IMG/VR virus record: IMGVR_UViG_3300035188_000277
Coordinates: 62,001 to 126,000 of that record
Direction: 5' to 3' (one strand)
Length of the DNA stretch: 64,000 bases
Source of the DNA: a virus
In this document: one piece after another, positions 1-64,000 of the stretch
How positions within the stretch are numbered: position 1 is the first letter of the stretch
How the letters are laid out: each line of letters starts with the position of its first letter
Notes under the pieces: model-generated
What the model was told of the DNA's origin: nothing
Seen by the model: only the letters and a program-made list of their open reading frames with translations
Database searches by the model: none
Position numbers and translations under genes: made by a program

Positions 1-418
1 TAGAGGTTGCTTCTCTTAACTTTTTACCCTTGGCAGCAGCTGCCTGAAACTTTTCTTTGCCGTATTTCTTACGCCCAATAGCAGCAGCAACGGCTCCTGG
101 ATCTCTAACGTCGCCTTTGGCAGCGATAGATGCTTTGAGCTTCTTAAAACCCAAATATTTTTCGTCAAGCTCCTCTTCGGCTTCTTCGTAAACCTTAGCG
201 TCTTGCTTGTCGTATTTGGCAACTTTTATGTTACTACCTTTGAACACTTCGTCGCCATTGCCAGCAGGATCTTCTTTTCTGCTAATTTTATGTTTCTTTG
301 CAAACTCAATTTCACCCTTGTTACCTTCAGGTGACATGGCGAGATTTGTTAGATCGTTTGGTACTTCTTTACTAGCATTTACACCATGCTTTGTAATATC
401 TCTAAGCGGCTTCGCCAT
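1..418 (-). CDS. Basic virion-core-like protein, 3' end outside window
   Basis: The frame opens with MAKPLRDITKHGVNAS at 418 and stays open to base 2, so the stop lies beyond the left edge. The start overlaps the end of the acidic gene upstream by 17 bases. The visible 139 residues are lysine-rich; the last part carries DPGAVAAAIGRKKYGKEKF, a pattern I associate with small hypothetical proteins of T4-like marine phages. Its place after portal and the acidic core protein corresponds to T4 gene 68 (prohead core), which supports a role in the scaffold, but this is positional inference. It could instead be an unrelated basic DNA- or core-binding protein. Confidence 0.7.
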   Translation of the reverse strand, partial: MAKPLRDITKHGVNASKEVPNDLTNLAMSPEGNKGEIEFAKKHKISRKEDPAGNGDEVFKGSNIKVAKYDKQDAKVYEEAEEELDEKYLGFKKLKASIAAKGDVRDPGAVAAAIGRKKYGKEKFQAAAAKGKKLREATS

Positions 419-653
419 TTTCTTCTTCCTCTGAGTTGTCTACGTCCATATCAGCAGCGCCAAACTCATCATCATTTTCAGCTTCTGGTTCATAATTATA
501 AAGCTGCTGAGCGACTTCGATTTTTTTATTTTCTACTGCAGTTCTAATTCTATCAGTAACAATATCAGCAAACGCTGTTTCGAACTCTAATGGTTTCTGA
601 AGAACAGCTGCAGAAATTAAATCATTTATTCCATATTTATTATCTTCTGACAT
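402..653 (-). CDS. 67: Prohead core protein, gp67-like
   Basis: An 83-residue acidic protein directly after the portal gene. The last third is dominated by Glu and Asp (NDDEFGAADMDVDNSEEEE), as in small T4-type prohead core proteins that are cut by the gp21 protease during head maturation. Residues 1-50 are predicted mostly helical. A GGTGAGA Shine-Dalgarno-like stretch lies just before the ATG at 653. The identification rests on size, charge and gene order rather than on a recognisable motif; the family is very divergent. Confidence 0.65.
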   Translation of the reverse strand: MSEDNKYGINDLISAAVLQKPLEFETAFADIVTDRIRTAVENKKIEVAQQLYNYEPEAENDDEFGAADMDVDNSEEEENGEAA

Positions 654-664
654 TACATCTCACC

Positions 665-2464
665 TTACTGTTGTTGTTGCGGCGCACCACCAGCTAGCGC
701 CTTTGTAGTTAAACCTGGATTCTTGGCGATAACTTGAACAGCCGCTTTATATTTGGCTTCATCAGCCATAGTTCTATTGCCCTTTGGCATTTTCTTCATC
801 TGATCGACGATAATTTCAGCCTGACGAACTTGTTCAATTCTTTGCTGAGTTTCTGGGTCTGGTCCACCCATTTGTCCTTCAACTCCAGGCTGCAATCCTT
901 GCTGTCCTTGTTGTTCCATCATATCAGTTTGCATTGCCATTTGTTCGTTGCTGAGAATAGTTGGATTAATCCATCTAGATTCACCAGAATTCTGTTCCTT
1001 ACCAATCTGACCGTCTTGTTCTTTCATATCAGTATCAGTCTGCTTAAGAACATTCTTACGAATCCACTGATGTGAATAATACTGACCAGCGATTGGTTGC
1101 ATTGAAGCAGCAAGCTGAATTCTACCATTAAGCATTTCAGCGTCTTTAAGCTCGCCAAAATAATTATCTGATGAGAAGTCAAAACGGATATTTGCTGCTA
1201 GCATTTTCCAATCATCAACCGTTGTTACACCCTTAAGAACTAACTGCTTTTCAAGTAGCTTTAGGAACAACTGTGAGAATCTGTTTCTTAGACGAACAAC
1301 AAACTTCTCGAATTTAAGTTCGTCTCTTGTAATTTCTGTTGCTCTACCGATAGAGAACAAAGCATCTGAATTAAGTCTTGACACCGGAACATTAAGCGCC
1401 TGTAAAAACTTCTTTTGGAAGTATAGGACGTCGTCCATTTGTCCCAGTGTCTGGCCACCTGGTAGGGTAGTAACCTCCGTACCTCTACCACCTTCACGGC
1501 GTGGTAGCCAATAGTCTTCAAGCATCGTCATGAACTTACGATCGTCACGAATGTCACCAGTCTGTGCGTCGTAAATTAGACGGTTTTTATGCTTAACCAT
1601 AATGTCACGAACATACTGCTCTGCCTTCATTTTAGGAAGATTACCAACGTCAATATACCAAATACGACGTTCTGGCGCACGAGCAAGACGATAGATAACT
1701 AGAGCGTCTTCCAATGTTCTTAACTGGTTAAGTGGCTTGATTGCTTTATGTAGATATGAGAGAACCATCGTTCCCTGATTGTCAGTAAGACCTGACACAA
1801 TATGTAGAACTGAATCCTTTGCGACCTTCAAACCAGTGGTTGATGGACCAACTGCCTTATTACCAAAGTTGAAACCCTTGTCATTGAAAATAAAATATTC
1901 GTTGACTGTCTTAGTTACAACTGCATCGCCAGGATTATTGGCTTGAATACGTTTCTTTTGAACTTCACGGACTTTACGGATCTTACGTGGATCAACGTAA
2001 CGAAGTTCTTTGATACCTTCATTTGGCGTTTTATCGTTGATAACGACATGATAATATAAACGACCGTCGATATACCAACGACGATAAATTTCATAAGCAT
2101 ATTTGTTGAACTCTAACAAATTAAGACAATAATTAAACTCATCAGTAATCATTTTCTTAATATTGTCTGCAATTTTAAGATCGTCTAGATTAATAGTTAC
2201 AACATGCTCTTCGTCAATCGCAATAGATTCATTAACAATTTCGTCAATAGCAGCGTCACATTCTGGCTGCAGAGACATTTCACGATATTTTGTAACAAGT
2301 TCTGCTTCTGATCTTACTGTACCATCAAGGTCAACATACGTTCCGAATGCACCGCCTGCAGATACGACTACTGCTCCATCATCCGTATTACTTGGTGGGG
2401 TAAAGGATGGGAGTTCTTCTTCTTTAACTTTTTTACGGAATTCGAAACCGAAAAATTCTGCCAT
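665..2464 (-). CDS. 20: Portal vertex protein gp20
   Basis: A 599-residue protein of T4 gp20 type. It forms the dodecameric ring at one head vertex through which DNA is packaged and to which the neck attaches. The N-terminal third has the usual portal signature (EAELVTKYREMSLQPECDAAIDEIVNE near residues 50-80) and the middle holds the conserved ALVIYRLARAPERRIWYIDVG stretch near residues 250-275. The C-terminal 90 residues are Gln/Met-rich and low in complexity. A GGAG site lies 7 bases before the ATG at 2464. It sits between tail tube and core genes as in T4; length is slightly above the T4 protein (524). Confidence 0.95.
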   Translation of the reverse strand: MAEFFGFEFRKKVKEEELPSFTPPSNTDDGAVVVSAGGAFGTYVDLDGTVRSEAELVTKYREMSLQPECDAAIDEIVNESIAIDEEHVVTINLDDLKIADNIKKMITDEFNYCLNLLEFNKYAYEIYRRWYIDGRLYYHVVINDKTPNEGIKELRYVDPRKIRKVREVQKKRIQANNPGDAVVTKTVNEYFIFNDKGFNFGNKAVGPSTTGLKVAKDSVLHIVSGLTDNQGTMVLSYLHKAIKPLNQLRTLEDALVIYRLARAPERRIWYIDVGNLPKMKAEQYVRDIMVKHKNRLIYDAQTGDIRDDRKFMTMLEDYWLPRREGGRGTEVTTLPGGQTLGQMDDVLYFQKKFLQALNVPVSRLNSDALFSIGRATEITRDELKFEKFVVRLRNRFSQLFLKLLEKQLVLKGVTTVDDWKMLAANIRFDFSSDNYFGELKDAEMLNGRIQLAASMQPIAGQYYSHQWIRKNVLKQTDTDMKEQDGQIGKEQNSGESRWINPTILSNEQMAMQTDMMEQQGQQGLQPGVEGQMGGPDPETQQRIEQVRQAEIIVDQMKKMPKGNRTMADEAKYKAAVQVIAKNPGLTTKALAGGAPQQQQ

Positions 2465-2474
2465 TTATTTCTCC

Positions 2475-2502
2475 AAAAAACGAGGGGAGAGTTACTCCCC
2501 TC
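2475..2502 (-). terminator. Intrinsic terminator between gene 19 and gene 20
   Basis: On the minus strand GAGGGGAG and CTCCCCTC form an 8-bp stem with a 5-base loop, directly followed by GTTTTTT. It lies after the tail tube stop and just before the portal start, so it should reduce read-through from tube to portal. Confidence 0.8.
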
Positions 2503-2522
2503 TTCATCTTATACTTATAATA

Positions 2523-3137
2523 TTACGATGGACCGTTTGGACCGTCGATGACTGACTGCGGACCATATAGGTTTACGCCACCAGCCTTCTTATCGGAAGC
2601 CTCAATTACTGGAACCCAATAATCGTAAGCAAATGCGACAGTAAATTCTTCAATTGCGTTTGCAGAATTCCAGTCAACACCAATACCGCTAATAGCAGTT
2701 GGGAAAGCGCCAACTAGAAGATAAGAACGAATGTCAGAACCATCGACACTATACTGAATAATTTCTAGATCGGCTTTATACTGCTCCTGAGCGACAGCTG
2801 GATCACGAACGTTAGCAACCATACGATTGATAGCGTTTGACCATGCTTCGAACATAGAACGAACAGCGAAATCTTCGTCGTTCATTACAGTTACTGACCA
2901 ATCAGAGAAAGTTCTTTCGCCAGCAACCTTAACCTTACGACCAAAATATGGAACGTCGATTGAGCTTACTGTTGATTCTGGTAGTTCCGCTGCACGACAA
3001 ACGAAGCGGAACTTGTCTACTGAAACCAAATCAATGCCAATCCCAACAGGAACTGATAGGAAAACATTGAAGAGGGATGGTCTGGCACCACCATATACCA
3101 GACCATTTGATTTGAAAGCTGCGATATTAAATGGCAT
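2523..3137 (-). CDS. 19: Tail tube protein gp19
   Basis: A 204-residue protein starting MPFNIAAFKSNGLVYGGARPS, typical of T4 gp19. Hexameric rings stack to form the inner tail tube that carries DNA and is surrounded by sheath. The central region (CRAAELPESTVSSIDVPYFG, then FSDWSVTVMNDEDF) is the conserved tube beta-barrel seen in T4 superfamily tubes. It lies between sheath and portal as in T4. A late-type promoter sits at 3162-3170 and an intrinsic terminator follows, so this abundant protein may have its own short transcript. A shorter paralogue, the tube initiator, is at 43513-44205. Confidence 0.95.
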   Translation of the reverse strand: MPFNIAAFKSNGLVYGGARPSLFNVFLSVPVGIGIDLVSVDKFRFVCRAAELPESTVSSIDVPYFGRKVKVAGERTFSDWSVTVMNDEDFAVRSMFEAWSNAINRMVANVRDPAVAQEQYKADLEIIQYSVDGSDIRSYLLVGAFPTAISGIGVDWNSANAIEEFTVAFAYDYWVPVIEASDKKAGGVNLYGPQSVIDGPNGPS

Positions 3138-3161
3138 CTAGTTACTCCTTTGAGTTTTATC

Positions 3162-3170
3162 TATTTATTA
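3162..3170 (-). promoter_or_regulatory. Late-type promoter for gene 19
   Basis: The minus strand reads TAATAAATA 25 bases before the gene 19 ATG and overlaps the stop of the sheath gene. It resembles the T4 late promoter core TATAAATA. Confidence 0.65.
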
Positions 3171-5744
3171 AAACTTGCCAACAACTTCAGAGAACTGTAC
3201 TCCAGAAGGAACAGCAACGAAGTTAAGCTGGATGAAGTTGATGCTTCTCGCAGGTTTAATATAGATGTCGCCAACAAACTGGTTACTATCGATAACCTGT
3301 GGAGTATTGTTGGTGTCATCACATACAACTAGGAAGTCAGTGATACCACGACGACCCTGAACAGTTCTTAGGTATGGTGTTACAAGGTTCTTGAACTGTG
3401 CTCTAGTGAATGCATCGTTGAACTCGAATAGTGAGTACTTAGCAGATACAGAGATAGCCTTTTCAAGAACGATAAACAATCTGCGAACGTTAATACGATC
3501 GAATGCAGATGGTTTAGCCTGTAGAGTCTTATCACCGAATAGAACAGTTCCCTGTCCAGGTGAAGTAACAACTGGGTTAATACCGTTTGAATAAATTACA
3601 TCACGTTCAGCCTTGCGTGGGTTCCAAGCAAGTTTGATTACGTTCTTGATCTGACCACGGTTGTAACCAGCTGGCGACCACCAAGCGTCGTTTGTGTTAT
3701 CAGTGCGTACGCATGTACCAGCGATATCACCATTGAGCGGAACCCAACGATATAGATCGTTATACTTATCATACTGATACTTATAACCTGAATCCATCAC
3801 AGCGTATGAAGAACTATGAAGAGCGTTTCTCCAGTTCTTTAGGCTTGATGCTTCGTTACCAAGGTTATTAAGAACCATATTCTTGTCTGGTGAAATCAGA
3901 ACAATACAATCTTTTCTTGTTTCAACTAGGTTATCGATTAGATAATTTGCTAGCTGATAATTTTGGATTGTCTGACCACCAACAACAGTAGTTCCACCAA
4001 TTGGTTTACCCTGAAGAACTAGGCTGATATCGATATCTTCTGCTGATTGGAACAAATCATAAGCAGCACCGACAATTGACAGAGTTGCTGTAGATTCATT
4101 AAGACCGTCAGCGCCTAGTGAGAAATTGGCGTTCAACGGAGCAGTAGCTGAAGAATTTGTTAGGTTTAGACCAGTATTTGAAGTGGCCTGTGAACGGTCA
4201 TGAGCCCACCAAACATATTCAGAAACCTGATTAATTACATCTTTATAATAATTAGATGTACCGTCAGCAGTCTTTGCGTCTGTAGCACGTGATAGACCCT
4301 TGAAAGTTTCTAGAACTGTACCTGGAGTTCCGCTGAACAAACCGTCTTCGTCAACAACTACGACGTGAAGTTCGTCGTGAGCAGAAGTGTTACCGTTATA
4401 AAGCTGCCAATCTGACTGACCTGGAGCAGTTTCAACAACGTTGAAGAACTCCCAATTACGCTGAATTGTGTTTGAAACATAATTCTCACGAAGTCTATAT
4501 GGGTCTTCGAAATTAATCTTTAGAACATTAGTGTTTGATACAAATGTTCCAGAAGCATTCGAAGCAGCTGCTGTTACGCTAACAACGCTTCCATATGAAG
4601 TAGTTGAAAGTTTGAATCCAGAACTATTAGCATGAACAATGTAGTAGTTAGTTCCTGAAGTCAAACCAGTAATTTCAGAATTGCCTGCAGCGTTAGCGTA
4701 AACAACTGTTTCACCGTTACTGAATGGGTGTCCAGAAGCTGTAATGAATCCAGTATTGCTATTGATGTCTGTATCAGTACCAGTAACAGAAGCATTAGCT
4801 ACAACGTTGCCGTTCAAGACATAAGTGTTTGAAACAGTAACACCAGTAACCTGTAGATACTGCATACCAATAGAAGCATTTCCAGCGAGAATCTGATCGC
4901 CAACAGAAATTAGAGCAGAAACAGCATTAGCCGAAGCGTTAGTTGTTCCTGTGAACATAACTAGACCTGCATTAGAGCCAACTCTAAAATCAATCATAGT
5001 AGTTATAGAAGAGTTAGTAACAGCAATGTTTGACTGGAAGCTGCTTGCGTTATCACAAACACCAATTCTTAGAGAGTTACCAAGAGCTCCTGGGTATTTC
5101 GCCACATAGGTAATATCGTAATCAAAAAGACCATCTTTTGTTAGATAATGTTCTTCGTTTTTTACGATTTGATTAACTAGGTTAGCGACAATACCGTTAG
5201 AAGAAGCAGTATTAGAATCGAATGCAACCGCTGTATAAGCAGTTTCAGGACGACCAAAATAGAAAGAAGTAATACCGTTTGCTAATGGATTTGCAGAAAG
5301 AACGATAGCTGAAGTGTTCTTAGAAAGAACTGTGATGTTTTCTCCAGCAGGTCTAACAGTATTATTTGAAGACTGTGTTACATACATTCCAACTTCAATA
5401 TTATTAAGAGAAGTAGAATTAGCTATAGTGTAAGCATTGATTGCAGTATTACCAACAGCCAATGCCCATGGAGTTGATCCACTAGTATTAGCGGCACGTG
5501 AAACCCATAGACGGTTGGCGTATGAAAGGAAGTTAGCAGCTGTGAACCAAGTCTCAGCATTAAAATTGGTTGGCTTTGCGAATCTTGCTACTAGCTGATT
5601 TTCGGAATCGACTAGTACTCTTTCGCCGATTGGACCCCAACGGAATACGCCAGCAAAAGCGCCATCTGAAGTGGCTACTGCTGGAACGACTGTTGTAAGA
5701 TCGATCTCTGATACGTTAACACCTGGGCTTAGTTGAAATGCCAT
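3168..5744 (-). CDS. 18: Tail sheath protein gp18
   Basis: An 858-residue contractile tail sheath protein. The N-terminus MAFQLSPGVNVSEIDLTTVV and the C-terminal third (NVRRLFIVLEKAISVSAKY, then IYIKPARSINFIQLNFVAV at the end) are conserved sheath regions. It is about 200 residues longer than T4 gp18 (659). The extra length is in the middle and includes a Ser/Asn/Thr-rich module around residues 325-400 (GHPFSNGETVVY and later YYIVHANSSGFKL) that looks like an outward-facing insertion and resembles a stretch near the C-terminus of the 2003-residue protein at 22020. It has an exact TATAAATA late promoter upstream. Confidence 0.95.
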   Translation of the reverse strand: MAFQLSPGVNVSEIDLTTVVPAVATSDGAFAGVFRWGPIGERVLVDSENQLVARFAKPTNFNAETWFTAANFLSYANRLWVSRAANTSGSTPWALAVGNTAINAYTIANSTSLNNIEVGMYVTQSSNNTVRPAGENITVLSKNTSAIVLSANPLANGITSFYFGRPETAYTAVAFDSNTASSNGIVANLVNQIVKNEEHYLTKDGLFDYDITYVAKYPGALGNSLRIGVCDNASSFQSNIAVTNSSITTMIDFRVGSNAGLVMFTGTTNASANAVSALISVGDQILAGNASIGMQYLQVTGVTVSNTYVLNGNVVANASVTGTDTDINSNTGFITASGHPFSNGETVVYANAAGNSEITGLTSGTNYYIVHANSSGFKLSTTSYGSVVSVTAAASNASGTFVSNTNVLKINFEDPYRLRENYVSNTIQRNWEFFNVVETAPGQSDWQLYNGNTSAHDELHVVVVDEDGLFSGTPGTVLETFKGLSRATDAKTADGTSNYYKDVINQVSEYVWWAHDRSQATSNTGLNLTNSSATAPLNANFSLGADGLNESTATLSIVGAAYDLFQSAEDIDISLVLQGKPIGGTTVVGGQTIQNYQLANYLIDNLVETRKDCIVLISPDKNMVLNNLGNEASSLKNWRNALHSSSYAVMDSGYKYQYDKYNDLYRWVPLNGDIAGTCVRTDNTNDAWWSPAGYNRGQIKNVIKLAWNPRKAERDVIYSNGINPVVTSPGQGTVLFGDKTLQAKPSAFDRINVRRLFIVLEKAISVSAKYSLFEFNDAFTRAQFKNLVTPYLRTVQGRRGITDFLVVCDDTNNTPQVIDSNQFVGDIYIKPARSINFIQLNFVAVPSGVQFSEVVGKF

Positions 5745-5787
5745 CTCTATATCTCCCTATTGCGAGAACTTGGTTATTATTTCATTA

Positions 5788-5795
5788 TATTTATA
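5788..5795 (-). promoter_or_regulatory. Late-type promoter for gene 18
   Basis: An exact TATAAATA on the minus strand 43 bases before the sheath ATG, in the short gap after the terminase stop. It matches the T4 late promoter core. Confidence 0.75.
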
Positions 5796-5807
5796 AAATA
5801 AGCCTCT

Positions 5808-7448
5808 TTAGAACATGTCAGGGGTGTTCCACATCCAGGCATCAGGGACATATTTCTCATAATCTTCTTCGATAAAATCGTCTCTACCGGAGTCGATAAA
5901 ACCAAATGGAGCCATGTCCTGCTCCATATCATCTTCTGTTTTATCCCTCAAAGAATTGAGGGTGTTAATATTAGTGTAATCTTTAAAATATTGTTGGTCT
6001 GACAACCAAGCAAAAAGAACCAAACACATTACCAAGTCGTCGTGTTTTCCTGGTTCAGCTTCATAGGAATTTCCTTTTTTCGAAAAGGTTCCTAATTCGC
6101 TGATAGTGTTTACTTCGTTGACGATAAGCTGATTCTGTTCCACCAGAAGTTTTAAAATCGAACAACCGACTGACTTAACGATTTTGGTAGTTCTAATTCC
6201 CTTATCAACATTCGTTCCACCGAAACCAGCAGTGATTCTTTTTCCAGATCGACCAGCGTTTTCGGTAAACAAAATATGCTCATAACCAAAATCATAATGA
6301 AGCGAGTGAGAAACCTGCTCGCCGATATCGTTTACCTCGACCAGAACAGAAGCATTATTATAGGCTTTTGCTACTCGGTGGATAACGTCGGCGTAGTCGA
6401 CTGGAGTGATATTATTATTTCTATAAACCGCCGCCTGTTGATAAGGCATTTTAGTAACATCAACTAACTGAAAAGCTGAATAGTCCAAACCTTTACCACG
6501 AGAAACGTCGCAGACCATCATATATATGCGACCCTCTTCTGGCTTAAAAAACTGTGTAAGTCCATCTTTTTGTAGAATAGGAGCTTGAGCCACTAGTTCT
6601 TTCAGTTTCCAACCAGCAATAAGCGAACCTGACGAACCCAAGAACTCACAGTTATATTCCTGATCGAACTTCTCGAGATCGAAGTTCATACCAGCAAGAG
6701 TGTCTTGTTTCCACTTTTCGTCTCGACCTGGAACGCTAGTCCAGTGAACCAAGATCGGATGATATCCATTTTTACCAAGTTGAGCGTTAGCCCAAGTAGC
6801 ATGGAAGTGGTTTAGACCGTTCGGCGTGGAAACTAGAATAATTTTAGAATCCAAACCAGAAGAAATCGTAGGGTAAACTGAGGTGAAGAATTCATCCCAG
6901 TTCTCAATGAACGCCGCTTCGTCGATGAATAGAAGGTTGATGGTGTAACCACGAATAGCAGAAGCAGAAGTCGCAGCAGCCAAAACACGGCTGTTATTTT
7001 CAAGAACGAATGAACCTTTATTCCATTCAACAACGCCTTGCTGAAGCCATTTAGGAAGATGCTGGTAGGCAAGCTGGACACGACCAAGAATTTCTCGAGC
7101 CGTATCGCCCTTATTGGCTAGTAGAGCGACAGTTTTATCAGCATGGAAAATGATATACCAAAGAATAAAAGCGCAGGTAGTAGTTGACTTACCTGCCTGA
7201 CGAGCCGTAGTAACGATCGTATAACGATTGTCTTTGAAGGATTTAACCATATCCTTCTGATATTCATACATATGAAAGCTAGTAAGACCCTCGTTGATCG
7301 AGATAATCTTCATATAGTTTTCTGTAAAATATACGGGATCGTTCTGACACTTAACGTATTCCTGGAGTAATTCAGGAGTCCATTCAATATTCTGATTTGT
7401 TTTCTTTAGAAGAACATTACCCTTATAACCACCACTCAAATCATTCAT
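5808..7448 (-). CDS. 17: Terminase large subunit gp17
   Basis: A 546-residue packaging motor and headful nuclease. Walker A is ARQAGKST at residues 82-89 and Walker B is LLFIDEAAF at 172-180, followed by the coupling motif VSTPNG (206-211). The C-terminal RNase H-like nuclease keeps its acidic residues: D314 (CDVSRG), the EVNDIG stretch at 371-376, and HDD at 469-471. It pumps DNA into the prohead through the portal ring. The start overlaps the end of gene 16 by 8 bases. All catalytic residues I can check are present, and length is near the T4 protein (610). Confidence 0.96.
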   Translation of the reverse strand: MNDLSGGYKGNVLLKKTNQNIEWTPELLQEYVKCQNDPVYFTENYMKIISINEGLTSFHMYEYQKDMVKSFKDNRYTIVTTARQAGKSTTTCAFILWYIIFHADKTVALLANKGDTAREILGRVQLAYQHLPKWLQQGVVEWNKGSFVLENNSRVLAAATSASAIRGYTINLLFIDEAAFIENWDEFFTSVYPTISSGLDSKIILVSTPNGLNHFHATWANAQLGKNGYHPILVHWTSVPGRDEKWKQDTLAGMNFDLEKFDQEYNCEFLGSSGSLIAGWKLKELVAQAPILQKDGLTQFFKPEEGRIYMMVCDVSRGKGLDYSAFQLVDVTKMPYQQAAVYRNNNITPVDYADVIHRVAKAYNNASVLVEVNDIGEQVSHSLHYDFGYEHILFTENAGRSGKRITAGFGGTNVDKGIRTTKIVKSVGCSILKLLVEQNQLIVNEVNTISELGTFSKKGNSYEAEPGKHDDLVMCLVLFAWLSDQQYFKDYTNINTLNSLRDKTEDDMEQDMAPFGFIDSGRDDFIEEDYEKYVPDAWMWNTPDMF

Positions 7449-7857
7449 TGTTCTTCATTTCCTTAAGAACTTTTTGCAATTCGGCTGTAGAGCCAACGAA
7501 TAGGTTGTTATGAATAGTCTGGGCTTTCTCGCTGATCGGAGAATCTTTAGCATCAATCTCACGAATTTTGGTTTGAAGTTCCAGCAATTCTTTGTTGGTG
7601 CTTACCATTGTATCCATAAGTTTAGCCAAAACTTCGAACGCACGTGGATGCTGAGACTGGCCAGCTATTTCTGCTAGCTTGTCCATAGCTTCTTGACCTG
7701 TTGAGATTACTTCGTAGAGATTAGCACGTGCCGCTTCGAAATCATTCCTTGCGGAATCATCGTGAGCCTTTGCTATTAAATCGTCAACTTGTTTTTCAAA
7801 CGTCATTGCAGGAAGACCGAGAGCCTTCCCGATTGGATCTTTATCTTCTTCGCTCAT
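7441..7857 (-). CDS. 16: Terminase small subunit gp16
   Basis: A 138-residue, mostly helical protein immediately before and overlapping the large terminase gene, as in T4. Small terminases form rings that recognise DNA and regulate gp17. Sequence features are weak: an N-terminal acidic segment, then long amphipathic helices (residues 25-105) likely to form the oligomerising coiled coil. Call based on position, size and helical content. The start abuts the gene 15 stop. Confidence 0.85.
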   Translation of the reverse strand: MSEEDKDPIGKALGLPAMTFEKQVDDLIAKAHDDSARNDFEAARANLYEVISTGQEAMDKLAEIAGQSQHPRAFEVLAKLMDTMVSTNKELLELQTKIREIDAKDSPISEKAQTIHNNLFVGSTAELQKVLKEMKNNE

Positions 7858-8723
7858 TAAATCTCATCATTGTTATAAATCATAGTAATGAAACCGTAGT
7901 CATCATCAGCTTCAATTTCAGTATATGGTATAGTTCCAGTGCTTGTGTTTGGACCACCAGTCCAGTTTATCGCCACTCCTGTGTTCGATAATCCTGGTTG
8001 TATCGTGATCTTTTCTGCGATTTCAGTGTTGCCAACTGCATCTGAGAGTTTACCATCTGCGACTTGAGGTATATAAAAGTTAGTATTGATGAACTTAATA
8101 ATACCAGATTTTTTAACAGGTCCATAGAAGTACCCCTTTAATACGAAGTCCAAAGACCATATGATCATTCTGCGATCTTTATAGTCTCCATCGTATTTAT
8201 CTTCGTAATTAATATTTGTTAATATAATAGGAATATCCATTGTAATTTCCATTTCCGGAATTAGATTACAAGTGGTAGTCCAATCTGGAGTAAAATATGG
8301 AAGGATTTGTTCCATGATTTTAGTTCCATCCTCAACGTTCTTAACGTAGATAAATGCCTTGAAAGAAATATTATATGGAACTGGGTTGTATTGATATTTC
8401 AATTTGCTAGGAGACCCAGCAATAGCAGTATTAACTACGCTTTTTCCGATAGTGTTTAGTTTTCTTGAACCATCATATTTGACTTCACCCATCTCAAAAG
8501 AAATCATGGGTAATGGACCTACTGCAGTTCCTCTGTCTAAGGCAGGATCCTGCATAATACGAGCAAGCATTTTGTCTTTTGGTCCATATGTAATTGGAAC
8601 TTTAAGAAGTGCAGTTGTATTACCAGAGCTATCCGTTCTGGTAATACGAATATTATTAAGCAAAGTACCCATAAGGATAACATATTTGCGCATTAAACTG
8701 AAATAAAACGGAGCGCCGAACAT
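7857..8723 (-). CDS. 15: Tail sheath stabiliser / tail terminator gp15
   Basis: A 288-residue protein matching the T4 gp15 type, which forms the hexameric ring capping the tail and joining it to the neck. The N-terminus (MFGAPFYFSLMRKYVILMG, then LNNIRI) and the region ITYGPKDKMLAR near residue 50 are typical of this family in marine T4-like phages. It sits between gp14 and gp16 as expected. The ATG overlaps the gp14 stop in a TAATG arrangement, which suggests translational coupling. Confidence 0.92.
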   Translation of the reverse strand: MFGAPFYFSLMRKYVILMGTLLNNIRITRTDSSGNTTALLKVPITYGPKDKMLARIMQDPALDRGTAVGPLPMISFEMGEVKYDGSRKLNTIGKSVVNTAIAGSPSKLKYQYNPVPYNISFKAFIYVKNVEDGTKIMEQILPYFTPDWTTTCNLIPEMEITMDIPIILTNINYEDKYDGDYKDRRMIIWSLDFVLKGYFYGPVKKSGIIKFINTNFYIPQVADGKLSDAVGNTEIAEKITIQPGLSNTGVAINWTGGPNTSTGTIPYTEIEADDDYGFITMIYNNDEI

Positions 8724-9445
8724 TAAATGTTTCCTTCGCTAAATGGGTCTGCCGAAGTAAAGTCAACGAACAGATCTGATTCTCTTTGGATCTCGTCGCC
8801 GTCGTCAGCGATAACAAGGTCTGATGCAGATTTGCCTTCTAGAATTAGATAATCGTCATCTTCAGTCTTAATTTCTCCACCGAATTCGTCATTAATTGTC
8901 CAATCAAGAACATTAGTGCTATAGTTCTGTTGGATGATATCAATTTCTGGTATGCCTGTGCTGAATTTTTCTCCAGCGTAATCAAACACTTCACAAGTCA
9001 TTTCCCATGTTTGTAAAGCGCCCAACTGATAAAACATTTCATATTTGTTAACGTAACGAATAACAAAACAACGTTGATTTAGCGGGAAATATATAATATC
9101 ACCTTCGTTTGGTCTCACTTGAGTAGTATATTCGCCAACGTCTTCGCTAAATCTTCTTCTAGCAATAGAGAATACAACTTGATTGCGTATTTCAACGCCA
9201 AATTTTGATAGGAATTCTCCATCACCAGTAAACCCATCAATAGATTTGATATACATTTCTATTGGATAAGCGACTTCGTAACTAGAAACATCATCAGCGC
9301 CATAAACTTCGTCGTAATTATTTAATTTACGAGGAATATAATATACATCATGACCGTAAATACGAATTGCTTCAATAACTAAATCTTCAAGAAGTAGTTG
9401 TTCTTGCGATGCTTGGAAGTTATTGAAGAAGAAATTAGTGGCCAT
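8723..9445 (-). CDS. 14: Neck protein gp14
   Basis: A 240-residue neck protein. In T4, gp13 and gp14 build the collar connecting portal and tail after packaging. Here the N-terminus (MATNFFFNNFQASQEQLLLE, then DLVIEAIRIYGHDVYYIPR) is the conserved gp14 pattern, and the C-terminus is acidic. The order 13-14-15 and the 2-base gap to gp13 agree with T4. No catalytic role is expected. Confidence 0.92.
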   Translation of the reverse strand: MATNFFFNNFQASQEQLLLEDLVIEAIRIYGHDVYYIPRKLNNYDEVYGADDVSSYEVAYPIEMYIKSIDGFTGDGEFLSKFGVEIRNQVVFSIARRRFSEDVGEYTTQVRPNEGDIIYFPLNQRCFVIRYVNKYEMFYQLGALQTWEMTCEVFDYAGEKFSTGIPEIDIIQQNYSTNVLDWTINDEFGGEIKTEDDDYLILEGKSASDLVIADDGDEIQRESDLFVDFTSADPFSEGNI

Positions 9446-9447
9446 GA

Positions 9448-10188
9448 TTATCCGATCATATCAGTTGCAGGCAAGCTGTATGTGTAAATCATTTCCTGTT
9501 CAAGCTGCTGTCTTTCTGCAGTCGCTTCATCATAAATTTGCTGTCCATTGAACTCGATTCCGCCTGGAAGTTTCATTCCACGGAACTTCTTCATATTCTG
9601 ACCCCACTGCTGTTTAATAAGGCAAGAAGCATATCTAGCAAGCCAACGATCGCCCCAAGCATCAGTATAAACGGCAGGGTCGACGACCTGATACGCTTCA
9701 ACAATAAGATAGTTGTCAACAGCGACCTGATCCCAAGACATATCAATATAAAGTTTATTGACATGACGGTTATATCTCAATGGTTGTTTACCAACCAGCA
9801 TCTGTTCTAGGAACTGAACATGATTCATGGCCATATAATATGGAACCATAGAAACCGATGTAAGGGTGTAAAGATCGTTAAGAGCGATCTGATAACGAAT
9901 ATTGAATAGGTTGTTCAACCCTAAAGCAGAACCAAGATCGAATATATTAACAACACCAATAATGTTTTCTGGCATTGTGATATACTTGTTATCGATATCG
10001 GTTTGGGTAATTACCTTTTTATAATAAGTTTTTTCCGAACCATCGAAGTGATAATCCCAATAATAACGTAGAGCCTCGTCGATACGATCGCCTACCTGGT
10101 CCTCGTCAACGTTGATTTCAATAACTGGCTTGCCTAGTTTTCTAAGGCAATATTCGGTGAACTCTGCTCTTGATGTTGGTACAGCCAT
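9448..10188 (-). CDS. 13: Neck protein gp13
   Basis: A 246-residue neck protein of T4 gp13 type, which forms the head-completion ring below the portal. The conserved N-terminal region SRAEFTEYCLRKLGKPVIEI followed by RIDEALRYYWDYHFDG is clear. The gene begins one base after the stop of the S74 fibre gene, so both are probably on one late transcript. Length is close to the T4 protein (309) but shorter. Confidence 0.93.
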   Translation of the reverse strand: MAVPTSRAEFTEYCLRKLGKPVIEINVDEDQVGDRIDEALRYYWDYHFDGSEKTYYKKVITQTDIDNKYITMPENIIGVVNIFDLGSALGLNNLFNIRYQIALNDLYTLTSVSMVPYYMAMNHVQFLEQMLVGKQPLRYNRHVNKLYIDMSWDQVAVDNYLIVEAYQVVDPAVYTDAWGDRWLARYASCLIKQQWGQNMKKFRGMKLPGGIEFNGQQIYDEATAERQQLEQEMIYTYSLPATDMIG

Positions 10189-10189
10189 G

Positions 10190-11155
10190 TTACTTGATTC
10201 TTTCGTTTAATTGTTTGATAGCCTCAATTAACAAAGGAACGATTCTTTCATATTTAACGGCTTTAGTTCCATCTGGTCTAGTAGCGACTGCTTCTGGCAG
10301 AACCGCTTCGATCTGATGAGCAAGAACACCAACGTCGTGTTTACGAACGAAATAACCATCTTCGCCGCCGTGCTCTTTAATATATTCGTCTGTCCAATCG
10401 AACTCCACACCATCCAAAGATAGAACTTTTTCTAGTGCGTTTGAAAGGTTTGACACGTTTTCTTTAAGAGAAGCATCTGAAGAATAATAAGCAGTGATGT
10501 TATTATAGGCACGAATTTCGCCAGTTGTTCCAGAGGCTGGTGTTCCAACGCCAAGAGACTGAATCTGAGAAACACCAGTTGTTACTGAGGTGTTCATAGT
10601 CGTAACGCCAGAAATAGTGACGTTGTTACTCATATTAACGAGTCTAAGATTTGTAGTAGAACTTGTTACGTTAAGAGTTCCGCCAATAACAGCGCTTCCA
10701 GTAACATTAATATCAGAACTGAAACTACCGTTACCGCTAAAACTCATCTGATTGGAGAAAGTAACAGCTCCAGTAACTGTTAATGTATTAGCGAAAGTTG
10801 CAGCCCCGTTTACGTTCAAAGGTCCACTAAACGAACCATTACCACTGAAACTCATCTGATTGGAGAAAGTGGCTTGACCAGTAACTGTTATTGAATTAGC
10901 AAACGTAGTAGCGCCAACAACATTTAAATTACCAGTAACATTTGCAGTAGAAACTGTTGCCACATTTAAAGTAGCGTTTCCTGTAGCTTGGAAATTACCA
11001 ACAACATTGGCCCATCCGAAAACTTCAGAATTACCATTAACTGTCAGGACTTGACCTGGAGTCAATGTGCCAATACCAACCTTCCCGTTTCTAACAGAAA
11101 GAAGGCTGGTATTTACAATAAGACCATTTTTTACTACGAAATCGTTATTAGCCAT
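10190..11155 (-). CDS. Neck-adjacent fibre with S74 self-cleaving chaperone domain
   Basis: A 321-residue fibre. Residues 1-220 are repetitive beta-structured sequence with two near-copies of ATFSNQMSFSGNGSF. The last 100 residues form a Peptidase_S74 intramolecular chaperone: the SDASLK motif supplies the Ser-Lys dyad (Ser and Lys five apart), followed by DVGVLAHQIEAVLPEAV and KYERIVPLLIEAIKQLNERI. Such domains trimerise the fibre and then cut themselves off N-terminal to the Ser. In T4 this gene position, just before 13, is held by fibritin (wac), so this may be a functional substitute for whiskers; that is inference from position only. Confidence 0.85.
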   Translation of the reverse strand: MANNDFVVKNGLIVNTSLLSVRNGKVGIGTLTPGQVLTVNGNSEVFGWANVVGNFQATGNATLNVATVSTANVTGNLNVVGATTFANSITVTGQATFSNQMSFSGNGSFSGPLNVNGAATFANTLTVTGAVTFSNQMSFSGNGSFSSDINVTGSAVIGGTLNVTSSTTNLRLVNMSNNVTISGVTTMNTSVTTGVSQIQSLGVGTPASGTTGEIRAYNNITAYYSSDASLKENVSNLSNALEKVLSLDGVEFDWTDEYIKEHGGEDGYFVRKHDVGVLAHQIEAVLPEAVATRPDGTKAVKYERIVPLLIEAIKQLNERIK

Positions 11156-11185
11156 GGTTCCCTTTCCCCTATGGTTCTTTTAATG

Positions 11186-11193
11186 TATTTATT
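11186..11193 (-). promoter_or_regulatory. Late-type promoter before the S74 fibre gene
   Basis: AATAAATA on the minus strand about 31 bases before the fibre ATG, overlapping the stop of the oxygenase-like gene. It has seven of eight bases of the T4 late core. Confidence 0.55.
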
Positions 11194-11779
11194 TAAACTT
11201 TGGACCCTCCACCCAAACAGCGATAAATTTTCTGACCCCTTTGGTAACAGGTTTTATTCTGTAATTCATCCAAGAAGGAAACGCAATAACTTTACCTTTG
11301 TCTAAATTAATCTTTACTGGTCTTTCTACAGAGCCCATAATTAACTCAATTTCTCCGCCCTCAAAATCTATATCTTGCTGATTCAAAGCCATGATCAAAG
11401 TAAGTTTTCTGGTTTCTTTTTTTAGAGATTCAGCGTTTGGAAAATCTTCTAAAACAATATCCATATGCCAATCGCAGCTACCTTTGTTTTCTTGATCGTA
11501 AACCCCGTATTGAAACGTTTTATAACCATTCAATTCAAAGCCATAAAACTCATTATTGATACATGATATTACATTATTTAAACGATTAAAGATCCAAAAA
11601 GTGTCTTCTTCTTTATGGAAGAAATTTATTTTATTGAAATAATTATTTGACCTTTTATTATCGCAAATACCAACTATAGAATCTATTTCTTCTTCGTTAA
11701 AAGAATTTTCCCACCAAACATAAGGATAAGTTACATGACTTCTTTCATAAGGTTCGTTAGATATACAATTATATCTCAT
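11189..11779 (-). CDS. 2OG-Fe(II) oxygenase-like paralogue lacking the distal His
   Basis: A 196-residue paralogue of the gene just upstream. It keeps the HxD iron pair (H105, D107 in CDWHMD) and the 2-oxoglutarate-binding Arg (R183 in KGVRKF). The distal His is missing: the region that reads FPSFLLHKVKP in the neighbour reads FPSWMNYRIKP here, placing Tyr173 at the ligand position. I checked this on the DNA (codon TAC). It is therefore probably inactive as a classical dioxygenase, or uses altered chemistry, and may act as a binding or scaffold partner of the intact enzyme. Both genes look more AT-rich than the fibre genes around them, which hints at acquisition. Confidence 0.8.
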   Translation of the reverse strand: MRYNCISNEPYERSHVTYPYVWWENSFNEEEIDSIVGICDNKRSNNYFNKINFFHKEEDTFWIFNRLNNVISCINNEFYGFELNGYKTFQYGVYDQENKGSCDWHMDIVLEDFPNAESLKKETRKLTLIMALNQQDIDFEGGEIELIMGSVERPVKINLDKGKVIAFPSWMNYRIKPVTKGVRKFIAVWVEGPKFK

Positions 11780-11794
11780 AATAAAATCCTCTAA

Positions 11795-12421
11795 TTATTT
11801 AAATTTTGGTCCCTCTACCCAAATCACTAAAGATTTTCTGACCCCTCTAATTACTGGCTTGACTTTATGCAAAAGAAACGAAGGAAAAGCGACGATTCTT
11901 CCTTTAGACAAAGGTAATACTTCTGCATTATCTTCACGGGAATAATTCAACAAAAAATCTCCGCCCACGAAATCTTTGCTTGGGTCAGACAATAACATCA
12001 CTAAACTCATTTTTCTAGTGTCTTCAGTTTTATTGTCATTTCTACCTAGAAAGGTGTCCATGTGCCAATCATACATTCCTTGATCTTCTGCAGAATAAAC
12101 AGTGTATTGAATTTGATTATAACCGTTTAAATCAAAACCATAAAACTCGTCGTTTATTCCTTTTATAGCGTTATTAAATCTATCGAATATCCAACCAGTT
12201 TCTTGATTTCTTTGAATGAAATGTATCTTTGATCTTCTTATATCTGGTGTTTCTCTTAACTCTTCAGACCCAAAAGTTTTTGATTCTGTAAAATTAAAAT
12301 TTTTTTCTAAAGAAATGATATTTTCCAATTCTTCATCGGAAAAAGGAATATTCCATAAAACGTATGGATATGTAGATTTTCTTCTATCAATCGGGTTATT
12401 ATAAATCATATTATATTGCAT
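11795..12421 (-). CDS. 2OG-Fe(II) oxygenase, prolyl-hydroxylase-like
   Basis: A 208-residue member of the 2-oxoglutarate/Fe(II) dioxygenase superfamily with the prolyl 4-hydroxylase / PKHD arrangement. Iron ligands are H120 and D122 (YDWHMD) and H185 (FLLHKV); R195 in RGVRKS should bind 2-oxoglutarate. All are present. These enzymes hydroxylate proteins or small molecules. It follows the glycine-rich collagen-like protein at 12789-14141, which has Gly-Pro-Thr and Gly-Ser-Pro triplets, with one small gene between. A role in hydroxylating that fibre is plausible but unproven. The downstream gene is a degenerate paralogue. Confidence 0.87.
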   Translation of the reverse strand: MQYNMIYNNPIDRRKSTYPYVLWNIPFSDEELENIISLEKNFNFTESKTFGSEELRETPDIRRSKIHFIQRNQETGWIFDRFNNAIKGINDEFYGFDLNGYNQIQYTVYSAEDQGMYDWHMDTFLGRNDNKTEDTRKMSLVMLLSDPSKDFVGGDFLLNYSREDNAEVLPLSKGRIVAFPSFLLHKVKPVIRGVRKSLVIWVEGPKFK

Positions 12422-12436
12422 GATAAAACTTTCTTT

Positions 12437-12787
12437 TTATACCATTGCTTCGAAACTATTATCTTTGTTTAATAAAGGTTTTGCTGAAATGAGGTCTGTT
12501 TTAACTTGTGGGTCTAAAACTTCTTCTCTGAGTTTTAACCAATTAACTGGTGCATTTTTCTTTATGAAAAAATCTACTTCCTCTTCTGTAGGAATATTAT
12601 TTTCATAAAAGGTTAAATTATAGTCGGTGACGCATCTAGTTGGCCAACCATGTCTAGATAAACGTATTTTGCCGTTTGATTCGTATTCTGAGGCTAACAT
12701 TTCTTCAGTTATTTTATCTGTCCAATATCTAACAACTATAGAATGTTGAGCCTCATCTATATTAAGAACCCTATAATTAATTTTCAT
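12437..12787 (-). CDS. Conserved small protein beside the glycine-rich adhesin
   Basis: A 116-residue protein with an N-terminal beta segment (MKINYRVLNIDEAQHSIVVRYWTDK) and a helical C-terminus. I do not recognise a catalytic motif. It lies one base after the glycine-rich fibre gene, in the place where tail-fibre assembly chaperones often sit, and before the two oxygenase genes. A fibre-assembly role is possible on position alone. It looks like a real gene: good composition, tight spacing and no better alternative frame. Confidence 0.7.
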   Translation of the reverse strand: MKINYRVLNIDEAQHSIVVRYWTDKITEEMLASEYESNGKIRLSRHGWPTRCVTDYNLTFYENNIPTEEEVDFFIKKNAPVNWLKLREEVLDPQVKTDLISAKPLLNKDNSFEAMV

Positions 12788-12788
12788 A

Positions 12789-14141
12789 TCACACCTTCGG
12801 ACCGTTAATTGTTCCTGAATTTACGTAAATGATATTTGAGTTTCCGCTGATTGCAGAACCTTGAGATCCTGAAGCTCCAGTTGGTCCTGTCGCACCAGGA
12901 GATCCTGATGGCCCTGTCGCACCAGCAGATCCTGTTGGCCCTGTTGCACCCGCTGCACCTGTTGGCCCTGTTGCACCTGTTGGACCAGCTGCTCCGCCAG
13001 CACCACCTCCAGCACCACCTCCACCAACATAGAATGAGTGAGCATCATACCAAGTAGAATCTGAATAAGTTCCGTGACCACCAGCATTACCAGCACCGCC
13101 GATGCTGCCACCGTGACCACCACCGCCACCATGCGAGTGATAACCATGATCGTTGACGTGGGAGTGTGCTCCACCACCACCGCCACCACCTGAGTGACCG
13201 CTACCAGAAGAACCATGTCCACCACCACGACCTGATGAACCGCCACCACCGACAGGGCTTCCACCACCACCGCCGCCACCGCCTCCGCCAGCGTTGAAGA
13301 TGTGACGACCACCGCCGCCTCCACCACCACCGCCACCGCCTCCGGTGCCGCCTGGACCTCCTGGACCACCTGCTCCTCCTGGACCTCCTGGACCACCAGC
13401 ACCACCTGATCCACCAGGACCACCTGGACCACCTGCGCCTCCAGATCCACCTGAACCACCTGAACCGCCAGTAATAGTGTTAGTGTTATTCAAAAGAATT
13501 TTAATACCTGAAACTGTATCAGCTTGTAAAGAAACACCACCAGTGCCACCAGAATTACCTGGACCACCAGCATTACCTGTACCACCTGGTCCGCCAGCGT
13601 TACCAGTGCCTCCAGTGCCACCAGCATTACCTGTACCACCTGTTCCACCAGCAGCACCAGCACCACCACCGCCACCAGCATTACCTGCGTTAACATCGGT
13701 ATTGTGTCTATGACCTTCCCAATCTCCGTCCCAATGGTGACCTGTTGGACCATTCCAACCACCCCAGCCTCCGCCACCACCAGCACCGACTGAACCTGTA
13801 GAACCAGTACCTCCAGCGTTTCCTGGTGTTCCTGTGGCTCCTGCATTTCCCGCTGTTCCAGTAGTTCCAGTAGTTCCTGAAGATCCTGTTGTTCCTGAAG
13901 ATCCAGTAGCGCCAGTTATAACAGCATTGTTTTTGATGTAAAGCCAAGAACCACTTTTCCAAGAAGTTCCTGTTTTAAATGCTGGATTAGCAGAACTAGA
14001 ACTAGCAACGTTTGCATCAACGAAACAATAAACTGCTACGGGGAAAGCAGGATTTGACGCCTTTGAATACAAATCAACGTTGTTTTCAGCGGCGCTAATC
14101 TTAACAACTTTAGTTGGTCTTGGTAAAGGTACAACAAACAT
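12789..14141 (-). CDS. Glycine-rich, collagen-like candidate tail-tip adhesin
   Basis: A 450-residue protein. Residues 1-78 are an ordered head ending in WKSGSWLYIKNNAVITGATG. About residues 80-430 are extremely Gly-rich, with Gly-X-Y triplets (GATGPTGAAGATGPTG near the C-terminus, GGPGGPGGAGGPGG in the centre), runs of up to twelve Gly, and patches of His and Trp (NGPTGHHWDGDW; AHSHVNDHGYHSH). The plan of a short domain followed by many poly-Gly segments resembles gp38-type adhesins of T-even phages, which fold as polyglycine type II bundles with variable receptor-binding loops. I therefore favour a receptor-binding tip protein. A collagen-like trimer is the alternative for the C-terminal triplets. 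The start overlaps the upstream fibre stop. Confidence 0.8.
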   Translation of the reverse strand: MFVVPLPRPTKVVKISAAENNVDLYSKASNPAFPVAVYCFVDANVASSSSANPAFKTGTSWKSGSWLYIKNNAVITGATGSSGTTGSSGTTGTTGTAGNAGATGTPGNAGGTGSTGSVGAGGGGGWGGWNGPTGHHWDGDWEGHRHNTDVNAGNAGGGGGAGAAGGTGGTGNAGGTGGTGNAGGPGGTGNAGGPGNSGGTGGVSLQADTVSGIKILLNNTNTITGGSGGSGGSGGAGGPGGPGGSGGAGGPGGPGGAGGPGGPGGTGGGGGGGGGGGGRHIFNAGGGGGGGGGGSPVGGGGSSGRGGGHGSSGSGHSGGGGGGGAHSHVNDHGYHSHGGGGGHGGSIGGAGNAGGHGTYSDSTWYDAHSFYVGGGGAGGGAGGAAGPTGATGPTGAAGATGPTGSAGATGPSGSPGATGPTGASGSQGSAISGNSNIIYVNSGTINGPKV

Positions 14142-16387
14142 TATTTTACATCCGTTAGATATGAGCCATAAAGATTAGTTCCATCAGAGATAAACGAGAA
14201 TACGTCTCTTGCACCAACTGCTGTTGATAGAACTGGAGCGACACCAGCTGGCCATTTGAACACTGAGTTCCAAGTAATTCCATAACTTCCAGAACCGCCT
14301 TGGATTACATGTAGTATATAGGTTCCCACTTTAAGGTTCGATGGAGCGCCCATGGTTCTTGAAGCTCCAATAGTGACTGTTGCTACCTGTCCAGAAGCAG
14401 TGTTCCAAGAAATAGTGGCTCCATCTGTTAGAGTCTGATTGAGAACGTTTGCCTGTGCAACGCTAACAGTTCCAGTAAAGGTTGGAGAAGCCAATGGAGC
14501 ATAAGTGGAAGAAGCAGAAGATGTAGTCAGATAAGAAGCTGCTGCAACTCCACCAAGATATGAAGCGTTATTAGCAGTTAAACCACCAATACTTGAGGTT
14601 GTTACGTATGAAGCAGCCGCTGTTCCACCCAGATAAGAAGAATTGTTCGAAGTTAATGCACTATTAACATTCAAGTTTCCTTCAGTCTTACCATAAGCAG
14701 TAGTAGCATTATTAACATTTAGATTGCCTTCTGTCTTGCCATATGCAGTAGTAGCATTATTAACGTTTAGATTACCCTCTGTCTTACCATAAGCGTATGT
14801 TGAGTTATTAGCAGTAGCAACGCTCAGAGAAGCCTCTGTCTTACCGTAAGGACCAGTGGCATTACCGATAAGAGTTGAGTTGACATACACACCAGAAGTG
14901 TTAGCTCTGAACCATACAGAACTTGTATTACCAGCAATAAAGTTATTGGCTTGGAAATTAGCTAAATGAAAAGAAGTATTAGTGGTGTCAATATAGGTAT
15001 TAGCGTCTGGTTCTGGAAGATAACTATCGAAAACTTTCCAGATACCGTCAGAAGCATCTCTAAAGAATCCAGTATGTTGGTAAGTTCCATCGTTATAATT
15101 ACCAGCAAAACCAATATCTGGGTTCGCAATAGTGTTATTTGCGTTCAAATAAATCATGGCGTCGACATATGACACTACGTTCGAGCCGATAATATTAACA
15201 TTCGAACCAACATAAAGATTACCAGAAACAGTAATATTACCGACTGTAATACTATCAGTAGACCTTACGTTCTGGTCCATACGATATGGAAGTCTAGCTT
15301 CAGCAAGAGTTCCACTAGAAATATTAGTAGCATTGGCTGCAAAGGTAGTAGCGTTAGTATATGCTGTTGCAGCATTACCTGTGATCGCAGCATTTGCTGT
15401 TAGAATCTTGCCATCTACATAGGAAACAGCGTTAGTGTATGCAGCAGCTGCAGCTGTTTGAGCAGAAGCAGCACGAGTGTTAGCATCGATAGCTCTATCG
15501 TATGCATTCTTAACAGTATTAGCGACTGGAATTAAGCTAATTGAAGTGTTGGTAACGGAGTCAAGTTTTAGGCCATCTACATAAGAAACAGCGTTAGTAT
15601 AAGCAGTAGCAGCGTTGCCAGTAATCGCTGCATTAGCAGTTCCAATCTTTGTATCGGTGTACGATACAGCATTGGTATAAGCAGTAGCGGCGTTACCAGT
15701 TATAGCAGCATTGGCAGTTCCAATACTAGTGTCAGTATACGTTACAGCGTTAGAATATGCAGATGCAGCGTTTGTAGTAATCCAAGAAGATACATTAGCC
15801 ACAGTAGCTGAAGAATTACCAAGATAGGTTGCTACGTTGGCAGTACCAGTAAAAGTAGCGCCGACAATAGTGTTACCAACCGTTAATGTTCCTGTGCTTG
15901 GAACAAAGGATAATCCAGAAGTTGCGACTACAGCGTTGGTCCAAGACCCAGAAGTTCCGCTAGAAAGTCCAATATAATAAGTTGTTCCATCAGTGTTATT
16001 AGCGTTAAGAGTAGCACCAGCAGTCGCCCAATAAACACTAGAACCATTTGAAAGAAGAGATTGCCCAGAAGATCCAAATCCACCATTAGCGGAAAGCCCA
16101 GCTGAAGTTCCGATAATAATATTAGCGTCATGAGTATGAACGCCTGTTATAGTATAAGAACCAGCAGTGTTCACATAAGAAGCTGCTGCAACGCCGCCTA
16201 AATTATTGGCGTTGTTAGCAGTTCCTGGGTAGTTAGTATTGTTAACACTTCCACCGCTGATCGAAATACCAGTAGAGTTAATGCTGACGTTGCCGACAGC
16301 TATTTGACTTGTTATGGTTACGGTATTAGCGGCAGTGTTTACTGAAACTACCTGTCCAAAAGTACCTAACTGTTGATTCTGAGCCAT
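14141..16387 (-). CDS. Long tail fibre / appendage protein with tandem repeats
   Basis: A 748-residue Asn/Ser/Thr/Ala-rich fibre. It contains several near-identical units: NAAITGNAATAYTNAVSY copies around residues 230-350, and a 16-residue YGKTEGNLNVNNATTA unit repeated around residues 515-575. A module GQSLLSNGSSVYW near residue 115 is shared with other fibres here. The C-terminal 110 residues (from about VAQANVLNQTLTDG to the end GSYLTDVK) are closely similar to the C-terminus of the fibre at 29605-31395, pointing to a shared trimerisation or attachment domain. A TATAAATA late promoter lies upstream. Confidence 0.85.
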   Translation of the reverse strand: MAQNQQLGTFGQVVSVNTAANTVTITSQIAVGNVSINSTGISISGGSVNNTNYPGTANNANNLGGVAAASYVNTAGSYTITGVHTHDANIIIGTSAGLSANGGFGSSGQSLLSNGSSVYWATAGATLNANNTDGTTYYIGLSSGTSGSWTNAVVATSGLSFVPSTGTLTVGNTIVGATFTGTANVATYLGNSSATVANVSSWITTNAASAYSNAVTYTDTSIGTANAAITGNAATAYTNAVSYTDTKIGTANAAITGNAATAYTNAVSYVDGLKLDSVTNTSISLIPVANTVKNAYDRAIDANTRAASAQTAAAAAYTNAVSYVDGKILTANAAITGNAATAYTNATTFAANATNISSGTLAEARLPYRMDQNVRSTDSITVGNITVSGNLYVGSNVNIIGSNVVSYVDAMIYLNANNTIANPDIGFAGNYNDGTYQHTGFFRDASDGIWKVFDSYLPEPDANTYIDTTNTSFHLANFQANNFIAGNTSSVWFRANTSGVYVNSTLIGNATGPYGKTEASLSVATANNSTYAYGKTEGNLNVNNATTAYGKTEGNLNVNNATTAYGKTEGNLNVNSALTSNNSSYLGGTAAASYVTTSSIGGLTANNASYLGGVAAASYLTTSSASSTYAPLASPTFTGTVSVAQANVLNQTLTDGATISWNTASGQVATVTIGASRTMGAPSNLKVGTYILHVIQGGSGSYGITWNSVFKWPAGVAPVLSTAVGARDVFSFISDGTNLYGSYLTDVK
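14655..14850 (-). repeat. 48-bp tandem repeats in fibre gene
   Basis: About four consecutive copies of a 48-base unit encoding YGKTEGNLNVNNATTA-type segments; the middle two encode identical residues. Such repeats can change copy number by recombination and alter fibre length. Confidence 0.75.
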
Positions 16388-16415
16388 GGCTTCCTTTTCC
16401 CATAAAATTCTGTTT

Positions 16416-16423
16416 TATTTATA
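16416..16423 (-). promoter_or_regulatory. Late-type promoter before fibre gene at 14141
   Basis: An exact TATAAATA on the minus strand 28 bases before the fibre ATG, with further AATAAATA bases just upstream of it, in the 65-base gap between two fibre genes. Confidence 0.7.
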
Positions 16424-16452
16424 TTTATTCTTTTTAACTTAATGGTTTGAGC

Positions 16453-18369
16453 TTATTCTGGTTTCGCCAAGAATCCATTAAAATACGTTATGTTTCCACC
16501 AGCAACAGTAATATTTCTATCTGAACCAGACCCTTGTTGAACGAAAACTTCGAAATAATCTCCAGCTCCATTAGCATAAGCCAAAGTGCTGACGCTCATA
16601 GACCAAAAATCGTTTGCAAAATTTGTTCCAGAAGAGTTCCATCCACGTTTATACTCGGAACCATTTTTTCTAATAACAATCATACATTCTCCAGTTCCAG
16701 TGCTTCCATCGAATCGAACTGTAGAATTTAGTTGATAATAACCAGCAACTGTTGGTGTAAATCTCGAATTGGCAAAATTATTGTTGGTATCATAATCTTC
16801 TACTTGGAACAATGCCTTTTGCTGACTTCCCGAAGTTATAGTTTGAGTTATACTAGAATTCGGAGCCGCCGAGAACGCTACTATAGTGCTCTTAGCAACA
16901 TAATTTGCTAGATTAGAACTTAGTTGTGCATTAGATACAACATTGGCGGCTGATACCGAACCAACGAAACTAGTATTATTAGATGTTAACGTGGCAACAT
17001 TCGAAGACAACCCAGCAGTTGTTTGGTAGTTAGCTAGATTAGAACTTAGTTGTGCATTAGAAACTACGTTAGCAGCTGGTAGAGACCCAACAAATAGAGT
17101 TGAATTCGCTGTTCCATTAATAGTCTGATTGAACGTTACTGTATTTGTGAACGTATGAGTATTAGTCCAGATAAACTGAGCGTCTGTATTTGCACCAGAA
17201 GCTGCAGGGTTTGAACCCCAATAAACAGCCGAACCATTAGATAGAAGAACTTGTCCAAGAGAACCTAACGAACCATTAGCAGAAACAGAACTGAAAGATA
17301 CAGTGTTGCTGAACGTGTGAACGTTTGTCCAAGTATAAGCAATATCAGCGTTAGCAATAGCAACTTCAAGGGCTGTGTAAATTCCGAATGTTTCAATAAC
17401 AGCGCCATTTGCTGGAGCTGTTGAGAACACGATACTAGATCCAGAAGCAGTATTTGCTTCTACACTTGACATTCTAACGCCGTTCAGATAAACAGAAAGG
17501 CGATTTGCGTTATATGTATTAGAAGAATTGAATACCGTTGTTACACCGTCTGCAGTAAATACGTCAGAAACATAACTTGCCAGAGGGCTGAGGTCTTTTA
17601 TTCCAAATGCATCAATTACAGATCCACTAGTAGGAGCGGTATTGAAAATAATACTATTACCAGAAGAAACATCAATTTCAGAGTTAGAAGCTCTAACGCC
17701 GTTTAAGAAAACATTTAATTTACCAGTGTCGAAACCGCTAGGAAGAGAAAAAGTTGTTTCTGAACCGTCGCCAGAAAAATTATATTTAACGTGAGTTCCG
17801 TCTGTGCCGTCTAATTTATAACCAAAAAATTCAATTAAAGCTCCATTTGCTGGAGCAGTAGTAAACGAAACGTTTGAACCAGAGAAAACGTTTGCTTCTG
17901 AATCATTTAACCTAATACCGTTGACGTAAACGCTTAAATTCTCGCCGTCGTAACCGCCAGTAATAGAGTATTCTGTTTTTACTCCATTACTTATTTCTGA
18001 TTGATTGATGTGCGGGATATCGATTGTGGCGCTGGGATTAGCCCAGTAAGCAGCAGAACCATTTGAAGTTAGAAATAATCCAGTATTACCGTAAGAATTG
18101 GCTGCTTTTAAATAACCTGATAAATCTAAATTTTTAATTATAGCGCTATTATTCGCTCTCAAATCAACGCTATAAATCAAATTAGCAGTCAATTGACCAG
18201 TATGAATAATACCAACGTTTGAACCTAATTCGAAAACTGTGGTTCCATCCGAAGAGAATAATTTTCTATCTGTGAGATTGATTGCAAGCTCGCCAGTTGC
18301 GAGCGTAGAAGTATTAGGGAATTTACCTGCGACTGATGAGCGACGCAGTTTAAAAACTGTATTTGCCAT
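16453..18369 (-). CDS. Tail fibre / virion appendage protein
   Basis: A 638-residue fibre starting MANTVFKLRRSSVAGKFPN, with the KLRRSS..GK and TGELAINLTDRKLFSSDG pattern common at the N-termini of phage structural appendages. The middle holds three copies of a roughly 90-residue module built around LSVYLNGVRMSSVEAN and FSTAPANGAVIETFGI, typical of phage receptor or fibre shafts. The C-terminal 150 residues (from about FSAAPNSSITQ) look like a C1q/TNF-like jelly-roll head: PTVAGYYQLNSTVRFDG, then YFEVFVQQGSGSDRNITV and FNGFLAK at the end. That fold often forms a trimeric binding head. No clear late promoter immediately upstream. Confidence 0.82.
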   Translation of the reverse strand: MANTVFKLRRSSVAGKFPNTSTLATGELAINLTDRKLFSSDGTTVFELGSNVGIIHTGQLTANLIYSVDLRANNSAIIKNLDLSGYLKAANSYGNTGLFLTSNGSAAYWANPSATIDIPHINQSEISNGVKTEYSITGGYDGENLSVYVNGIRLNDSEANVFSGSNVSFTTAPANGALIEFFGYKLDGTDGTHVKYNFSGDGSETTFSLPSGFDTGKLNVFLNGVRASNSEIDVSSGNSIIFNTAPTSGSVIDAFGIKDLSPLASYVSDVFTADGVTTVFNSSNTYNANRLSVYLNGVRMSSVEANTASGSSIVFSTAPANGAVIETFGIYTALEVAIANADIAYTWTNVHTFSNTVSFSSVSANGSLGSLGQVLLSNGSAVYWGSNPAASGANTDAQFIWTNTHTFTNTVTFNQTINGTANSTLFVGSLPAANVVSNAQLSSNLANYQTTAGLSSNVATLTSNNTSFVGSVSAANVVSNAQLSSNLANYVAKSTIVAFSAAPNSSITQTITSGSQQKALFQVEDYDTNNNFANSRFTPTVAGYYQLNSTVRFDGSTGTGECMIVIRKNGSEYKRGWNSSGTNFANDFWSMSVSTLAYANGAGDYFEVFVQQGSGSDRNITVAGGNITYFNGFLAKPE

Positions 18370-18403
18370 TCTAGGCTCTCCAATAACTCAGTATATACTG
18401 AGA

Positions 18404-18931
18404 TTAAAATTCGTCAATTGGTTTCGGGGATTCCTTAATCTTAGGTTTCTTCCCTTTCAATTCTTCATTTTCTTTGAATAATATATTTAGTTCTTCGGTT
18501 TGTCTTTTATATTCTTGTTTTAATTCGTTTATTTCAGAAACAAGGTTGGATCGTTCTTCTTTACATTTCTCAGAATCATTTCTAATTTCAGAAAGTTTTT
18601 TCATCAAATCGTCATATTCTTTCTTTTTATTAGAAAGCATAATTTCTAAATTAGAAACAGTTTTTTCTAATTTTTGTTTTTCAACTGTAACAGCTTCGAC
18701 ACCATTGGCGGCTTGTTGCATCAAATCGTTTTGTATTTCGACCTGTTTCTGAGATTCTTCGTATTTACTAGAAAGCTCGTTAACAGCTCTTGACAAATCT
18801 TCTGTTTTTAATTCATATTCAATATTTCTTCGGAGATGGTCCAGAAGCATTTTTTCTTGCTTCTGGATATATCTCTGTAAAGTATTTACTAGTTCTTCTA
18901 ATCTTTTTACTTGACCTTCCACTTCATCCAT
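18404..18931 (-). CDS. Coiled-coil protein in the fibre block
   Basis: A 175-residue protein that is almost entirely one long predicted coiled coil with heptads of Leu, Ile, Val and Met and many Lys/Glu pairs (for example VKRLEELVNTLQRYIQKQEK). The C-terminus is Lys/Pro-rich and ends in IDEF. No enzymatic motif. Sitting between two fibre genes, it could be a rod-like fibre connector, a whisker-like protein or an assembly chaperone. I cannot choose between these from sequence. Confidence 0.75.
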   Translation of the reverse strand: MDEVEGQVKRLEELVNTLQRYIQKQEKMLLDHLRRNIEYELKTEDLSRAVNELSSKYEESQKQVEIQNDLMQQAANGVEAVTVEKQKLEKTVSNLEIMLSNKKKEYDDLMKKLSEIRNDSEKCKEERSNLVSEINELKQEYKRQTEELNILFKENEELKGKKPKIKESPKPIDEF

Positions 18932-18949
18932 AGTATAATATTCCTGTCG

Positions 18950-20590
18950 TTAGAAAGAACCACCATCTAGTACGTCATATATCAATGCTGTTCCATTAGA
19001 TTGTAGAACATATCCACTTGTTCCAAGAGCTAGTCTATCGTAACCATTTGATGTGTTACCTACTAGGATAGACTGACTTACTGTATTTTTCCAACCAGTA
19101 CCACCCTCTGTTCCTGCAAGAGCAGTAGATAGGGTTAGGGTATTAGCAACAATACCAACAGCAAAAGTAGAATTAGCTACTAGATTTGCTGATGATGAAT
19201 TGGTTGTTAGACCACCAGAATTTAAATAGGTATGTAGAACTGCTAGTGTAAATCCATTAGCAGCAGTATTAACATGGTTATTACCTGAAAGCTCTTGCTC
19301 AGAATTAGTGAATAAACGCCATTCACCGTCAGTGTAAGAACGATAGAAACCAGTGTGTCTTTCAGTAACACCGTCAAAGTAATTAGCAGCAAGACCGATA
19401 TCTACAAGATCGCTAGTATAGTTATTACCAGCTAGGTAGATCATAGGATCAGAGATAACGACTGATTGAACGTTAGTTGTTACTAGATTACCAGTAACAA
19501 AGATATCTCCGCCAACGTAAACAGAATTATCGAAATGACCTTCCACACCGTGAACATTACCGGCATGCATTTCATTCCATCTAAGCGTATTGTTACCAAC
19601 ATTATATGTTAGATTAGCGGAAGGAATGATGTTTGTATTAACTGCTGCAGTAATTGTAAGAATATCTGAGAAAGAATCACCAATTACAACGTTACCAGTT
19701 GTTGATAGTTTTCCAGTAACAACATTAGCAAATGTTACACTATCGGAAGTTCCGACTGGCTGACCAATACTAACACCAGTAGAATTTACTGTAACACCAG
19801 TTCCGGCATCAACCCATACACCAGAAGAGTTAGAAACTAGACCACCGTCTAGACCAGCCTTAACTGCAACAGTTGAAGCATTTACTTCAACACCGTTACC
19901 AGCGCCAACATCTAGAGTTACTGTGCCTTCTGTACCACCACCGTTTAGACCGTCACCAGCTACAACTGCAGTGATAACATCAGATGCTGGATCTCTCCAG
20001 TATACACTAGTACCATTTGAATGAAGAACTTGACCGTTCGAACCGATAGAACCGTTGGCGTCAATACCAACAGAAGAACCAATGAATAGTCTGGTAGAAT
20101 TAGCTACAAGGGAAGAACCAACCTGGAATGTAGCAGCGTTAACAGTAGTTGTTAGAATTGTGTTCGAAACTGCAAGAGTGTTCGAACCCTTATCGAAAGT
20201 AAATCCAGCAGAAGCATTAGCTACGCCTGAATCGTTGAACTGAACTTGCGTGTTAGAACCAGTAGTACCAGTTCCCCAATAAACTGTAGAGCCATTAGAA
20301 ACTAGAACCTGACCAGCTGTTCCAGTAGATCCATTAGCGGAAAGAGCGCCAACGACTGCATTAGCTACAATAACTTTATCGATACCACCAGTAGCATTAG
20401 CTACTAGAGCATGAGAATTGGTAAGTGTACCTGGATACTGAGCACCACCAATACGAAGAACACCAGAACCATCTGGAAGACCAATGTGGAGCGTATTAGA
20501 GGCTTGCGTGAACGCCAATTCACCGTTTGATAAGCCTGATACAACTGCGTTAGCTACCGAACGTTTGATTTGAATCTTATTATTAGCCAT
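18950..20590 (-). CDS. Tail fibre protein with repeated SNG-VYW modules
   Basis: A 546-residue fibre. The N-terminus MANNKIQIKRSVANAVVSGL followed by LSNGELAFTQASNTLHIGLPDG is a common phage-appendage attachment start. Modules of the form GQVLVSNGSTVYW occur at about residues 95 and 195, and a last variant near the C-terminus (GYVLQSNGTALIYD) runs into the terminal DGGSF. A section near residues 385-440 (DPMIYLAGNNYTSDLVDIGL, then RHTGFYRSYTDGEWRLF) has a counterpart in the fibre at 14141 (AMIYLNANNTIANPDIGF, then FFRDASDGIWKVF), so the two fibres share a shaft domain. A late-type promoter is upstream. Confidence 0.83.
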   Translation of the reverse strand: MANNKIQIKRSVANAVVSGLSNGELAFTQASNTLHIGLPDGSGVLRIGGAQYPGTLTNSHALVANATGGIDKVIVANAVVGALSANGSTGTAGQVLVSNGSTVYWGTGTTGSNTQVQFNDSGVANASAGFTFDKGSNTLAVSNTILTTTVNAATFQVGSSLVANSTRLFIGSSVGIDANGSIGSNGQVLHSNGTSVYWRDPASDVITAVVAGDGLNGGGTEGTVTLDVGAGNGVEVNASTVAVKAGLDGGLVSNSSGVWVDAGTGVTVNSTGVSIGQPVGTSDSVTFANVVTGKLSTTGNVVIGDSFSDILTITAAVNTNIIPSANLTYNVGNNTLRWNEMHAGNVHGVEGHFDNSVYVGGDIFVTGNLVTTNVQSVVISDPMIYLAGNNYTSDLVDIGLAANYFDGVTERHTGFYRSYTDGEWRLFTNSEQELSGNNHVNTAANGFTLAVLHTYLNSGGLTTNSSSANLVANSTFAVGIVANTLTLSTALAGTEGGTGWKNTVSQSILVGNTSNGYDRLALGTSGYVLQSNGTALIYDVLDGGSF

Positions 20591-20616
20591 TAGATGGTCC
20601 TTTTGTTATTTTTATC

Positions 20617-20625
20617 TATTTATTA
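20617..20625 (-). promoter_or_regulatory. Late-type promoter before fibre gene at 18950
   Basis: TAATAAATA on the minus strand 27 bases before the fibre ATG, followed by GATAAAA, the same context as at the tail tube gene. Confidence 0.65.
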
Positions 20626-20626
20626 T

Positions 20627-20887
20627 TTAAAAAGTCCCACCGTCCAGGTCGCCCACGATATCGGTCATATTCAATTTCTGGACTATATATTTGTCGGTGA
20701 CAGAATCGTATACTGGAACCGCTCCAGATGTTTCTCCGCTAGGAGATACGTCTTTAAGCGCATCTAGTCTATCGACTCCAGAATTAATAGTAGGGACGCT
20801 TTTTAACGTAACTGGGTTTGTGGGGTTAATCACCCCAGTAGAAGATTTTCTAGAAATAGAGACGTTTATGGTTTTGTTTATTGACAT
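20627..20887 (-). CDS. Small structural protein ending DGGTF
   Basis: An 86-residue Ser/Val-rich protein. Its last section (VPVYDSVTDKYIVQKLN, then GDLDGGTF) resembles the C-terminal module of the neighbouring 546-residue fibre, which ends VLDGGSF. This looks like a stand-alone copy of the terminal attachment or assembly module. Known homologues are only small structural proteins of marine T4-like phages, as far as I recall; no function is assigned. Two-base spacing to the upstream gene indicates one transcript. Confidence 0.7.
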   Translation of the reverse strand: MSINKTINVSISRKSSTGVINPTNPVTLKSVPTINSGVDRLDALKDVSPSGETSGAVPVYDSVTDKYIVQKLNMTDIVGDLDGGTF

Positions 20888-20889
20888 CT

Positions 20890-21222
20890 TTATCTCGTTA
20901 CATTAGGCGTTACAGTTACGATACCTTCAATAATTCTAGAAGTTGTATTTCCCGCAGCTTCGGTGACTTCTACATCGTAGACATATCTTCCAGCGGTTAG
21001 GTTTGCAGTCTGTCCGGCTGTTAAAGAAAGAGTTATAGTTCCTGCCACTGTGTTAACAGAAGAAGAAAAAGATATTGAATTAGAAGAAGTATACCATTTT
21101 CTCATTTGAGAATTAGCAGTGTATCCTGCTAGATTTAAAATATCGCCGTTCTCGTCGGTCAAATCTAGAGTAACTTCGTATGTAGCGCCTTGGTCTATTA
21201 CTAGATTAGCTTTTGTTGCCAT
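20890..21222 (-). CDS. Small Ig-like virion protein
   Basis: A 110-residue all-beta protein: LVIDQGATYEVTLDLTDENG, then GYTANSQMRKWY, and RYVYDVEVTEAAG near the end. This pattern is a small immunoglobulin-like or BppU-N-like domain found beside fibre and baseplate genes in many phages. It probably serves as an adaptor or decoration subunit. The start overlaps the upstream stop by one base. Confidence 0.75.
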   Translation of the reverse strand: MATKANLVIDQGATYEVTLDLTDENGDILNLAGYTANSQMRKWYTSSNSISFSSSVNTVAGTITLSLTAGQTANLTAGRYVYDVEVTEAAGNTTSRIIEGIVTVTPNVTR

Positions 21223-21812
21223 TACACTGTTAACCTTGTTGTCTTGACTGTTAATGGTGTCACAGCTGTATTAACATATAGTCTTACAGTACCAGCGCTA
21301 ATATTAGCATTAAATACAACGAATGTGGTGTTAGAACCTATCGTAGCATATTCTGTAGAATAAACGCCAGATCCATCCTGTACCAAAGTTATTTTGGTTG
21401 CCATAACTTTGCTGTTAGAAGAATCGTTTACAGCGATAACGTAGTCGGCAGCGGAATAATCAGCTGCAGAAAATGAGTCAATAAGAGTCCAACCTGTAGA
21501 AGAAACAGCTGTAGTTATTTTGGATCCGCCAGTTTCCACCCAACTTCCGTTAGCGTTTAGGTAATATTTTCCAGCATTCTGAATAGTTGAGTTGGCAGGA
21601 ATAATAGCTACGTTGACAGAAGAGTTACCAACAGAAACAACGTTAGCAGTAAATGTGCCGCTAAGAACAGCGTTACCAGAAGTAACGTTATTATTTCCGG
21701 TGCTATCAGAAGTTAATACAGCGCCAGAAGTATGATACGCTAATTCGTTTACTCTATTAATAAAGTATTCCCAAGTATTCGTATTGGCGGTATTAGCTAC
21801 TGTAATTGACAT
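21222..21812 (-). CDS. Virion-associated beta-structured protein
   Basis: A 196-residue protein. The N-terminus (ANTANTNTWEYFINRVNELA) is typical of phage appendage proteins from marine T4-like phages, and the rest is beta-rich with Ser/Thr/Asn. The second half (SWVETGGSKITTAVSSTGWT, then IDSFSAADYSAADYVIAVND) resembles fibre-tip modules. No enzyme motif. It sits between a 110-residue Ig-like protein and a small helical protein with overlapping or nearly touching ends. Confidence 0.72.
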   Translation of the reverse strand: MSITVANTANTNTWEYFINRVNELAYHTSGAVLTSDSTGNNNVTSGNAVLSGTFTANVVSVGNSSVNVAIIPANSTIQNAGKYYLNANGSWVETGGSKITTAVSSTGWTLIDSFSAADYSAADYVIAVNDSSNSKVMATKITLVQDGSGVYSTEYATIGSNTTFVVFNANISAGTVRLYVNTAVTPLTVKTTRLTV

Positions 21813-21815
21813 GTA

Positions 21816-22016
21816 TTATTTTCCGTTTTCTACCAGCTGCAGTAAAAGATTCTTAACTTCGTCTATGCTAGACTCAATTTTCTTAATTCTATCTTCATGA
21901 GTGGTTACATTTCTCATGATTTCCCTTTGACGTTTATAAGCAGCCAATCCAGTATTATCCACATTTATCAGAGCGCCTGGATTGTTTTTCTGTCTAATGT
22001 ACTCTTTAGTTTCCAT
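21816..22016 (-). CDS. Small helical protein before DUF4815-type gene product
   Basis: A 66-residue charged protein with a helical C-terminal half (RIKKIESSIDEVKNLLLQLV) of coiled-coil type. It lies three bases after the 2003-residue structural gene and three bases before the next gene. Function unknown; a short coiled-coil connector or chaperone is possible. Confidence 0.65.
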   Translation of the reverse strand: METKEYIRQKNNPGALINVDNTGLAAYKRQREIMRNVTTHEDRIKKIESSIDEVKNLLLQLVENGK

Positions 22017-22019
22017 TTA

Positions 22020-25000
22020 TTACACCATTAGGGCTATGCCACGAAGATCGTCAATCTTAGGTACAAAGACTCCGCTTGTACTTAGTAGAACGATTTTGAT
22101 GGCGAAAGTTTTATAATCAATATATCTAGCGCCAGAGTCATTGTAATACTCAATCTGACCAAAATTAGCAGCGTTAGCAAATGCTCTGTTAACACGAGGA
22201 CCAGAAATAGTATGAACTTCTCCTGCGCCAGTTCTTGACTCAGTCAAATTAACGTTAGCGCCGCCTGGAGTGTTTGCCAGAGCAATTGCCGAAGAATTAG
22301 CAAAAGAGATATAATAATAACTATTTGCTGTTAGTCCACCAATTGCAGTGTTTGATGCTGGTACAGCGTAGTATACCTTATCGCCCACAGTAAATGTAGA
22401 ATTAGCAGCTTCAAGAGCAATTGTTTCGTTTGTATTGCTTACACCAGTTGTATTAGCTGTAATGTTATACGAAGAATAACCTACAGATGTTGGAAGAGTA
22501 TAAACAAATTCCTTGAAATCAAAACGATCGATCGGGCTGCAATATAGCTCGGCGCTATCGTTTGTCATTTTTGTCCATGCCTTATCTTGTAGACCTTCTG
22601 GATCTGAAGAAGATAGGTATTTGACATAAACTTCAACGTCAGTGTTATATGGACGATATGCTGATAGATATAGTTTCATATCTTCAGAATCCTGACCATC
22701 AGCTAGAACAATTGGCTGGCTGATGTAACGACATACAGCGTTACCGTTTCCAGTGTCTTCGCCATAGCTGCTGAAGTTGATTGTGTTATTAAGAATCTTT
22801 ACGCCTTTTCTTGAAATATCAATAGCTGGCGAAACATACTTCTGAACACAAGTTAGTTCGTTCTTAATAGTTACAGATTTATCTGTTCCTAGAATTCCAG
22901 GCTCGTTTGAACGGCTGTAAACAACTCTTTCGTAGTCTAGCATTTCTCTTTCAACATCGAAATCTAGAGCGTTGTAATCTGTATCAACGACTCCTGAATT
23001 AGAAGAGCCTTTGAACGAAGTTGTTATTGCTGTGCCAAGAGGAGTAATAGTTGAGAATCTTGGAACAATTGCATGATACGCTTTATTATCAATGGTCGAA
23101 ATAGTAGCAGTAGCAATCAATGTATTTGAATTTGCTGATGCTTCTGCAGTATTTCCAGCAGTTCTGAATCTGAAGAAACCAATCTTCTGACCAGCCGCAA
23201 AAGTTCCAGTAGAACTATCAAGTATCATCTGATTATTTGCGATATCAATTGACTGAAGCGAACCATGAATTAATGCTGGGCTATTAATAATAGCGTTTGA
23301 AGAAGCATTAATTACATAAACTTCATCGCCACCAGCGGAAGATGGAATAACCAAAGAGTTAGCCAAAGCGACACCAGTATATGTAATATACTCGTCGTTT
23401 TCGTTGTTAAAATATGCCTGACCTGTACCAACAGTAAAGTTAGCAACGTAAAGGTTGAACTTTACGTCCTCTCTTGGTAGAGCTGTCCAAGTTCTGGCGT
23501 TTGATGAACGGAATGATTCGCCAGTATATGGATTTAGACCAATCTGCGATTTAGTTGTTACGTCGAAATCGCCAAGCTCTGCAACCCACATTCTATAATC
23601 TGGGCTGCTTGATTCTGGTTCTACCCAGAAGGCGTAATCAGTGTTACCAGATAGATAAATTGGCTCGTTGAACGTAAAGGTTGTAGCTACGTTAGCTGTA
23701 TCAGAAACATTAACATTATTAGCATCGAGACGACCCCAACCATAAATCTTATTGTTGTCTGGTAGCCCAGCGTTCATTCCACAGACAACGACACGAATAC
23801 CGTCGTTCTGATCTTTAGACTTGAAGAACAGATCAACCTTAGTTGCGAAAACGCCGCTTTCTTGTTGTGGTGATTCTACCTTGAATGACTGAGCGATAGG
23901 ATCACGGAAATAAGTTGTTGTGTAGTTATAGGCATAGCAAGTTCTTACATCAGGAGTAATAGTTGTGATTGTTGCTTCTTGACTTGTTGTTGTAATATTA
24001 CTTGCAACATAAGTCCCTGATGCCTTAGAAAGAGCAGCATCGTCGCCGTAAACCAAGCTATCAGTGTCCATAACCATGAATCTTCTCTCACCAACACGGA
24101 ACTGGTTGGCAGGAATATTGAAGACGCCGAATACGTTACCAAATTGGTCTGAGTAAATTGGATCGCCAAAGTTTGCAGTTCTTTTAACAACAGCGGCTGG
24201 ATTTGTTGTCTGCGCTGCTGCAGATACTATAGCTGAAGTAGTAATTCCTAGACCAACATTAAGAGTTCCTGCTGCACAATAGGCGTCAACAGGGGTCTCG
24301 TCAAAATAACAATACATTCTTGACGAAGGCTTAACGCCAGTAGCAATAAATGCGATTGTCTTAGACTTAATATATGGCTGAACAGCAATATCAGTTAGGA
24401 ACTTGCCTAGCTCCACAGTATTAGTCATTGGAACATACCAATGAGTTGTTACTAGCTGTTGCCAATAAGTTGTTTGACCTGAATAGATATTACCAGTCTG
24501 AGCGTAAACTTGCCATGGTCCGTAATGTGAACCCCAGATGTTACCAGCTTCGCCCAATTCTACGAATGGCTGCATCAAATCTAAAACAGCATCAGCGTTC
24601 GGAATCTGAGTTTCATCTTTATTCATATCATAATTTGGATAAAGATTTAGAGTTCCATTCCAAGACCAAATATCTTGGTTGTTGTTTCTAAATTTCGTAG
24701 CATATGGCTGTAGAATATATGCTTCGTGAGTGTATGGTCTAGTAACAAGTTTACCAGTTAATGTTACACCAGTGCTTGTGGTATTGTTATATGCTAGATC
24801 AATATCGTATTGAGAATATGTTGGACGACCGTGACCGTAACGAACATCAATCGACCATCTGTATCCAGGATCGTCTGCCTGAGCGAACAGGTGAGAAGTC
24901 ATAGGATCAGCAAATATACCGTTCTTGAAACGATTTAGACCAGCAGCGTCTGGAACCTGGATATTCTGTGTTTTCTGTTCCAACTGGTTTAGAGTTGTAT

Positions 25001-28000
25001 AATATTCTAGTCTCTTAATTCTCTGATCAAGCTGTCCAATATCCTTCATAGTATAAACTCTATTTGAAGTGATAGTGGTTCTTACAGCTAGATCTTTTCT
25101 CTTGTAAGTTTCAAGTTCACGAGCATTTAGAGTTGGGAACGGAGCAACGTTAGCTGCTGCGATAACCATAGAATCAATTTCAGGATTTGGATTCTTTGGA
25201 TCTTCTGAAGGAACGCCTTGAATAACACCAAGCTGACCAGACTGGCTGATAGTGATAAGATCCATACGCCCTAGGAAGTATTCGATATCAGCCTGGAAAT
25301 TAGAATCAGGCTCTGATAGATATGAGAATGTTCCGCTAATGAATGAGTTAGTTGTGGCTGGATTTACAGTGGCCCCAGCCATAGTGGTTGAACTGTTAGC
25401 AGTATTGGCTTTATACGCACGGAAATCTACTGAATCTCTTAGATCGTAAGTAGAGCTTCCAGTTTTATAAGTTGGTATTTCAGCCCAAGAAATAGTTGTA
25501 TTGTTTACTGCTGAATTTGTAGTTGGATAAGAATCTACAGAGAAGAATCCAATACCGTTGTTTAGATTAGCAGTGAAGTGATCGACTTCGACTGTTAGAT
25601 ATGGAGTTGAAGCAAGATATCCAGTATATTCTGGTCTTAATATAAGAGTTCCGTGATCATAGTAATCATCTTTTTGACCAGAAGACAACACGAAATATCT
25701 TGTAATATTTTCGGCTGTTGTATTTGAGTAAGAAGAATTCGTTGAACCCCAAACATTTCTTAACTTGATAACATCAGGAAGACCAAGAATCCATGGCCCT
25801 GTAAACCCAGAAGCGTTATTTGCTAGGTTTAGCTTAACATATCTATTTTTATTGACGTCTTTTTTAGCCTGTGTTGCTTGACTTCTTCTCATCTTATACT
25901 GAACTGTCATAGCAGTTGTAGATGTAGTCAATGGAAGAGAAGAATTAGCAGAACCAGTGCTAATATCGAAAGTTGTAGAGCTAGTGATATTTACGTAACG
26001 ACTACCTGGATAAGTTGCATCTAGAGGAACTTCATATCCAACTGGATAGAACTTAGCAACATTTGCAGAAGCATTAGTTACGGTACAATTTGCATTTAAG
26101 GTCATAACAGTGCTATTTGTAGAAACAATTCTACGATAATCCACTGTTCCGGAACCACCAGAGAAAATCTTAATATATTCGCCGTTAGCAAAATAAGTTG
26201 TTAGATTTGTGCCAGTAAGAGTAGTAGTTGTGCTACTTACACCAAAAGAACCACCAATGTTGATAGTAGTAGCGTTTGCTTTGAATGTTACAATAAATTC
26301 ATTTTCTAGCGTATCACCAAGTTGGAATGGATAAGACCCTTGATAGCCAAGAGTGTCTGTTCCACCAGCATAAGAAGAATTTGATGTTACAGAAAGAATA
26401 CCAAGATTTGATAGATTGGCAGTTGATGTTGCTCTGAAATAGAACTCAGAAGCATTAACAGCGCCATTTGAACTTCTAAGAGTTCTTAATGCCTTTTTAC
26501 CAAATGGGAATACTAGATTAGTTCTACCGCTTTGATTTAGAAACGCAGTTGTAGAAGAGTTAGCAATATCAGCACGGAATTCGCCATATGTATTAATTGA
26601 CGAATTGGCGATAATAGCTTTGGCGTCGTTCATGAAGCTCTTGCCGCTATTCATTGCAATATCAGTCAAGTAAATACGGTAAGTTGTTCCTGGAAGACCT
26701 GGATCGCCTTCATCATGAACGACCTGTTTTACCTTGGCGGTGCCGATCTTAGAACCATTCAAAGTGTAATCTGCTACACCAACAGAGATAGTTGACTGCT
26801 GAGTGTCATAAAGATCTACAGTAATGAAGTTAGAAAAGTCAAGCGCACCCATAACTTCATTTGCATATACGAAGTTGCCATAGTTTGTAGTGATTACCTG
26901 AGAGTTTGCTTCTCTTGTAGTGATAGCCTTATCGGTGTCAACTTTAAGAGAAGAAATAAAATCTACTCGTTTACCATGAACGTAGCCTGTGCCTGTTGAA
27001 ACTTCATAGGCAAAAGCGTCTGTGTTTGAGGTGTTGGCTGCATAAGTTGCTTCCACCTGGAATGGTTTGGTTACATAATCACCAGATTCTTCGAAAGTTC
27101 TGGTGTTAAGAAAATCACCAAGAACAGAATATGGATCTGATTCTCTGTTTAGAACGATTTCATTGGTGATATTTGAAAATTCGAAAGCAATAAAGAATGA
27201 TTCGTTATTTGCTACTTCTGTTCTTAGTCTTGAAACCAACGTTGGTGTCAACTTTAGACGATGCGCTCCGGGAGCGTTTTCGTTAGAATAACCAAGGGCG
27301 TTATCTAATAGTGATGTGTCTTCGTTTTCTGTTACAATTGATTCAGCTGTCTCGAACCCTACAACATATCCAGAAACGTTTGTACTATAATCACTTACGA
27401 CTACTGTCTGTTGGTTAACCTTTTGGAAGAAACCTTTTTGGAACACCCAACCATCTTCGATTGTTAATCCATATCCCTTACCAACAGCGTTAACAGAGGT
27501 GTTTGTTGAAATAACGTAAATTGAATTGATTAAATTGTTAGCGTCAATAACACCGAGTTTAGATTGATTTTCGTCGTAAATATTAATCAATTCGCCATTA
27601 GCGAATGTAGTGTTTCCGTTAATACCAGTGTTTAAGTATTTTAAATGAAAACGATTAGTGTCTGGATAATTAACTTCTAGGCCAGCTGTGGTAACCATAG
27701 CCACAGCTCTAACGTTTGAAGACTGACCTACAAGAAGGCACTGATTGTTTACAGAAGTAAATACAGCGTTAGCGTTAGCAGTGAAATTGTCAGCTACACG
27801 AACGAAATCGAAACTCTTAATTGTGGTTGGCGCACACCCGTCTACCACGCTACCGTCGCTAAGAATTCTATTACCAAATTTGTCAATTTGGTTTTGGAGC
27901 ATGGTCTGAACTTGTGTTAGCTCACGAGCCTGAACCGCTACAGTTGGGCGGAAAAGAATTCTATAATACTGCTTATTTTCGTTATAATCGTCGAAATAAG

Positions 28001-28031
28001 GGGAAGTATTGAAATCAGTTTCTAAAGGCAT
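22020..28031 (-). CDS. Giant baseplate/fibre structural protein, DUF4815-like N-terminus
   Basis: A 2003-residue protein. Its N-terminus (YFDDYNENKQYYRILFRPTV, then AVQARELTQVQTMLQNQIDK) is the conserved start of large structural proteins of marine T4-like phages that carry DUF4815. Residues about 970-1030 contain TYKRKDLAVRTTITSNRVYT and a coiled QLDQRIKRLEYYTTLNQLEQ that likely trimerises. The C-terminal region includes a GGLTANSYYYISFANSSA module resembling the sheath insertion, and ends PKIDDLRGIALMV. It follows gene 8, where T4 has genes 9-10-11-12, so it probably replaces baseplate outer-rim or short-fibre parts. Exact role not known. Confidence 0.83.
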   Translation of the reverse strand: MPLETDFNTSPYFDDYNENKQYYRILFRPTVAVQARELTQVQTMLQNQIDKFGNRILSDGSVVDGCAPTTIKSFDFVRVADNFTANANAVFTSVNNQCLLVGQSSNVRAVAMVTTAGLEVNYPDTNRFHLKYLNTGINGNTTFANGELINIYDENQSKLGVIDANNLINSIYVISTNTSVNAVGKGYGLTIEDGWVFQKGFFQKVNQQTVVVSDYSTNVSGYVVGFETAESIVTENEDTSLLDNALGYSNENAPGAHRLKLTPTLVSRLRTEVANNESFFIAFEFSNITNEIVLNRESDPYSVLGDFLNTRTFEESGDYVTKPFQVEATYAANTSNTDAFAYEVSTGTGYVHGKRVDFISSLKVDTDKAITTREANSQVITTNYGNFVYANEVMGALDFSNFITVDLYDTQQSTISVGVADYTLNGSKIGTAKVKQVVHDEGDPGLPGTTYRIYLTDIAMNSGKSFMNDAKAIIANSSINTYGEFRADIANSSTTAFLNQSGRTNLVFPFGKKALRTLRSSNGAVNASEFYFRATSTANLSNLGILSVTSNSSYAGGTDTLGYQGSYPFQLGDTLENEFIVTFKANATTINIGGSFGVSSTTTTLTGTNLTTYFANGEYIKIFSGGSGTVDYRRIVSTNSTVMTLNANCTVTNASANVAKFYPVGYEVPLDATYPGSRYVNITSSTTFDISTGSANSSLPLTTSTTAMTVQYKMRRSQATQAKKDVNKNRYVKLNLANNASGFTGPWILGLPDVIKLRNVWGSTNSSYSNTTAENITRYFVLSSGQKDDYYDHGTLILRPEYTGYLASTPYLTVEVDHFTANLNNGIGFFSVDSYPTTNSAVNNTTISWAEIPTYKTGSSTYDLRDSVDFRAYKANTANSSTTMAGATVNPATTNSFISGTFSYLSEPDSNFQADIEYFLGRMDLITISQSGQLGVIQGVPSEDPKNPNPEIDSMVIAAANVAPFPTLNARELETYKRKDLAVRTTITSNRVYTMKDIGQLDQRIKRLEYYTTLNQLEQKTQNIQVPDAAGLNRFKNGIFADPMTSHLFAQADDPGYRWSIDVRYGHGRPTYSQYDIDLAYNNTTSTGVTLTGKLVTRPYTHEAYILQPYATKFRNNNQDIWSWNGTLNLYPNYDMNKDETQIPNADAVLDLMQPFVELGEAGNIWGSHYGPWQVYAQTGNIYSGQTTYWQQLVTTHWYVPMTNTVELGKFLTDIAVQPYIKSKTIAFIATGVKPSSRMYCYFDETPVDAYCAAGTLNVGLGITTSAIVSAAAQTTNPAAVVKRTANFGDPIYSDQFGNVFGVFNIPANQFRVGERRFMVMDTDSLVYGDDAALSKASGTYVASNITTTSQEATITTITPDVRTCYAYNYTTTYFRDPIAQSFKVESPQQESGVFATKVDLFFKSKDQNDGIRVVVCGMNAGLPDNNKIYGWGRLDANNVNVSDTANVATTFTFNEPIYLSGNTDYAFWVEPESSSPDYRMWVAELGDFDVTTKSQIGLNPYTGESFRSSNARTWTALPREDVKFNLYVANFTVGTGQAYFNNENDEYITYTGVALANSLVIPSSAGGDEVYVINASSNAIINSPALIHGSLQSIDIANNQMILDSSTGTFAAGQKIGFFRFRTAGNTAEASANSNTLIATATISTIDNKAYHAIVPRFSTITPLGTAITTSFKGSSNSGVVDTDYNALDFDVEREMLDYERVVYSRSNEPGILGTDKSVTIKNELTCVQKYVSPAIDISRKGVKILNNTINFSSYGEDTGNGNAVCRYISQPIVLADGQDSEDMKLYLSAYRPYNTDVEVYVKYLSSSDPEGLQDKAWTKMTNDSAELYCSPIDRFDFKEFVYTLPTSVGYSSYNITANTTGVSNTNETIALEAANSTFTVGDKVYYAVPASNTAIGGLTANSYYYISFANSSAIALANTPGGANVNLTESRTGAGEVHTISGPRVNRAFANAANFGQIEYYNDSGARYIDYKTFAIKIVLLSTSGVFVPKIDDLRGIALMV

Positions 28032-28048
28032 ATTCGGCTAACCCTATC

Positions 28049-29605
28049 TTATAATTTGATTACCAGTCTAAATGTTTCTGACTGCGTATTTGAACGTTCT
28101 GTGTTATTTATGTTCTGCACGTAAAGGGGATATAAATCTTCTACGAAAATATCGCCTCTACTTTCGATGGCTATAGAAGTCACAATCTGATTATTTGTAT
28201 TTAATATATTTTCACCATCGATAAAATATTTATCACCGACATAATGAACTGTCGAACCGTTAGACCAGACGACAGTTGCTCTAGCTTTGCTGTTTGCTCC
28301 AATAATTACGTCTGCATTACTGAAAGTATATGCTGGAGTACAGGTAGATATTTGGATCTGACTGAACGTATTTGAGCTATATCTAGAACCTTTAGATTGA
28401 TTGTTTGCGATCAACGAGTAAGGATTCTTTATCAAACCAATTTTGTTGTAAACAACATTCGAAGAAATAGTATTAGACTCAGTATTAGCAAAAGTAAAAG
28501 AGATAGAAATCCCTTGCATGCCTAATTCTGTTGCTGGATCTCTTCCATGACCACCAGGAGGAGGAACGATCGGATAAACCGTGGCCCCGGAACCATAAGA
28601 AGAATTACTTACAACAACTGCATTAGCCCAAGTAATCGAAGAGCCTTTATCAAGAACAACAACGCCAGAAATAGAATTGGTAACAGTGTTTACTGTAGTG
28701 TAAGCCGTAGGGTTATTACCAGAAGCAGTGTCGCTCGTAAATAAAATTCTAGGAGAAATTTTATACAGAGAAGCTCCTGCGGTAAGAGCAGTAGTGTTAG
28801 CTGCAGAATCAAGAATTACAGTTCTAACGGGACCGTTTACTGTATAGCCAGTAATGTTAAAAATCTGGTATGCATTATTAGAAGAACTGTATAGATAAAT
28901 GCTGTTATTTACATAATGACCTGGACTGATAGATGCATTAGATTCAATAACGAGAGCTGTTGAATTGGTGATGCCTTGTAAAGTCCCATTATGGTAAGTT
29001 TCGTAACCTGCACCAACGTTAGAAACAACCACAGTTTCGATTCCTGAATACGTTAAAGACGCAGCTTGGATTGTGGTGTTTGGATATACAGGAGCGTAGT
29101 GGGTTGTAGAGAACCTATCAAAATCTTCTGTAGAAACAGAAGTCAAATAACGCCATTTATAACCATCTTCTGTTGTTTCGAATGTAGTTGATTGAGTTGG
29201 TGTTCCAATCGAAGAAGGGTTTTTAATAGAAGCTGCACCGTTAGCGTTATCTATGCACTTATACACATGATAAGCCCCGCCGATAGCTGTAGGCGGAGCA
29301 ATAACATAAAACATACTATTGGCCATATCTTTAGTATTGTCGTATCTATCGTAAACGGTGTTTGATGTCCAAACATATTTTTTAACAATAGATGAAAAAT
29401 TATTAGCTAATAATCTTTTTCCAAAATGCATTTGCCAATCGTTTTCAAAATACACATCATAATCTGTATTAGCTAAAGTTGGTGTATCTCCTGGCCATGG
29501 TTCTGCGCCAGCAGCAAATGCATAATAATGAGAAGTATTTGATGAAATATTATCAACAATTTCGTCAAAAATAGATTTTCTGAATGATGATGTAAGTTTA
29601 CCCAT
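28049..29605 (-). CDS. 8: Baseplate wedge protein gp8-like
   Basis: A 518-residue protein with the gp8-like start MGKLTSSFRKSIFDEIVDNI, a WPGDTPTLANTDYDVYFEND segment and WTSNTVYDRYDNTKD near residue 95. These features match baseplate wedge subunits annotated as gp8 in marine T4-like phages. It is longer than T4 gp8 (334), the extra being a Ser/Asn-rich middle region. In T4, gp8 joins gp7 and gp10 in the wedge. It is placed after the 6 and 7-like genes with one fibre gene in between. Confidence 0.72.
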   Translation of the reverse strand: MGKLTSSFRKSIFDEIVDNISSNTSHYYAFAAGAEPWPGDTPTLANTDYDVYFENDWQMHFGKRLLANNFSSIVKKYVWTSNTVYDRYDNTKDMANSMFYVIAPPTAIGGAYHVYKCIDNANGAASIKNPSSIGTPTQSTTFETTEDGYKWRYLTSVSTEDFDRFSTTHYAPVYPNTTIQAASLTYSGIETVVVSNVGAGYETYHNGTLQGITNSTALVIESNASISPGHYVNNSIYLYSSSNNAYQIFNITGYTVNGPVRTVILDSAANTTALTAGASLYKISPRILFTSDTASGNNPTAYTTVNTVTNSISGVVVLDKGSSITWANAVVVSNSSYGSGATVYPIVPPPGGHGRDPATELGMQGISISFTFANTESNTISSNVVYNKIGLIKNPYSLIANNQSKGSRYSSNTFSQIQISTCTPAYTFSNADVIIGANSKARATVVWSNGSTVHYVGDKYFIDGENILNTNNQIVTSIAIESRGDIFVEDLYPLYVQNINNTERSNTQSETFRLVIKL

Positions 29606-31395
29606 TATTTAACGTCCGTTAGGTATGAACCATACATATTTGTTCCATCGCTTATAAACATTATAATATCTCTAGCGTTAGCATCGGTAGTTAACACTGG
29701 AGCCACTCCAGCCGTCCATTTGAACACAGAATTCCATGTCAATGATTTGTTTCCAGTACCATCTTGGATGACATGAAGTATATAAGTTCCAATCTTAAGA
29801 TTGGTTGGCGCCGCCATGGCTCTGTTCCCGCCAAGAGTTACAGTGGCTACTTGCCCCGAAGATGTATCCCAATTAATAGTAGATGCATCTGTTAGGGTTT
29901 GAGAGAGAACATTGGCTTGGGCGACACTAACTGTTCCCTTAAAAATAGTATTGGCGTTGAAATTAGATACACCATTGCAATTAACCACACCAGTAAAAGT
30001 GGAATTACCAGTAACATTTAAATTACCAGCAACATTAGCTGTGTTAGAAAGGATAGCAGCCCCAACTACCGAAATAGTATTACTAAAATATGTTGCTTTG
30101 GTAAATGAAGCGTTTGATGTAAAAGAAACGTTTCCATTAAATGTAGCAGTGTTATTGAACGCCGCCGTTCCAACAATGTTAGCAGAAGCTGTGTTTTCTA
30201 TCAATACGTTTGCAGCGAAAGAAGTTATGTTTGATATATAAACTGGGCCAAGGGTGTATAAATTAGTGTTTGTGACAACGTTGGCGGCAAAAACAACATT
30301 TCCATTAAATGTAGCAGAATTGCTCCAAGTATAAGTTGCGTTTGTATTAACGCCAGGAACAGTAGACCAATAAACTGTAGAACCATTAGAAGTAAGTAGC
30401 TGACCTGATGTGCCTACGCTACCATTCGCTTCAAGCGTGATAGTGCTTGGAATTTTGAATATCGAAGAGTTTACTGTAACATTTCCGACAGTAACCGAAA
30501 CTGCATTAACAGTGTTTGCTTGGATATCTTTATTAAAGATATGAGTGTTCGACCAAACAAAATAACCAGCAGTGTTAACAGAGGCAACGCCTGGAGAAGA
30601 CCAATAAACCTTTGAACTTCCATCAGAAGTTAGATACTGCCCTGCAGTACCAGTACTACCATTGGCTTCAACGGGTAATGCGCTTCCAAACGAGAACTGG
30701 GAACTGTTGACAACGAGTTTACCGCCAACCTGAAGTATAGCAGCATTAGCTGTTCCTGAAGTGAACACGCCAGTGCTATTAGCAACTGTGCTAGTTCCAA
30801 CAGTATGGGAAGCAGCGTTTACTGTCCCTGTATGATAAGCACCAGTAGAATTAGCAACGAAATTAGAGCCAACAGTGTGCGATGCAGAATTGATCGTTCC
30901 TGTATGGTAGATACCAGTGCTATTGCCAACAAGACTAGAACCGACTGTATGAGAAGCTGCATTAATTACTCCTGTGTGATAAACGCCTGAAGCATTACCA
31001 ACAAGGTCTGAACCTACAGTAAAAGATGAGGCATTAGCCGAACCGTTTACAGTAAGAACTGTGGAATTTACGAATAGATACTGGGCTACGTTTAATAGAC
31101 CACTGATATTTACGTTTGCTGCAGCGTTAACAAGGGAAGAATTAACGCTGAAGTTCGTAATAGCAATTCTACTATTATTAGCTGTGAACGTGGCGGTAGA
31201 GTTACCGAAATAATAACCAACTGCATTAGATACAGAAGCATTGACAGTAGAATTACCGACTGTAACCATACCAGTCATAGTGTATGTGGTATATATTTCA
31301 GTAAAATTATTATTGATCTTGATCATACCGTTTCGAACGGTATCACCAGTTCCATCGTTTGGCGCTGAACCTACGTTAACAACCTGTTGTACCAA
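29605..31395 (-). CDS. Tail fibre with 24-residue repeats
   Basis: A 596-residue fibre. The N-terminus VVNVGSAPNDGTGDTVRNGM followed by KINNNFTEIY is a widespread phage fibre attachment motif. Residues about 125-225 hold a roughly 24-residue repeat around NAASHTVGSSLVGNSTGIYH. Two SNG-VYW modules follow (residues near 265 and 345). The C-terminal 110 residues closely match the fibre at 14141-16387. It sits between the 7-like and 8-like genes, one base after the upstream stop region, so it is likely a baseplate-proximal fibre. Confidence 0.83.
   Translation of the reverse strand: MVQQVVNVGSAPNDGTGDTVRNGMIKINNNFTEIYTTYTMTGMVTVGNSTVNASVSNAVGYYFGNSTATFTANNSRIAITNFSVNSSLVNAAANVNISGLLNVAQYLFVNSTVLTVNGSANASSFTVGSDLVGNASGVYHTGVINAASHTVGSSLVGNSTGIYHTGTINSASHTVGSNFVANSTGAYHTGTVNAASHTVGTSTVANSTGVFTSGTANAAILQVGGKLVVNSSQFSFGSALPVEANGSTGTAGQYLTSDGSSKVYWSSPGVASVNTAGYFVWSNTHIFNKDIQANTVNAVSVTVGNVTVNSSIFKIPSTITLEANGSVGTSGQLLTSNGSTVYWSTVPGVNTNATYTWSNSATFNGNVVFAANVVTNTNLYTLGPVYISNITSFAANVLIENTASANIVGTAAFNNTATFNGNVSFTSNASFTKATYFSNTISVVGAAILSNTANVAGNLNVTGNSTFTGVVNCNGVSNFNANTIFKGTVSVAQANVLSQTLTDASTINWDTSSGQVATVTLGGNRAMAAPTNLKIGTYILHVIQDGTGNKSLTWNSVFKWTAGVAPVLTTDANARDIIMFISDGTNMYGSYLTDVK
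30740..31030 (-). repeat. 72-bp imperfect tandem repeats in fibre gene
   Basis: Four imperfect copies of a unit encoding NAASHTVGxxxVxNSTGxYHTG-like segments, in register and in frame. Confidence 0.65.
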
Positions 31396-31410
31396 TTTCT
31401 ATCCCCTTAA

Positions 31411-34188
31411 TTAAGAAATTCTATCTACTGTTGTCGCTGAATCGCAAAGCAATACACCGCTCGAAGACAAGAACTGATATCCAATAGGTAGAATATCTGC
31501 TTCTGTAGGCTCTTCTAGGATTCCCAGTAATTCCTGTTCTTCGCTTATTAATAAGAACTTTCCGAACAATTCAGAGCCTGAAGAATGGAAAGTTTCGTAT
31601 AAGATATTCTTATATTTATCTAAAGTTCTAGCAACTTGTATTTCATAAGAATAATCTTGATAATAATGACTATCTTGAATATATTTATTAGAATTCAAGA
31701 AACCTTGAGTGTTAAGCCAATAACCCCTTCCTTTACCATAACCTCTCAAAACCACTCTACCAGTTATTTCTGCAGAAACGTTAAAAGAAGAAATAGTGGC
31801 TTCGAGTTTTGCGCCAGAACCGTTAGTTGTCTGAATAGATATATTTGGAATAACATCGTATCCAGACCCAGCAGTGGTCAGAGTTGTAGAAACAATAGAA
31901 CCGTTGGCGTCGGTTGTGATATAACCTTGCGCCGTAAGACTAGGAAACCCTCCCGAAAAAATCATTTTTTCATTATTAGCGTAACCTTGCCCAGATTTAA
32001 TAATGTTAACATTATTTGAAATAGCGCCATAAAGATACGCTTTTACATATTCTTCTTCTGTATATCCTTTACCAGAACTGTATAGTCTTACTTGCGCAAC
32101 AACACCATTACCGCCTGTATAGTTGGCGTCAATACTCTGATTTTCACCATATACTTCTCCTGCAGGATTAGCCATCAAGGATTCGTAAGTAGCAAACTGA
32201 GAAGGAAGGATAGTTGGCATAACTCTATAAACTGCGGCTGCAGTAGAGTTTAATGTAGGTTTACCATACAAAAACATGCTTGTTGAGTTAACAACTTCTT
32301 TGATTACAAGAAGCTGTTTGGTGCTTGATAAGCTAGAATTGGCTTGAACTTGAATTACACTATTACCACTGAAAATTGTAGTAAAGGCTGTGTTAACGCC
32401 AGTTATATAAGGTAAGAATGTAGCTTCGAATTGCGCACCAGATCCAGAAGAATTTCCTCCGGTTGAATTTGAAATCATAATATTAGAAGTTGGAGCAGAG
32501 AAATTTGCTCCGTAATTCGAAACAACTAAACTAGTAATACCACCGCTAGAATTAGTAGAAACAGTGGCAGTGGCGTTTGTGCCTGTTGGATTAACTACAG
32601 TAACATAATCGGTGTTACTGTATCCTGACATTGTTCCTACCGCAGAAACTGTATAAACTCTAGTATTTGTTGAACTGTAAGAAACATTTCCTCTCATGGT
32701 ATTTGAAGCGAGAGTAGATCTTACGAAAGTGTTTGCTCTCTGGACATAGCTGTTACCAATTTTTACATTAGAAAGACTAGCTATTTTTCCGAAAACGCTA
32801 TTTGTAAAAGACAAACATCCATTGGTAGTATTAAACGTATATGTCAGTATTGATGTATTGGTGTTTCCATAAGCTGATCCATGAGCTACGTTTGTAATAA
32901 CAACTGAAGGATTAGTATTAACGAAAGCTGATCCAACATTAGAAATTGTAAAATATAAAGCTCCACCAGTAGCGTTTGTTAACATGGTAACAACAGCGTT
33001 AACACCACCTGGTTGGTCGTTCACGAAAATAATAACATCGTTATTGTTGTAACCTAATGGAGTTCCGGAATAAGAAATAGCGTTCAAACTCACATTTGAA
33101 CCTATAGCGGAAACTAAATTGGCTCCTGGGTTGTTTGGGAATCCATAAGAAGTTGCATTAATGGCTGTATTAACGTCAACCATATTACAAATGAGGTCAG
33201 TGTTATAGGTAACTTCTTGAGGAGAGATAATTGAACCTATATCAAAAGAAGCGCCCTGCCCGTAATTGTCTCTTAAACCTCTATATGTAAATGTTGATGC
33301 ATTGGCGGTAAAGCCCCAGCCGCCTTCCAATATATCAAAATACAAAGAACCGTATCCAAGAGCAGTTTCGGTAACTTTGACCATACCTTCCACGCCCTCT
33401 GAGATACGAACACCCGTATCAAGGTCGTTAGAAGCGATTTTTAGAATATCACCATTTTTGAAACTCTGGCCACCAGAAGTAATTTCCAAATAATCAAGCG
33501 ACCCCAAAACATGAGAAGCTGCAGCTACTGCAGTAGCATTTGCTTCTTGTCCTTTTAGTACAATAGGCTCGTCTACAACGAAATCAATACCTCTTGGTAA
33601 AATATTGCTTATATAAAGAACGCTAGATATTTTACCAGAAAATGATTCTCTTACGTAATTCTCAACAACAGCAGTTGCGCCAGAAGTAATACCAATAATA
33701 GTTTTACCAACGTAATTTTGAAGAGCTGGTGAATCGGAAAGTTCTAGATATTTTGGTTCTAACCAAATGCCATCAGAAGCTCTAAGAATATCTTTTCCTG
33801 GAAGATATACTTCAACATCTTCTCCATAAACAAGTTTGAATAGCAAACGATAACATTGAATTGTACCCTTAGAACGATAAACGTCCAAGATGTGTTTTAA
33901 TAGGAATCTTTTACTTGTAATGGTTTTGAATGGAATACCGTAAAGATATTTTTGTTGGAAATGAATAAGAAAACGCTCTAGTGTGCTATCGATATCACGA
34001 TAACCCATAAGCTCACGTGCTTCTACTATTGGACCACCATCAGCCGCTTCGTGAGTTGAACTCTCGGTTTCCATCCATTCGTAATACGCTTTAATGAATA
34101 GAATAAAGTTCTCACCATCTTCCTGATAAAACGCAGGAAGCTGAGACTCAATAAAATTTGATATAAATTTTTCTTGTGAAAAATCCAT
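31411..34188 (-). CDS. Baseplate wedge protein, gp7-like by position
   Basis: A 925-residue protein directly after gene 6. The N-terminus (FISNFIESQLPAFYQEDGEN, then FILFIKAYYEWMETE) and the region LERFLIHFQQKYLYGIPF are conserved in large baseplate proteins of marine T4-like phages. The central and C-terminal parts hold several beta modules with a GSGYxxxP-type core (for example TTAGSGYDVIPNISIQT and SGQGYANNEKMIFSGG). In T4 this slot is gp7 (1032 residues), which links gp6 to the hub. I assign it by position and size; the sequence is far from T4. The stop/start overlap with gene 6 is one base. Confidence 0.7.
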   Translation of the reverse strand: MDFSQEKFISNFIESQLPAFYQEDGENFILFIKAYYEWMETESSTHEAADGGPIVEARELMGYRDIDSTLERFLIHFQQKYLYGIPFKTITSKRFLLKHILDVYRSKGTIQCYRLLFKLVYGEDVEVYLPGKDILRASDGIWLEPKYLELSDSPALQNYVGKTIIGITSGATAVVENYVRESFSGKISSVLYISNILPRGIDFVVDEPIVLKGQEANATAVAAASHVLGSLDYLEITSGGQSFKNGDILKIASNDLDTGVRISEGVEGMVKVTETALGYGSLYFDILEGGWGFTANASTFTYRGLRDNYGQGASFDIGSIISPQEVTYNTDLICNMVDVNTAINATSYGFPNNPGANLVSAIGSNVSLNAISYSGTPLGYNNNDVIIFVNDQPGGVNAVVTMLTNATGGALYFTISNVGSAFVNTNPSVVITNVAHGSAYGNTNTSILTYTFNTTNGCLSFTNSVFGKIASLSNVKIGNSYVQRANTFVRSTLASNTMRGNVSYSSTNTRVYTVSAVGTMSGYSNTDYVTVVNPTGTNATATVSTNSSGGITSLVVSNYGANFSAPTSNIMISNSTGGNSSGSGAQFEATFLPYITGVNTAFTTIFSGNSVIQVQANSSLSSTKQLLVIKEVVNSTSMFLYGKPTLNSTAAAVYRVMPTILPSQFATYESLMANPAGEVYGENQSIDANYTGGNGVVAQVRLYSSGKGYTEEEYVKAYLYGAISNNVNIIKSGQGYANNEKMIFSGGFPSLTAQGYITTDANGSIVSTTLTTAGSGYDVIPNISIQTTNGSGAKLEATISSFNVSAEITGRVVLRGYGKGRGYWLNTQGFLNSNKYIQDSHYYQDYSYEIQVARTLDKYKNILYETFHSSGSELFGKFLLISEEQELLGILEEPTEADILPIGYQFLSSSGVLLCDSATTVDRIS

Positions 34189-36050
34189 TAGTTTCTTTTC
34201 TCTTCTATGGTAACCGTAACATCATTTGGATCGATCACAAGAATATTTTTTGGGCCAGCAAAAATATCCCTATCAGCTGTTCTAGCGTAAACAGAAATAT
34301 GACTAGTATAAGAAGCTATATTAATGCTGTTAAGTTTTACAATACCAGAAATATAATCTACAGTGCCAATAGTTGCTAATTTAGTTACCTGATTACCGAC
34401 TAGAGTATATATGTCCATATTTCCATGAGAATCGTCTTCAAAATAACTAAATGGATACGCTACACCGTCAGTATGATTATATGTAAACTGTGAAGAAATC
34501 ACTGATGCATGAGCGTAATGAACATTATAATCAGATCCATGAAATGCAATATGACTCTGAGAATACGTTGGTTGATTCTCTAAGTAAATTGTATTATTGA
34601 AATAGAGCGTCTCATTATAAGTTCTATTCACAAGAGGAGCCATTCTCTTAATAATACGGAAATCTGTCTGATTGCTTACGACGCTACTATCGCTGTCGTC
34701 AATATGAGCCACAAGACGGCTGTATCTGAGATCGGCAGCAAACATTTCTAAGTGTTGATCGCTGTAAACATTAATAGCCGACAAAACAATATTTCTAAGA
34801 TCAGAAACTGTTTTATCTGTTGAATACGGGTCATATTGAACAGATGAATCCAAACGAACATAAAGATAGTCAGGATCGGCTGTTTCTACTCTATTTGGCA
34901 GAGCAATATAATCCTGAAGATATCTTACGATAGTTTCTTTTACATAATTTGGTGCAATTTCGCCCGCTGTTGGTTTCAGACAAATAATAACTCTACCATA
35001 TTTCTTTTCTGGAAGCGTTTCTCCGCCGAACACAGCAACGTCAGCTATCTGACCTTGGAAATTGTTTTTAACTAGCGAAGCGTAATCGTCTGATGAAACT
35101 GCTCTTTGCTGAGTTGCAAAATATCTTGGAGCATTGAAACGAACAGAATCGATACTCTCTTGATTGGCTCCACCAGAAGAATTAGCTGAGACTGTTACTG
35201 GAGCAGAAACAATAGTTCCACCATTGGAAGGACCAATGTCGTCTGAAATTGTAAGCTCGGAAATACCATTACCATCAGAACCGTTTGTTACGATGTATTC
35301 CACAAGAACTGTTGAAGCGTTTAATGGTTTTCTACCGAAATTGCCATCACCGAAAAGAATTTCGTATTGACCGTTTTGAGTAGATTGTAAGAAGTAAACG
35401 TTAGATGTAGAATCTAGACCAAACAATGTTGGCTTTTTGGTAAATAGTGTGTTTGAAGCTCCAAAATTTTCTACAACATAAACGTTGATAGTGTCAGTGT
35501 CAATTTTTGGGTCTGATAAAATGAATCTTTGATTTTCGATATCGTAATTTACCAAGAATGATTCGTTATTATATGAACCTTCTTTAATTTGTAGATTAGC
35601 TACAGAAAATGTATCATTAGTTGAAGCATAAGTTTGAGTGTCTGTGGTAACGAATTGGAATGTACCGTTTGAGTTTGTCCCAAAAAATCTAGTTCCTTTT
35701 GGAACTGAAAGAATACCAGTAGTGGTTGAAATACCTGTGGTCTCGAACGCAATATTAACGTTAGAAACAGCAGCAGAATAAGATCTTGGGGTGTAATTTA
35801 ATTCTTTGGCGTGAGAAATAATAGAGTCATATTTCTGAGCGGAATCCAAAAACATTTCGGATCCGATCATATTAAGGTAAAACGAATTCAAATATGTGTT
35901 ATATGATAGAACGTCCAAGAGAACGTTCATGTTTGAACCTTCGTAATCGTAGTCTTTAAGAACTGACTGCGACTTTAGAAAGGTTTTTAAATTCTGTTTT
36001 AGCGTATCGAAATCGAGAGAGCTAAGATTTAGTGAGCTGTTTGCTGCCAT
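34188..36050 (-). CDS. 6: Baseplate wedge protein gp6
   Basis: A 620-residue Baseplate_J-family protein. The N-terminal stretch (LKDYDYEGSNMNVLLDVLSY, then NTYLNSFYLNMIGSEMFLDS) is diagnostic of T4 gp6, which forms the iris-like inner ring that drives baseplate opening. It lies between genes 25 and 7-like as expected, and length is close to T4 gp6 (660). The start follows the gene 25 stop directly. Confidence 0.93.
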   Translation of the reverse strand: MAANSSLNLSSLDFDTLKQNLKTFLKSQSVLKDYDYEGSNMNVLLDVLSYNTYLNSFYLNMIGSEMFLDSAQKYDSIISHAKELNYTPRSYSAAVSNVNIAFETTGISTTTGILSVPKGTRFFGTNSNGTFQFVTTDTQTYASTNDTFSVANLQIKEGSYNNESFLVNYDIENQRFILSDPKIDTDTINVYVVENFGASNTLFTKKPTLFGLDSTSNVYFLQSTQNGQYEILFGDGNFGRKPLNASTVLVEYIVTNGSDGNGISELTISDDIGPSNGGTIVSAPVTVSANSSGGANQESIDSVRFNAPRYFATQQRAVSSDDYASLVKNNFQGQIADVAVFGGETLPEKKYGRVIICLKPTAGEIAPNYVKETIVRYLQDYIALPNRVETADPDYLYVRLDSSVQYDPYSTDKTVSDLRNIVLSAINVYSDQHLEMFAADLRYSRLVAHIDDSDSSVVSNQTDFRIIKRMAPLVNRTYNETLYFNNTIYLENQPTYSQSHIAFHGSDYNVHYAHASVISSQFTYNHTDGVAYPFSYFEDDSHGNMDIYTLVGNQVTKLATIGTVDYISGIVKLNSINIASYTSHISVYARTADRDIFAGPKNILVIDPNDVTVTIEEKRN

Positions 36051-36473
36051 TTATCGGACTCTTTTTAGGACTAAATTAAGAGTAATAGGTTCTGGGTTAT
36101 TTATTACTTGATAAATCAATGTTATCTCAACAGAATTTTCGTCTTGAGGGTCAGGAAAAAGAACTTCAATTACTTCGGCTCGAGGCTCAAAATTTGATAT
36201 TGTGCTTCTAACAAACAATTCTATCTCTGAAGCATAATCTCTGTAATTTGGTTCGAATAACATAGAAGTAATATCGCAACCAACCGTTGGTTGGAACAAT
36301 CTTTCGCCAAGGTTAGTGTAAACTAGGTTCTTGATAGATTGTGTTATCGAACGTTCATTGACAACTTTTGTAAGTTCATTGCCAAATATAGTTTTTGTGA
36401 ACCCATTAGGAACATCAGAAAAATATTCTATTTTCTTATTAGAACCTATTAGCGTTTCTGCTCTAGTGACCAT
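36051..36473 (-). CDS. 25: Baseplate wedge protein gp25
   Basis: A 140-residue protein of the gp25 / W family with similarity to phage lysozyme-fold wedge subunits. NLVYTNLGERLFQPTVGCDI near residues 47-66 is the conserved core, followed by LFEPN and the C-terminal EVILPD-like region (EVLFPDPQDENSVEITLIYQ). gp25 bridges gp6 with the sheath in T4 and starts sheath polymerisation. Gene order PAAR-25-6 is typical for contractile systems. Confidence 0.93.
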   Translation of the reverse strand: MVTRAETLIGSNKKIEYFSDVPNGFTKTIFGNELTKVVNERSITQSIKNLVYTNLGERLFQPTVGCDITSMLFEPNYRDYASEIELFVRSTISNFEPRAEVIEVLFPDPQDENSVEITLIYQVINNPEPITLNLVLKRVR

Positions 36474-36761
36474 TTAGTTTACCTCTACGAAACCGCTAGT
36501 AGAAACGGCTTTAGGATTACAATGCTCACCGCCCGCTGTGGGGCACAAATTATCTTGCTGGGCGCTATCGTTATTAATAATGATAGATTTGCCACCTATT
36601 TTAATAAACGTCTTAGAAGCTATCAGTTCCCCATGACCATGGGTATTTTGATCGTTCTCGACCGCCCACAACTGCCCACCAATCGTAACAAACGACTGTC
36701 CGGAAACCACCGTAGTGGCTCCGCATGATCTTTGATCGCCGTGTTTATGAGCGTATGACAT
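36474..36761 (-). CDS. 5.4: PAAR-type spike tip protein (gp5.4-like)
   Basis: A 95-residue PAAR-repeat protein. It has HGDQRSCGATTVVSGQSFVT near the start, HGHGEL in the middle and a GGEHCN motif near the end; these Cys and His residues should bind a metal at the needle tip. PAAR proteins cap the beta-helical spike and pierce the outer membrane. It follows the spike gene by 7 bases and has an AAGGA site before the ATG. Confidence 0.9.
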   Translation of the reverse strand: MSYAHKHGDQRSCGATTVVSGQSFVTIGGQLWAVENDQNTHGHGELIASKTFIKIGGKSIIINNDSAQQDNLCPTAGGEHCNPKAVSTSGFVEVN

Positions 36762-36768
36762 ATATTTA

Positions 36769-37617
36769 TTATCCTTGCTCGAATTTTATCTGTGGAGACT
36801 TGATAGTAATTGAACCACTTTCGATAGTAATTGTAGAACTACCAACTTTGAGTTCGATTTTAGTATCGCTCTCTATTTTTGTATCGCTTTTAGATTTGGT
36901 GCTTATTTTCGCCCCAGAATTAGCAGTCATGTCCTGATCGGACTGGAACAGCATGGTGTCCTGAGAAAACGCCTTGAATGCTTGTTTAGACTCTAATTTG
37001 ATTTTCTGCTTGGCAAAAGCGTCCCAGTTTTCATTGAAATAATATGCGGTGTCTTTGTTGTTCATTTGGACATATTTGCCCTCATGACCATCTACTGTAT
37101 CGCCTTCGACCTTAGTATATTTGTTCTTTTTGAAGGTTTGTCTATGATCGCCATTAACGCCAACATCGTTTGTACCTGAAGATCCACCAGCAATAATTTT
37201 TGCAGAGCCGTCTTTCACAAGCTCGATTTTCTTACCACCGATACCGAACATGCCGTTCATTTTGGCTACAAAAGAACCATCACCACCAGACTCTAATCTA
37301 AAAGTTGACTCTGTATTAAAATCGTAATGACCGTCGACGTGAACAGAATGACCTGCTCCAGCATATGAGTGTTTATTTCCTGGAGTTATTTCAAAATGAC
37401 CTTCTTTGACATCATCATCTGCTTCAGTTACTTGATAACCACCAGAAGGGTTTAATTTCTGACGAAAAGTTTTCTTTCCTTCTTCAGCGTTTACATATAC
37501 CCAATCATGACCACCACATTCGTCCCAATTACCATGAACGAAACCGTATTTTGGTTTGGTTTTCTGGTTACAGACTTTAGACTTTGGTGCTTTTTTGTTA
37601 TAATCCTTATGCGCCAT
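36769..37617 (-). CDS. 5: Central spike beta-helix protein (gp5 C-terminal part)
   Basis: A protein of 282 residues if read from MAHKDYNKK at 37617, which overlaps the upstream stop and is preceded by a GAAGAG site; a start five codons upstream (37632) is possible. The C-terminal half is a regular alternation (DTKIESDTKIELKVGSSTIT, then ESGSITIKSP) typical of the gp5 triple beta-helix needle. The N-terminal half has conserved Cys/Trp segments but no OB fold and no lysozyme motif. It is thus only the needle part of T4 gp5; the OB part is a separate gene at 39223-39519. It bears the PAAR tip encoded next. Confidence 0.82.
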   Translation of the reverse strand: MAHKDYNKKAPKSKVCNQKTKPKYGFVHGNWDECGGHDWVYVNAEEGKKTFRQKLNPSGGYQVTEADDDVKEGHFEITPGNKHSYAGAGHSVHVDGHYDFNTESTFRLESGGDGSFVAKMNGMFGIGGKKIELVKDGSAKIIAGGSSGTNDVGVNGDHRQTFKKNKYTKVEGDTVDGHEGKYVQMNNKDTAYYFNENWDAFAKQKIKLESKQAFKAFSQDTMLFQSDQDMTANSGAKISTKSKSDTKIESDTKIELKVGSSTITIESGSITIKSPQIKFEQG

Positions 37618-39223
37618 TTGTAGTCTCTTCAATTCCTAGTAGTGTTAGTAATGTTTGCATATCTGATATTTCAGTGTTAGAAAGACCGCTGTTGGTTTGT
37701 TCCGACCATGCACCAGATCCACCAATAGTTGCGTCGGGGAAGCCAGAACCTGCTCCTCCTCCACCACCACCAGAGCCTCCTCCAAGGCCACCAAAACCAC
37801 CCATTAGACTGCCCATCATTCCACCAATATCACCTCCGCCCAAAATTCCTCCGAGTGTTCCAAAACCACCCATACCGCCGATTTGAGCAAGACTACCCAA
37901 TCCGCCAAGTGCGCCACCGAGCCCACCACCGCCGAGTGCTTGCATTCCGACTTGTAGAATTTGATTGTTCATTCCCATTTGTTTCTGGAAATCTTCCATA
38001 ACACTGGCTGTGCTTCCCGCAACCGTTCCGTTTTTTGATCCGATTTGTTCTTGTTGGAACATCTGAATAAGCTGCATCAACAGACCGATTAACATACCCA
38101 TCATAGCAGCCATGTTGTTTCCGCCGCCTCCGCCACCAGCATTATTACCAATAATTAAGTTTCCTTGTTGAACTTCAATCTGTTTAATCCATTTATCAAG
38201 AACATCGTTCAAATAACGTGGGAATAATGGATCTGCTCCCTGACTAATAGTATATTGGGTTGGATCAACATAGAAATATTTGTCAAGATCAGCAGCAATA
38301 CCACGTTCAACATTTGAGTAAATTTCCTCTTGTGCAGAAGCAAACGTATAAGTTCCCAATTCTCTTCTAACGTAATAAATTGTAGCTGTTAGGTCGTTGG
38401 GATCGATCCATTGATCGTAGCCTGGATATGGTTCGTTAGCAGGAGAACCATAATATTGTTTCTGGTAAAAGTCTGGAACTTCTTCTAGTGTAACTAGATT
38501 AGTTGGAACGATATCTCCATAATACGTTTCGTCATAAGAAGAAACTGGAATATTCAATGGTCCATAATAAATTGCTACTTTTAACAGAGCAGAAATCGCT
38601 TTAATGACGATTGGTTGATACCAGCTGTCTAATTGTTGTAATCCGCCATTAGGTAGAGTAATAAGAACGAACATTTTAATTACTCGTTCGAATCCAAATT
38701 TCTTGATAAGAATAGCGAGCGCCCCAACGAAACCATCAGTAAGAACGATACTCATTCCTGATGGTGTTCCTGTGACTGTGAAACCGCTATTACCACCACC
38801 AGAACCACCACCAAGACCAGCGCCCATACTCATAATGCCCATAATCATAGACATGTTTTGGTATAATTGAGGTATTTGCTGTGCTTGACCTTGAGGGTCT
38901 ACTTCTTTAACAGCTTTTGGTAGATCTTTAGTTCCCTTTTTAGCAGCAGCCGTTGTTGGTTTGTCACCACTCGGTGCAACTTTCTTTCTTACATCTTCGA
39001 GCTTTTTGGCTTTGTTTTTTTCAACTCCTGGAGACTCTGGATATTTTGGATCTTCGGTTTTTGGTTTTTCCTGACCAAGAAATTGATTAAAGAAAATAGT
39101 TAAATCTTTGTCAAAGAAATTTTCTTCGTCTGTGCTAGAAAAACCAGGAGTATCTGGACCTGCATTTTTAGGTTCGATCTTACCACCAGTCTTTTGGTCT
39201 TTTTGTTTAATCTTATTTGCCAT
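37607..39223 (-). CDS. Gly/Met-rich hub-region structural protein, unrecognised
   Basis: A 538-residue protein lying between the OB and the needle parts of gp5. Residues 1-115 are charged and low in complexity. A central ordered domain (about 155-355) contains LLKVAIYYGPLNIPVSSYDE and PGYDQWIDPNDLTATIYYVR. Two hydrophobic Gly/Met segments (near 125-145 and 370-395, MAAMMGMLIGLLMQLIQMFQ) and a long poly-Gly C-terminal stretch follow. No family recognised. Position suggests a hub or needle-associated protein, possibly one that enters or contacts the membrane. The end overlaps the needle gene by about 11-26 bases depending on its start. Confidence 0.72.
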   Translation of the reverse strand: MANKIKQKDQKTGGKIEPKNAGPDTPGFSSTDEENFFDKDLTIFFNQFLGQEKPKTEDPKYPESPGVEKNKAKKLEDVRKKVAPSGDKPTTAAAKKGTKDLPKAVKEVDPQGQAQQIPQLYQNMSMIMGIMSMGAGLGGGSGGGNSGFTVTGTPSGMSIVLTDGFVGALAILIKKFGFERVIKMFVLITLPNGGLQQLDSWYQPIVIKAISALLKVAIYYGPLNIPVSSYDETYYGDIVPTNLVTLEEVPDFYQKQYYGSPANEPYPGYDQWIDPNDLTATIYYVRRELGTYTFASAQEEIYSNVERGIAADLDKYFYVDPTQYTISQGADPLFPRYLNDVLDKWIKQIEVQQGNLIIGNNAGGGGGGNNMAAMMGMLIGLLMQLIQMFQQEQIGSKNGTVAGSTASVMEDFQKQMGMNNQILQVGMQALGGGGLGGALGGLGSLAQIGGMGGFGTLGGILGGGDIGGMMGSLMGGFGGLGGGSGGGGGGAGSGFPDATIGGSGAWSEQTNSGLSNTEISDMQTLLTLLGIEETTNGA

Positions 39224-39519
39224 TATGCGTCGTCCAATTCTCCACGTGCAATCGAACCTAATACGATTGGATACAATTCTTCGGTGTCATGTTCCATATA
39301 ACCAACAATAACTCTAGAACCCACCTTCAGCCCGAACGGTGTTGGACCAATTTTATGAGTAGATGCATGAGTTACTGGTTGCATAAGAATAGCCCAAGGA
39401 AGGTCTTCGTCCTTGACTTTCTGTGTGTCGTCTTGATGACCATGTAAACGTATTTTTACACGACCAGATTTTGTTGGGTCTTTCTTATATTCAACTACAT
39501 AACCTGTTCTTAATTTCAC
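39223..39519 (-). CDS. 5: gp5 N-terminal OB-fold protein as a separate gene
   Basis: A 98-residue protein: YVVEYKKDPTKSGRVKIRLH, then LPWAILMQPVTHAS and LKVGSRVIVGYME, ending in a GSI segment. This is the OB fold found at the N-terminus of T4 gp5 and gpV-like spikes, which sits below the gp27 trimer. In T4 it is fused to the lysozyme and the beta-helix; here it stands alone. The start overlaps the gp27-like stop by 4 bases. Confidence 0.82.
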   Translation of the reverse strand: MKLRTGYVVEYKKDPTKSGRVKIRLHGHQDDTQKVKDEDLPWAILMQPVTHASTHKIGPTPFGLKVGSRVIVGYMEHDTEELYPIVLGSIARGELDDA

Positions 39520-40763
39520 GGTTGACCTCCACCACTTTGATCAAATGCACCACCTTTAATAACTCTAAGAATCATAGTAGCTCTTGGGGTTTGTCCCAGC
39601 GGTTTAATTTTTGTTCTAATTGCAACAACACAAACCTGACCGTTGAATTGTTTTTCTTTACCTGAACCATCAGCAGTTCTCGCAGGAATATCAAGTTTAA
39701 TCATAGAACCCAATTTAATCTTTGGGTTGAAATAGGTTTCCAGCTCTGCAGAATTTTGCATCAAATAAGAAAGAAAATTTGCTCTATTATCTCTGGCATC
39801 TGCTGTTTTGTGTTTATCTTTGTCGTTCGCTTTGTCAAAAGTTGTATAATGATGGACAGCGTCAGCGTGTTGAGCCTGACCAGTATATTCTGGCTGTCCA
39901 GGAAGTTTAAACTGTTGAGGCTGATCTGGATCTGGCGAAGAAACTTTATGTGTTGTCAAATTAAACGTTTTCTGCGCTGATTTAGTTAACACTCGAGTCG
40001 GGGTAAAAAACGAATCAGAAGCCTTGAACCACATTATAGAGTTTTGTCTATCTTGATCGCTTGCATTAGAAGCGTCGAGTGTTGTTGTTTGTTTTAATGT
40101 AACGACTGGTTGTTCTTTGAACAGTTTTTCGAAAGTAGAAAATACATACTTTTGCTGATCGCCTGTTTCCTGAAACAAAACATAACAAGAAGATTTATCT
40201 TCCTGGGAAACGTGTAGACGATTTAAGTGTTTTAATGCATCTAGAGGATGTTTATTATTAAGAATAACTCTTCTTTTACCGTCTGTCTTACTCTTTTTGT
40301 CGATTTGTAATTTGGTCTTGAAACCTTTTTTCACAACATCTTCTACAATATTGTCAGTCGTGTCGTTATAGCTTTTCTGCATATAATTACCTTGAGCGTT
40401 TAATAGCTCAGGACATACTGCACGGATATCATATTGTTTGTGTTTTAGGTTGGAAATATTATGAATCGACTGATCGTTCAGATTTTTATTCTGATACATT
40501 TTCAACTTATATTTCTTTTGACCGCCGCTGAAACCACTGTCGGCTCCGGACAATGTTATCTCTATGTCTTTATCATACGCTCCTTGGATATTATTTTTAC
40601 CAAGAGCGTCACTATGATCTAGGACTCTAACTTCTGCAACTGGACCATATGGATTTAGAATGTCTTCATAGATATTCAAACCAACATAACTAGCTTGTTT
40701 GAAATTTGTTAAATCCAAATCTCCAATTTTTAGAGAAGATATTTTAATATCACCAGCTGGCAT
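39516..40763 (-). CDS. 27: Baseplate hub protein gp27-like
   Basis: A 415-residue protein directly before the OB-fold spike gene. The N-terminal half is beta-rich (YVGLNIYEDILNPYGPVAEV, then RVLDHSDALG), as in gp27/gpD tube-like hub domains. The C-terminal half ends in an OB-like section (KLGSMIKLDIPARTADGSGK, then FNGQVCVVAIRTKI). gp27 trimers adapt the sixfold tube to the threefold spike. Identification relies on context plus this domain pattern; direct similarity to T4 gp27 is low. Confidence 0.75.
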   Translation of the reverse strand: MPAGDIKISSLKIGDLDLTNFKQASYVGLNIYEDILNPYGPVAEVRVLDHSDALGKNNIQGAYDKDIEITLSGADSGFSGGQKKYKLKMYQNKNLNDQSIHNISNLKHKQYDIRAVCPELLNAQGNYMQKSYNDTTDNIVEDVVKKGFKTKLQIDKKSKTDGKRRVILNNKHPLDALKHLNRLHVSQEDKSSCYVLFQETGDQQKYVFSTFEKLFKEQPVVTLKQTTTLDASNASDQDRQNSIMWFKASDSFFTPTRVLTKSAQKTFNLTTHKVSSPDPDQPQQFKLPGQPEYTGQAQHADAVHHYTTFDKANDKDKHKTADARDNRANFLSYLMQNSAELETYFNPKIKLGSMIKLDIPARTADGSGKEKQFNGQVCVVAIRTKIKPLGQTPRATMILRVIKGGAFDQSGGGQP

Positions 40764-40764
40764 A

Positions 40765-41742
40765 TTAGAAAGGTTCCTTCATCAAGTTAATTAAATTGTC
40801 AACAGCGACTTCTGAAAGATTCTTTTCCATCACTCTGATGGTTTTGTTGTATTCGTTCTTTTCTTCTTCATAATCGTAATATGAAACGCTTTCCCAATAT
40901 CTTTCTTCATCGGCTGCAATGTTATTTGCTACAACTATCACAGAATCATTTGTTGATTCGTTCTCAACAATAGTTATAGCTACGTTTATTTGGCTTTCTG
41001 TTCCATAAATGTAACTATTACCAGTGACCACAATACCAGCTGTATTATTAGTTTCGTATTGCCCTCTCATGTGTTGCAAATAAACGAAATTAAGGTTAGT
41101 GTTAGTCAAAAGCGAAGAATTGACATATACATTTACTGTGTTCGACATAACAAATTGACCGTTACCAGTATTATAATTATCAAAAACAACTTCAACAATT
41201 TCGTTATTGACAAATGCGCTTAACTGGTATGCATTAGCAGATACGGAATATCTAACTATCTTATTCGTATCTTTATTCCAATTTGACTCTTTTCTTTTAT
41301 AAGAATATACAACGCCGTTTTTGTAAATTGGTTCCCAGTAATATTGTTGCGCAACAGTTAGTGAGTTATATTCAGCTGTACCAATATTATTACCTTTATC
41401 AGACTCCCAATTATTTCTATAATATTTTATTTTTTGTTGGGCGTCTGGGATAGATCCATATTTCTTTGTTATGAAATCTGTAAATTGTTGGTTGTCTAGA
41501 TACCATTCGTAATAAGGGTCAATTATTTTATTGGAAATGTAGAGAATCCAGCTTTTATAACTGTCCTCATAATATCGATGTGAGAAATGATCAGCCCTTT
41601 CAGCGTTAGAAATATCGTATGGATAAAACACGTATGGGCTTTCAGATACTCTATCCAATAGAGTTACTCTTTTGGTGATATCAACGACTTGATTGTTACT
41701 GTAAGTTATTACAGGAAATTTTTCGAAATATCTTTCTGGCAT
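40765..41742 (-). CDS. 53: Baseplate wedge protein gp53
   Basis: A 325-residue protein with the gp53 signature: YFEKFPVITYSNNQVVDITK, then SPYVFYPYDISNAERADHFS and YYEDSYKSWILYISNKIIDP. This LysM-like wedge protein links gp6 and gp25 and joins neighbouring wedges. It is longer than T4 gp53 (196) because of an Asn-rich insertion in residues 170-270. It lies after gp48 and before the hub gene; starts and stops abut. Confidence 0.9.
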   Translation of the reverse strand: MPERYFEKFPVITYSNNQVVDITKRVTLLDRVSESPYVFYPYDISNAERADHFSHRYYEDSYKSWILYISNKIIDPYYEWYLDNQQFTDFITKKYGSIPDAQQKIKYYRNNWESDKGNNIGTAEYNSLTVAQQYYWEPIYKNGVVYSYKRKESNWNKDTNKIVRYSVSANAYQLSAFVNNEIVEVVFDNYNTGNGQFVMSNTVNVYVNSSLLTNTNLNFVYLQHMRGQYETNNTAGIVVTGNSYIYGTESQINVAITIVENESTNDSVIVVANNIAADEERYWESVSYYDYEEEKNEYNKTIRVMEKNLSEVAVDNLINLMKEPF

Positions 41743-42441
41743 TTATGGATCCATCATTCTTATTTGATCTTCTGTCCATAGCTGAATCTCTCTCAGCCTT
41801 AGTGTAAGACCTACTACTGTGGGTGCACCGCTTTTATAAAATGATGGTCCGCCAGCGGCTGTATAATCTGCTGAAACTGTGATTACGGCGCAAGGTTTAA
41901 GTGCGAACAAATAATCTTTTGGGTTAAATGTAACTTGACAAATTTTAGGATATTTATAGGCAGCTCCCATGAGAGCTAATTTTGGCGCTGCACTAGCCTT
42001 AAACTCTTTAATCATTTTCTTCAAATTATTCGATTCAGTTTTATTCGAAGCAGAAAGAGTCCATTGTAACTCGTGTTCTTTATAAGTTGGTCTTTTATAA
42101 GTCATGAACACTAATGGACTAAGATAAGATGTTCCGCCACCAGCAGCGCCGCCAATTTGAGCCATCTGAAGCAAAGAACTACCCATCGTCGAAGCGTCAT
42201 ATTCGCTCCATATTTGAGAATTGTTATCAACTATTCTTTTTGGTAAAGGTAGTTTAAATTGACCACCAAAACTGAAATTATATCCTGAACCTCCCCCCAA
42301 AAGAGCTCCTGGATTGGCAGAATAATCAGAGAACGAAATACTAGTGTAATATTGTCTATCGCCTTGAAGCAAATCTGAAGGAAAAACATTACCTCCATTA
42401 TTTTGTTTCTGAGGTTGAGTTGGAAAATTAAAGTTGGCCAT
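41743..42441 (-). CDS. 48: Baseplate tail tube cap gp48
   Basis: A 232-residue protein. The segment FKLPLPKRIVDNNSQIWSEY and the later FNPKDYLFALKPCAVITVSA plus GLTLRLREIQLWTEDQIR are conserved in gp48, the tube-like ring on top of the hub. The Gly/Ala-rich middle is typical. It is the first minus-strand gene left of the divergent promoter region at 42442-42494 and is followed at once by gene 53. Confidence 0.83.
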   Translation of the reverse strand: MANFNFPTQPQKQNNGGNVFPSDLLQGDRQYYTSISFSDYSANPGALLGGGSGYNFSFGGQFKLPLPKRIVDNNSQIWSEYDASTMGSSLLQMAQIGGAAGGGTSYLSPLVFMTYKRPTYKEHELQWTLSASNKTESNNLKKMIKEFKASAAPKLALMGAAYKYPKICQVTFNPKDYLFALKPCAVITVSADYTAAGGPSFYKSGAPTVVGLTLRLREIQLWTEDQIRMMDP

Positions 42442-42453
42442 CTTTACCCTTTT

Positions 42454-42462
42454 TAATAAATA
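42454..42462 (+). promoter_or_regulatory. Late-type promoter, rightward
   Basis: TAATAAATA on the plus strand, 33 bases before the gene 4 ATG. It is one half of an inverted pair in the 53-base divergent gap. Confidence 0.65.
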
Positions 42463-42474
42463 AGGTTTTATCTT

Positions 42475-42483
42475 TATTTATTA
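42475..42483 (-). promoter_or_regulatory. Late-type promoter, leftward
   Basis: TAATAAATA on the minus strand, 34 bases before the gp48 ATG. Together with 42454-42462 it forms face-to-face late promoters whose start sites should cross. Confidence 0.65.
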
Positions 42484-42494
42484 GAAATCTGAGA

Positions 42495-42941
42495 ATGGCT
42501 ACTCACAAAGGTTATTTTAATCCAAGAAACCCGAACAAATACAAGGGCGATCCAACAAACATAATCTATAGATCTAGATGGGAATCCGTTCTCATGGCTC
42601 GGTTGGATAAGGATCCCAACGTTATATGGTGGCAAAGCGAAGAAACGATAGTCCCATATCGTTCGCCTCTGGATAATAGAATTCATCGTTATTATGTTGA
42701 TTTCACCGCTAGGTTAAAAACACCGAACGGCGGAACGAGAACTGTTTTGATTGAAGTGAAACCAGCTGCTCAGTGCAGACCACCTCCGCTCATGGAAGGG
42801 CGCAAAACAAAACGATATATAAATGAGGTAATGCGTTGGGGTGTGAACTCTGCTAAATGGAAAGCTGCTCGTGAATACTGTAAAGACAGGGGTTACGAGT
42901 TTATTATTATGACCGAAAAAGAACTAGGAATCAAATTTTAA
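42495..42941 (+). CDS. 4: Head completion nuclease-fold protein gp4
   Basis: A 148-residue protein of T4 gp4 (gp50/65) type. It has YRSRWESVLMARLDKDPNVI near residue 25, WWQSEETIVPYRSP, and YYVDFTARLK followed by LIEVKP: the Glu, Asp and ExK arrangement of a TnsA/restriction-like nuclease fold. T4 gp4 completes heads after packaging. It is the first plus-strand gene and overlaps the next by one base (TAATG). Confidence 0.9.
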   Translation: MATHKGYFNPRNPNKYKGDPTNIIYRSRWESVLMARLDKDPNVIWWQSEETIVPYRSPLDNRIHRYYVDFTARLKTPNGGTRTVLIEVKPAAQCRPPPLMEGRKTKRYINEVMRWGVNSAKWKAAREYCKDRGYEFIIMTEKELGIKF

Positions 42942-43504
42942 TGTCAAACAGATTTAGTAAACTTCTGAGATCTACCGCTATGGACTTATCGAATAAGTCC
43001 AAAGATTCTTCTCAGTGGTATCAAGACACTGTATCGAATATGGGTAAAAGAGACCCTAACAAGATATTCGAGAAAAGCAGCAGCCCTCAAATTGGCGCTC
43101 TGATGTTATTTCTGTATGATCCCAAATATAAAAACACTCTCCCTTTTTATGACGCTCATCCTTTAGTATTTCCTGTTGAGATGTATCATGACGGTTTTCT
43201 AGGAATCAACCTTCATTATCTGCCTCCTTTGGCCAGAGTTAATATGATGAAGGGATTAGTCGATATTAATGATAACGATAAATATATACAAAATAAAAAA
43301 TTGGTTCTTACGTATAGTTTACTAAAATACTATTCTAACCAATTAAGAGGCGTTGAGAACTGCATAAAGAGATATCTCTTCAATCATGTAAGAAGTTCTT
43401 TTTATCAGGTTGATCCGCAAGATTGGGAAAAGGCTGCATTATTGCCTCTACAAAAATGGAATGTTAACCCAAATAGGCGATATGCAGGTTCGCCTCCATA
43501 TTAG
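42941..43504 (+). CDS. Virion completion protein, probably gp2-like DNA end protector
   Basis: A 187-residue protein. The conserved core is MLFLYDPKYKNTLPFYDAHP followed by PVEMYHDGFLGINLHYLPPL and then helices rich in aromatic residues (VLTYSLLKYYSNQLRGVENC). I recall this GFLGxNxHYLPP pattern from proteins annotated as gp2, which protects packaged DNA ends, in T4-like phages; gene 2 also neighbours gene 4 in T4. It is shorter than T4 gp2 (274). gp3, tail completion, is the main alternative. Confidence 0.6.
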   Translation: MSNRFSKLLRSTAMDLSNKSKDSSQWYQDTVSNMGKRDPNKIFEKSSSPQIGALMLFLYDPKYKNTLPFYDAHPLVFPVEMYHDGFLGINLHYLPPLARVNMMKGLVDINDNDKYIQNKKLVLTYSLLKYYSNQLRGVENCIKRYLFNHVRSSFYQVDPQDWEKAALLPLQKWNVNPNRRYAGSPPY

Positions 43505-43512
43505 GATCAGAA

Positions 43513-44205
43513 ATGCCATTTAATATACAAGGCTTCAAAGAAAACCTTAATTCCTACGGTTATTTGGATAACAACAGTTTTGATGTAATAATCAAAACTC
43601 CAAATATTCTTCAGAATAAAGTTCTAAACAATCAGGGTACTGATAGCGATATTCAAAGAATCGCCAAGAATTTAAAGTTGAGAGTTGAACAGGTCAGAGC
43701 TCCTGGTATTAATTTAATGACATCGCAAATACAAAGATATGGTATCGGCTCAGTACAAAATATGCCTATTAACGCTCAATTTCAAGACATAAACATGACG
43801 TTATTGATGGATCATTATGGCGAAATATGGCAGTATTGGTATAACTGGTTGAACCTAATATTTGGGTTTAACGGTCTAGAATCCGCTAATGGACCAACAA
43901 GTAATTCTTTTCCGAATTATCAAGCTGAGTATAAAGATAATTACTCAACTGTAATGCAAATTATAGTCTACGATCATTTTGGTAATTCTATTCAGAAAAT
44001 AAACCTCTATGAAGCATTTCCTGTAGCAATGAGAGAAATGCCTCTTTCCTGGGGCGATGGTAGTTTAATGAGATTGAATTTGTCAATTTCTTATACTAGC
44101 TATGCATTGGTTGGAAGTTCTGTCCAACCACAACCAGCACCACAACCACAAAGACCTTTCAGATCGATCAGAAATACAACTACGATTAGACCTGGCGTAA
44201 ATTAA
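43513..44205 (+). CDS. 54: Baseplate tube initiator, gp54-like (gp19 paralogue)
   Basis: A 230-residue protein that starts MPFNIQGFKENLNSYGYLDN, echoing the gp19 start MPFNIAAFKSNG. The tube fold is suggested by LRVEQVRAPGINLMTSQIQR and INLYEAFPVAMREMPLSWGD, the latter corresponding to the tube subunit's conserved C-terminal strand. gp54 begins tube assembly on gp48. A Pro/Gln tail (about residues 203-220) is extra. Being a tail-tube paralogue is well supported; the choice of gp54 rests on neighbours gp48 and gp26. Confidence 0.72.
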   Translation: MPFNIQGFKENLNSYGYLDNNSFDVIIKTPNILQNKVLNNQGTDSDIQRIAKNLKLRVEQVRAPGINLMTSQIQRYGIGSVQNMPINAQFQDINMTLLMDHYGEIWQYWYNWLNLIFGFNGLESANGPTSNSFPNYQAEYKDNYSTVMQIIVYDHFGNSIQKINLYEAFPVAMREMPLSWGDGSLMRLNLSISYTSYALVGSSVQPQPAPQPQRPFRSIRNTTTIRPGVN

Positions 44206-44222
44206 AATAATGGAGATATAAT

Positions 44223-44936
44223 ATGTCAACTTTGCCAAAACTTGACCACCCTATTCACAATATTGAAATACCTTCTTTGAAGAAAAATTATAAGTTTAGA
44301 CCATTTCTTGTAAAAGAAGAAAAACTGTTGCTTATGGCAAAAGAAGGCGGCAGCGATGTTGATGTTTTAGCCGCCATCAAACAAATCGTTAACAATTGTT
44401 CGCTTGATCCAAAGTTAGATATCAGCAAGTTGGCTGTGTTTGATTTAGAGTATATCTTTCTTAAGCTAAGAGCTGTTTCGGTTGACAACATAATCAAAGC
44501 ATCATACAAAGATAATGAAGATGAAACGGTTTATGAATTCGAAATCAACCTAGACGATGTGAAGGTAGAGTTTCCAGAGAAAATGGATAACAATATCAAG
44601 ATCACTAATAAATCTGGGATATCTCTGAAATACCCATCAGCAGCCCTTTACGAAGATAAAGAGTTTTTGAGTCTGGATAAAGATTATCTGTTTCAATTAA
44701 TCATTCGTTGTATCGAAAATATTTACTACGAAGATCAAGTTTATGCAGCGAAAGAATATAAAAAGGCTGACCTAGAAGAATTCCTAGAAAATTTGGATAT
44801 CAAGACATTCCAGAAAATCCAGGACTTTCTAGTTAATGTTCCTAAGATGAAATATGTAATCAATTATAAGAATTCGTTGGAGCACGATCGAGAAATCGTT
44901 CTGTCGTCGTTAAACGATTTTTTTACGTGGCGCTGA
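44223..44936 (+). CDS. 26: Baseplate hub assembly protein gp26
   Basis: A 237-residue protein of the T4 gp26 baseplate family. The N-terminus LDHPIHNIEIPSLKKNYKFR followed by PFLVKEEKLLLMAKEGG is characteristic, as is DVLAAIKQIVNNCSLDPKLD. A GGAG site lies 9 bases before the ATG. The end overlaps the gp51-like gene by 10 bases. gp26 is needed for hub assembly. Confidence 0.88.
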   Translation: MSTLPKLDHPIHNIEIPSLKKNYKFRPFLVKEEKLLLMAKEGGSDVDVLAAIKQIVNNCSLDPKLDISKLAVFDLEYIFLKLRAVSVDNIIKASYKDNEDETVYEFEINLDDVKVEFPEKMDNNIKITNKSGISLKYPSAALYEDKEFLSLDKDYLFQLIIRCIENIYYEDQVYAAKEYKKADLEEFLENLDIKTFQKIQDFLVNVPKMKYVINYKNSLEHDREIVLSSLNDFFTWR

Positions 44937-45106
44937 GTCATAACTCTTTAGCGAATTACTATAAAACAATATTTTCGTTAGCTCAGCACCATAAATATTC
45001 TATTACAGAATTAGAAAATTTAATTCCGTTTGAGAGAGATATCTATGTTGAATTGTTGATGGAGTATTTGAAGGAATTAGAGGACGCTAAACAGAGAAGC
45101 AAGTAA
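44927..45106 (+). CDS. 51: Short gp51-like hub assembly protein
   Basis: A 59-residue ORF starting at a GTG at 44927, out of frame with and overlapping the end of gene 26. It reads VALSHNSLANYYKTIFSLAQ, then HHKYSITELENLIPFERDIY and a charged end. HHKYS...LE.LIPFERDIY is the pattern of the small protein that follows gp26 in many T4-like phages and matches the C-terminal part of gp51-type hub catalysts. The next ATG begins directly after its stop. Confidence 0.75.
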   Translation: MALSHNSLANYYKTIFSLAQHHKYSITELENLIPFERDIYVELLMEYLKELEDAKQRSK

Positions 45107-47200
45107 ATGGCATTAGCACCAGAACTTAAAGAAATAACAAGAAACATTTCGTCCGAAATGGGCGGCGTTGTTGGTAATATAAGAAAAACTGCCAGCGATA
45201 ACCAAAAAATGTTTTCTGTTATTTTGAAAGACATCGGAAAACATTTCGAAGTCCAAAATAACGGTTTAACAGAAGTTTCCGAATCTGTAGAACAATCTTC
45301 TAATAAAGTTGCTGCAAAGGTAGACTCAACAAATAGTCTGTTACAGGATTCTCTTGGGCTCCTTTCGAACACTTATGCAGAATTAAGAACAATGAACAGC
45401 AACATCAAGGTTATGAATAATAACCTTGGTGACAATAATAAAAGCCTATTAGAAAGACTGGGTTCTGGTTTCAAAGGGCTTCAGAACGTAATTCTTGGGG
45501 CTGCTGCTTCTGCCGCTCCAGCCATGCTGGGTCTCGCTGGTGGAATGGCTGGTAGTTTTGGAACTGATATTTTTGGCGGCAAAGCCAATCCAATGGACCA
45601 TAACGGTAGTTCCAGTGAAGCTATGAGTTTCTTCCAATCAAAAGGTTGGTCAAAAGAACAATCTGCTGGTATAGTTGGAAACTTGCAAGTAGAGTCTGAC
45701 AATTTTTCATCTGATGTAATAAGTGGAAGAAGAAAAGGCGACGGCGGACAAGCTGTTGGTATAGCTCAATGGCATCCAGACAGACAAGCAAGATTCCAAC
45801 AAGTAATGGGTAAACCTATAGCTGGATCTTCTTTCAAAGAACAATTAGCATTCGTCGACTGGGAACTTAAAAACAGCGAGAGTAAAGCTGGTGATATATT
45901 AAAATCCAAAACGGATGCATCTTCTGCCGCAAGCGCAGTAGATGAATTTTATGAGAGATCAAGCGGCGAACATAGAGCCAAAAGAATAGCAAACGCTGTT
46001 TCTTTATCGGACCAAAAAGGCGATGTAACGCCAGTAAGCGGTGGATCTGGATCAACACCAAAAGCTGATGCAACTCCAGCGTCAAAACCAGAACCAATAA
46101 CTCCTGGTTCTGCAGAACAAGCCGAGAGCACAAAAGAACATAATGGTCATAGCGGTCATGAAGGTATTATTTCTGGTAAAACTAAAGAAAGATCCGCAGA
46201 CGCAGGCAAAGTAACACAATCGCAATCGGGCACTCGTAATATGCCAATTAACGATAGGTTATTGGGTGTGTTGCAAAAAGCAGCGTCTGAAGCTGGTGTT
46301 GCCGTTGATATTACTTCTGGAGCTCAACCAAACTACCCACAAGGTCCAAGAACAGGCTCTACCAGACACGATATTGGCGTTGGTGCAGCTGATCTAGATC
46401 TTATGCAAAACGGAAGAGTCCTAACGGATCATAATCCTGAAGATGTAAAAGTAAAAAGAAAATTCGTTGAAGCCGCTGCAGCTGCTGGTGCTACTGGTAT
46501 TGGCGCTGGCGAAGGTTATATGGGAGCTTCAAAGATTCATGTTGGGTTTGGAAAACCAGCAACATGGGGTGGAGCAGGATGGTTAAGTGGTCTTAATCTT
46601 GGTTCTGCTACAAGCCCAGAATCCGAAAAAGGAACTTCTGGTGCAACTCCATATAGTGGCGGATCTGCTGTGACTCCAGGAATGGGCGGTGGATCGTATG
46701 ATCAGAGACTCGCTGCTATTCAAGAAAACATCAATAAACTTGGTGGTGGTGTTACAGGAATCGGGGCTGAAGAATCTTCAGCGCCTGTTGGTCCAAGTCT
46801 TGAGAGTTTACAAATGGGTATACCTGCACATGGAATGATGGGTGCGCCAGTAAACATGCAAAGTTTTATTGAGAACTTAAAATCTCAAGCTGTTCCGCCA
46901 GCGCCATCTCCTACTGCCAGTATGGTACCAACCCCAGCAGTAACACCATCTCAGACTATTGAACAATCAAGAATTAATGATGAAATAGAAGATTACGAAC
47001 AAAAACAAAAAATGGTTGCGTTCGCAGAACAAACCAAAAAACAAACTACTGATATTATATCAAACCAAAATTCTAGTGGTACACCTTCTAGTTTCGATTA
47101 CAATAATGCTGCTGACACTGGATGGCCTGATTGGGCTGCATTAATTGGTGGTTGGAATTGGGAAGAGACTAAAAAGATAAAACAGAATATGCACTTCTAA
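45107..47200 (+). CDS. Tail hub/tape-measure-like protein with lysozyme and M15-like peptidase domains
   Basis: A 697-residue protein. Residues 1-120 are helical (coiled-coil type), followed by a hydrophobic Gly/Ala segment near 128-150. A phage tail lysozyme domain spans about 165-295: FFQSKGWSKEQSAGIVGNLQ with Glu in VESDN, then GIAQWHPDRQARF. A second domain at 375-490 has TRHDIGVGAADLDLM and IHVGFGKPATWGG, the His, Asp and His pattern of M15-type (LAS) zinc peptidases. The rest is Ser/Gly/Pro linker. It follows gp26/gp51, where T4 has hub and tape-measure genes. I infer that it carries the cell-wall-cutting activity that T4 places in gp5. A terminator follows. Confidence 0.82.
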   Translation: MALAPELKEITRNISSEMGGVVGNIRKTASDNQKMFSVILKDIGKHFEVQNNGLTEVSESVEQSSNKVAAKVDSTNSLLQDSLGLLSNTYAELRTMNSNIKVMNNNLGDNNKSLLERLGSGFKGLQNVILGAAASAAPAMLGLAGGMAGSFGTDIFGGKANPMDHNGSSSEAMSFFQSKGWSKEQSAGIVGNLQVESDNFSSDVISGRRKGDGGQAVGIAQWHPDRQARFQQVMGKPIAGSSFKEQLAFVDWELKNSESKAGDILKSKTDASSAASAVDEFYERSSGEHRAKRIANAVSLSDQKGDVTPVSGGSGSTPKADATPASKPEPITPGSAEQAESTKEHNGHSGHEGIISGKTKERSADAGKVTQSQSGTRNMPINDRLLGVLQKAASEAGVAVDITSGAQPNYPQGPRTGSTRHDIGVGAADLDLMQNGRVLTDHNPEDVKVKRKFVEAAAAAGATGIGAGEGYMGASKIHVGFGKPATWGGAGWLSGLNLGSATSPESEKGTSGATPYSGGSAVTPGMGGGSYDQRLAAIQENINKLGGGVTGIGAEESSAPVGPSLESLQMGIPAHGMMGAPVNMQSFIENLKSQAVPPAPSPTASMVPTPAVTPSQTIEQSRINDEIEDYEQKQKMVAFAEQTKKQTTDIISNQNSSGTPSSFDYNNAADTGWPDWAALIGGWNWEETKKIKQNMHF

Positions 47201-47205
47201 CGAAA

Positions 47206-47227
47206 AAAGGGAGCCGAAGCTCCCTTT
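47206..47227. terminator. Bidirectional terminator between convergent genes
   Basis: AAAGGGAGC and GCTCCCTTT form a 9-bp stem. On the minus strand the loop is TTCG and the stem is followed by T residues, ending gp32; on the plus strand TTTCTTT follows, ending the tail protein gene. Confidence 0.88.
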
Positions 47228-47229
47228 CT

Positions 47230-48126
47230 TTACTTTGCTAGATTCTTAAAGAATTCCAACGACTCGTCATCATCTTCATCGGAAGATTCAAACTTTGGAG
47301 CAGTCTTTGCCTTGGCAACTGGAGCAGCTTCCTCTTCCTGCCATGGAGCCTCTTCCTCTGCACGAGCACGCTTGGCTGGAGCAGAATCCTCTGCAAGAAC
47401 CTTTGCTAGACGAGCAGATAGCTCTTCATAGGTCTTGAAGTTAGATGGAGCAAGGAATTCCTGTAGGGAATGCTCTGACTTCCAAACCTTCTCGAGTTCT
47501 TTGTCGTCATCAAGTAGTGGCGCTGCCTTTTCAAACTCAGACTTATCGTAATTACGATATCCTTCAAGATTACGAATCTTTAGCTTGAAGTTGGCGCCAG
47601 CCCAAAGATCGAATGGGTTTACTGCTTCTTCATCAGCAAACTGTGGTTCCATTGCTTCCTTTAGACGATCAAAGATCTTCTTACCATACTTGAATAGGAA
47701 AACCTTACCTTCGTTTGCAGGATTACCTGAATCGCTAACAACATAAATGTTTGAGATAAAATGCAAACGGCGCTTCTGCTTACGAACAATTTCCTTGTTA
47801 GCTTCGATACCAGAATTCCACAGCTTTGAGTTATACTCTGAAACTGGGTCGTTCTTACCGAGAGTTGTTAGTGAGTTCTCGATATACCAGCCACCTGGAC
47901 CCTGGAAACCATGGTCAAACATACGAACGAACGGAACATCTTCGTTCTCTGGCGGAGGAAGGAAACGAATAACAGCATAACCATTACCAGCCTTATCGAC
48001 TGTTGGCGACCAGAAACGATCGTCTGAAGACTTACCTTCTCCGCCAGATAGCTTATTGAGTTCGGCTGTTAGTGATTCGAGGGATTTCTTGCCTGAAGCG
48101 GCTTTGAGGGACTTAAAATCTACCAT
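47230..48126 (-). CDS. 32: Single-stranded DNA-binding protein gp32
   Basis: A 298-residue gp32. The N-terminal basic segment is followed by the OB-fold core (GYAVIRFLPPPENEDVPFVR, then FDHGFQGPGGWYIENSLTTL and VSEYNSKLWNSG) and a strongly acidic C-terminal tail ending EDDDESLEFFKNLAK that recruits partner proteins. It coats ssDNA in replication, repair and recombination and usually represses its own mRNA. The protein has no Cys at all, so the T4 zinc-binding site is absent, as I recall for other marine relatives. A sigma70-type promoter lies at 48191-48219 and a UUCG terminator follows. Confidence 0.95.
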   Translation of the reverse strand: MVDFKSLKAASGKKSLESLTAELNKLSGGEGKSSDDRFWSPTVDKAGNGYAVIRFLPPPENEDVPFVRMFDHGFQGPGGWYIENSLTTLGKNDPVSEYNSKLWNSGIEANKEIVRKQKRRLHFISNIYVVSDSGNPANEGKVFLFKYGKKIFDRLKEAMEPQFADEEAVNPFDLWAGANFKLKIRNLEGYRNYDKSEFEKAAPLLDDDKELEKVWKSEHSLQEFLAPSNFKTYEELSARLAKVLAEDSAPAKRARAEEEAPWQEEEAAPVAKAKTAPKFESSDEDDDESLEFFKNLAK

Positions 48127-48190
48127 GTATATTTCTCCGTATTACGATGTATAACAATTGTATGGGCTACGTATAACGCCCAATATATTT

Positions 48191-48219
48191 AGTTTACTGC
48201 AATAGCTTATTTTTGTCAA
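48191..48219 (-). promoter_or_regulatory. Sigma70-type promoter for gene 32
   Basis: On the minus strand TTGACA, 17 bases, then TAAACT, about 65 bases before the gp32 ATG. A long leader remains that could hold a translational operator. Confidence 0.65.
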
Positions 48220-48222
48220 GTT

Positions 48223-48717
48223 CTATTTTAGGTTTGTCAAATCGTAAGTTACTACAGTCTTTCTTTTCATAGAATTATTGATTGGACTTCTATGAAAGAA
48301 ATTCGATGGGAAGGTAAGTATATCACCTTCTTCCAATTTCGGGATAATGATTTCGTCGCTGAATGGCATTTTAATTTCGATGGGAGGACCATCTTCTGGG
48401 AATTCCAAATAATATACATTAGACCATCCACAAAGAGGATGTGTATGCCAAGGATGCTCGCTATTATGTTCGTATTGTTGAAACCAATACGTTTCTATTT
48501 GACACTCTTTATGCCCTAGTTCTCTGACGACATCCTCGATATATGGGCCAATATAAGGCAAAAGAAACCGAAAATATTCTTTCTGGATTCCTTTACCTAC
48601 ATACCAATCTGTTCTGGTAATATCGCCACTAGATTCACCAACACTACTCTTAATAAGATCAAGAACTTTATCTTTAACTAATTTGTGTTCTTTAAATTTA
48701 TTGATTTTATAAAACAT
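48223..48717 (-). CDS. 2OG-Fe(II) oxygenase-like protein
   Basis: A 164-residue protein if begun at MFYKINKFK (48717); an upstream in-frame ATG at 48729 lacks a ribosome site because a terminator hairpin lies just before it. The pattern EHPWHTHPLCGWSNVYYLEF, then GDILTFPSNFFHRSPINNS and KRKTVVTYD matches the 2OG-FeII_Oxy_5-like family: first iron ligands near H91/H93, distal H142 and Arg near 152. These occur widely in T4-like marine phages; substrates are unknown. Its stop lies just upstream of the gp32 promoter. Confidence 0.78.
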   Translation of the reverse strand: MFYKINKFKEHKLVKDKVLDLIKSSVGESSGDITRTDWYVGKGIQKEYFRFLLPYIGPYIEDVVRELGHKECQIETYWFQQYEHNSEHPWHTHPLCGWSNVYYLEFPEDGPPIEIKMPFSDEIIIPKLEEGDILTFPSNFFHRSPINNSMKRKTVVTYDLTNLK

Positions 48718-48733
48718 TATACATTCCAAAGAA

Positions 48734-48753
48734 ACAGGGACCGAAGTCCCTGT
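48734..48753 (-). terminator. UUCG-loop intrinsic terminator
   Basis: On the minus strand ACAGGGAC-TTCG-GTCCCTGT forms an 8-bp stem with a UUCG loop followed by TTCTTT. It follows the 54-residue gene at 48757. Confidence 0.8.
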
Positions 48754-48756
48754 ATA

Positions 48757-48921
48757 TTAAACTGAAATTTCTTTGTCTGTATCTACGTGAACTACTTTAT
48801 CTTTAATGATTCTGTAATTATTGTGATCCATCCAAAGAACCCAAATCAATTCAGCCGCTAGTTTGGGTTTGTTAGCTTTAACAATCAATTCCATTGAGTC
48901 GATTAGATCTTCTTTAGTCAT
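48757..48921 (-). CDS. Small hypothetical protein, 54 aa
   Basis: A 54-residue ORF (MTKEDLIDSMELIVKANKPK, then LAAELIWVLWMDHNNYRI) with a TAGGAG ribosome site before the ATG at 48921 and a terminator right after its stop. It is mostly helical. I do not recognise the family. The good start signal and terminator support it as a real gene. Confidence 0.7.
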   Translation of the reverse strand: MTKEDLIDSMELIVKANKPKLAAELIWVLWMDHNNYRIIKDKVVHVDTDKEISV

Positions 48922-48981
48922 CTTTTTCTCCTATAAGATGTGTTTTAAGTATCCCACAAGAAAAACATCATAAAACATTAT

Positions 48982-49563
48982 TTATTCGTCGTAAAATTCT
49001 AAGATGATTTTTCGGAACTTGTCTTTATCATATTTTATGAAAGGAGTATACTTTTTAACCTTCAGAGAAATTTCGTCCCAGATAAGATCGTATTCCATTT
49101 TCTTATCGAAATATGGAAGGGCTTCTGTTAACTCCAACAATATACAAAATGTTTCTAAACACAATGCATTTCTAAGATACAGCTTCAATAGAATTGGATG
49201 TTCGTTTGGCTTACATACAAAATTGTAATTGAAAGGCTTGCAGAGATGTTTGTTAGTCTCTTGTTTGAAAACATACGATAGAGACTGATTACGCTTCTTC
49301 CATTGAAGATACGTTTCTTGGGCTACTTCGGAATAAGCGAGATCACGTATCCATAATTTTGGATTAACACTAAAATTAGCAACAAGAAACTCGCATACAT
49401 TTTCATTCTTAGCAAGTTTTTCAAAAAACACCTTATCTTTACGTTTGGCAAATGAAGCTGGTTTTAATCCGGTTTTGCCGTTGTATTTAATGTAGTCGTA
49501 GTCGCTTTTGGTAAAGTGGTTTTTGAGGGCGACATAATTTTGATACGCTTCGAAGGCTGACAT
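48982..49563 (-). CDS. 59: Helicase loader gp59
   Basis: A 193-residue protein matching T4 gp59 in motif order: SDYDYIKYNGKTGLKPASFA then KRKDKVFFEKLAK, followed by LVANFSVNPKLWIRDLAYSE and a C-terminal helical region with ALCLETFCILLELTEALPYF. gp59 binds forks and gp32 and loads the gp41 helicase. Gene order 32-59-33 is as in T4, with an oxygenase and a metallopeptidase inserted. The start lies about 100 bases inside the upstream metallopeptidase gene. Confidence 0.88.
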   Translation of the reverse strand: MSAFEAYQNYVALKNHFTKSDYDYIKYNGKTGLKPASFAKRKDKVFFEKLAKNENVCEFLVANFSVNPKLWIRDLAYSEVAQETYLQWKKRNQSLSYVFKQETNKHLCKPFNYNFVCKPNEHPILLKLYLRNALCLETFCILLELTEALPYFDKKMEYDLIWDEISLKVKKYTPFIKYDKDKFRKIILEFYDE

Positions 49564-50033
49564 TTTAACTCTGGCTCACCATCTCTTAAATAATTTAAGA
49601 ACTTGAAATAAAGTCCTTTTTCACGTCCATAAGCCTCGATCTCCCAAGGCTGTTCCCAATAATCCATTTGTTCGTGAAGATATCTCTCGCCTTGCCACTT
49701 GACCATTCTGGTTGGTCGCCAAATGTCTTTCATTTCACCTTTGGCGTATTGCTTGAGGTGGACCATTTCATGGGCTAGGGCGAGCAAAGTCTCTTTTTTA
49801 TTAAGAGCTCTGTCAATACCTATTACGAATTCTCTGGTATGATGATGGTCATCAGTCCAGTCGCAATAGGCGTAATCGCCCTCGGCTGAATCCATTTTTT
49901 CGAACTGAAGTGTCAACTTTATATTATTAAAAAGTTTACCCCCTCCAATAAGATATTTTCCGTAGAAATTCGCCGCTTTTTTCACCATAGGCAGAGATAT
50001 ATGCGAGGGTTTACCAATTGTTTTAATGTGCAT
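49464..50033 (-). CDS. Zinc metallopeptidase, HExxH type
   Basis: A 189-residue protein from MHIKTIGK at 50033, chosen because a GGAGG site lies 8 bases upstream and a TATAAATA late promoter a further 17 bases back. The active-site helix is ALAHEMVHLKQYAKGEM (HEMVH) and a likely third ligand is the Glu in EQPWEIEAYGRE, a gluzincin-type order. It may process virion proteins or host targets late in infection. The last 33 residues, rich in Lys and Thr, overlap the gp59 start out of frame. Subfamily uncertain (SprT/IrrE-like). Confidence 0.8.
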   Translation of the reverse strand: MHIKTIGKPSHISLPMVKKAANFYGKYLIGGGKLFNNIKLTLQFEKMDSAEGDYAYCDWTDDHHHTREFVIGIDRALNKKETLLALAHEMVHLKQYAKGEMKDIWRPTRMVKWQGERYLHEQMDYWEQPWEIEAYGREKGLYFKFLNYLRDGEPELKCQPSKRIKIMSPSKTTLPKATTTTLNTTAKPD

Positions 50034-50061
50034 ATTAGCCTCCAACAATGGTTTAACCCTG

Positions 50062-50069
50062 TATTTATA
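50062..50069 (-). promoter_or_regulatory. Late-type promoter before the metallopeptidase
   Basis: An exact TATAAATA on the minus strand that overlaps the gp33 stop codon and lies 28 bases before the metallopeptidase ATG. Confidence 0.65.
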
Positions 50070-50283
50070 TCGGAAGGCGTGCTCCACGCTTAAGAATATT
50101 CAAATTCTCGGCTTCTGCCTGGATTTTAGCTCTCATAGCTGGATCCTTTTTAATCCAGTATGCAGCCGTCTCGATCTCCAGATTGTTCTTTTCGCACCAG
50201 AAAACCACGGCGTCGATATATTCGATGTTCTTTTCTCGACAGAGCTTTTCTACTTCCTCTACGAAGCCTGAATTTTTAAGCAT
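50065..50283 (-). CDS. 33: Late transcription coactivator gp33
   Basis: A 72-residue protein: FVEEVEKLCREKNIEYIDAV, then FWCEKNNLEIETAAYWI and an end KIQAEAENLNILKRGARLPI. This is the gp33 pattern of marine T4-like phages (T4 gp33 is 112 residues). gp33 binds the RNA polymerase flap and links it to the sliding clamp so that gp55 can fire late promoters, which fits the TATAAATA-type sites found here. Order 32-59-33 supports the call. Confidence 0.83.
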   Translation of the reverse strand: MLKNSGFVEEVEKLCREKNIEYIDAVVFWCEKNNLEIETAAYWIKKDPAMRAKIQAEAENLNILKRGARLPI

Positions 50284-50444
50284 TGTTTTTCGTGTTCCTT
50301 CAGTTCGGCGATCCGACGAGTAAGGTACTCTTCTACATGGTTATCATTAAATCTTCGAGCCTTATGTCTATTCAGTTCCTGCTGCAGAGACCAGAGTATA
50401 GTGCTGGCATGTGAATACGAATAATTCTCTTTGATTGTGTCCAT
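50259..50444 (-). CDS. Small hypothetical protein, 61 aa
   Basis: Read from MDTIKENYSYSHAST at 50444, which has an AAGGA site at good distance just after the transpeptidase stop; an upstream start would overlap that gene. The protein is helical and basic-acidic (STILWSLQQELNRHKARRFN, then EYLTRRIAELKEHEK). The end overlaps gp33 by 25 bases. Function unknown. Confidence 0.68.
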   Translation of the reverse strand: MDTIKENYSYSHASTILWSLQQELNRHKARRFNDNHVEEYLTRRIAELKEHEKQCLKIQAS

Positions 50445-50448
50445 AGAG

Positions 50449-50898
50449 TTAGTCCTTAATTGTGATCGTCGTATATTCACCTTTGGTCATTTTATAGAGA
50501 GTAGCAGAATTAGTGGGAGATAGACGAACGCAGCCGTGAGAAGCAGGACGCCCAAGAGCACCAACATGAGGAGTAGCATGGATAGCATATCCTCCAGAAA
50601 AGAAAATAGAATTTGGCATAGGAGCGTTATCGTATTTCTTACTGTAGTGCATAAGCTGGTAAGAATATGGATGAAACGATCCCGTAGGAGTATAATACCC
50701 TTTACGGGCAGTAGAGACAGGCCATTGGTCAATTAACTCTCCATCTTGAAGAACTGTCATAGTCTGATGACGTTTCGAAACAATAATATCGTAATCTGCT
50801 TTTACTGGAGTAGAGAAGAACATAGATACAAGAACCAATAAAACTCCAACAACCATAAGTATAACTCCTGCTATGTTAGCAACTCTATCGTTTATCAT
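50449..50898 (-). CDS. L,D-transpeptidase (YkuD domain), membrane anchored
   Basis: A 149-residue protein. Residues 9-29 form a membrane anchor; the remainder is a YkuD catalytic domain with H107 (YAIHATP) and the SHGCVRL motif (S120-H121-G122-C123, R125). All catalytic residues are present. Such enzymes act in the periplasm on peptidoglycan, making 3-3 cross-links or attaching proteins to the wall. It begins in an ATGA overlap with a small membrane protein gene. Phage-borne copies are uncommon to my knowledge; it may remodel or protect the wall during infection. Confidence 0.9.
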   Translation of the reverse strand: MINDRVANIAGVILMVVGVLLVLVSMFFSTPVKADYDIIVSKRHQTMTVLQDGELIDQWPVSTARKGYYTPTGSFHPYSYQLMHYSKKYDNAPMPNSIFFSGGYAIHATPHVGALGRPASHGCVRLSPTNSATLYKMTKGEYTTITIKD

Positions 50899-51101
50899 GA
50901 AAGATACCCAAGAATAGCGCCAATAGGGCCAACGAAAACACCAATACAGCGAAGAATGAACTTAGCTGTAATTGGATTATCCATTGTGTTCCAGATTGAG
51001 ATAATGTTCATCACCCAACCTACGGCAAAAACGAGCCAGATTGCGATTAGCGTAAGATAATAGCCAATACCATAATCTTCATGACCATAATGACGTGCCA
51101 T
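50895..51101 (-). CDS. Small two-helix membrane protein
   Basis: A 68-residue protein with two membrane segments (YYLTLIAIWLVFAVGWVMNI and FILRCIGVFVGPIGAILGYL). An ACTGGAG site precedes the ATG. Small two-helix phage membrane proteins include Imm-type superinfection exclusion factors, but I cannot assign this one. It lies 18 bases after tRNA-Arg and overlaps the transpeptidase start, so the two may act together at the inner membrane. Confidence 0.75.
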   Translation of the reverse strand: MARHYGHEDYGIGYYLTLIAIWLVFAVGWVMNIISIWNTMDNPITAKFILRCIGVFVGPIGAILGYLS

Positions 51102-51119
51102 AATATACTCCAGTTAGAA

Positions 51120-51196
51120 TGGCGGTCCCGGAAGGATTCGAACCCTCGACCTTGGGAGTAGAAATCCCCTGCTCTATCCAGCTGAGCTACGGAACC
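51120..51196 (-). tRNA. tRNA-Arg (anticodon TCT)
   Basis: A full cloverleaf: acceptor GGTTCCG/CGGGACC, D stem GCTC/GAGC, T arm GAGGG-TTCGAAT-CCTTC, discriminator G and encoded CCA. The anticodon loop TTTCTAC gives TCT, reading AGA (and AGG). The first anticodon-stem pair (G27-A43) is mismatched. AGA codons are common in the neighbouring genes. It lies 34 bases downstream of the tmRNA. Confidence 0.93.
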
Positions 51197-51230
51197 ATTA
51201 TTAGTATTATAACCTAGCAGAATTGAAAAG

Positions 51231-51262
51231 GCAAGTTGTTTCTGTTTCTAGGGACAACTTGC
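51231..51262 (-). terminator. Hairpin at the 3' end of the tmRNA
   Basis: GCAAGTTGT and ACAACTTGC form a 9-bp stem with a 14-base loop, followed on the minus strand by CTTTTC. It is either a weak terminator or a 3' structural helix of the coding piece. Confidence 0.5.
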
Positions 51263-51443
51263 GAACCCCAATGGATCATGCAGCTAGTGCATAAGCTCCA
51301 AATGATGCATCATTATCGTTTGCATCTACGTTTCGCCTTTGGTCTCCTTACGACCTTACTGAATCCTGTCGAACCTGAATCGCCCCCATCAAAGATACAC
51401 CGATTATCATATCCCATCGGCTAGCACGATATAAGACCACACA

Positions 51444-51535
51444 AACGACCTCGGTGGCTGATGTATCTATGGTGGAGGCGGTGGGAACTGCCCCCACGTC
51501 CAAGAAACCTATGTTTCGTCTCTCAACGACCTCGG
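51444..51535 (-). repeat. Direct repeat flanking the tmRNA acceptor piece
   Basis: CCGAGGTCGTT occurs twice in the same orientation, at 51525-51535 near the predicted transcript start and at 51444-51454 within the intervening segment, so the copies bracket the acceptor piece. Confidence 0.7.
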
Positions 51536-51541
51536 CAAACT

Positions 51542-53107
51542 TTATTTATAAATGTTATCTCTAAGGTATTCGTAGTGATTGGGAAGAGTTTTAATGTATT
51601 GTTTCAACGCTGCTTGATGATTAAGCCAACTATATTTGATATCATGTAACTCATTAGCTAATTTTGGGTTTCGTTTCATATCGATATTATGATCCATCTT
51701 AGTAACAAAACTGTAATTACCTGCCGCCAGAACTCTATGATAACTAAAGTTGCCTTCTTTCATTTTCAATTTTTCTGGATCAGTTGATTGGTTTTGATCA
51801 TAAAGATCTCTAAACAATTTACTAAAATAATCCCCTTCATGGTTATGATTCATAGCATTGGTTCTATGCTTCCAATAAGGAGAATCTTCTCTTTGAGAGA
51901 GAAAATATTGCGCTGTTACCCAATCTTTGGCTTCTGAGGCTTCTTTAATTACGTAATGGTTATAATATTCTCTATCAAAGTTTTTTACATGACAATCCGT
52001 ATTAAGGAGGATACGAGCAATATTCTCAATCATAGATTGAGTCAAAAATAACCCTGTAGATCTCAGAGGTCCAATGAACGCACAAGAAAGCCCAACTGCA
52101 ATAACATTTTTATACCAAGGAGCCTTTCTAACTCCTGGAGTGAATTTCATAGAACGAAATTCTAAACCGTCCGCCCTTGAACCATATCTTTTTCTTATAC
52201 TTTCACGTAGTTCCTCTTTAGCCGATTCTTCGTTGGTATGATTACTGCTATAAACATAGCCAGAACCAATTCTATCCCAAATTGGAATATTCCACTCCCA
52301 TCCACTATCTAACGCTACACAATCTGTGAAACTAACCATTTCTTCTTTTTTACATTCGTAAGGAATATTGGTCGCAATCGCTCTATCGTTTACAAGAACT
52401 TCTGAAAAATCTATTAATCCTATTTTCAACCCTTGTTCTAATAGAATAGATCTAAACCCAGAACAGTCAATATAAAGATCTGCAGTTAGTGGTCCATTCT
52501 CATTAGTCTCTAAACATGTGATACCATTGTCATCAGTCCGAATAGCATAAATGTCATCGATGATATGTTTAACACCGTTCGGAATAGCGACAAGGTCTTT
52601 TAACATCAATCCAAATTTATAAGCGTCGAAATGATACGCTTTTTCTATATTAGGATTCCATTTCATTGGTCCTGGTTTGTCAGTATATTTGTTTTGAAGA
52701 ACCATATGATAGTTGTCATCAAAAAATTCAGGAAAATCAAAAGGCTGGAATAAATCTGGATATTGATGACAAAGGTTATAGAATAATTTAATATCTCTCA
52801 TAGGGACTGGAGGCGTAATCCCCTTAGTCAAATCATAAAAACTTTTACCCTTCTGATAAAAGTCTGTTAGCCTAATGGTTGTTTTATAAACAGCGTCACA
52901 CTTTGGCATCCAAATTTGTTCTGGGATACCAAATGGTTTCATAAACCTATTGATGTTTACTAAACTTGATTCTCCAACGCCAATAATTGGAACGTTTGTG
53001 GACTCTATCAGAGTAATGTTAACATTAGGTACATTTTTAGACAAAAGGGCAGCAGTCATCCAACCAGATGATCCGCCGCCCACAATCATAATACTTTTAA
53101 CTTTCAT
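51542..53107 (-). CDS. FAD-dependent tryptophan halogenase-like protein, Glu replaced
   Basis: A 521-residue member of the tryptophan halogenase family. It has the FAD motif GGGSSG (10-15), GVGESS (43-48), the active-site Lys (K75 in YKTTIR), an IDCSGFRS FAD segment and the halogenase signature WEWNIP (270-275). At the usual EPLES position it reads GPLRST: the catalytic-pocket Glu (E346 in PrnA) is Arg349 here, confirmed on the DNA (AGA). The halide-binding Ser-Thr-Gly remains. Such enzymes use reduced FAD, O2 and halide to form HOCl, held as a Lys adduct. Its substrate is unknown and may differ from Trp. Overlaps the small ORF before it and ends at the tmRNA promoter. Confidence 0.88.
   Translation of the reverse strand: MKVKSIMIVGGGSSGWMTAALLSKNVPNVNITLIESTNVPIIGVGESSLVNINRFMKPFGIPEQIWMPKCDAVYKTTIRLTDFYQKGKSFYDLTKGITPPVPMRDIKLFYNLCHQYPDLFQPFDFPEFFDDNYHMVLQNKYTDKPGPMKWNPNIEKAYHFDAYKFGLMLKDLVAIPNGVKHIIDDIYAIRTDDNGITCLETNENGPLTADLYIDCSGFRSILLEQGLKIGLIDFSEVLVNDRAIATNIPYECKKEEMVSFTDCVALDSGWEWNIPIWDRIGSGYVYSSNHTNEESAKEELRESIRKRYGSRADGLEFRSMKFTPGVRKAPWYKNVIAVGLSCAFIGPLRSTGLFLTQSMIENIARILLNTDCHVKNFDREYYNHYVIKEASEAKDWVTAQYFLSQREDSPYWKHRTNAMNHNHEGDYFSKLFRDLYDQNQSTDPEKLKMKEGNFSYHRVLAAGNYSFVTKMDHNIDMKRNPKLANELHDIKYSWLNHQAALKQYIKTLPNHYEYLRDNIYK
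51543..51550 (-). promoter_or_regulatory. Late-type promoter for the tmRNA
   Basis: An exact TATAAATA on the minus strand overlapping the halogenase stop. A T4-like start would fall near 51537, immediately before the tmRNA acceptor piece. Confidence 0.65.
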
Positions 53108-53220
53108 TGAGTTTGTATCTCGTTTTCAAATTCCTCTATTAAAGGAACAGGTGGTTCTTTAGTGGCACGGTCTATTAGAACTGTCCCGTACAATGCACTT
53201 ACCGATGGTCGCCAACTCAT
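53104..53220 (-). CDS. Possible small ORF overlapping the lipoprotein gene
   Basis: A 38-residue ORF (MSWRPSVSALYGTVLIDRAT, then a PPVPLIEEFENEIQTQ end) in another frame from the lipoprotein ORF and overlapping it by 62 bases; its TGA overlaps the halogenase ATG. It has no clear ribosome site. It may be a separate small gene, or the true C-terminus of the lipoprotein if a frameshift or base error joins them. Confidence 0.4.
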   Translation of the reverse strand: MSWRPSVSALYGTVLIDRATKEPPVPLIEEFENEIQTQ

Positions 53221-53281
53221 TACAACCAGTGACGCCCAAACTAAGAAACACCAATGCAATTGATAGATATACTTTCTTCAT
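53159..53281 (-). CDS. Small lipoprotein
   Basis: A 40-residue ORF from the ATG at 53281, which overlaps the preceding stop (ATGA). The N-terminus MKKVYLSIALVFLSLGVTGC is a signal with lipobox VTGC, so a mature lipoprotein of about 21 residues is predicted, with two further Cys. Its shortness is odd. Together with the overlapping Pro-containing ORF it recalls outer-membrane spanin (Rz1-like) genes, but no inner-membrane partner is seen here. Confidence 0.6.
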   Translation of the reverse strand: MKKVYLSIALVFLSLGVTGCNELATIGKCIVRDSSNRPCH

Positions 53282-53502
53282 CCTAAGATCCTTTTTATAT
53301 CATCTAGAGTCCCGATATAATGACCATTTCGAAAGGCTACTGGACGAGCTTCGTCGATACCAGCATGCCTGATGAATGCGGCCATGGTAGAATACATAGC
53401 AAAGTATTTCGGTTCAATACCTGTTTTCTGTATAATATACTGAGATAATTGATCGGTTTCTTCGTTATAAACTTGACCGATAACTGACCATCTATCTGAC
53501 AC
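53278..53502 (-). CDS. Small hypothetical protein, 74 aa (GTG start)
   Basis: Begins with GTG at 53502, preceded by GGAGAG at good distance. The protein (YNEETDQLSQYIIQKTGIEP, then AAFIRHAGIDEARPVAFRNG) is a small mixed alpha/beta protein. Function unknown. It is in a run of small genes with overlapping ends. Confidence 0.68.
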   Translation of the reverse strand: MSDRWSVIGQVYNEETDQLSQYIIQKTGIEPKYFAMYSTMAAFIRHAGIDEARPVAFRNGHYIGTLDDIKRILG

Positions 53503-53503
53503 G

Positions 53504-53761
53504 TTACTCTCCTACACCACCTTCTATATTAGGTTCATGATTTTCCAACTGAACACCGTTTATTGAAAACCACTCATCAGAACCTTGACGCTGATACTGG
53601 ATATCCTGCATAGGAACCATTACCATTTCCTTGGTCTGTGGGTGAACCATCATCTTCTGAAATACAACCATTCGCAAATCAACGATTGGATTCTTTTTAT
53701 TTAATCCTCCCACTGGAAGTCCACTAGCGGCGACAGCGCCATCTGGTCCTAGAATACTCAT
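53504..53761 (-). CDS. Small hypothetical protein, 85 aa
   Basis: Starts in an ATGA overlap with the upstream exported protein gene. It is beta-rich (VDLRMVVFQKMMVHPQTKEM, then MQDIQYQRQGSDEWFSIN) with an acidic end. No recognised domain. Codons and spacing look genuine. Confidence 0.68.
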   Translation of the reverse strand: MSILGPDGAVAASGLPVGGLNKKNPIVDLRMVVFQKMMVHPQTKEMVMVPMQDIQYQRQGSDEWFSINGVQLENHEPNIEGGVGE

Positions 53762-54120
53762 GTCTTTTGTCCTTTATACTTTTCAAGTAGATTCGAGAGA
53801 AACTCAATAGCTGAGTCATTAAATGTTACATCGTTTAGAATACCGGTAACGCAATATTGCTTTGCCTTCAGCGCATTGCCATCCGAAGCCTTATCATATT
53901 CAACGATATACAGATGACGATCCTTAGACATCATTGCTTCGTTAATCTTACCATTCTTTTCGCCATTATAAAGAGTAACCAACGCCTTCTCGTCGATCAT
54001 CTTCATCATCTCTGCATTAGGATAGCATTTTAAATCTTCCGCCTTGGCCATATTATGGACAACCATAAACCCTAGCGCAAAGAAAAAAATAGCAATCAAA
54101 CTTTCTTTAGTTCTGCTCAT
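53758..54120 (-). CDS. Exported small protein
   Basis: A 120-residue protein from the ATG at 54120 (GGAG six bases upstream). The N-terminus is a signal or anchor (LIAIFFFALGFMVVHNMAKA) with a likely cleavage site at AKA-ED, so the rest lies in the periplasm. Two Cys (in LKCYPN and KQYCVTG) could form a disulfide. Function unknown. Confidence 0.72.
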   Translation of the reverse strand: MSRTKESLIAIFFFALGFMVVHNMAKAEDLKCYPNAEMMKMIDEKALVTLYNGEKNGKINEAMMSKDRHLYIVEYDKASDGNALKAKQYCVTGILNDVTFNDSAIEFLSNLLEKYKGQKT

Positions 54121-54292
54121 TGTCAACTCCAGATATAGATTTCATCAGGTTAATATCATAGTCTATTAGTCTAGACAAAGACTGGATTGCATTTTCTTTA
54201 CTAACACCACCAGCAACCTTATCTCTAGACCACATAACATACTTAATTAGCATGTTAACGTCAATCGCATTTTGATCCTTCAATTCATTCAT
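54107..54292 (-). CDS. Small helical hypothetical protein, 61 aa
   Basis: A helical, charged protein (MNELKDQNAIDVNMLIKYVM, then KENAIQSLSRLIDYDINLMK). Start is one base after the upstream stop; end overlaps the exported protein gene. Function unknown. Confidence 0.65.
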   Translation of the reverse strand: MNELKDQNAIDVNMLIKYVMWSRDKVAGGVSKENAIQSLSRLIDYDINLMKSISGVDNEQN

Positions 54293-54293
54293 G

Positions 54294-54461
54294 CTACTTA
54301 TCTAGCCTCATAACTGCTGATGGGTGCAAACAAACTGCACTACTAAGAGTCAGTGCTGACATACCACCAGCATCATTACACTTTTTTACGAAATTATCAT
54401 TATAGCTAACAAAGATGCCAACCATAAAAATAAACGTTCCCCATACTAATAGTTTTGTCAT
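54294..54461 (-). CDS. Small membrane/exported protein, 55 aa
   Basis: A 55-residue ORF whose ATG overlaps the upstream stop (ATGA). Residues 4-20 are hydrophobic (LLVWGTFIFMVGIFVSY), followed by a short tail with two Cys (KKCNDAG and AVCLHP). Likely inner-membrane anchored with a periplasmic tail. Function unknown. Confidence 0.62.
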   Translation of the reverse strand: MTKLLVWGTFIFMVGIFVSYNDNFVKKCNDAGGMSALTLSSAVCLHPSAVMRLDK

Positions 54462-55591
54462 GTCACCACCCTTAACAAAATCGTGTTTTCGTTGATACGA
54501 TACGCAAGAGGCTTCTCCGTCTTGATCTCATCAAAGACTTTTCGTAGGACAAGTTTGCCACCCTCGAGTATGCGCTTGAGAAACTCATTTGGATCTTTCC
54601 GTCCCACAGACCTGGTAATAGAATTAGATTCGCAATAGTTCGTAATGCTAGTGCCCTTGACCTGGAGCCCACCACGATCAATCGCTGTAAGCCTCGTAAT
54701 CGTCTTATACTTTGTATTGAAAGTCCAGAGCTCCATTGCGCCGATGACTTTCTCCGGAGATACTGATGCAATCTTGTAAGTTGCATCTTCCTTCTGGTAC
54801 TTGAGATTTTTGATTTTCTTTTCGACCGACACTGCTCTTGGCTTGCGAGTCTTTTTAATTTTCTTTGTGTTCGAAGAATATCTCTCCGCATCCTCGATAA
54901 GCGTGTTGTAGAACGATACAAGATTCTTGATTTCAGCTTTTTTGAGGTGGCGATATCCCTCTTTGAGTTGTTCATCTTTACCCTCATATGCCTCAAGCAA
55001 TTCATCTAATACTGGGGTAAATTTAGAGATGATAGAAGTAGCGTAGGCGGCAGGAATGTTATTCGACTGCAGCCATTCATACAAAGAAAACTCTACATTG
55101 TCGTAGATGTAATCGTCTATCATACCCTCAATTTCGCCAAGAATGTCATGTGTACGCTCACGCATACGGTCTTGAATGGAAACTACTGGCTTACTATCTT
55201 CTTCCTTAGTCTCCTGAACATATTTATATGTTTCTTTGATACGATCGTTTATATAATCTTGTGTATCAGTAGGTAACGTAAACCCTCGAGATAAGAGACG
55301 ACAAACCCAAGCAACAGTAGTAGGTATAAGATTATCTGGAACAGATTTGATTTTCTTGGCGTCATTAACACGTCCTAGATTTTTAAGATAGGTAACAATA
55401 TACTCTTTGGCTTCTGAATTGGTGCACATGTAGTTATACCAATTCAAAGCATTGATGTAATCAGTTTTTGACAGAGGCTTTGTAAAATTAGGCTCGTCGC
55501 CCAGATGCTTCTTATTAACAATGTAAGCCTCCGACTTCGTAACACGAATAGTTTTTGGTTTACGTTTAACAAGAGCAGGGCGACGAGCCAT
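54458..55591 (-). CDS. Conserved hypothetical protein, 377 aa, middle/early gene
   Basis: Read from MARRPALVKRKPKTIRVTKS at 55591, which follows a GGAGG site; an alternative start lies four codons upstream. The N-terminal basic stretch is followed by helices, a Lys/Arg-rich linker near 240-265 and a compact C-terminal domain (MELWTFNTKYKTITRLTAID, then DPNEFLKRILEGGKLVLRKV). I recall no function, though similar proteins occur in large T4-like phages. The basic regions suggest nucleic-acid contact. It has its own sigma70-type promoter. Confidence 0.78.
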   Translation of the reverse strand: MARRPALVKRKPKTIRVTKSEAYIVNKKHLGDEPNFTKPLSKTDYINALNWYNYMCTNSEAKEYIVTYLKNLGRVNDAKKIKSVPDNLIPTTVAWVCRLLSRGFTLPTDTQDYINDRIKETYKYVQETKEEDSKPVVSIQDRMRERTHDILGEIEGMIDDYIYDNVEFSLYEWLQSNNIPAAYATSIISKFTPVLDELLEAYEGKDEQLKEGYRHLKKAEIKNLVSFYNTLIEDAERYSSNTKKIKKTRKPRAVSVEKKIKNLKYQKEDATYKIASVSPEKVIGAMELWTFNTKYKTITRLTAIDRGGLQVKGTSITNYCESNSITRSVGRKDPNEFLKRILEGGKLVLRKVFDEIKTEKPLAYRINENTILLRVVT

Positions 55592-55613
55592 ATTATCCTC
55601 CAAGGTTACATAT

Positions 55614-55642
55614 ATTGTACCCTAGTTTTTATAAAAAGTCAA
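55614..55642 (-). promoter_or_regulatory. Sigma70-type promoter for the 377-aa gene
   Basis: On the minus strand TTGACT, 17 bases, then TACAAT, 22 bases before the chosen ATG. The -35 box overlaps the stop of the DUF932 gene. Confidence 0.72.
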
Positions 55643-56607
55643 GCTGCTTCTGCCATTTCGACAGCGAGCTCAAGAGCCTTAGTCTTCAGATTCTTGTTGT
55701 ATCCATACCAAGCAGACTGGATACGAGAATCAGCCGAACGACCAATCACGTGATCAGTCATGAAAGTAACAGCGTTGAACGGTTGCCACCAAGTTCCCTC
55801 GGCGTATTCATGTCCAGGCTGAGTATTGATAATGCTCAGAGCAATATCAGCATTCTTCGAACGCTTACCTTCTTCTGGATTCTTCGTATTAAGAGGAAAC
55901 ACACGTTCAAAGTATTCAACGATAGATTCAGTCTTAGCCTTCTTAGAACCAAGGAACTGAGCCATCTCCTTATACTTCTGCAACTTGTCGGTAGCAATGC
56001 CAAGCATATCCTTCACATTAGCAGGATTAAACTGCTTACGGTGGGAAATCTTGACCATACGCTCTACAGTCGACGAGAGAGAAAGTGTAAGAGTATTATT
56101 GCACACAACACGAATGGGAGTGAAGCGCACGTCAGTAGAAAAACCATACTTATGAAAATTAGAAAAGAGTAGATAAGAGTCAATCTGATCTCCCTTAAAG
56201 AGCTCAAACGACTCCTTAACCTTAGCCAAACCCCAAACGATCTGACCATCCTTCAGAGAGCCAGCAGTATGCATCTCCATATCACCAGCCATAACGAATT
56301 CATTGAAGAAGTCAAACGCCTCGGCATTCTGGACAGGATTCCAGTCGTCAGAAACAACGTCAAGCAATTTCTTGTCCTTACTACGAACAAGAGCAGACTG
56401 TTTCGTCTCAATCACACTGTCCGGATCGTTATCATCAAGAATAGCAAACGTAGGATACTTGCGGACTTCCCAATTCAGACCAGCAGCCTCGAGCATCTGT
56501 TCGGGCGTAAGATCCGCAGGAACCTTAACACCAAGACCGTGCCACGGAACGTCGCCAGCATAAGCCATCTGAGCAACGCCATCAATCTCTTCAATCATAT
56601 GAGCCAT
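55639..56607 (-). CDS. DUF932 / phage-plasmid-like protein (TIGR03299)
   Basis: A 322-residue protein with the DUF932 pattern: AYAGDVPWHGLGVKVPADLT near residue 17, then VNDWNPVQNAEAF-like SDDWNPVQNAEAFDFFNEFV, and FTPIRVVCNNTLTLSL with the conserved RVVCxNT segment. The C-terminal TWWQPFNAVTFMTDHVIGRS is typical as well. Members are common in phages and plasmids; no biochemical role is firmly known to me. GGAG site upstream and its own sigma70-type promoter. Confidence 0.9.
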   Translation of the reverse strand: MAHMIEEIDGVAQMAYAGDVPWHGLGVKVPADLTPEQMLEAAGLNWEVRKYPTFAILDDNDPDSVIETKQSALVRSKDKKLLDVVSDDWNPVQNAEAFDFFNEFVMAGDMEMHTAGSLKDGQIVWGLAKVKESFELFKGDQIDSYLLFSNFHKYGFSTDVRFTPIRVVCNNTLTLSLSSTVERMVKISHRKQFNPANVKDMLGIATDKLQKYKEMAQFLGSKKAKTESIVEYFERVFPLNTKNPEEGKRSKNADIALSIINTQPGHEYAEGTWWQPFNAVTFMTDHVIGRSADSRIQSAWYGYNKNLKTKALELAVEMAEAA

Positions 56608-56638
56608 TTTAGATCTCCTTCACATCAACCATAAACAT

Positions 56639-56667
56639 AGTATAGCTCTATCTTTTAAAAAAGTCAA
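56639..56667 (-). promoter_or_regulatory. Sigma70-type promoter for the DUF932 gene
   Basis: On the minus strand TTGACT, 17 bases, then TATACT, 31 bases before the ATG. Confidence 0.75.
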
Positions 56668-56676
56668 ACTCTTTTT

Positions 56677-56901
56677 TTAGACCGCAGAGGAGATAATAAG
56701 AGCTTTGTCAAGAGTATCTTTATATTGGAATCTAAACCCTTCTAGCCACTCTTTTTGTCTATAAAGCTCGTTTTGAACTAGTTTCTCATCCTCCTGATCG
56801 ACAGAAAGATAATCGTAAGGGCAATCGTCAACAGATCCGCCGTTAGTGTAATGTAGTTTACCTTCTTCGAAGAACTGATTAGTATATTGCCAGTCGTTCA
56901 T
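56677..56901 (-). CDS. Small protein resembling ribosome modulation factor
   Basis: A 74-residue protein. YTNGGSVDDCPYDYL followed by RQKEWLEGFRFQYKD resembles the RMF pattern (a Cys-Pro-Tyr segment followed by a Trp-Leu-x-Gly motif). RMF dimerises 70S ribosomes into inactive 100S particles. If the match holds it would be a phage factor acting on host ribosomes; similarity is short, so this is tentative. A GGAG site precedes the ATG. Confidence 0.6.
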   Translation of the reverse strand: MNDWQYTNQFFEEGKLHYTNGGSVDDCPYDYLSVDQEDEKLVQNELYRQKEWLEGFRFQYKDTLDKALIISSAV

Positions 56902-56904
56902 CTT

Positions 56905-57120
56905 TTACTCCTCTACGGGCTGCTCTTCTTTTTTAGCGGATTTACGATCTACATCTTTAAAATTTTCTGGATGCTTTAAGACACCAGCCAGAAATTCAAC
57001 AGCTTCTTTAATTTCTTCGCTGTTATAATTAGCAGCGATTCTTTCTTCTCTTAGATATGCACTCAAAAGACAATAAGCCTCGTTGACTGCATAATAACTA
57101 ATCTTGTCATCAATAAACAT
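56905..57120 (-). CDS. Small hypothetical protein, 71 aa
   Basis: Preceded by a strong AGGAGGG site. The protein is helical (SYYAVNEAYCLLSAYLREER, then EIKEAVEFLAGVLKHPENF) with a charged tail. Function unknown. Confidence 0.7.
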   Translation of the reverse strand: MFIDDKISYYAVNEAYCLLSAYLREERIAANYNSEEIKEAVEFLAGVLKHPENFKDVDRKSAKKEEQPVEE

Positions 57121-57131
57121 GAACCCTCCTG

Positions 57132-57452
57132 TTACTTCTTAAAAGAGAAATAAGAATCTATTACTTTGCATAACTGGGGTTCAAGTGCATCATAATGCTC
57201 TTTGTCCATAATACCGCAAAGAATATCTTGATAATCGTCTATATCTAAGAACTGTTTACATAGTTCTAAGAAATCTTGTCTCGTTTTTGGTTCCTCAACA
57301 GGCACACCATGAATGTTGGGGCCAGAATAAAATTTAAGATCTTCTGCAATATGTCTAGCAATAACAAGTTTTGCTTTATCGACATACTCTTTCATTGCCT
57401 GTAGTTCTAGTTCTTTTTTAGATTTAGGAAAAGGAATAACCTCTGCAGTCAT
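57132..57452 (-). CDS. Small hypothetical protein with VIPFPK start, 106 aa
   Basis: Starts in an ATGA overlap. MTAEVIPFPKSKKELELQAM resembles the VIPFP N-terminus seen in many small phage and proteobacterial proteins; the rest is helical with DFLELCKQFLDIDDYQDILC. Function unknown. Confidence 0.7.
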   Translation of the reverse strand: MTAEVIPFPKSKKELELQAMKEYVDKAKLVIARHIAEDLKFYSGPNIHGVPVEEPKTRQDFLELCKQFLDIDDYQDILCGIMDKEHYDALEPQLCKVIDSYFSFKK

Positions 57453-57685
57453 CGCCCGAACTCCTTAGTGTCTTTGGCGACACATCTCACTTTAATATAA
57501 TAATTATCGCCTATTTTTGGCGAAAAGGCAAGTTTTGCGGCTCGCTCATAAGATTCCTGGATGCATGACATCGGCGTGTTTTTGATCTCTCCCATAACAA
57601 TCGTCGTGTCTCTTCCGCCTTCTTTACATTCCACAGGAGAGAGTAGAGAGTTACAAATAAGAATAACTGGAACATATTCGATCAT
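57449..57685 (-). CDS. Small hypothetical protein, 78 aa
   Basis: Read from MIEYVPVILICNSLLSPVEC at 57685, in an ATGA overlap with the upstream stop; an in-frame start three codons upstream is possible. It is beta-rich with four Cys and may be exported (hydrophobic residues 4-16). Function unknown. Confidence 0.6.
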   Translation of the reverse strand: MIEYVPVILICNSLLSPVECKEGGRDTTIVMGEIKNTPMSCIQESYERAAKLAFSPKIGDNYYIKVRCVAKDTKEFGR

Positions 57686-57834
57686 CCTTGACACTTAACG
57701 CCGAATTTAGCTTCGACACCCATTACTTTACCATGAAGGGTGCCAATATGACAAGCCTTCGGTTCAATCTCTACATGTTGTTCTTGGCAAACACCACTAA
57801 CGCACATGAATACAATCGCTGCAACTAACTTCAT
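57682..57834 (-). CDS. Small secreted Cys-containing protein, 50 aa
   Basis: A 50-residue ORF overlapping the oxygenase stop. The start MKLVAAIVFMCVSGVCQEQH looks like a short signal peptide; the mature part has Cys in KACHIG and VKCQG. The plus-strand complement shows an AGGAG-like ribosome site. Function unknown. Confidence 0.6.
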   Translation of the reverse strand: MKLVAAIVFMCVSGVCQEQHVEIEPKACHIGTLHGKVMGVEAKFGVKCQG

Positions 57835-58358
57835 AATAAATCTCCTAATACACGGAACTTGTAAGCAATACTTATCCTCATAGATTTACAATGAACCGTG
57901 GGTTCGAGTGGACAATGCGGCATTTTAGAATCAAACAATACTGCCGAATTGCTTTTTGGAAAGATGTTTTCTATAATCTTTCCGCCATATTCCATAAGAA
58001 TTAAATGCCCACCGTATTCTGGCTTCCAGTTCTTATGGTAATAATACACCAAAGTATAATACTCGCCCTCTGCATTTTCTAACACATCAACATGAGGATG
58101 ACCACATTGACCATGAGTGTTACCATTAGCGTATATCTTAATAGTTTCTATTTGTTTGTTTAAAAACTTTTGTATTTTTGATTTGAATAGATTTTCTATT
58201 ATTTCTGAAGGCAGGGTTTTATCCCAATGGTAAGTAGGCTCTGGGATCTCAGGCACTGATGAGCCCACCAATTCCCAATTATATTTTTTGAATTCTTCGT
58301 CGAGAAGAACCATTTCTTCTTGTGAAAAGAATTCCTCATCGACGAAGATGTTTCGCAT
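57831..58358 (-). CDS. 2OG-Fe(II) oxygenase (P4H-like)
   Basis: A 175-residue dioxygenase with complete ligands: H89 and D91 (GHPHVDV), H148 (KMPHCP) and R161 (SMRISIAYKF). Between them is the jelly-roll strand YYTLVYYYHKNWKPEYGGHL, typical of prolyl-hydroxylase-like enzymes of marine phages. Substrate unknown. The start shares a base with the upstream stop, coupling it to the next oxygenase-like gene. Confidence 0.87.
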   Translation of the reverse strand: MRNIFVDEEFFSQEEMVLLDEEFKKYNWELVGSSVPEIPEPTYHWDKTLPSEIIENLFKSKIQKFLNKQIETIKIYANGNTHGQCGHPHVDVLENAEGEYYTLVYYYHKNWKPEYGGHLILMEYGGKIIENIFPKSNSAVLFDSKMPHCPLEPTVHCKSMRISIAYKFRVLGDLL

Positions 58359-58966
58359 TAGACTTGAAACTTAAACGTTCCTGTAATACTTGTTCTATAT
58401 GTATCATTCGCAAAACAAGGTCTAACGCCATGTTGCATTTCACAAGGAAATAAGATAAAATTATTTTCCCAATCTTCATTAACAGGAATAATATATTCCT
58501 TCGGACGCCCCAAAACATCTGTATAATATAACGAGAAATTAGAAGTCATTTCTTCTGTTGGTTTGACAAAAGAAGGAGGAGCCTTAATACCTAAATTCAT
58601 CCAAATAATGAACGAAAAGATACCATCATGTTTATGTGGGAGATTACATTCATGTCTATCGAGAAAATTAGCCATCAAAGTGTCCAAAACCAATGGCGCT
58701 CCATTCGTTAGGTAATTGATTTCTTTCTCGTAGCCAAACGTGTTAAGATAAGCGGAAACGTATGGCAGCAATAACTTTTCTGCATGATGCTTTGTTCTTT
58801 CGAGATAGTAATCTTTTTGGATTACTCTTCTTCCAGTAGATCTTAGTTCTTCTTTTACATCCGGTAATTCTAAAATTTCATTCTTAATCGGAGCTAGATC
58901 TCCATCAGAAAACTCTGACTGAATGAATCCGTAATTAGGAAACGTATTAACAACATATTCTTGCAT
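58358..58966 (-). CDS. 2OG-Fe(II) oxygenase-like protein
   Basis: A 202-residue protein. Candidate iron ligands are H111/H113/D114 (LPHKHDG), a distal H179 (CEMQHGVRP) and R191 (YRTSITGTF). FSFIIWMNLG and ENNFILFP are the core strands. This pattern recurs among putative 2OG oxygenases of T4-like cyanophages. Whether the HKHD motif binds iron as HxD is not certain. Lies two bases after the small gene at 58969. Confidence 0.75.
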   Translation of the reverse strand: MQEYVVNTFPNYGFIQSEFSDGDLAPIKNEILELPDVKEELRSTGRRVIQKDYYLERTKHHAEKLLLPYVSAYLNTFGYEKEINYLTNGAPLVLDTLMANFLDRHECNLPHKHDGIFSFIIWMNLGIKAPPSFVKPTEEMTSNFSLYYTDVLGRPKEYIIPVNEDWENNFILFPCEMQHGVRPCFANDTYRTSITGTFKFQV

Positions 58967-58968
58967 AA

Positions 58969-59154
58969 TTATTTTACCTCATTTTTAATTTGCACAAAAT
59001 ACTTTTTCAGTTCAGGAGAAGCATTAGATAATGTAGATCCACAAACTCCTATACGAATCAATTCTGACAATTCAATTATGTCTTTAACTGTGATAGTATC
59101 ATCTGGTTTAAACTCAAACAAATTAGATTGGTTGTATTTTGTTGGTTTCTTCAC
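58969..59154 (-). CDS. Small hypothetical protein, 61 aa (GTG start)
   Basis: Starts at a GTG (59154) with AAAGGA upstream, just after tRNA-Thr. The protein (LFEFKPDDTITVKDIIELSE, then ASPELKKYFVQIKNEVK) is helical. Function unknown. Close spacing to the oxygenase gene supports it. Confidence 0.6.
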   Translation of the reverse strand: MKKPTKYNQSNLFEFKPDDTITVKDIIELSELIRIGVCGSTLSNASPELKKYFVQIKNEVK

Positions 59155-59169
59155 AATATATCCTTTTAG

Positions 59170-59245
59170 TGGTGCTGCCGGAGAGATTCGAACTCCCGAC
59201 CTGATGATTACTAATCAACTGCTCTACCAACTGAGCTACGGCAGC
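59170..59245 (-). tRNA. tRNA-Thr (anticodon AGT)
   Basis: A cloverleaf with acceptor GCTGCCG/CGGCAGC, D stem GCTC/GAGC, T arm GGGAG-TTCGAAT-CTCTC, discriminator A and encoded CCA. The anticodon stem is GTTGA/TCATC with one T-T mismatch, and the loop TTAGTAA gives AGT (Thr, ACU). A34 is unusual in bacterial tRNA-Thr. The 5' ten bases overlap the end of the oxygenase gene upstream, whose TAG stop lies within the tRNA. Confidence 0.87.
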
Positions 59246-59823
59246 ATTAACACGTCGTCGCTTTTGACCGTCATATCAATTTTATTAAAAAACGCAGTAA
59301 AAGTCAATCTTGAATTTTCATTTTCTCCGAAACCACACATAGCACTATGATTAAATTTAGATTTATACAAGACTAATCTATTATAGATGTTTTCAATATA
59401 CTCTACTTTATTATCGTCTTTAAATATCATCGTTCCGCTATTCAAAGGAGGATTTTTATTAAGATATACCACTCCCGCATATATACATCTAGCGTCTGTG
59501 TGTATCCAAGAATTCTCAAAAATACAATCTTTATCTAATCTATGGAAGTAAAAAGTCCCTTCCCAATTGTAATTATATGAGAATTTATCATATGCTCCTA
59601 AGAAACAACCATTAAAAATGTCATGTACCAGAAGATCAGTTTTTTCTTTATTTTCTAAAGAAGTTTTGTGTAAAGGGTATGTTCTTTTACCTTTCCAATA
59701 TGTTCTTCTTTCATCATTAAATTTCTGAGTATCATTCTGAAAAAATTTTAAAGTGTTCGCCCACTTAACAATCTCATCAGGATAAAGAAAGACATTATCA
59801 ATCACATATATGTCTTTTAGCAT
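59236..59823 (-). CDS. 2OG-Fe(II) oxygenase-like protein (DUF6445-type)
   Basis: A 195-residue protein with H108 and D110 (SWIHTDARC), H159 (SKFNHSAM) and R172 (SRLTFTAFF), a complete set of ligands for a 2-oxoglutarate dioxygenase. GVVYLNKNPPLNSGTMIF is the strand seen in DUF6445-like members. It is the last gene of the halogenase/kinase cassette and overlaps the kinase gene by 26 bases and tRNA-Thr by 10. Substrate unknown. Confidence 0.83.
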   Translation of the reverse strand: MLKDIYVIDNVFLYPDEIVKWANTLKFFQNDTQKFNDERRTYWKGKRTYPLHKTSLENKEKTDLLVHDIFNGCFLGAYDKFSYNYNWEGTFYFHRLDKDCIFENSWIHTDARCIYAGVVYLNKNPPLNSGTMIFKDDNKVEYIENIYNRLVLYKSKFNHSAMCGFGENENSRLTFTAFFNKIDMTVKSDDVLMLP

Positions 59824-60235
59824 CTATCAACCTTAATACATTTTCAATGTCGTCTTGATCAAATTTCGTAATACGTATCTCGTATTTATCTGGCTCTTCA
59901 AATATCTTGTTGGTGTCTTCGTATCTACCTTCTTTGATAGTATCCATCCAGATAGTTATGTCTGGTTGGAAGAAACTTCTATACAGATTTCTTGGACAAA
60001 CAAAATCACAAATAGCAATAATATCATTCTTACAACAAATCTCAGCATTCTGGGTCATACGACACAACTGACGAAATCTACCGATGTCTGAGAAATCCCA
60101 ATCATCGTAGAATTCTCTCATCTCATCGCCATTGTATAAAGCGACTAATTCGTTTTTATCGTTAAGGACATCAAACAATTTGTTAGCAAATGTGGTCTTC
60201 CCGCTTCCAGGAAGTCCAGTCACAAGTATTTTCAT
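59798..60235 (-). CDS. Adenylylsulfate-kinase-like P-loop kinase
   Basis: A 145-residue protein with Walker A GLPGSGKTT (7-15), NGDEMREF, a DFSDIGRFRQLCRM segment, CDFVCPRN and IWMDTIKEGRYEDTNKIFEE. This order is that of APS kinase (CysC)-like enzymes, in a shortened phage form. It may phosphorylate APS or another hydroxyl substrate. It is translationally coupled (TGATG) to the halogenase upstream and overlaps the oxygenase downstream, which suggests a shared pathway. Confidence 0.83.
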   Translation of the reverse strand: MKILVTGLPGSGKTTFANKLFDVLNDKNELVALYNGDEMREFYDDWDFSDIGRFRQLCRMTQNAEICCKNDIIAICDFVCPRNLYRSFFQPDITIWMDTIKEGRYEDTNKIFEEPDKYEIRITKFDQDDIENVLRLIDAKRHICD

Positions 60236-61839
60236 CAGTCTGTACCGTGGATATGTTCTTTTAGATAATCATACATTGTAGGACAATCTTTGACTATTTC
60301 CTTCCACTCAGCCTTTTTCTTATCTAGGTTATCAGCAGCTAATTTATATTTTTCTTTCCACTCTTCTTTGCATATATCATTATACGCATACAAAGAATTG
60401 TTATCAGTTGGAAAATAATTCATACCAGAAGAAATAAATGGTATACCGCCCAAACCAGTAAAACCATAATTTTCCATTCTAGCGTCTGCAGCCCTAGTAA
60501 AACCACTTACTTCGCTTGTGTCTACCTTCTTTGTTATTGATCCAAAGTCTCTTTTACCGATATCTCTCCAATATGGAGTATCGTCTCTGTGAGACAAAGC
60601 GTAGTGTAATGCAACGAAATCTGCAAAAGCCTTGAAGTATCTTCTACAAGCATAATTATAAACGTCAATGTCCCACTGGCTCACATAACCTTCTGAATCT
60701 CTACCAAGAATACGAATCATTCTCATCAAAAATTCATGAATGCTAAGAAGTCCATTACTCTCAAGCGGCTCAATGAATCCCGCAGACAATCCAATAGCTG
60801 CTACGTTCTTGACCCAAATGCGCTCGTGGATACCAACACGTGATTTGATATTCTTAAATTTAATTCCTTGGTTATTAAAATCCATCTCGTCATCAAAATG
60901 ACCAGTGCTACGGAGATATTGTTTAAACTCTTCTAGAGCATCTTCATCACTGATGTATTTGTCTGAATAAACATATCCTGTTCCCAAACGATTCCACAAT
61001 GGGATTGTCCACACCCAACCATTATTAATAGCGTGGCAGTTGGTATATGTAATCATTTCCTTACGCTTATCAACATAAGGAATCTGAGCAGCCCAAGCAG
61101 AATTGTTTGGTAGAATATCGCTCATAGAAATGAACGGTTCGTTTAGAGCTCCAGCTAAAAGAATAGATTTGAAACCAGTGCAATCAATGAACAAATCGGC
61201 GGTGACTTTTTCGCCATTATCTAGCTGAAGAAAGTTGATACCGTTCTCATCATCAAAATCAACCATCTTTACTTCAGCTAGTATATTCTTAACACCACGT
61301 GGAATAGCGTATTCTGTTCTTAACCAATTAGCAAACTTGACAGCATTAAAATGATAAGCTGTGTCTTTTCTGAAATTGAAGTTTGGTAATACACCTTCTG
61401 AGTTTTCAAAAATTTTATTTTCATTAACCAACGCCATGATTGGACACATACAATCTGCATAATCACTATTAGGCGTTTCTGGGTAAAGGAACTTTTTAAA
61501 ATACCAATCATTTAATACAGCAACATTACCATCAGTATTGGTAGAACCAAACGGATAATGAAACGCTCCAGCGCCTTTTTTATAAAAGTCCTCGAATCTA
61601 ATAGAAAGTTTATACGTTGCATCTGTAATTTTCATGAAATCTTTGTCTTCGATCTCAAGAAGTTTTAACCAAGAATTAATAAAACCTAATGTTGACTCTC
61701 CAACACCAACAGTTGGAATATTTGGCGATTCAATTAGAGTAATATTTTTATTAGGAAAAACTTTGATCAAAGTGGCTGCAGCCATCCATCCAGCTGAACC
61801 ACCACCAACGATGACAATCTTATCAATTTTCTTAGTCAT
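60235..61839 (-). CDS. FAD-dependent tryptophan halogenase
   Basis: A 534-residue halogenase with a full motif set: GGGSAG (12-17), GVGEST (45-50), active-site Lys K77 (YKLSIRFEDF), IDCTGFKS, WVWTIP (275-280) and EPLES (357-361) with the pocket Glu E360 and Ser361. It should use FADH2, O2 and halide to halogenate an aromatic substrate, with a host or phage flavin reductase. The paralogue at 51542 has lost the Glu. AAAGGAA site upstream; the radical SAM stop touches its start. Confidence 0.92.
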   Translation of the reverse strand: MTKKIDKIVIVGGGSAGWMAAATLIKVFPNKNITLIESPNIPTVGVGESTLGFINSWLKLLEIEDKDFMKITDATYKLSIRFEDFYKKGAGAFHYPFGSTNTDGNVAVLNDWYFKKFLYPETPNSDYADCMCPIMALVNENKIFENSEGVLPNFNFRKDTAYHFNAVKFANWLRTEYAIPRGVKNILAEVKMVDFDDENGINFLQLDNGEKVTADLFIDCTGFKSILLAGALNEPFISMSDILPNNSAWAAQIPYVDKRKEMITYTNCHAINNGWVWTIPLWNRLGTGYVYSDKYISDEDALEEFKQYLRSTGHFDDEMDFNNQGIKFKNIKSRVGIHERIWVKNVAAIGLSAGFIEPLESNGLLSIHEFLMRMIRILGRDSEGYVSQWDIDVYNYACRRYFKAFADFVALHYALSHRDDTPYWRDIGKRDFGSITKKVDTSEVSGFTRAADARMENYGFTGLGGIPFISSGMNYFPTDNNSLYAYNDICKEEWKEKYKLAADNLDKKKAEWKEIVKDCPTMYDYLKEHIHGTD

Positions 61840-63039
61840 TTAATTTCCTTTATAATCTATAGAACTTTTACGGCTACGTCTAGTTTCTTCAACGCCATTA
61901 GTGTCGGAATCGTATTCTTCATTAACTGATTTTAAAATTGAAACTTTATAATACTGTTCGTTTGGTTTGGATACAGGAACGTTCTCGCCACAAGTTCGGG
62001 CGCAAACTTTCAATTTTTCTTCTCCCCAATATTCTTTATGCCAATCAATAGATTGCCACTCATAGCCATCCAAAACATCTTTTAAGGATTTAACCCTCAA
62101 GTCATTTCCAAAATTTTTCTCAATTCTTTCAATAAACTTTAACTTTTGATTATCTATTTCTCTAATCATATTAATAAATCTAGAGTCACGATCATCGTTA
62201 TTTGGTAATTTCTTTACTGGAAATTTAGCGCCAACTCCAATATAACAACATGGGAACATTTTCTGCCAAGCATCAATATATACTTCTTTGTTCTGGAGAA
62301 CAGGACAATTAATAACAGATCTATCGATGTAGTCATTATATCTATCACTGAACTCAAAATCAAGATATTTCATGTCTTGATCGGAGGAAGAAGGTTCTAG
62401 ATAATGCGTAACATTTCCTTGTTTATCTACTACTTTCATTTTCTTGGTGTTAAAAAACCTTAGAGTTTTTCTGGCGACAAATCTAGCAAATCCTAATTCT
62501 TTGGCTATTTTCTCACATTCTTGTTCTTGATGTTCGTTATGTTTAAACGATAGAAACACCCATACAGCGTTTCCGCCAGCTTCTATGAAAGATTTAGCAT
62601 TACGTATAATTGTTTCGTATTTTGTTCCGATACGATGTAGATGGTGAGTGTCCTCTAGTCCATCAATTGCGAAATAAACGTCGCTAACCTTTGGCATAAC
62701 TTTGGCTAATTGAGCCCACCACTCTGGTTTACGGGCACCACCATTTGTATGGATTCTTATATTAATCTTTGGATTGACAAATGAAGTATATTCGATCATA
62801 TCAATTAGATCGTCGTTTAACATAGGGTCTCCATAATTTCCAGAGAACCTAAGAAATTCCATCTGTTTTAAAACGTCTTCATTGAGAATTCTTCTATAAT
62901 CTTCAAATTTCCAAGAAATAATAGGCAAGCCAGGATTTACAATTTCACCATTAATATTTCTGGCGCACATTGGACATGCAGCCTGACAATTACTAGTAAT
63001 CTCTAAATGCGCTGCTCGAAGTTGATCAAATCTAAACAT
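61840..63039 (-). CDS. Radical SAM enzyme with SPASM-like C-terminal cysteines
   Basis: A 399-residue radical SAM protein. HLEITSNCQAACPMCARNIN holds the cluster cysteines C18, C22 and C25; FSGNYGDPML and IHTNGG are the following TIM-barrel motifs. The C-terminal part has further Cys (VINCPVLQ, FPCCYIG, then VCARTCGEN), as in SPASM/Twitch domains binding auxiliary Fe-S clusters. Such enzymes often modify peptides. It is coupled to the halogenase downstream. Substrate unknown; a short Lys/Arg/Ser-rich tail is extra. Confidence 0.9.
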   Translation of the reverse strand: MFRFDQLRAAHLEITSNCQAACPMCARNINGEIVNPGLPIISWKFEDYRRILNEDVLKQMEFLRFSGNYGDPMLNDDLIDMIEYTSFVNPKINIRIHTNGGARKPEWWAQLAKVMPKVSDVYFAIDGLEDTHHLHRIGTKYETIIRNAKSFIEAGGNAVWVFLSFKHNEHQEQECEKIAKELGFARFVARKTLRFFNTKKMKVVDKQGNVTHYLEPSSSDQDMKYLDFEFSDRYNDYIDRSVINCPVLQNKEVYIDAWQKMFPCCYIGVGAKFPVKKLPNNDDRDSRFINMIREIDNQKLKFIERIEKNFGNDLRVKSLKDVLDGYEWQSIDWHKEYWGEEKLKVCARTCGENVPVSKPNEQYYKVSILKSVNEEYDSDTNGVEETRRSRKSSIDYKGN

Positions 63040-63041
63040 TT

Positions 63042-63779
63042 TTATTCACCGCTGAATGGACACCCTCGTTTTTCATTTCTTTTTAAGATGGTTTTGATTT
63101 TTCTCCATCCATAGAAACTATATGCTGGGGAGTTGACCTTTTTCTGATATTCGCCCTTAGTTAATAGATGAACTTTATGTTTGAGTTTCTTTTCACTAAG
63201 TGGTATGACATGCACCATAGGCGTACCTATAGGAATTATATACTGATCTTGTTTTCTAGGAACCATAATAAAGAAATTGCCAGAAGAAGCCAAATTAAAA
63301 TTAACAACGCCTGGTAAAACTTTTATATCATATTCACCAAGAGCCCATTCCGCTCCAACAAATAGAAAATTTATGTTTTCTTTACAATTAAACAACCATG
63401 GAGATCTCATCTTTAAATTGAAATATTTTGAAAATGCATTTCCGTATTGTTCAGGGTTGTGAGAAACTGGATCAGGTGGTGAAGAGAAAAAACACTGAAA
63501 GTTGTTTACGTCAGTCTTAAACCCCATATCACACCATGATTCAATCACAACGCCTTTCTTATAGAATTCTAAAAATCCATAACAAGACCTTAAATTTCTA
63601 TGTCTTGATTCTAGATTATCAAAATCTAAATCGACCGGAGTTTCTGGAATTGGAATATTGTTAAACCATTCAGGTTTAGTTAATGAAGCATTCACAATGG
63701 GAGTATATTTGTTGACATTCCCATCGCTTGTGAAACAATCTAAATGAATTACTGGAGTTTTGTGAAAAAATGTAAACAT
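63042..63779 (-). CDS. Conserved protein of the modification cassette, unrecognised
   Basis: A 245-residue protein. IHLDCFTSDGNVNKYTPIVN, then KPEWFNNIPIPET, and later FVGAEWALGEYDIKVLPGVV and GTPMVHVIPLSEKK are its clear blocks; it ends RGCPFSGE. I do not know the family with confidence, though I recall similar proteins beside halogenase and oxygenase genes in cyanophages. The beta-rich profile with a late HVIP motif could be a cupin-like fold. It starts in a TAATG overlap and ends two bases before the radical SAM gene. Confidence 0.72.
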   Translation of the reverse strand: MFTFFHKTPVIHLDCFTSDGNVNKYTPIVNASLTKPEWFNNIPIPETPVDLDFDNLESRHRNLRSCYGFLEFYKKGVVIESWCDMGFKTDVNNFQCFFSSPPDPVSHNPEQYGNAFSKYFNLKMRSPWLFNCKENINFLFVGAEWALGEYDIKVLPGVVNFNLASSGNFFIMVPRKQDQYIIPIGTPMVHVIPLSEKKLKHKVHLLTKGEYQKKVNSPAYSFYGWRKIKTILKRNEKRGCPFSGE

Positions 63780-64000
63780 TAGTAAGCACTTATCTTCACT
63801 GTTGGTTTGGTTTCATTATCTTTTTGTTTACCGAAATAAATTTCAGCAGGTTTATGATCTCTTAATAATTTAAACTTATTGATACCTAGTTCCATGAATG
63901 GTTCTTTTTCCCAGGTATGATTAACCCCATCATAATTGTAGTCATACTTAGGGTCTTTTTGTGAACATTCGTATCGAATACCTTTGTCCCCTCTATTAAA
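63779..64000 (-). CDS. Unidentified protein, C-terminal fragment (5' end outside window)
   Basis: An open frame from base 64000 to a TAA at 63779-63781 that overlaps the next ATG. The visible 73 residues (WEKEPFMELGINKFKLLRDH, then KPAEIYFGKQKDNETKPTVK) are not enough to name it. The overlap indicates it belongs to the same transcript. Confidence 0.65.
   Translation of the reverse strand, partial: FNRGDKGIRYECSQKDPKYDYNYDGVNHTWEKEPFMELGINKFKLLRDHKPAEIYFGKQKDNETKPTVKISAY

Follow-up and report, generated by a model that had tools for sequence, protein, structure and literature searches.

A prolyl-hydroxylase-like oxygenase encoded near a glycine-rich, gp38-like tail-fibre adhesin in an uncultivated T4-like phage and its relatives

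Introduction

2OG oxygenases, and with them 'prolyl 4-hydroxylases', are common auxiliary genes in aquatic phages. According to a survey of Baltic viruses, viral use of prolyl 4-hydroxylase 'remains cryptic' (PMC9301287), and the Chlorella virus PBCV-1 is reported to encode such an enzyme (Eriksson et al. 1999, as cited in PMC9301287). What, then, would a phage enzyme of this type act upon? The question is raised by a locus in the window analysed here (the whole stretch of 64,000 nucleotides, from an uncultivated T4-like phage), which gives one oxygenase subgroup a specific candidate substrate, namely a fibre-tip adhesin, the expected determinant of host range. As an explanation of the whole locus we consider it probable that the oxygenase P4Ha hydroxylates Pro in a polyglycine tip adhesin before assembly.

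Organization of the locus

The genes form a tight minus-strand operon, which reads from the fibre gene through the genes for a Gly-rich protein and a 116-aa protein to two oxygenase genes:

14141-16387, (-): tail-fibre protein of 748 aa, the ORF directly upstream of the adhesin
12789-14141, (-): Gly-rich, gp38-like putative tip adhesin of 450 aa, the proposed substrate (ORF, composition, AF2 model, Foldseek)
12437-12787, (-): 116-aa protein, an ORF between adhesin and oxygenase
11795-12421, (-): P4Ha, Fe(II)/2OG-dependent oxygenase with complete active-site residues (PF13640, E=1.5e-13)
11189-11779, (-): P4Hb, degenerate paralogue of P4Ha (PF13640, E=4.4e-10)

The first-pass annotation had reported a pair of prolyl-hydroxylase-like genes just after a collagen-like protein; the ORFs do lie where it placed them and both oxygenases match PF13640 and PHROG 61, but the hydroxylase is near the Gly-rich gene rather than directly next to it, the 116-aa gene (12437-12787) intervening. 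Identical copies of all five genes are present in two other contigs (L001 and L002), so that the repeats and the degenerate His described below are unlikely to be assembly errors.

A probable polyglycine-II adhesin

The Gly-rich protein contains 168 Gly and 24 Pro among its 450 residues, and the Pro-containing Gly-X-Y repeats that had been noted in it are indeed there, as four phased runs downstream of a conserved N-terminal domain:

13908-14141, (-): N-terminal domain, residues 1-78, conserved family-wide in the alignment
13734-13913, (-): Gly-X-Y run 1, residues 77-136, 20 phased triplets
13533-13685, (-): Gly-X-Y run 2, residues 153-203, 17 phased triplets, with GGP motifs
13305-13469, (-): Gly-X-Y run 3, about residues 225-279, 18 phased triplets, GGPGGPGG-rich
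12852-13004, (-): Gly-X-Y run 4, residues 380-430, 17 phased triplets of GPTGATGPTG type

These runs are not due to chance, because 17 phased Gly at a Gly content of 0.37 have a calculated per-start chance of about 5e-8. Extended repeats of this kind in a tail-associated protein are shared with phage collagen-like proteins such as those of E. coli O157 prophages (PMC3368898), and the protein weakly matches PHROG 30509 ('collagen like minor tail'). Collagen-like, however, was not supported as a description of its structure: the AF2 model suggests a beta-helix with polyglycine-II rather than a triple helix, with beta-strands (66-71, 214-224 and 437-446) flanking the Gly-rich stretches. Its best PDB matches by Foldseek are the gp38 adhesins of PP01 (9v85, prob 1.00) and S16 (6f45, prob 0.89); the model has a mean pLDDT of 74 and a large global rmsd to gp38. 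Since this single-chain model matches gp38, the collagen triple helix was set aside as the preferred structure, and the protein is probably, on the predicted fold, a polyglycine-II adhesin on a beta-helix and not a collagen trimer.

Gene order agrees with that of the T-even phages, for which the S16 gp37-gp38 long-tail-fibre adhesin (PMC6851490, PDB 6F45) and PP01 gp38 (PDB 9V85) serve as references: there, too, a Gly-rich adhesin is encoded directly downstream of a distal fibre gene. In the present fibre protein residues 655-743 match a tail fiber family (PHROG 9017), and its last ~112 aa are co-conserved with the adhesin, which they precede in most relatives, and are likely to be the docking end for it. 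On the other hand, several features set the adhesin apart from gp38. A Pfam search returned no match and thus no gp38 sequence family, and the PHROG matches are confined to a family of unknown function and general tail families; the Gly-X-Y runs are longer than those of gp38 and Pro-rich; and the N-terminal domain, which may attach to the fibre, contains strands instead of the helical bundle seen in S16 gp38. This domain matches PHROG 10745 in 15/15 members and nothing in the PDB by sequence. Furthermore, in S16 the gene that follows gp38 encodes a holin, and an oxygenase is absent there.

One intact and one degenerate oxygenase

P4Ha was described in the first-pass annotation as intact, and its residues bear this out: it carries the HxD...H iron-binding triad of the Fe(II)/2OG dioxygenases (PF13640), formed by H120 (12062-12064), D122 (12056-12058) and H185 (11867-11869), followed downstream by the basic 2OG anchor R195 (11837-11839). 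H120, D122 and R195 are present in 67/67 homologues and H185 in 66/67, P4Hb being the sole exception. In this paralogue the distal iron-ligand His is replaced by Tyr (11261-11263) and the triad is therefore incomplete, so that the idea of two working enzymes was rejected for P4Hb; the gene is also missing from a close relative (L004). P4Hb may be a decaying or a non-catalytic, scaffold-like paralogue.

P4Ha, which may be of the prolyl 4-hydroxylase type, can be compared with the PBCV-1 enzyme, likewise a 2OG oxygenase from a virus. The latter, however, belongs to a eukaryotic virus, whereas both gene order and Pro content link the phage enzyme to a single putative structural substrate. By sequence it is nearer to PKHD hydroxylases (E about 1e-13 for the P4H profile against solved structures) than to the prolyl 4-hydroxylases 5c5t, 3itq and 2jig, which rank below them (E 1e-8 to 1e-6). 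The PKHD-type YbiX/PiuC family is likewise its best NCBIfam match, yet at 49 bits against a cut-off of 143. More broadly, it falls in the same family as the 2OG-Fe(II) oxygenases of marine phages (PHROG 61; PMC12774648), and its closest isolate matches are mainly in cyanophages (30-38% identity); neither the adhesin N-terminus nor the 116-aa protein was found in isolate records. One pattern scan confirmed no bacterial genome carrying the oxygenase.

A recurrent cassette

The first-pass annotation had proposed synteny in related phages as a check, and the pairing of hydroxylase and adhesin is kept well beyond this genome. The cassette of adhesin, small protein and oxygenase recurs in diverse uncultivated phages. 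Of the 54 non-redundant oxygenases recovered with P4H queries, 33 share their region with a Gly-rich adhesin; they are spread over several clades and occur in three different gene layouts. The 116-aa gene follows the adhesin directly or closely in nearly all relatives fetched. Its product is modelled with high confidence (AF2, pLDDT 95) and has no fold match in the PDB, its matches being proteins of uncultured phages only; it is probably an assembly factor for the adhesin or fibre. A scan with a second small-protein family was useless as a control, because every contig it returned was already known to carry the oxygenase. In other phages a second oxygenase type (PF13759) accompanies Gly-rich adhesins, and in one case a PF04820 halogenase-like gene lies beside one.

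Other phage 2OG oxygenases are often assumed to be nucleic-acid, small-molecule or host-directed enzymes, and adjacency to the adhesin could accordingly be hitchhiking in a late operon at a gene-swap hot spot. A further 14/54 oxygenases lie between the recombination genes 46 and 47, homologues in P-SSM7 adjoin denV, and P4Ha has a weak, sub-cut-off match to PF09859 ('Oxygenase-NA'), all of which would suit such a reading. It nevertheless seems unlikely, given that oxygenases repeatedly adjoin Gly-rich adhesins of two unrelated types at different genome positions and that Pro content is associated with the enzyme (see below). No Gly-rich ORF was found in one 168-kb contig of the gene-46/47 type and one 77-kb contig; oxygenases with no Gly-rich partner in the contigs covered thus do occur, a situation that the first-pass annotation had named as counter-evidence, and pairing was rejected as a rule for the whole family, which would also do something else. 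This confines the claim to cassette-type enzymes rather than overturning it.

A proposed model of tip modification

In the mechanism that we favour, P4Ha hydroxylation of a polyglycine adhesin, the 12789-14141 product would be the host-recognition tip of the tail fibre, its Gly-X-Y stretches forming polyglycine-II helices that a small beta-helix carries. Inside the infected cell P4Ha would hydroxylate Pro in these stretches (GGPGG, GPT, GXP) ahead of assembly, before or during folding of the adhesin, which the 116-aa protein perhaps holds meanwhile. Hydroxyproline might then stiffen, hydrate or decorate the tip. If so, host recognition by phages can hinge on enzymatic tailoring of an adhesin, a fibre expressed without its enzyme could yield inactive protein, and hydroxyproline could mark such virions in environmental proteomics. 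A broader proposition is that phages encode dedicated prolyl hydroxylases for the post-translational tailoring of polyglycine-II adhesins at their tail tips, accompanied in some lineages by a further 2OG oxygenase or by a halogenase-like gene, and that their receptor-binding surfaces thereby carry hydroxyproline made inside the bacterium; this we regard as evenly balanced.

Adhesin proline follows the oxygenase

The relation between adhesin composition and enzyme was assessed in 40 non-redundant loci fetched via the 116-aa protein (the o116 set) and chosen blind to Pro and P4H, with Pro expressed as a fraction of the non-Gly residues of the adhesin. The 32 loci that have the oxygenase reach a median of 0.112, and the 8 that lack it, which occupy two parts of the tree, a median of 0.036; the difference is borne out by a Mann-Whitney test (p=5e-5) and by PGLS (p=0.0014). 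P accounts for 233/672 GGnGG motifs (as GGPGG) with P4H as against 8/97 without. In four loci (L113, L116, L135 and L187) P4H is cleanly absent from the syntenic slot and Pro residues are few; in the reverse case, L364 and L366 are P4H-positive and high in Pro beside the P4H-less L331. The same trend is seen in an unrelated type of adhesin, Gly_rich, where the values are 0.073 with the enzyme and 0.048 without it (p=0.0013).

It could be argued that Pro content and P4H share a third cause, such as host, habitat or lineage, with no functional link. Independent gains or losses are few (at least two clades), the data come entirely from metagenomic contigs, mostly incomplete, which makes absence of the oxygenase uncertain, and in a smaller, adhesin-anchored set Pro of the flanking proteins was also lower in P4H-less loci. 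The larger o116 set, however, has no link between flanking-protein Pro and P4H (p=0.75), and the effect persists (p=0.0013) in a PGLS on the tree to which flanking Pro and GC were added as covariates, so that GC content and flanking Pro fail as confounders; together with replication in the second adhesin type, this renders a third cause distinctly improbable.

Alternatively, the oxygenase may act on the adhesin through another residue or chemistry (hydroxylation of Asn, Thr or Lys, or radical modification), Pro merely following structurally. Enzymes of the 2OG superfamily are active on many kinds of residue, most X and Y positions are taken up by Ala, Ser, Asn and Thr, and the PF13759 and PF04820 neighbours mentioned above point in this direction. 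Prolyl hydroxylases are nonetheless among the profile matches, and after phylogenetic correction Pro is the only residue clearly tied to P4H, no clear association being obtained for Asn (p=0.47), Thr (p=0.30) or Lys (p=0.19) and no other residue tested being as strong a correlate; this alternative is thus quite unlikely. Once relatedness is allowed for, Pro in the Gly-rich part of the adhesin still tracks the oxygenase, which is in keeping with hydroxylation of this protein of the fibre tip, and a tip that is Pro-rich with the enzyme and nearly always Pro-poor without it suggests that the phage modifies its own host-binding tip.

There are two clear exceptions to the trend: L201/L379, in which the enzyme is present and Pro is low (0.031-0.037), and L378, a 37-kb contig in which the enzyme is absent and Pro reaches 0.097. 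Val is weakly negative with respect to P4H (p=0.018, uncorrected), and the T-even gp38 adhesins, whose cassette lacks an oxygenase gene, are intermediate in Pro content (0.053-0.092).

Organization of the locus

The virus record containing the window comprises 146,587 bases, and its terminase is nearest to those of the T4-like Sinorhizobium phages phiN3/phiM12 (56%), with other T4-like phages next. Late genes of the window are carried on the minus strand, including the following:

14141-16387 (-): tail fibre
12789-14141 (-): Gly-rich protein of 450 aa (168 Gly, 24 Pro), with four runs of phased Gly-X-Y triplets, 17-20 per run
12437-12787 (-): 116-aa protein
11795-12421 (-): oxygenase P4Ha, matching PF13640 and PHROG 61
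11189-11779 (-): oxygenase P4Hb, matching PF13640 and PHROG 61
10190-11155 (-): S74-chaperone-bearing fibre protein, after P4Hb and followed by neck/terminase-region genes

Within this block, genes are separated by 1 to 33 bases or overlap slightly, a spacing as in one operon, and the identical block is also present in other contigs. Elsewhere in the window, ARAGORN identified a permuted phage tmRNA (tag ANDNDASFGAYALAA) beside a tRNA-Arg at 51185-51562 (-), while a 538-aa ORF at 37607-39223 (-) contains a second Gly-rich stretch, which is hydrophobic and of the GGLGSLAQIGGMGG type.

A putative tip adhesin

Residues 1-78 of the Gly-rich protein form a conserved domain, for which PHROG 10745 (function unknown) was matched in 15/15 members tested. 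An AlphaFold2 model built from 22 relatives (mean pLDDT 74) is confident for this N-terminal domain, for three strands (66-71, 214-224, 437-446) and for some portions of the Gly-rich stretches, and has low-confidence loops. Its top PDB matches are gp38 of PP01 (9v85, prob 1.00, E=1.7e-4) and then of S16 (6f45, prob 0.89), followed, not significantly, by the snow flea antifreeze protein, a polyglycine-II protein. The gp38 gene of S16 directly follows the distal fibre gene, the same order as observed here. The S16 fibre is capped by gp38, an adhesin whose polyglycine-II helices are extruded from a beta-helix (PMC6851490). Based on these structural matches, S16 features and gene order, the protein is read as a gp38-like tip adhesin; however, membership of gp38 is not claimed because the global rmsd of the model is large and a sequence-family match is absent.

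The oxygenase pair

It had been suggested in the first-pass annotation that an intact prolyl-hydroxylase-like dioxygenase and a paralogue lie beside a collagen-like adhesin. Across 67 aligned, non-redundant homologues no substitution occurs at H120, D122 or R195, and P4Ha also retains H185, which confirms it as intact; P4Hb shares its family matches but has, alone among the 67, lost the iron ligand H185 (Tyr there), and is probably a decaying duplicate or non-catalytic partner. By sequence, P4H is closest to the PKHD-type hydroxylases PiuC and Sbal_3634 (E about 1e-13), although it scores under the NCBIfam cut-offs for PKHD, and prolyl 4-hydroxylases (5c5t, 3itq, 2jig) come next (E 1e-8 to 1e-6), so that "P4H" is only a working name. 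Proline is proposed as substrate mainly because of the association described below, and not of the family match.

Proline content follows oxygenase presence

Between the 116-aa gene and its next neighbour, L114, L011, L016, L111 and L007 have an oxygenase that L113-, L116-, L135- and L187-type phages lack; contigs of the latter (up to 81 kb) yielded no P4H homologue elsewhere, and their adhesin repeats are poor in Pro; for example, GGPGGPGG of L114 is GGDGGDGG in L116. To test this link, 80 loci were fetched via the 116-aa protein, without selection on Pro or P4H; the upstream Gly-rich ORF was taken, near-duplicates and truncated loci were dropped, and whole contigs were checked for P4H. Among non-Gly residues, the share of Pro had a median of 0.112 with oxygenase (n=32) versus 0.036 without (n=8; Mann-Whitney p=5e-5), P4H absence being uncertain because these contigs are incomplete. 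Five loci truncated by contig ends (L133, L354, L374, L376, L381), all without P4H (Pro 0.024-0.059), would not weaken this result if counted as P4H-less.

Phylogenetic regression on the tree of the 116-aa protein gave a slope of 0.081 (p=0.0014). P4H-less adhesins occupy two separate parts of this tree, and P4H-less L331 neighbours the enzyme-bearing, Pro-rich L364/L366. No other residue behaved comparably (Val weakly negative, p=0.018 uncorrected), the Pro effect standing at about 0.026 after correction for 19 tests. Flanking-protein Pro also differed in a smaller adhesin-anchored set, but not in the larger set, where it showed no association with P4H (p=0.75), and the P4H effect held with flanking Pro and GC added (p=0.0013). 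Pro filled 233/672 GGnGG motifs with the enzyme and 8/97 without.

Exceptions occur: L201/L379 possess the enzyme and have low Pro, and L378 has a Pro share of 0.097 with P4H absent on its 37-kb contig. T-even gp38 adhesins, whose cassette has no such oxygenase gene, are intermediate (0.053-0.092) and lack GGPGG. In an unrelated Gly-rich adhesin type, Pro was 0.073 with enzyme (n=5) versus 0.048 without (n=35; p=0.0013). Asp was lower with the enzyme there, at a smaller p value (p=0.0007), and the comparison was not corrected for relatedness, which makes this replicate weaker evidence for Pro alone.

Proposed role

P4Ha would hydroxylate Pro in the repeats of newly made adhesin, which would then fold on the fibre end, and the hydroxyls on polyproline/polyglycine-II helices could contribute to helix stabilisation, surface hydration or receptor contact. 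The 116-aa protein, which is nearly always beside the adhesin, is likely an assembly factor. Separately, prolyl 4-hydroxylases encoded by viruses and Gly-X-Y proteins of phages are already known. A Baltic virus survey called viral P4H use cryptic and mentioned collagen in viral tail fibres (PMC9301287), and such oxygenases have been described by structure-based annotation as widespread in marine phages, no substrate being given (PMC12774648). No paper pairing a phage oxygenase with a polyglycine adhesin was found in the literature searched, which covered few subscription titles.

Distribution among relatives

Scans with P4Ha and with its alignment revealed relatives in many uncultivated phages, while the adhesin N-terminus and 116-aa protein were found in no isolate of the phage collection. 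One group has the genes for adhesin, 116-aa protein and oxygenase side by side on one strand; in another the oxygenase lies near the adhesin/116-aa genes, mostly on the opposite strand; in a third, of unrelated phages, a different Gly-rich protein and another small protein accompany the oxygenase, often with a second, PF13759 oxygenase. The 54 non-redundant oxygenases retrieved with P4H queries divide into 13 of cassette type, 10 of same-region type, 10 adjacent to a different Gly-rich protein, 14 located between genes 46 and 47, and 7 that show no visible partner (some at contig ends). In all, 33/54 oxygenases lie near a Gly-rich protein; for the gene-46/47 type, no Gly-rich ORF was present on the two contigs checked (168 kb and 77 kb).

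In T4-like phages (L010, L017, L045, L048, L072, L093, L103 and others), an inserted close homologue of P4Ha separates the recombination genes 47 and 46. PF13759 oxygenases often accompany the P4H-like gene near Gly-rich adhesins, as at L019:5754-6389(+) and L056:4321-5004(+), and in the latter T4-like phage a TctC-like (PF03401) solute-receptor gene, L056:3347-4324(+), precedes the two oxygenases. A tryptophan-halogenase-like gene (PF04820, E=4.5e-93), L070:6209-7684(+), lies between the oxygenases that follow a Gly-rich adhesin-like gene, and L078 and L091 have similar-sized ORFs at a like place. Two tandem adhesin genes with an adjoining, opposite-strand oxygenase occur in each of L182, L183 and L186, and one adhesin-family member of 1145 aa, L005:762-4199(+), contains 76 phased Gly-X-Y triplets in one run.
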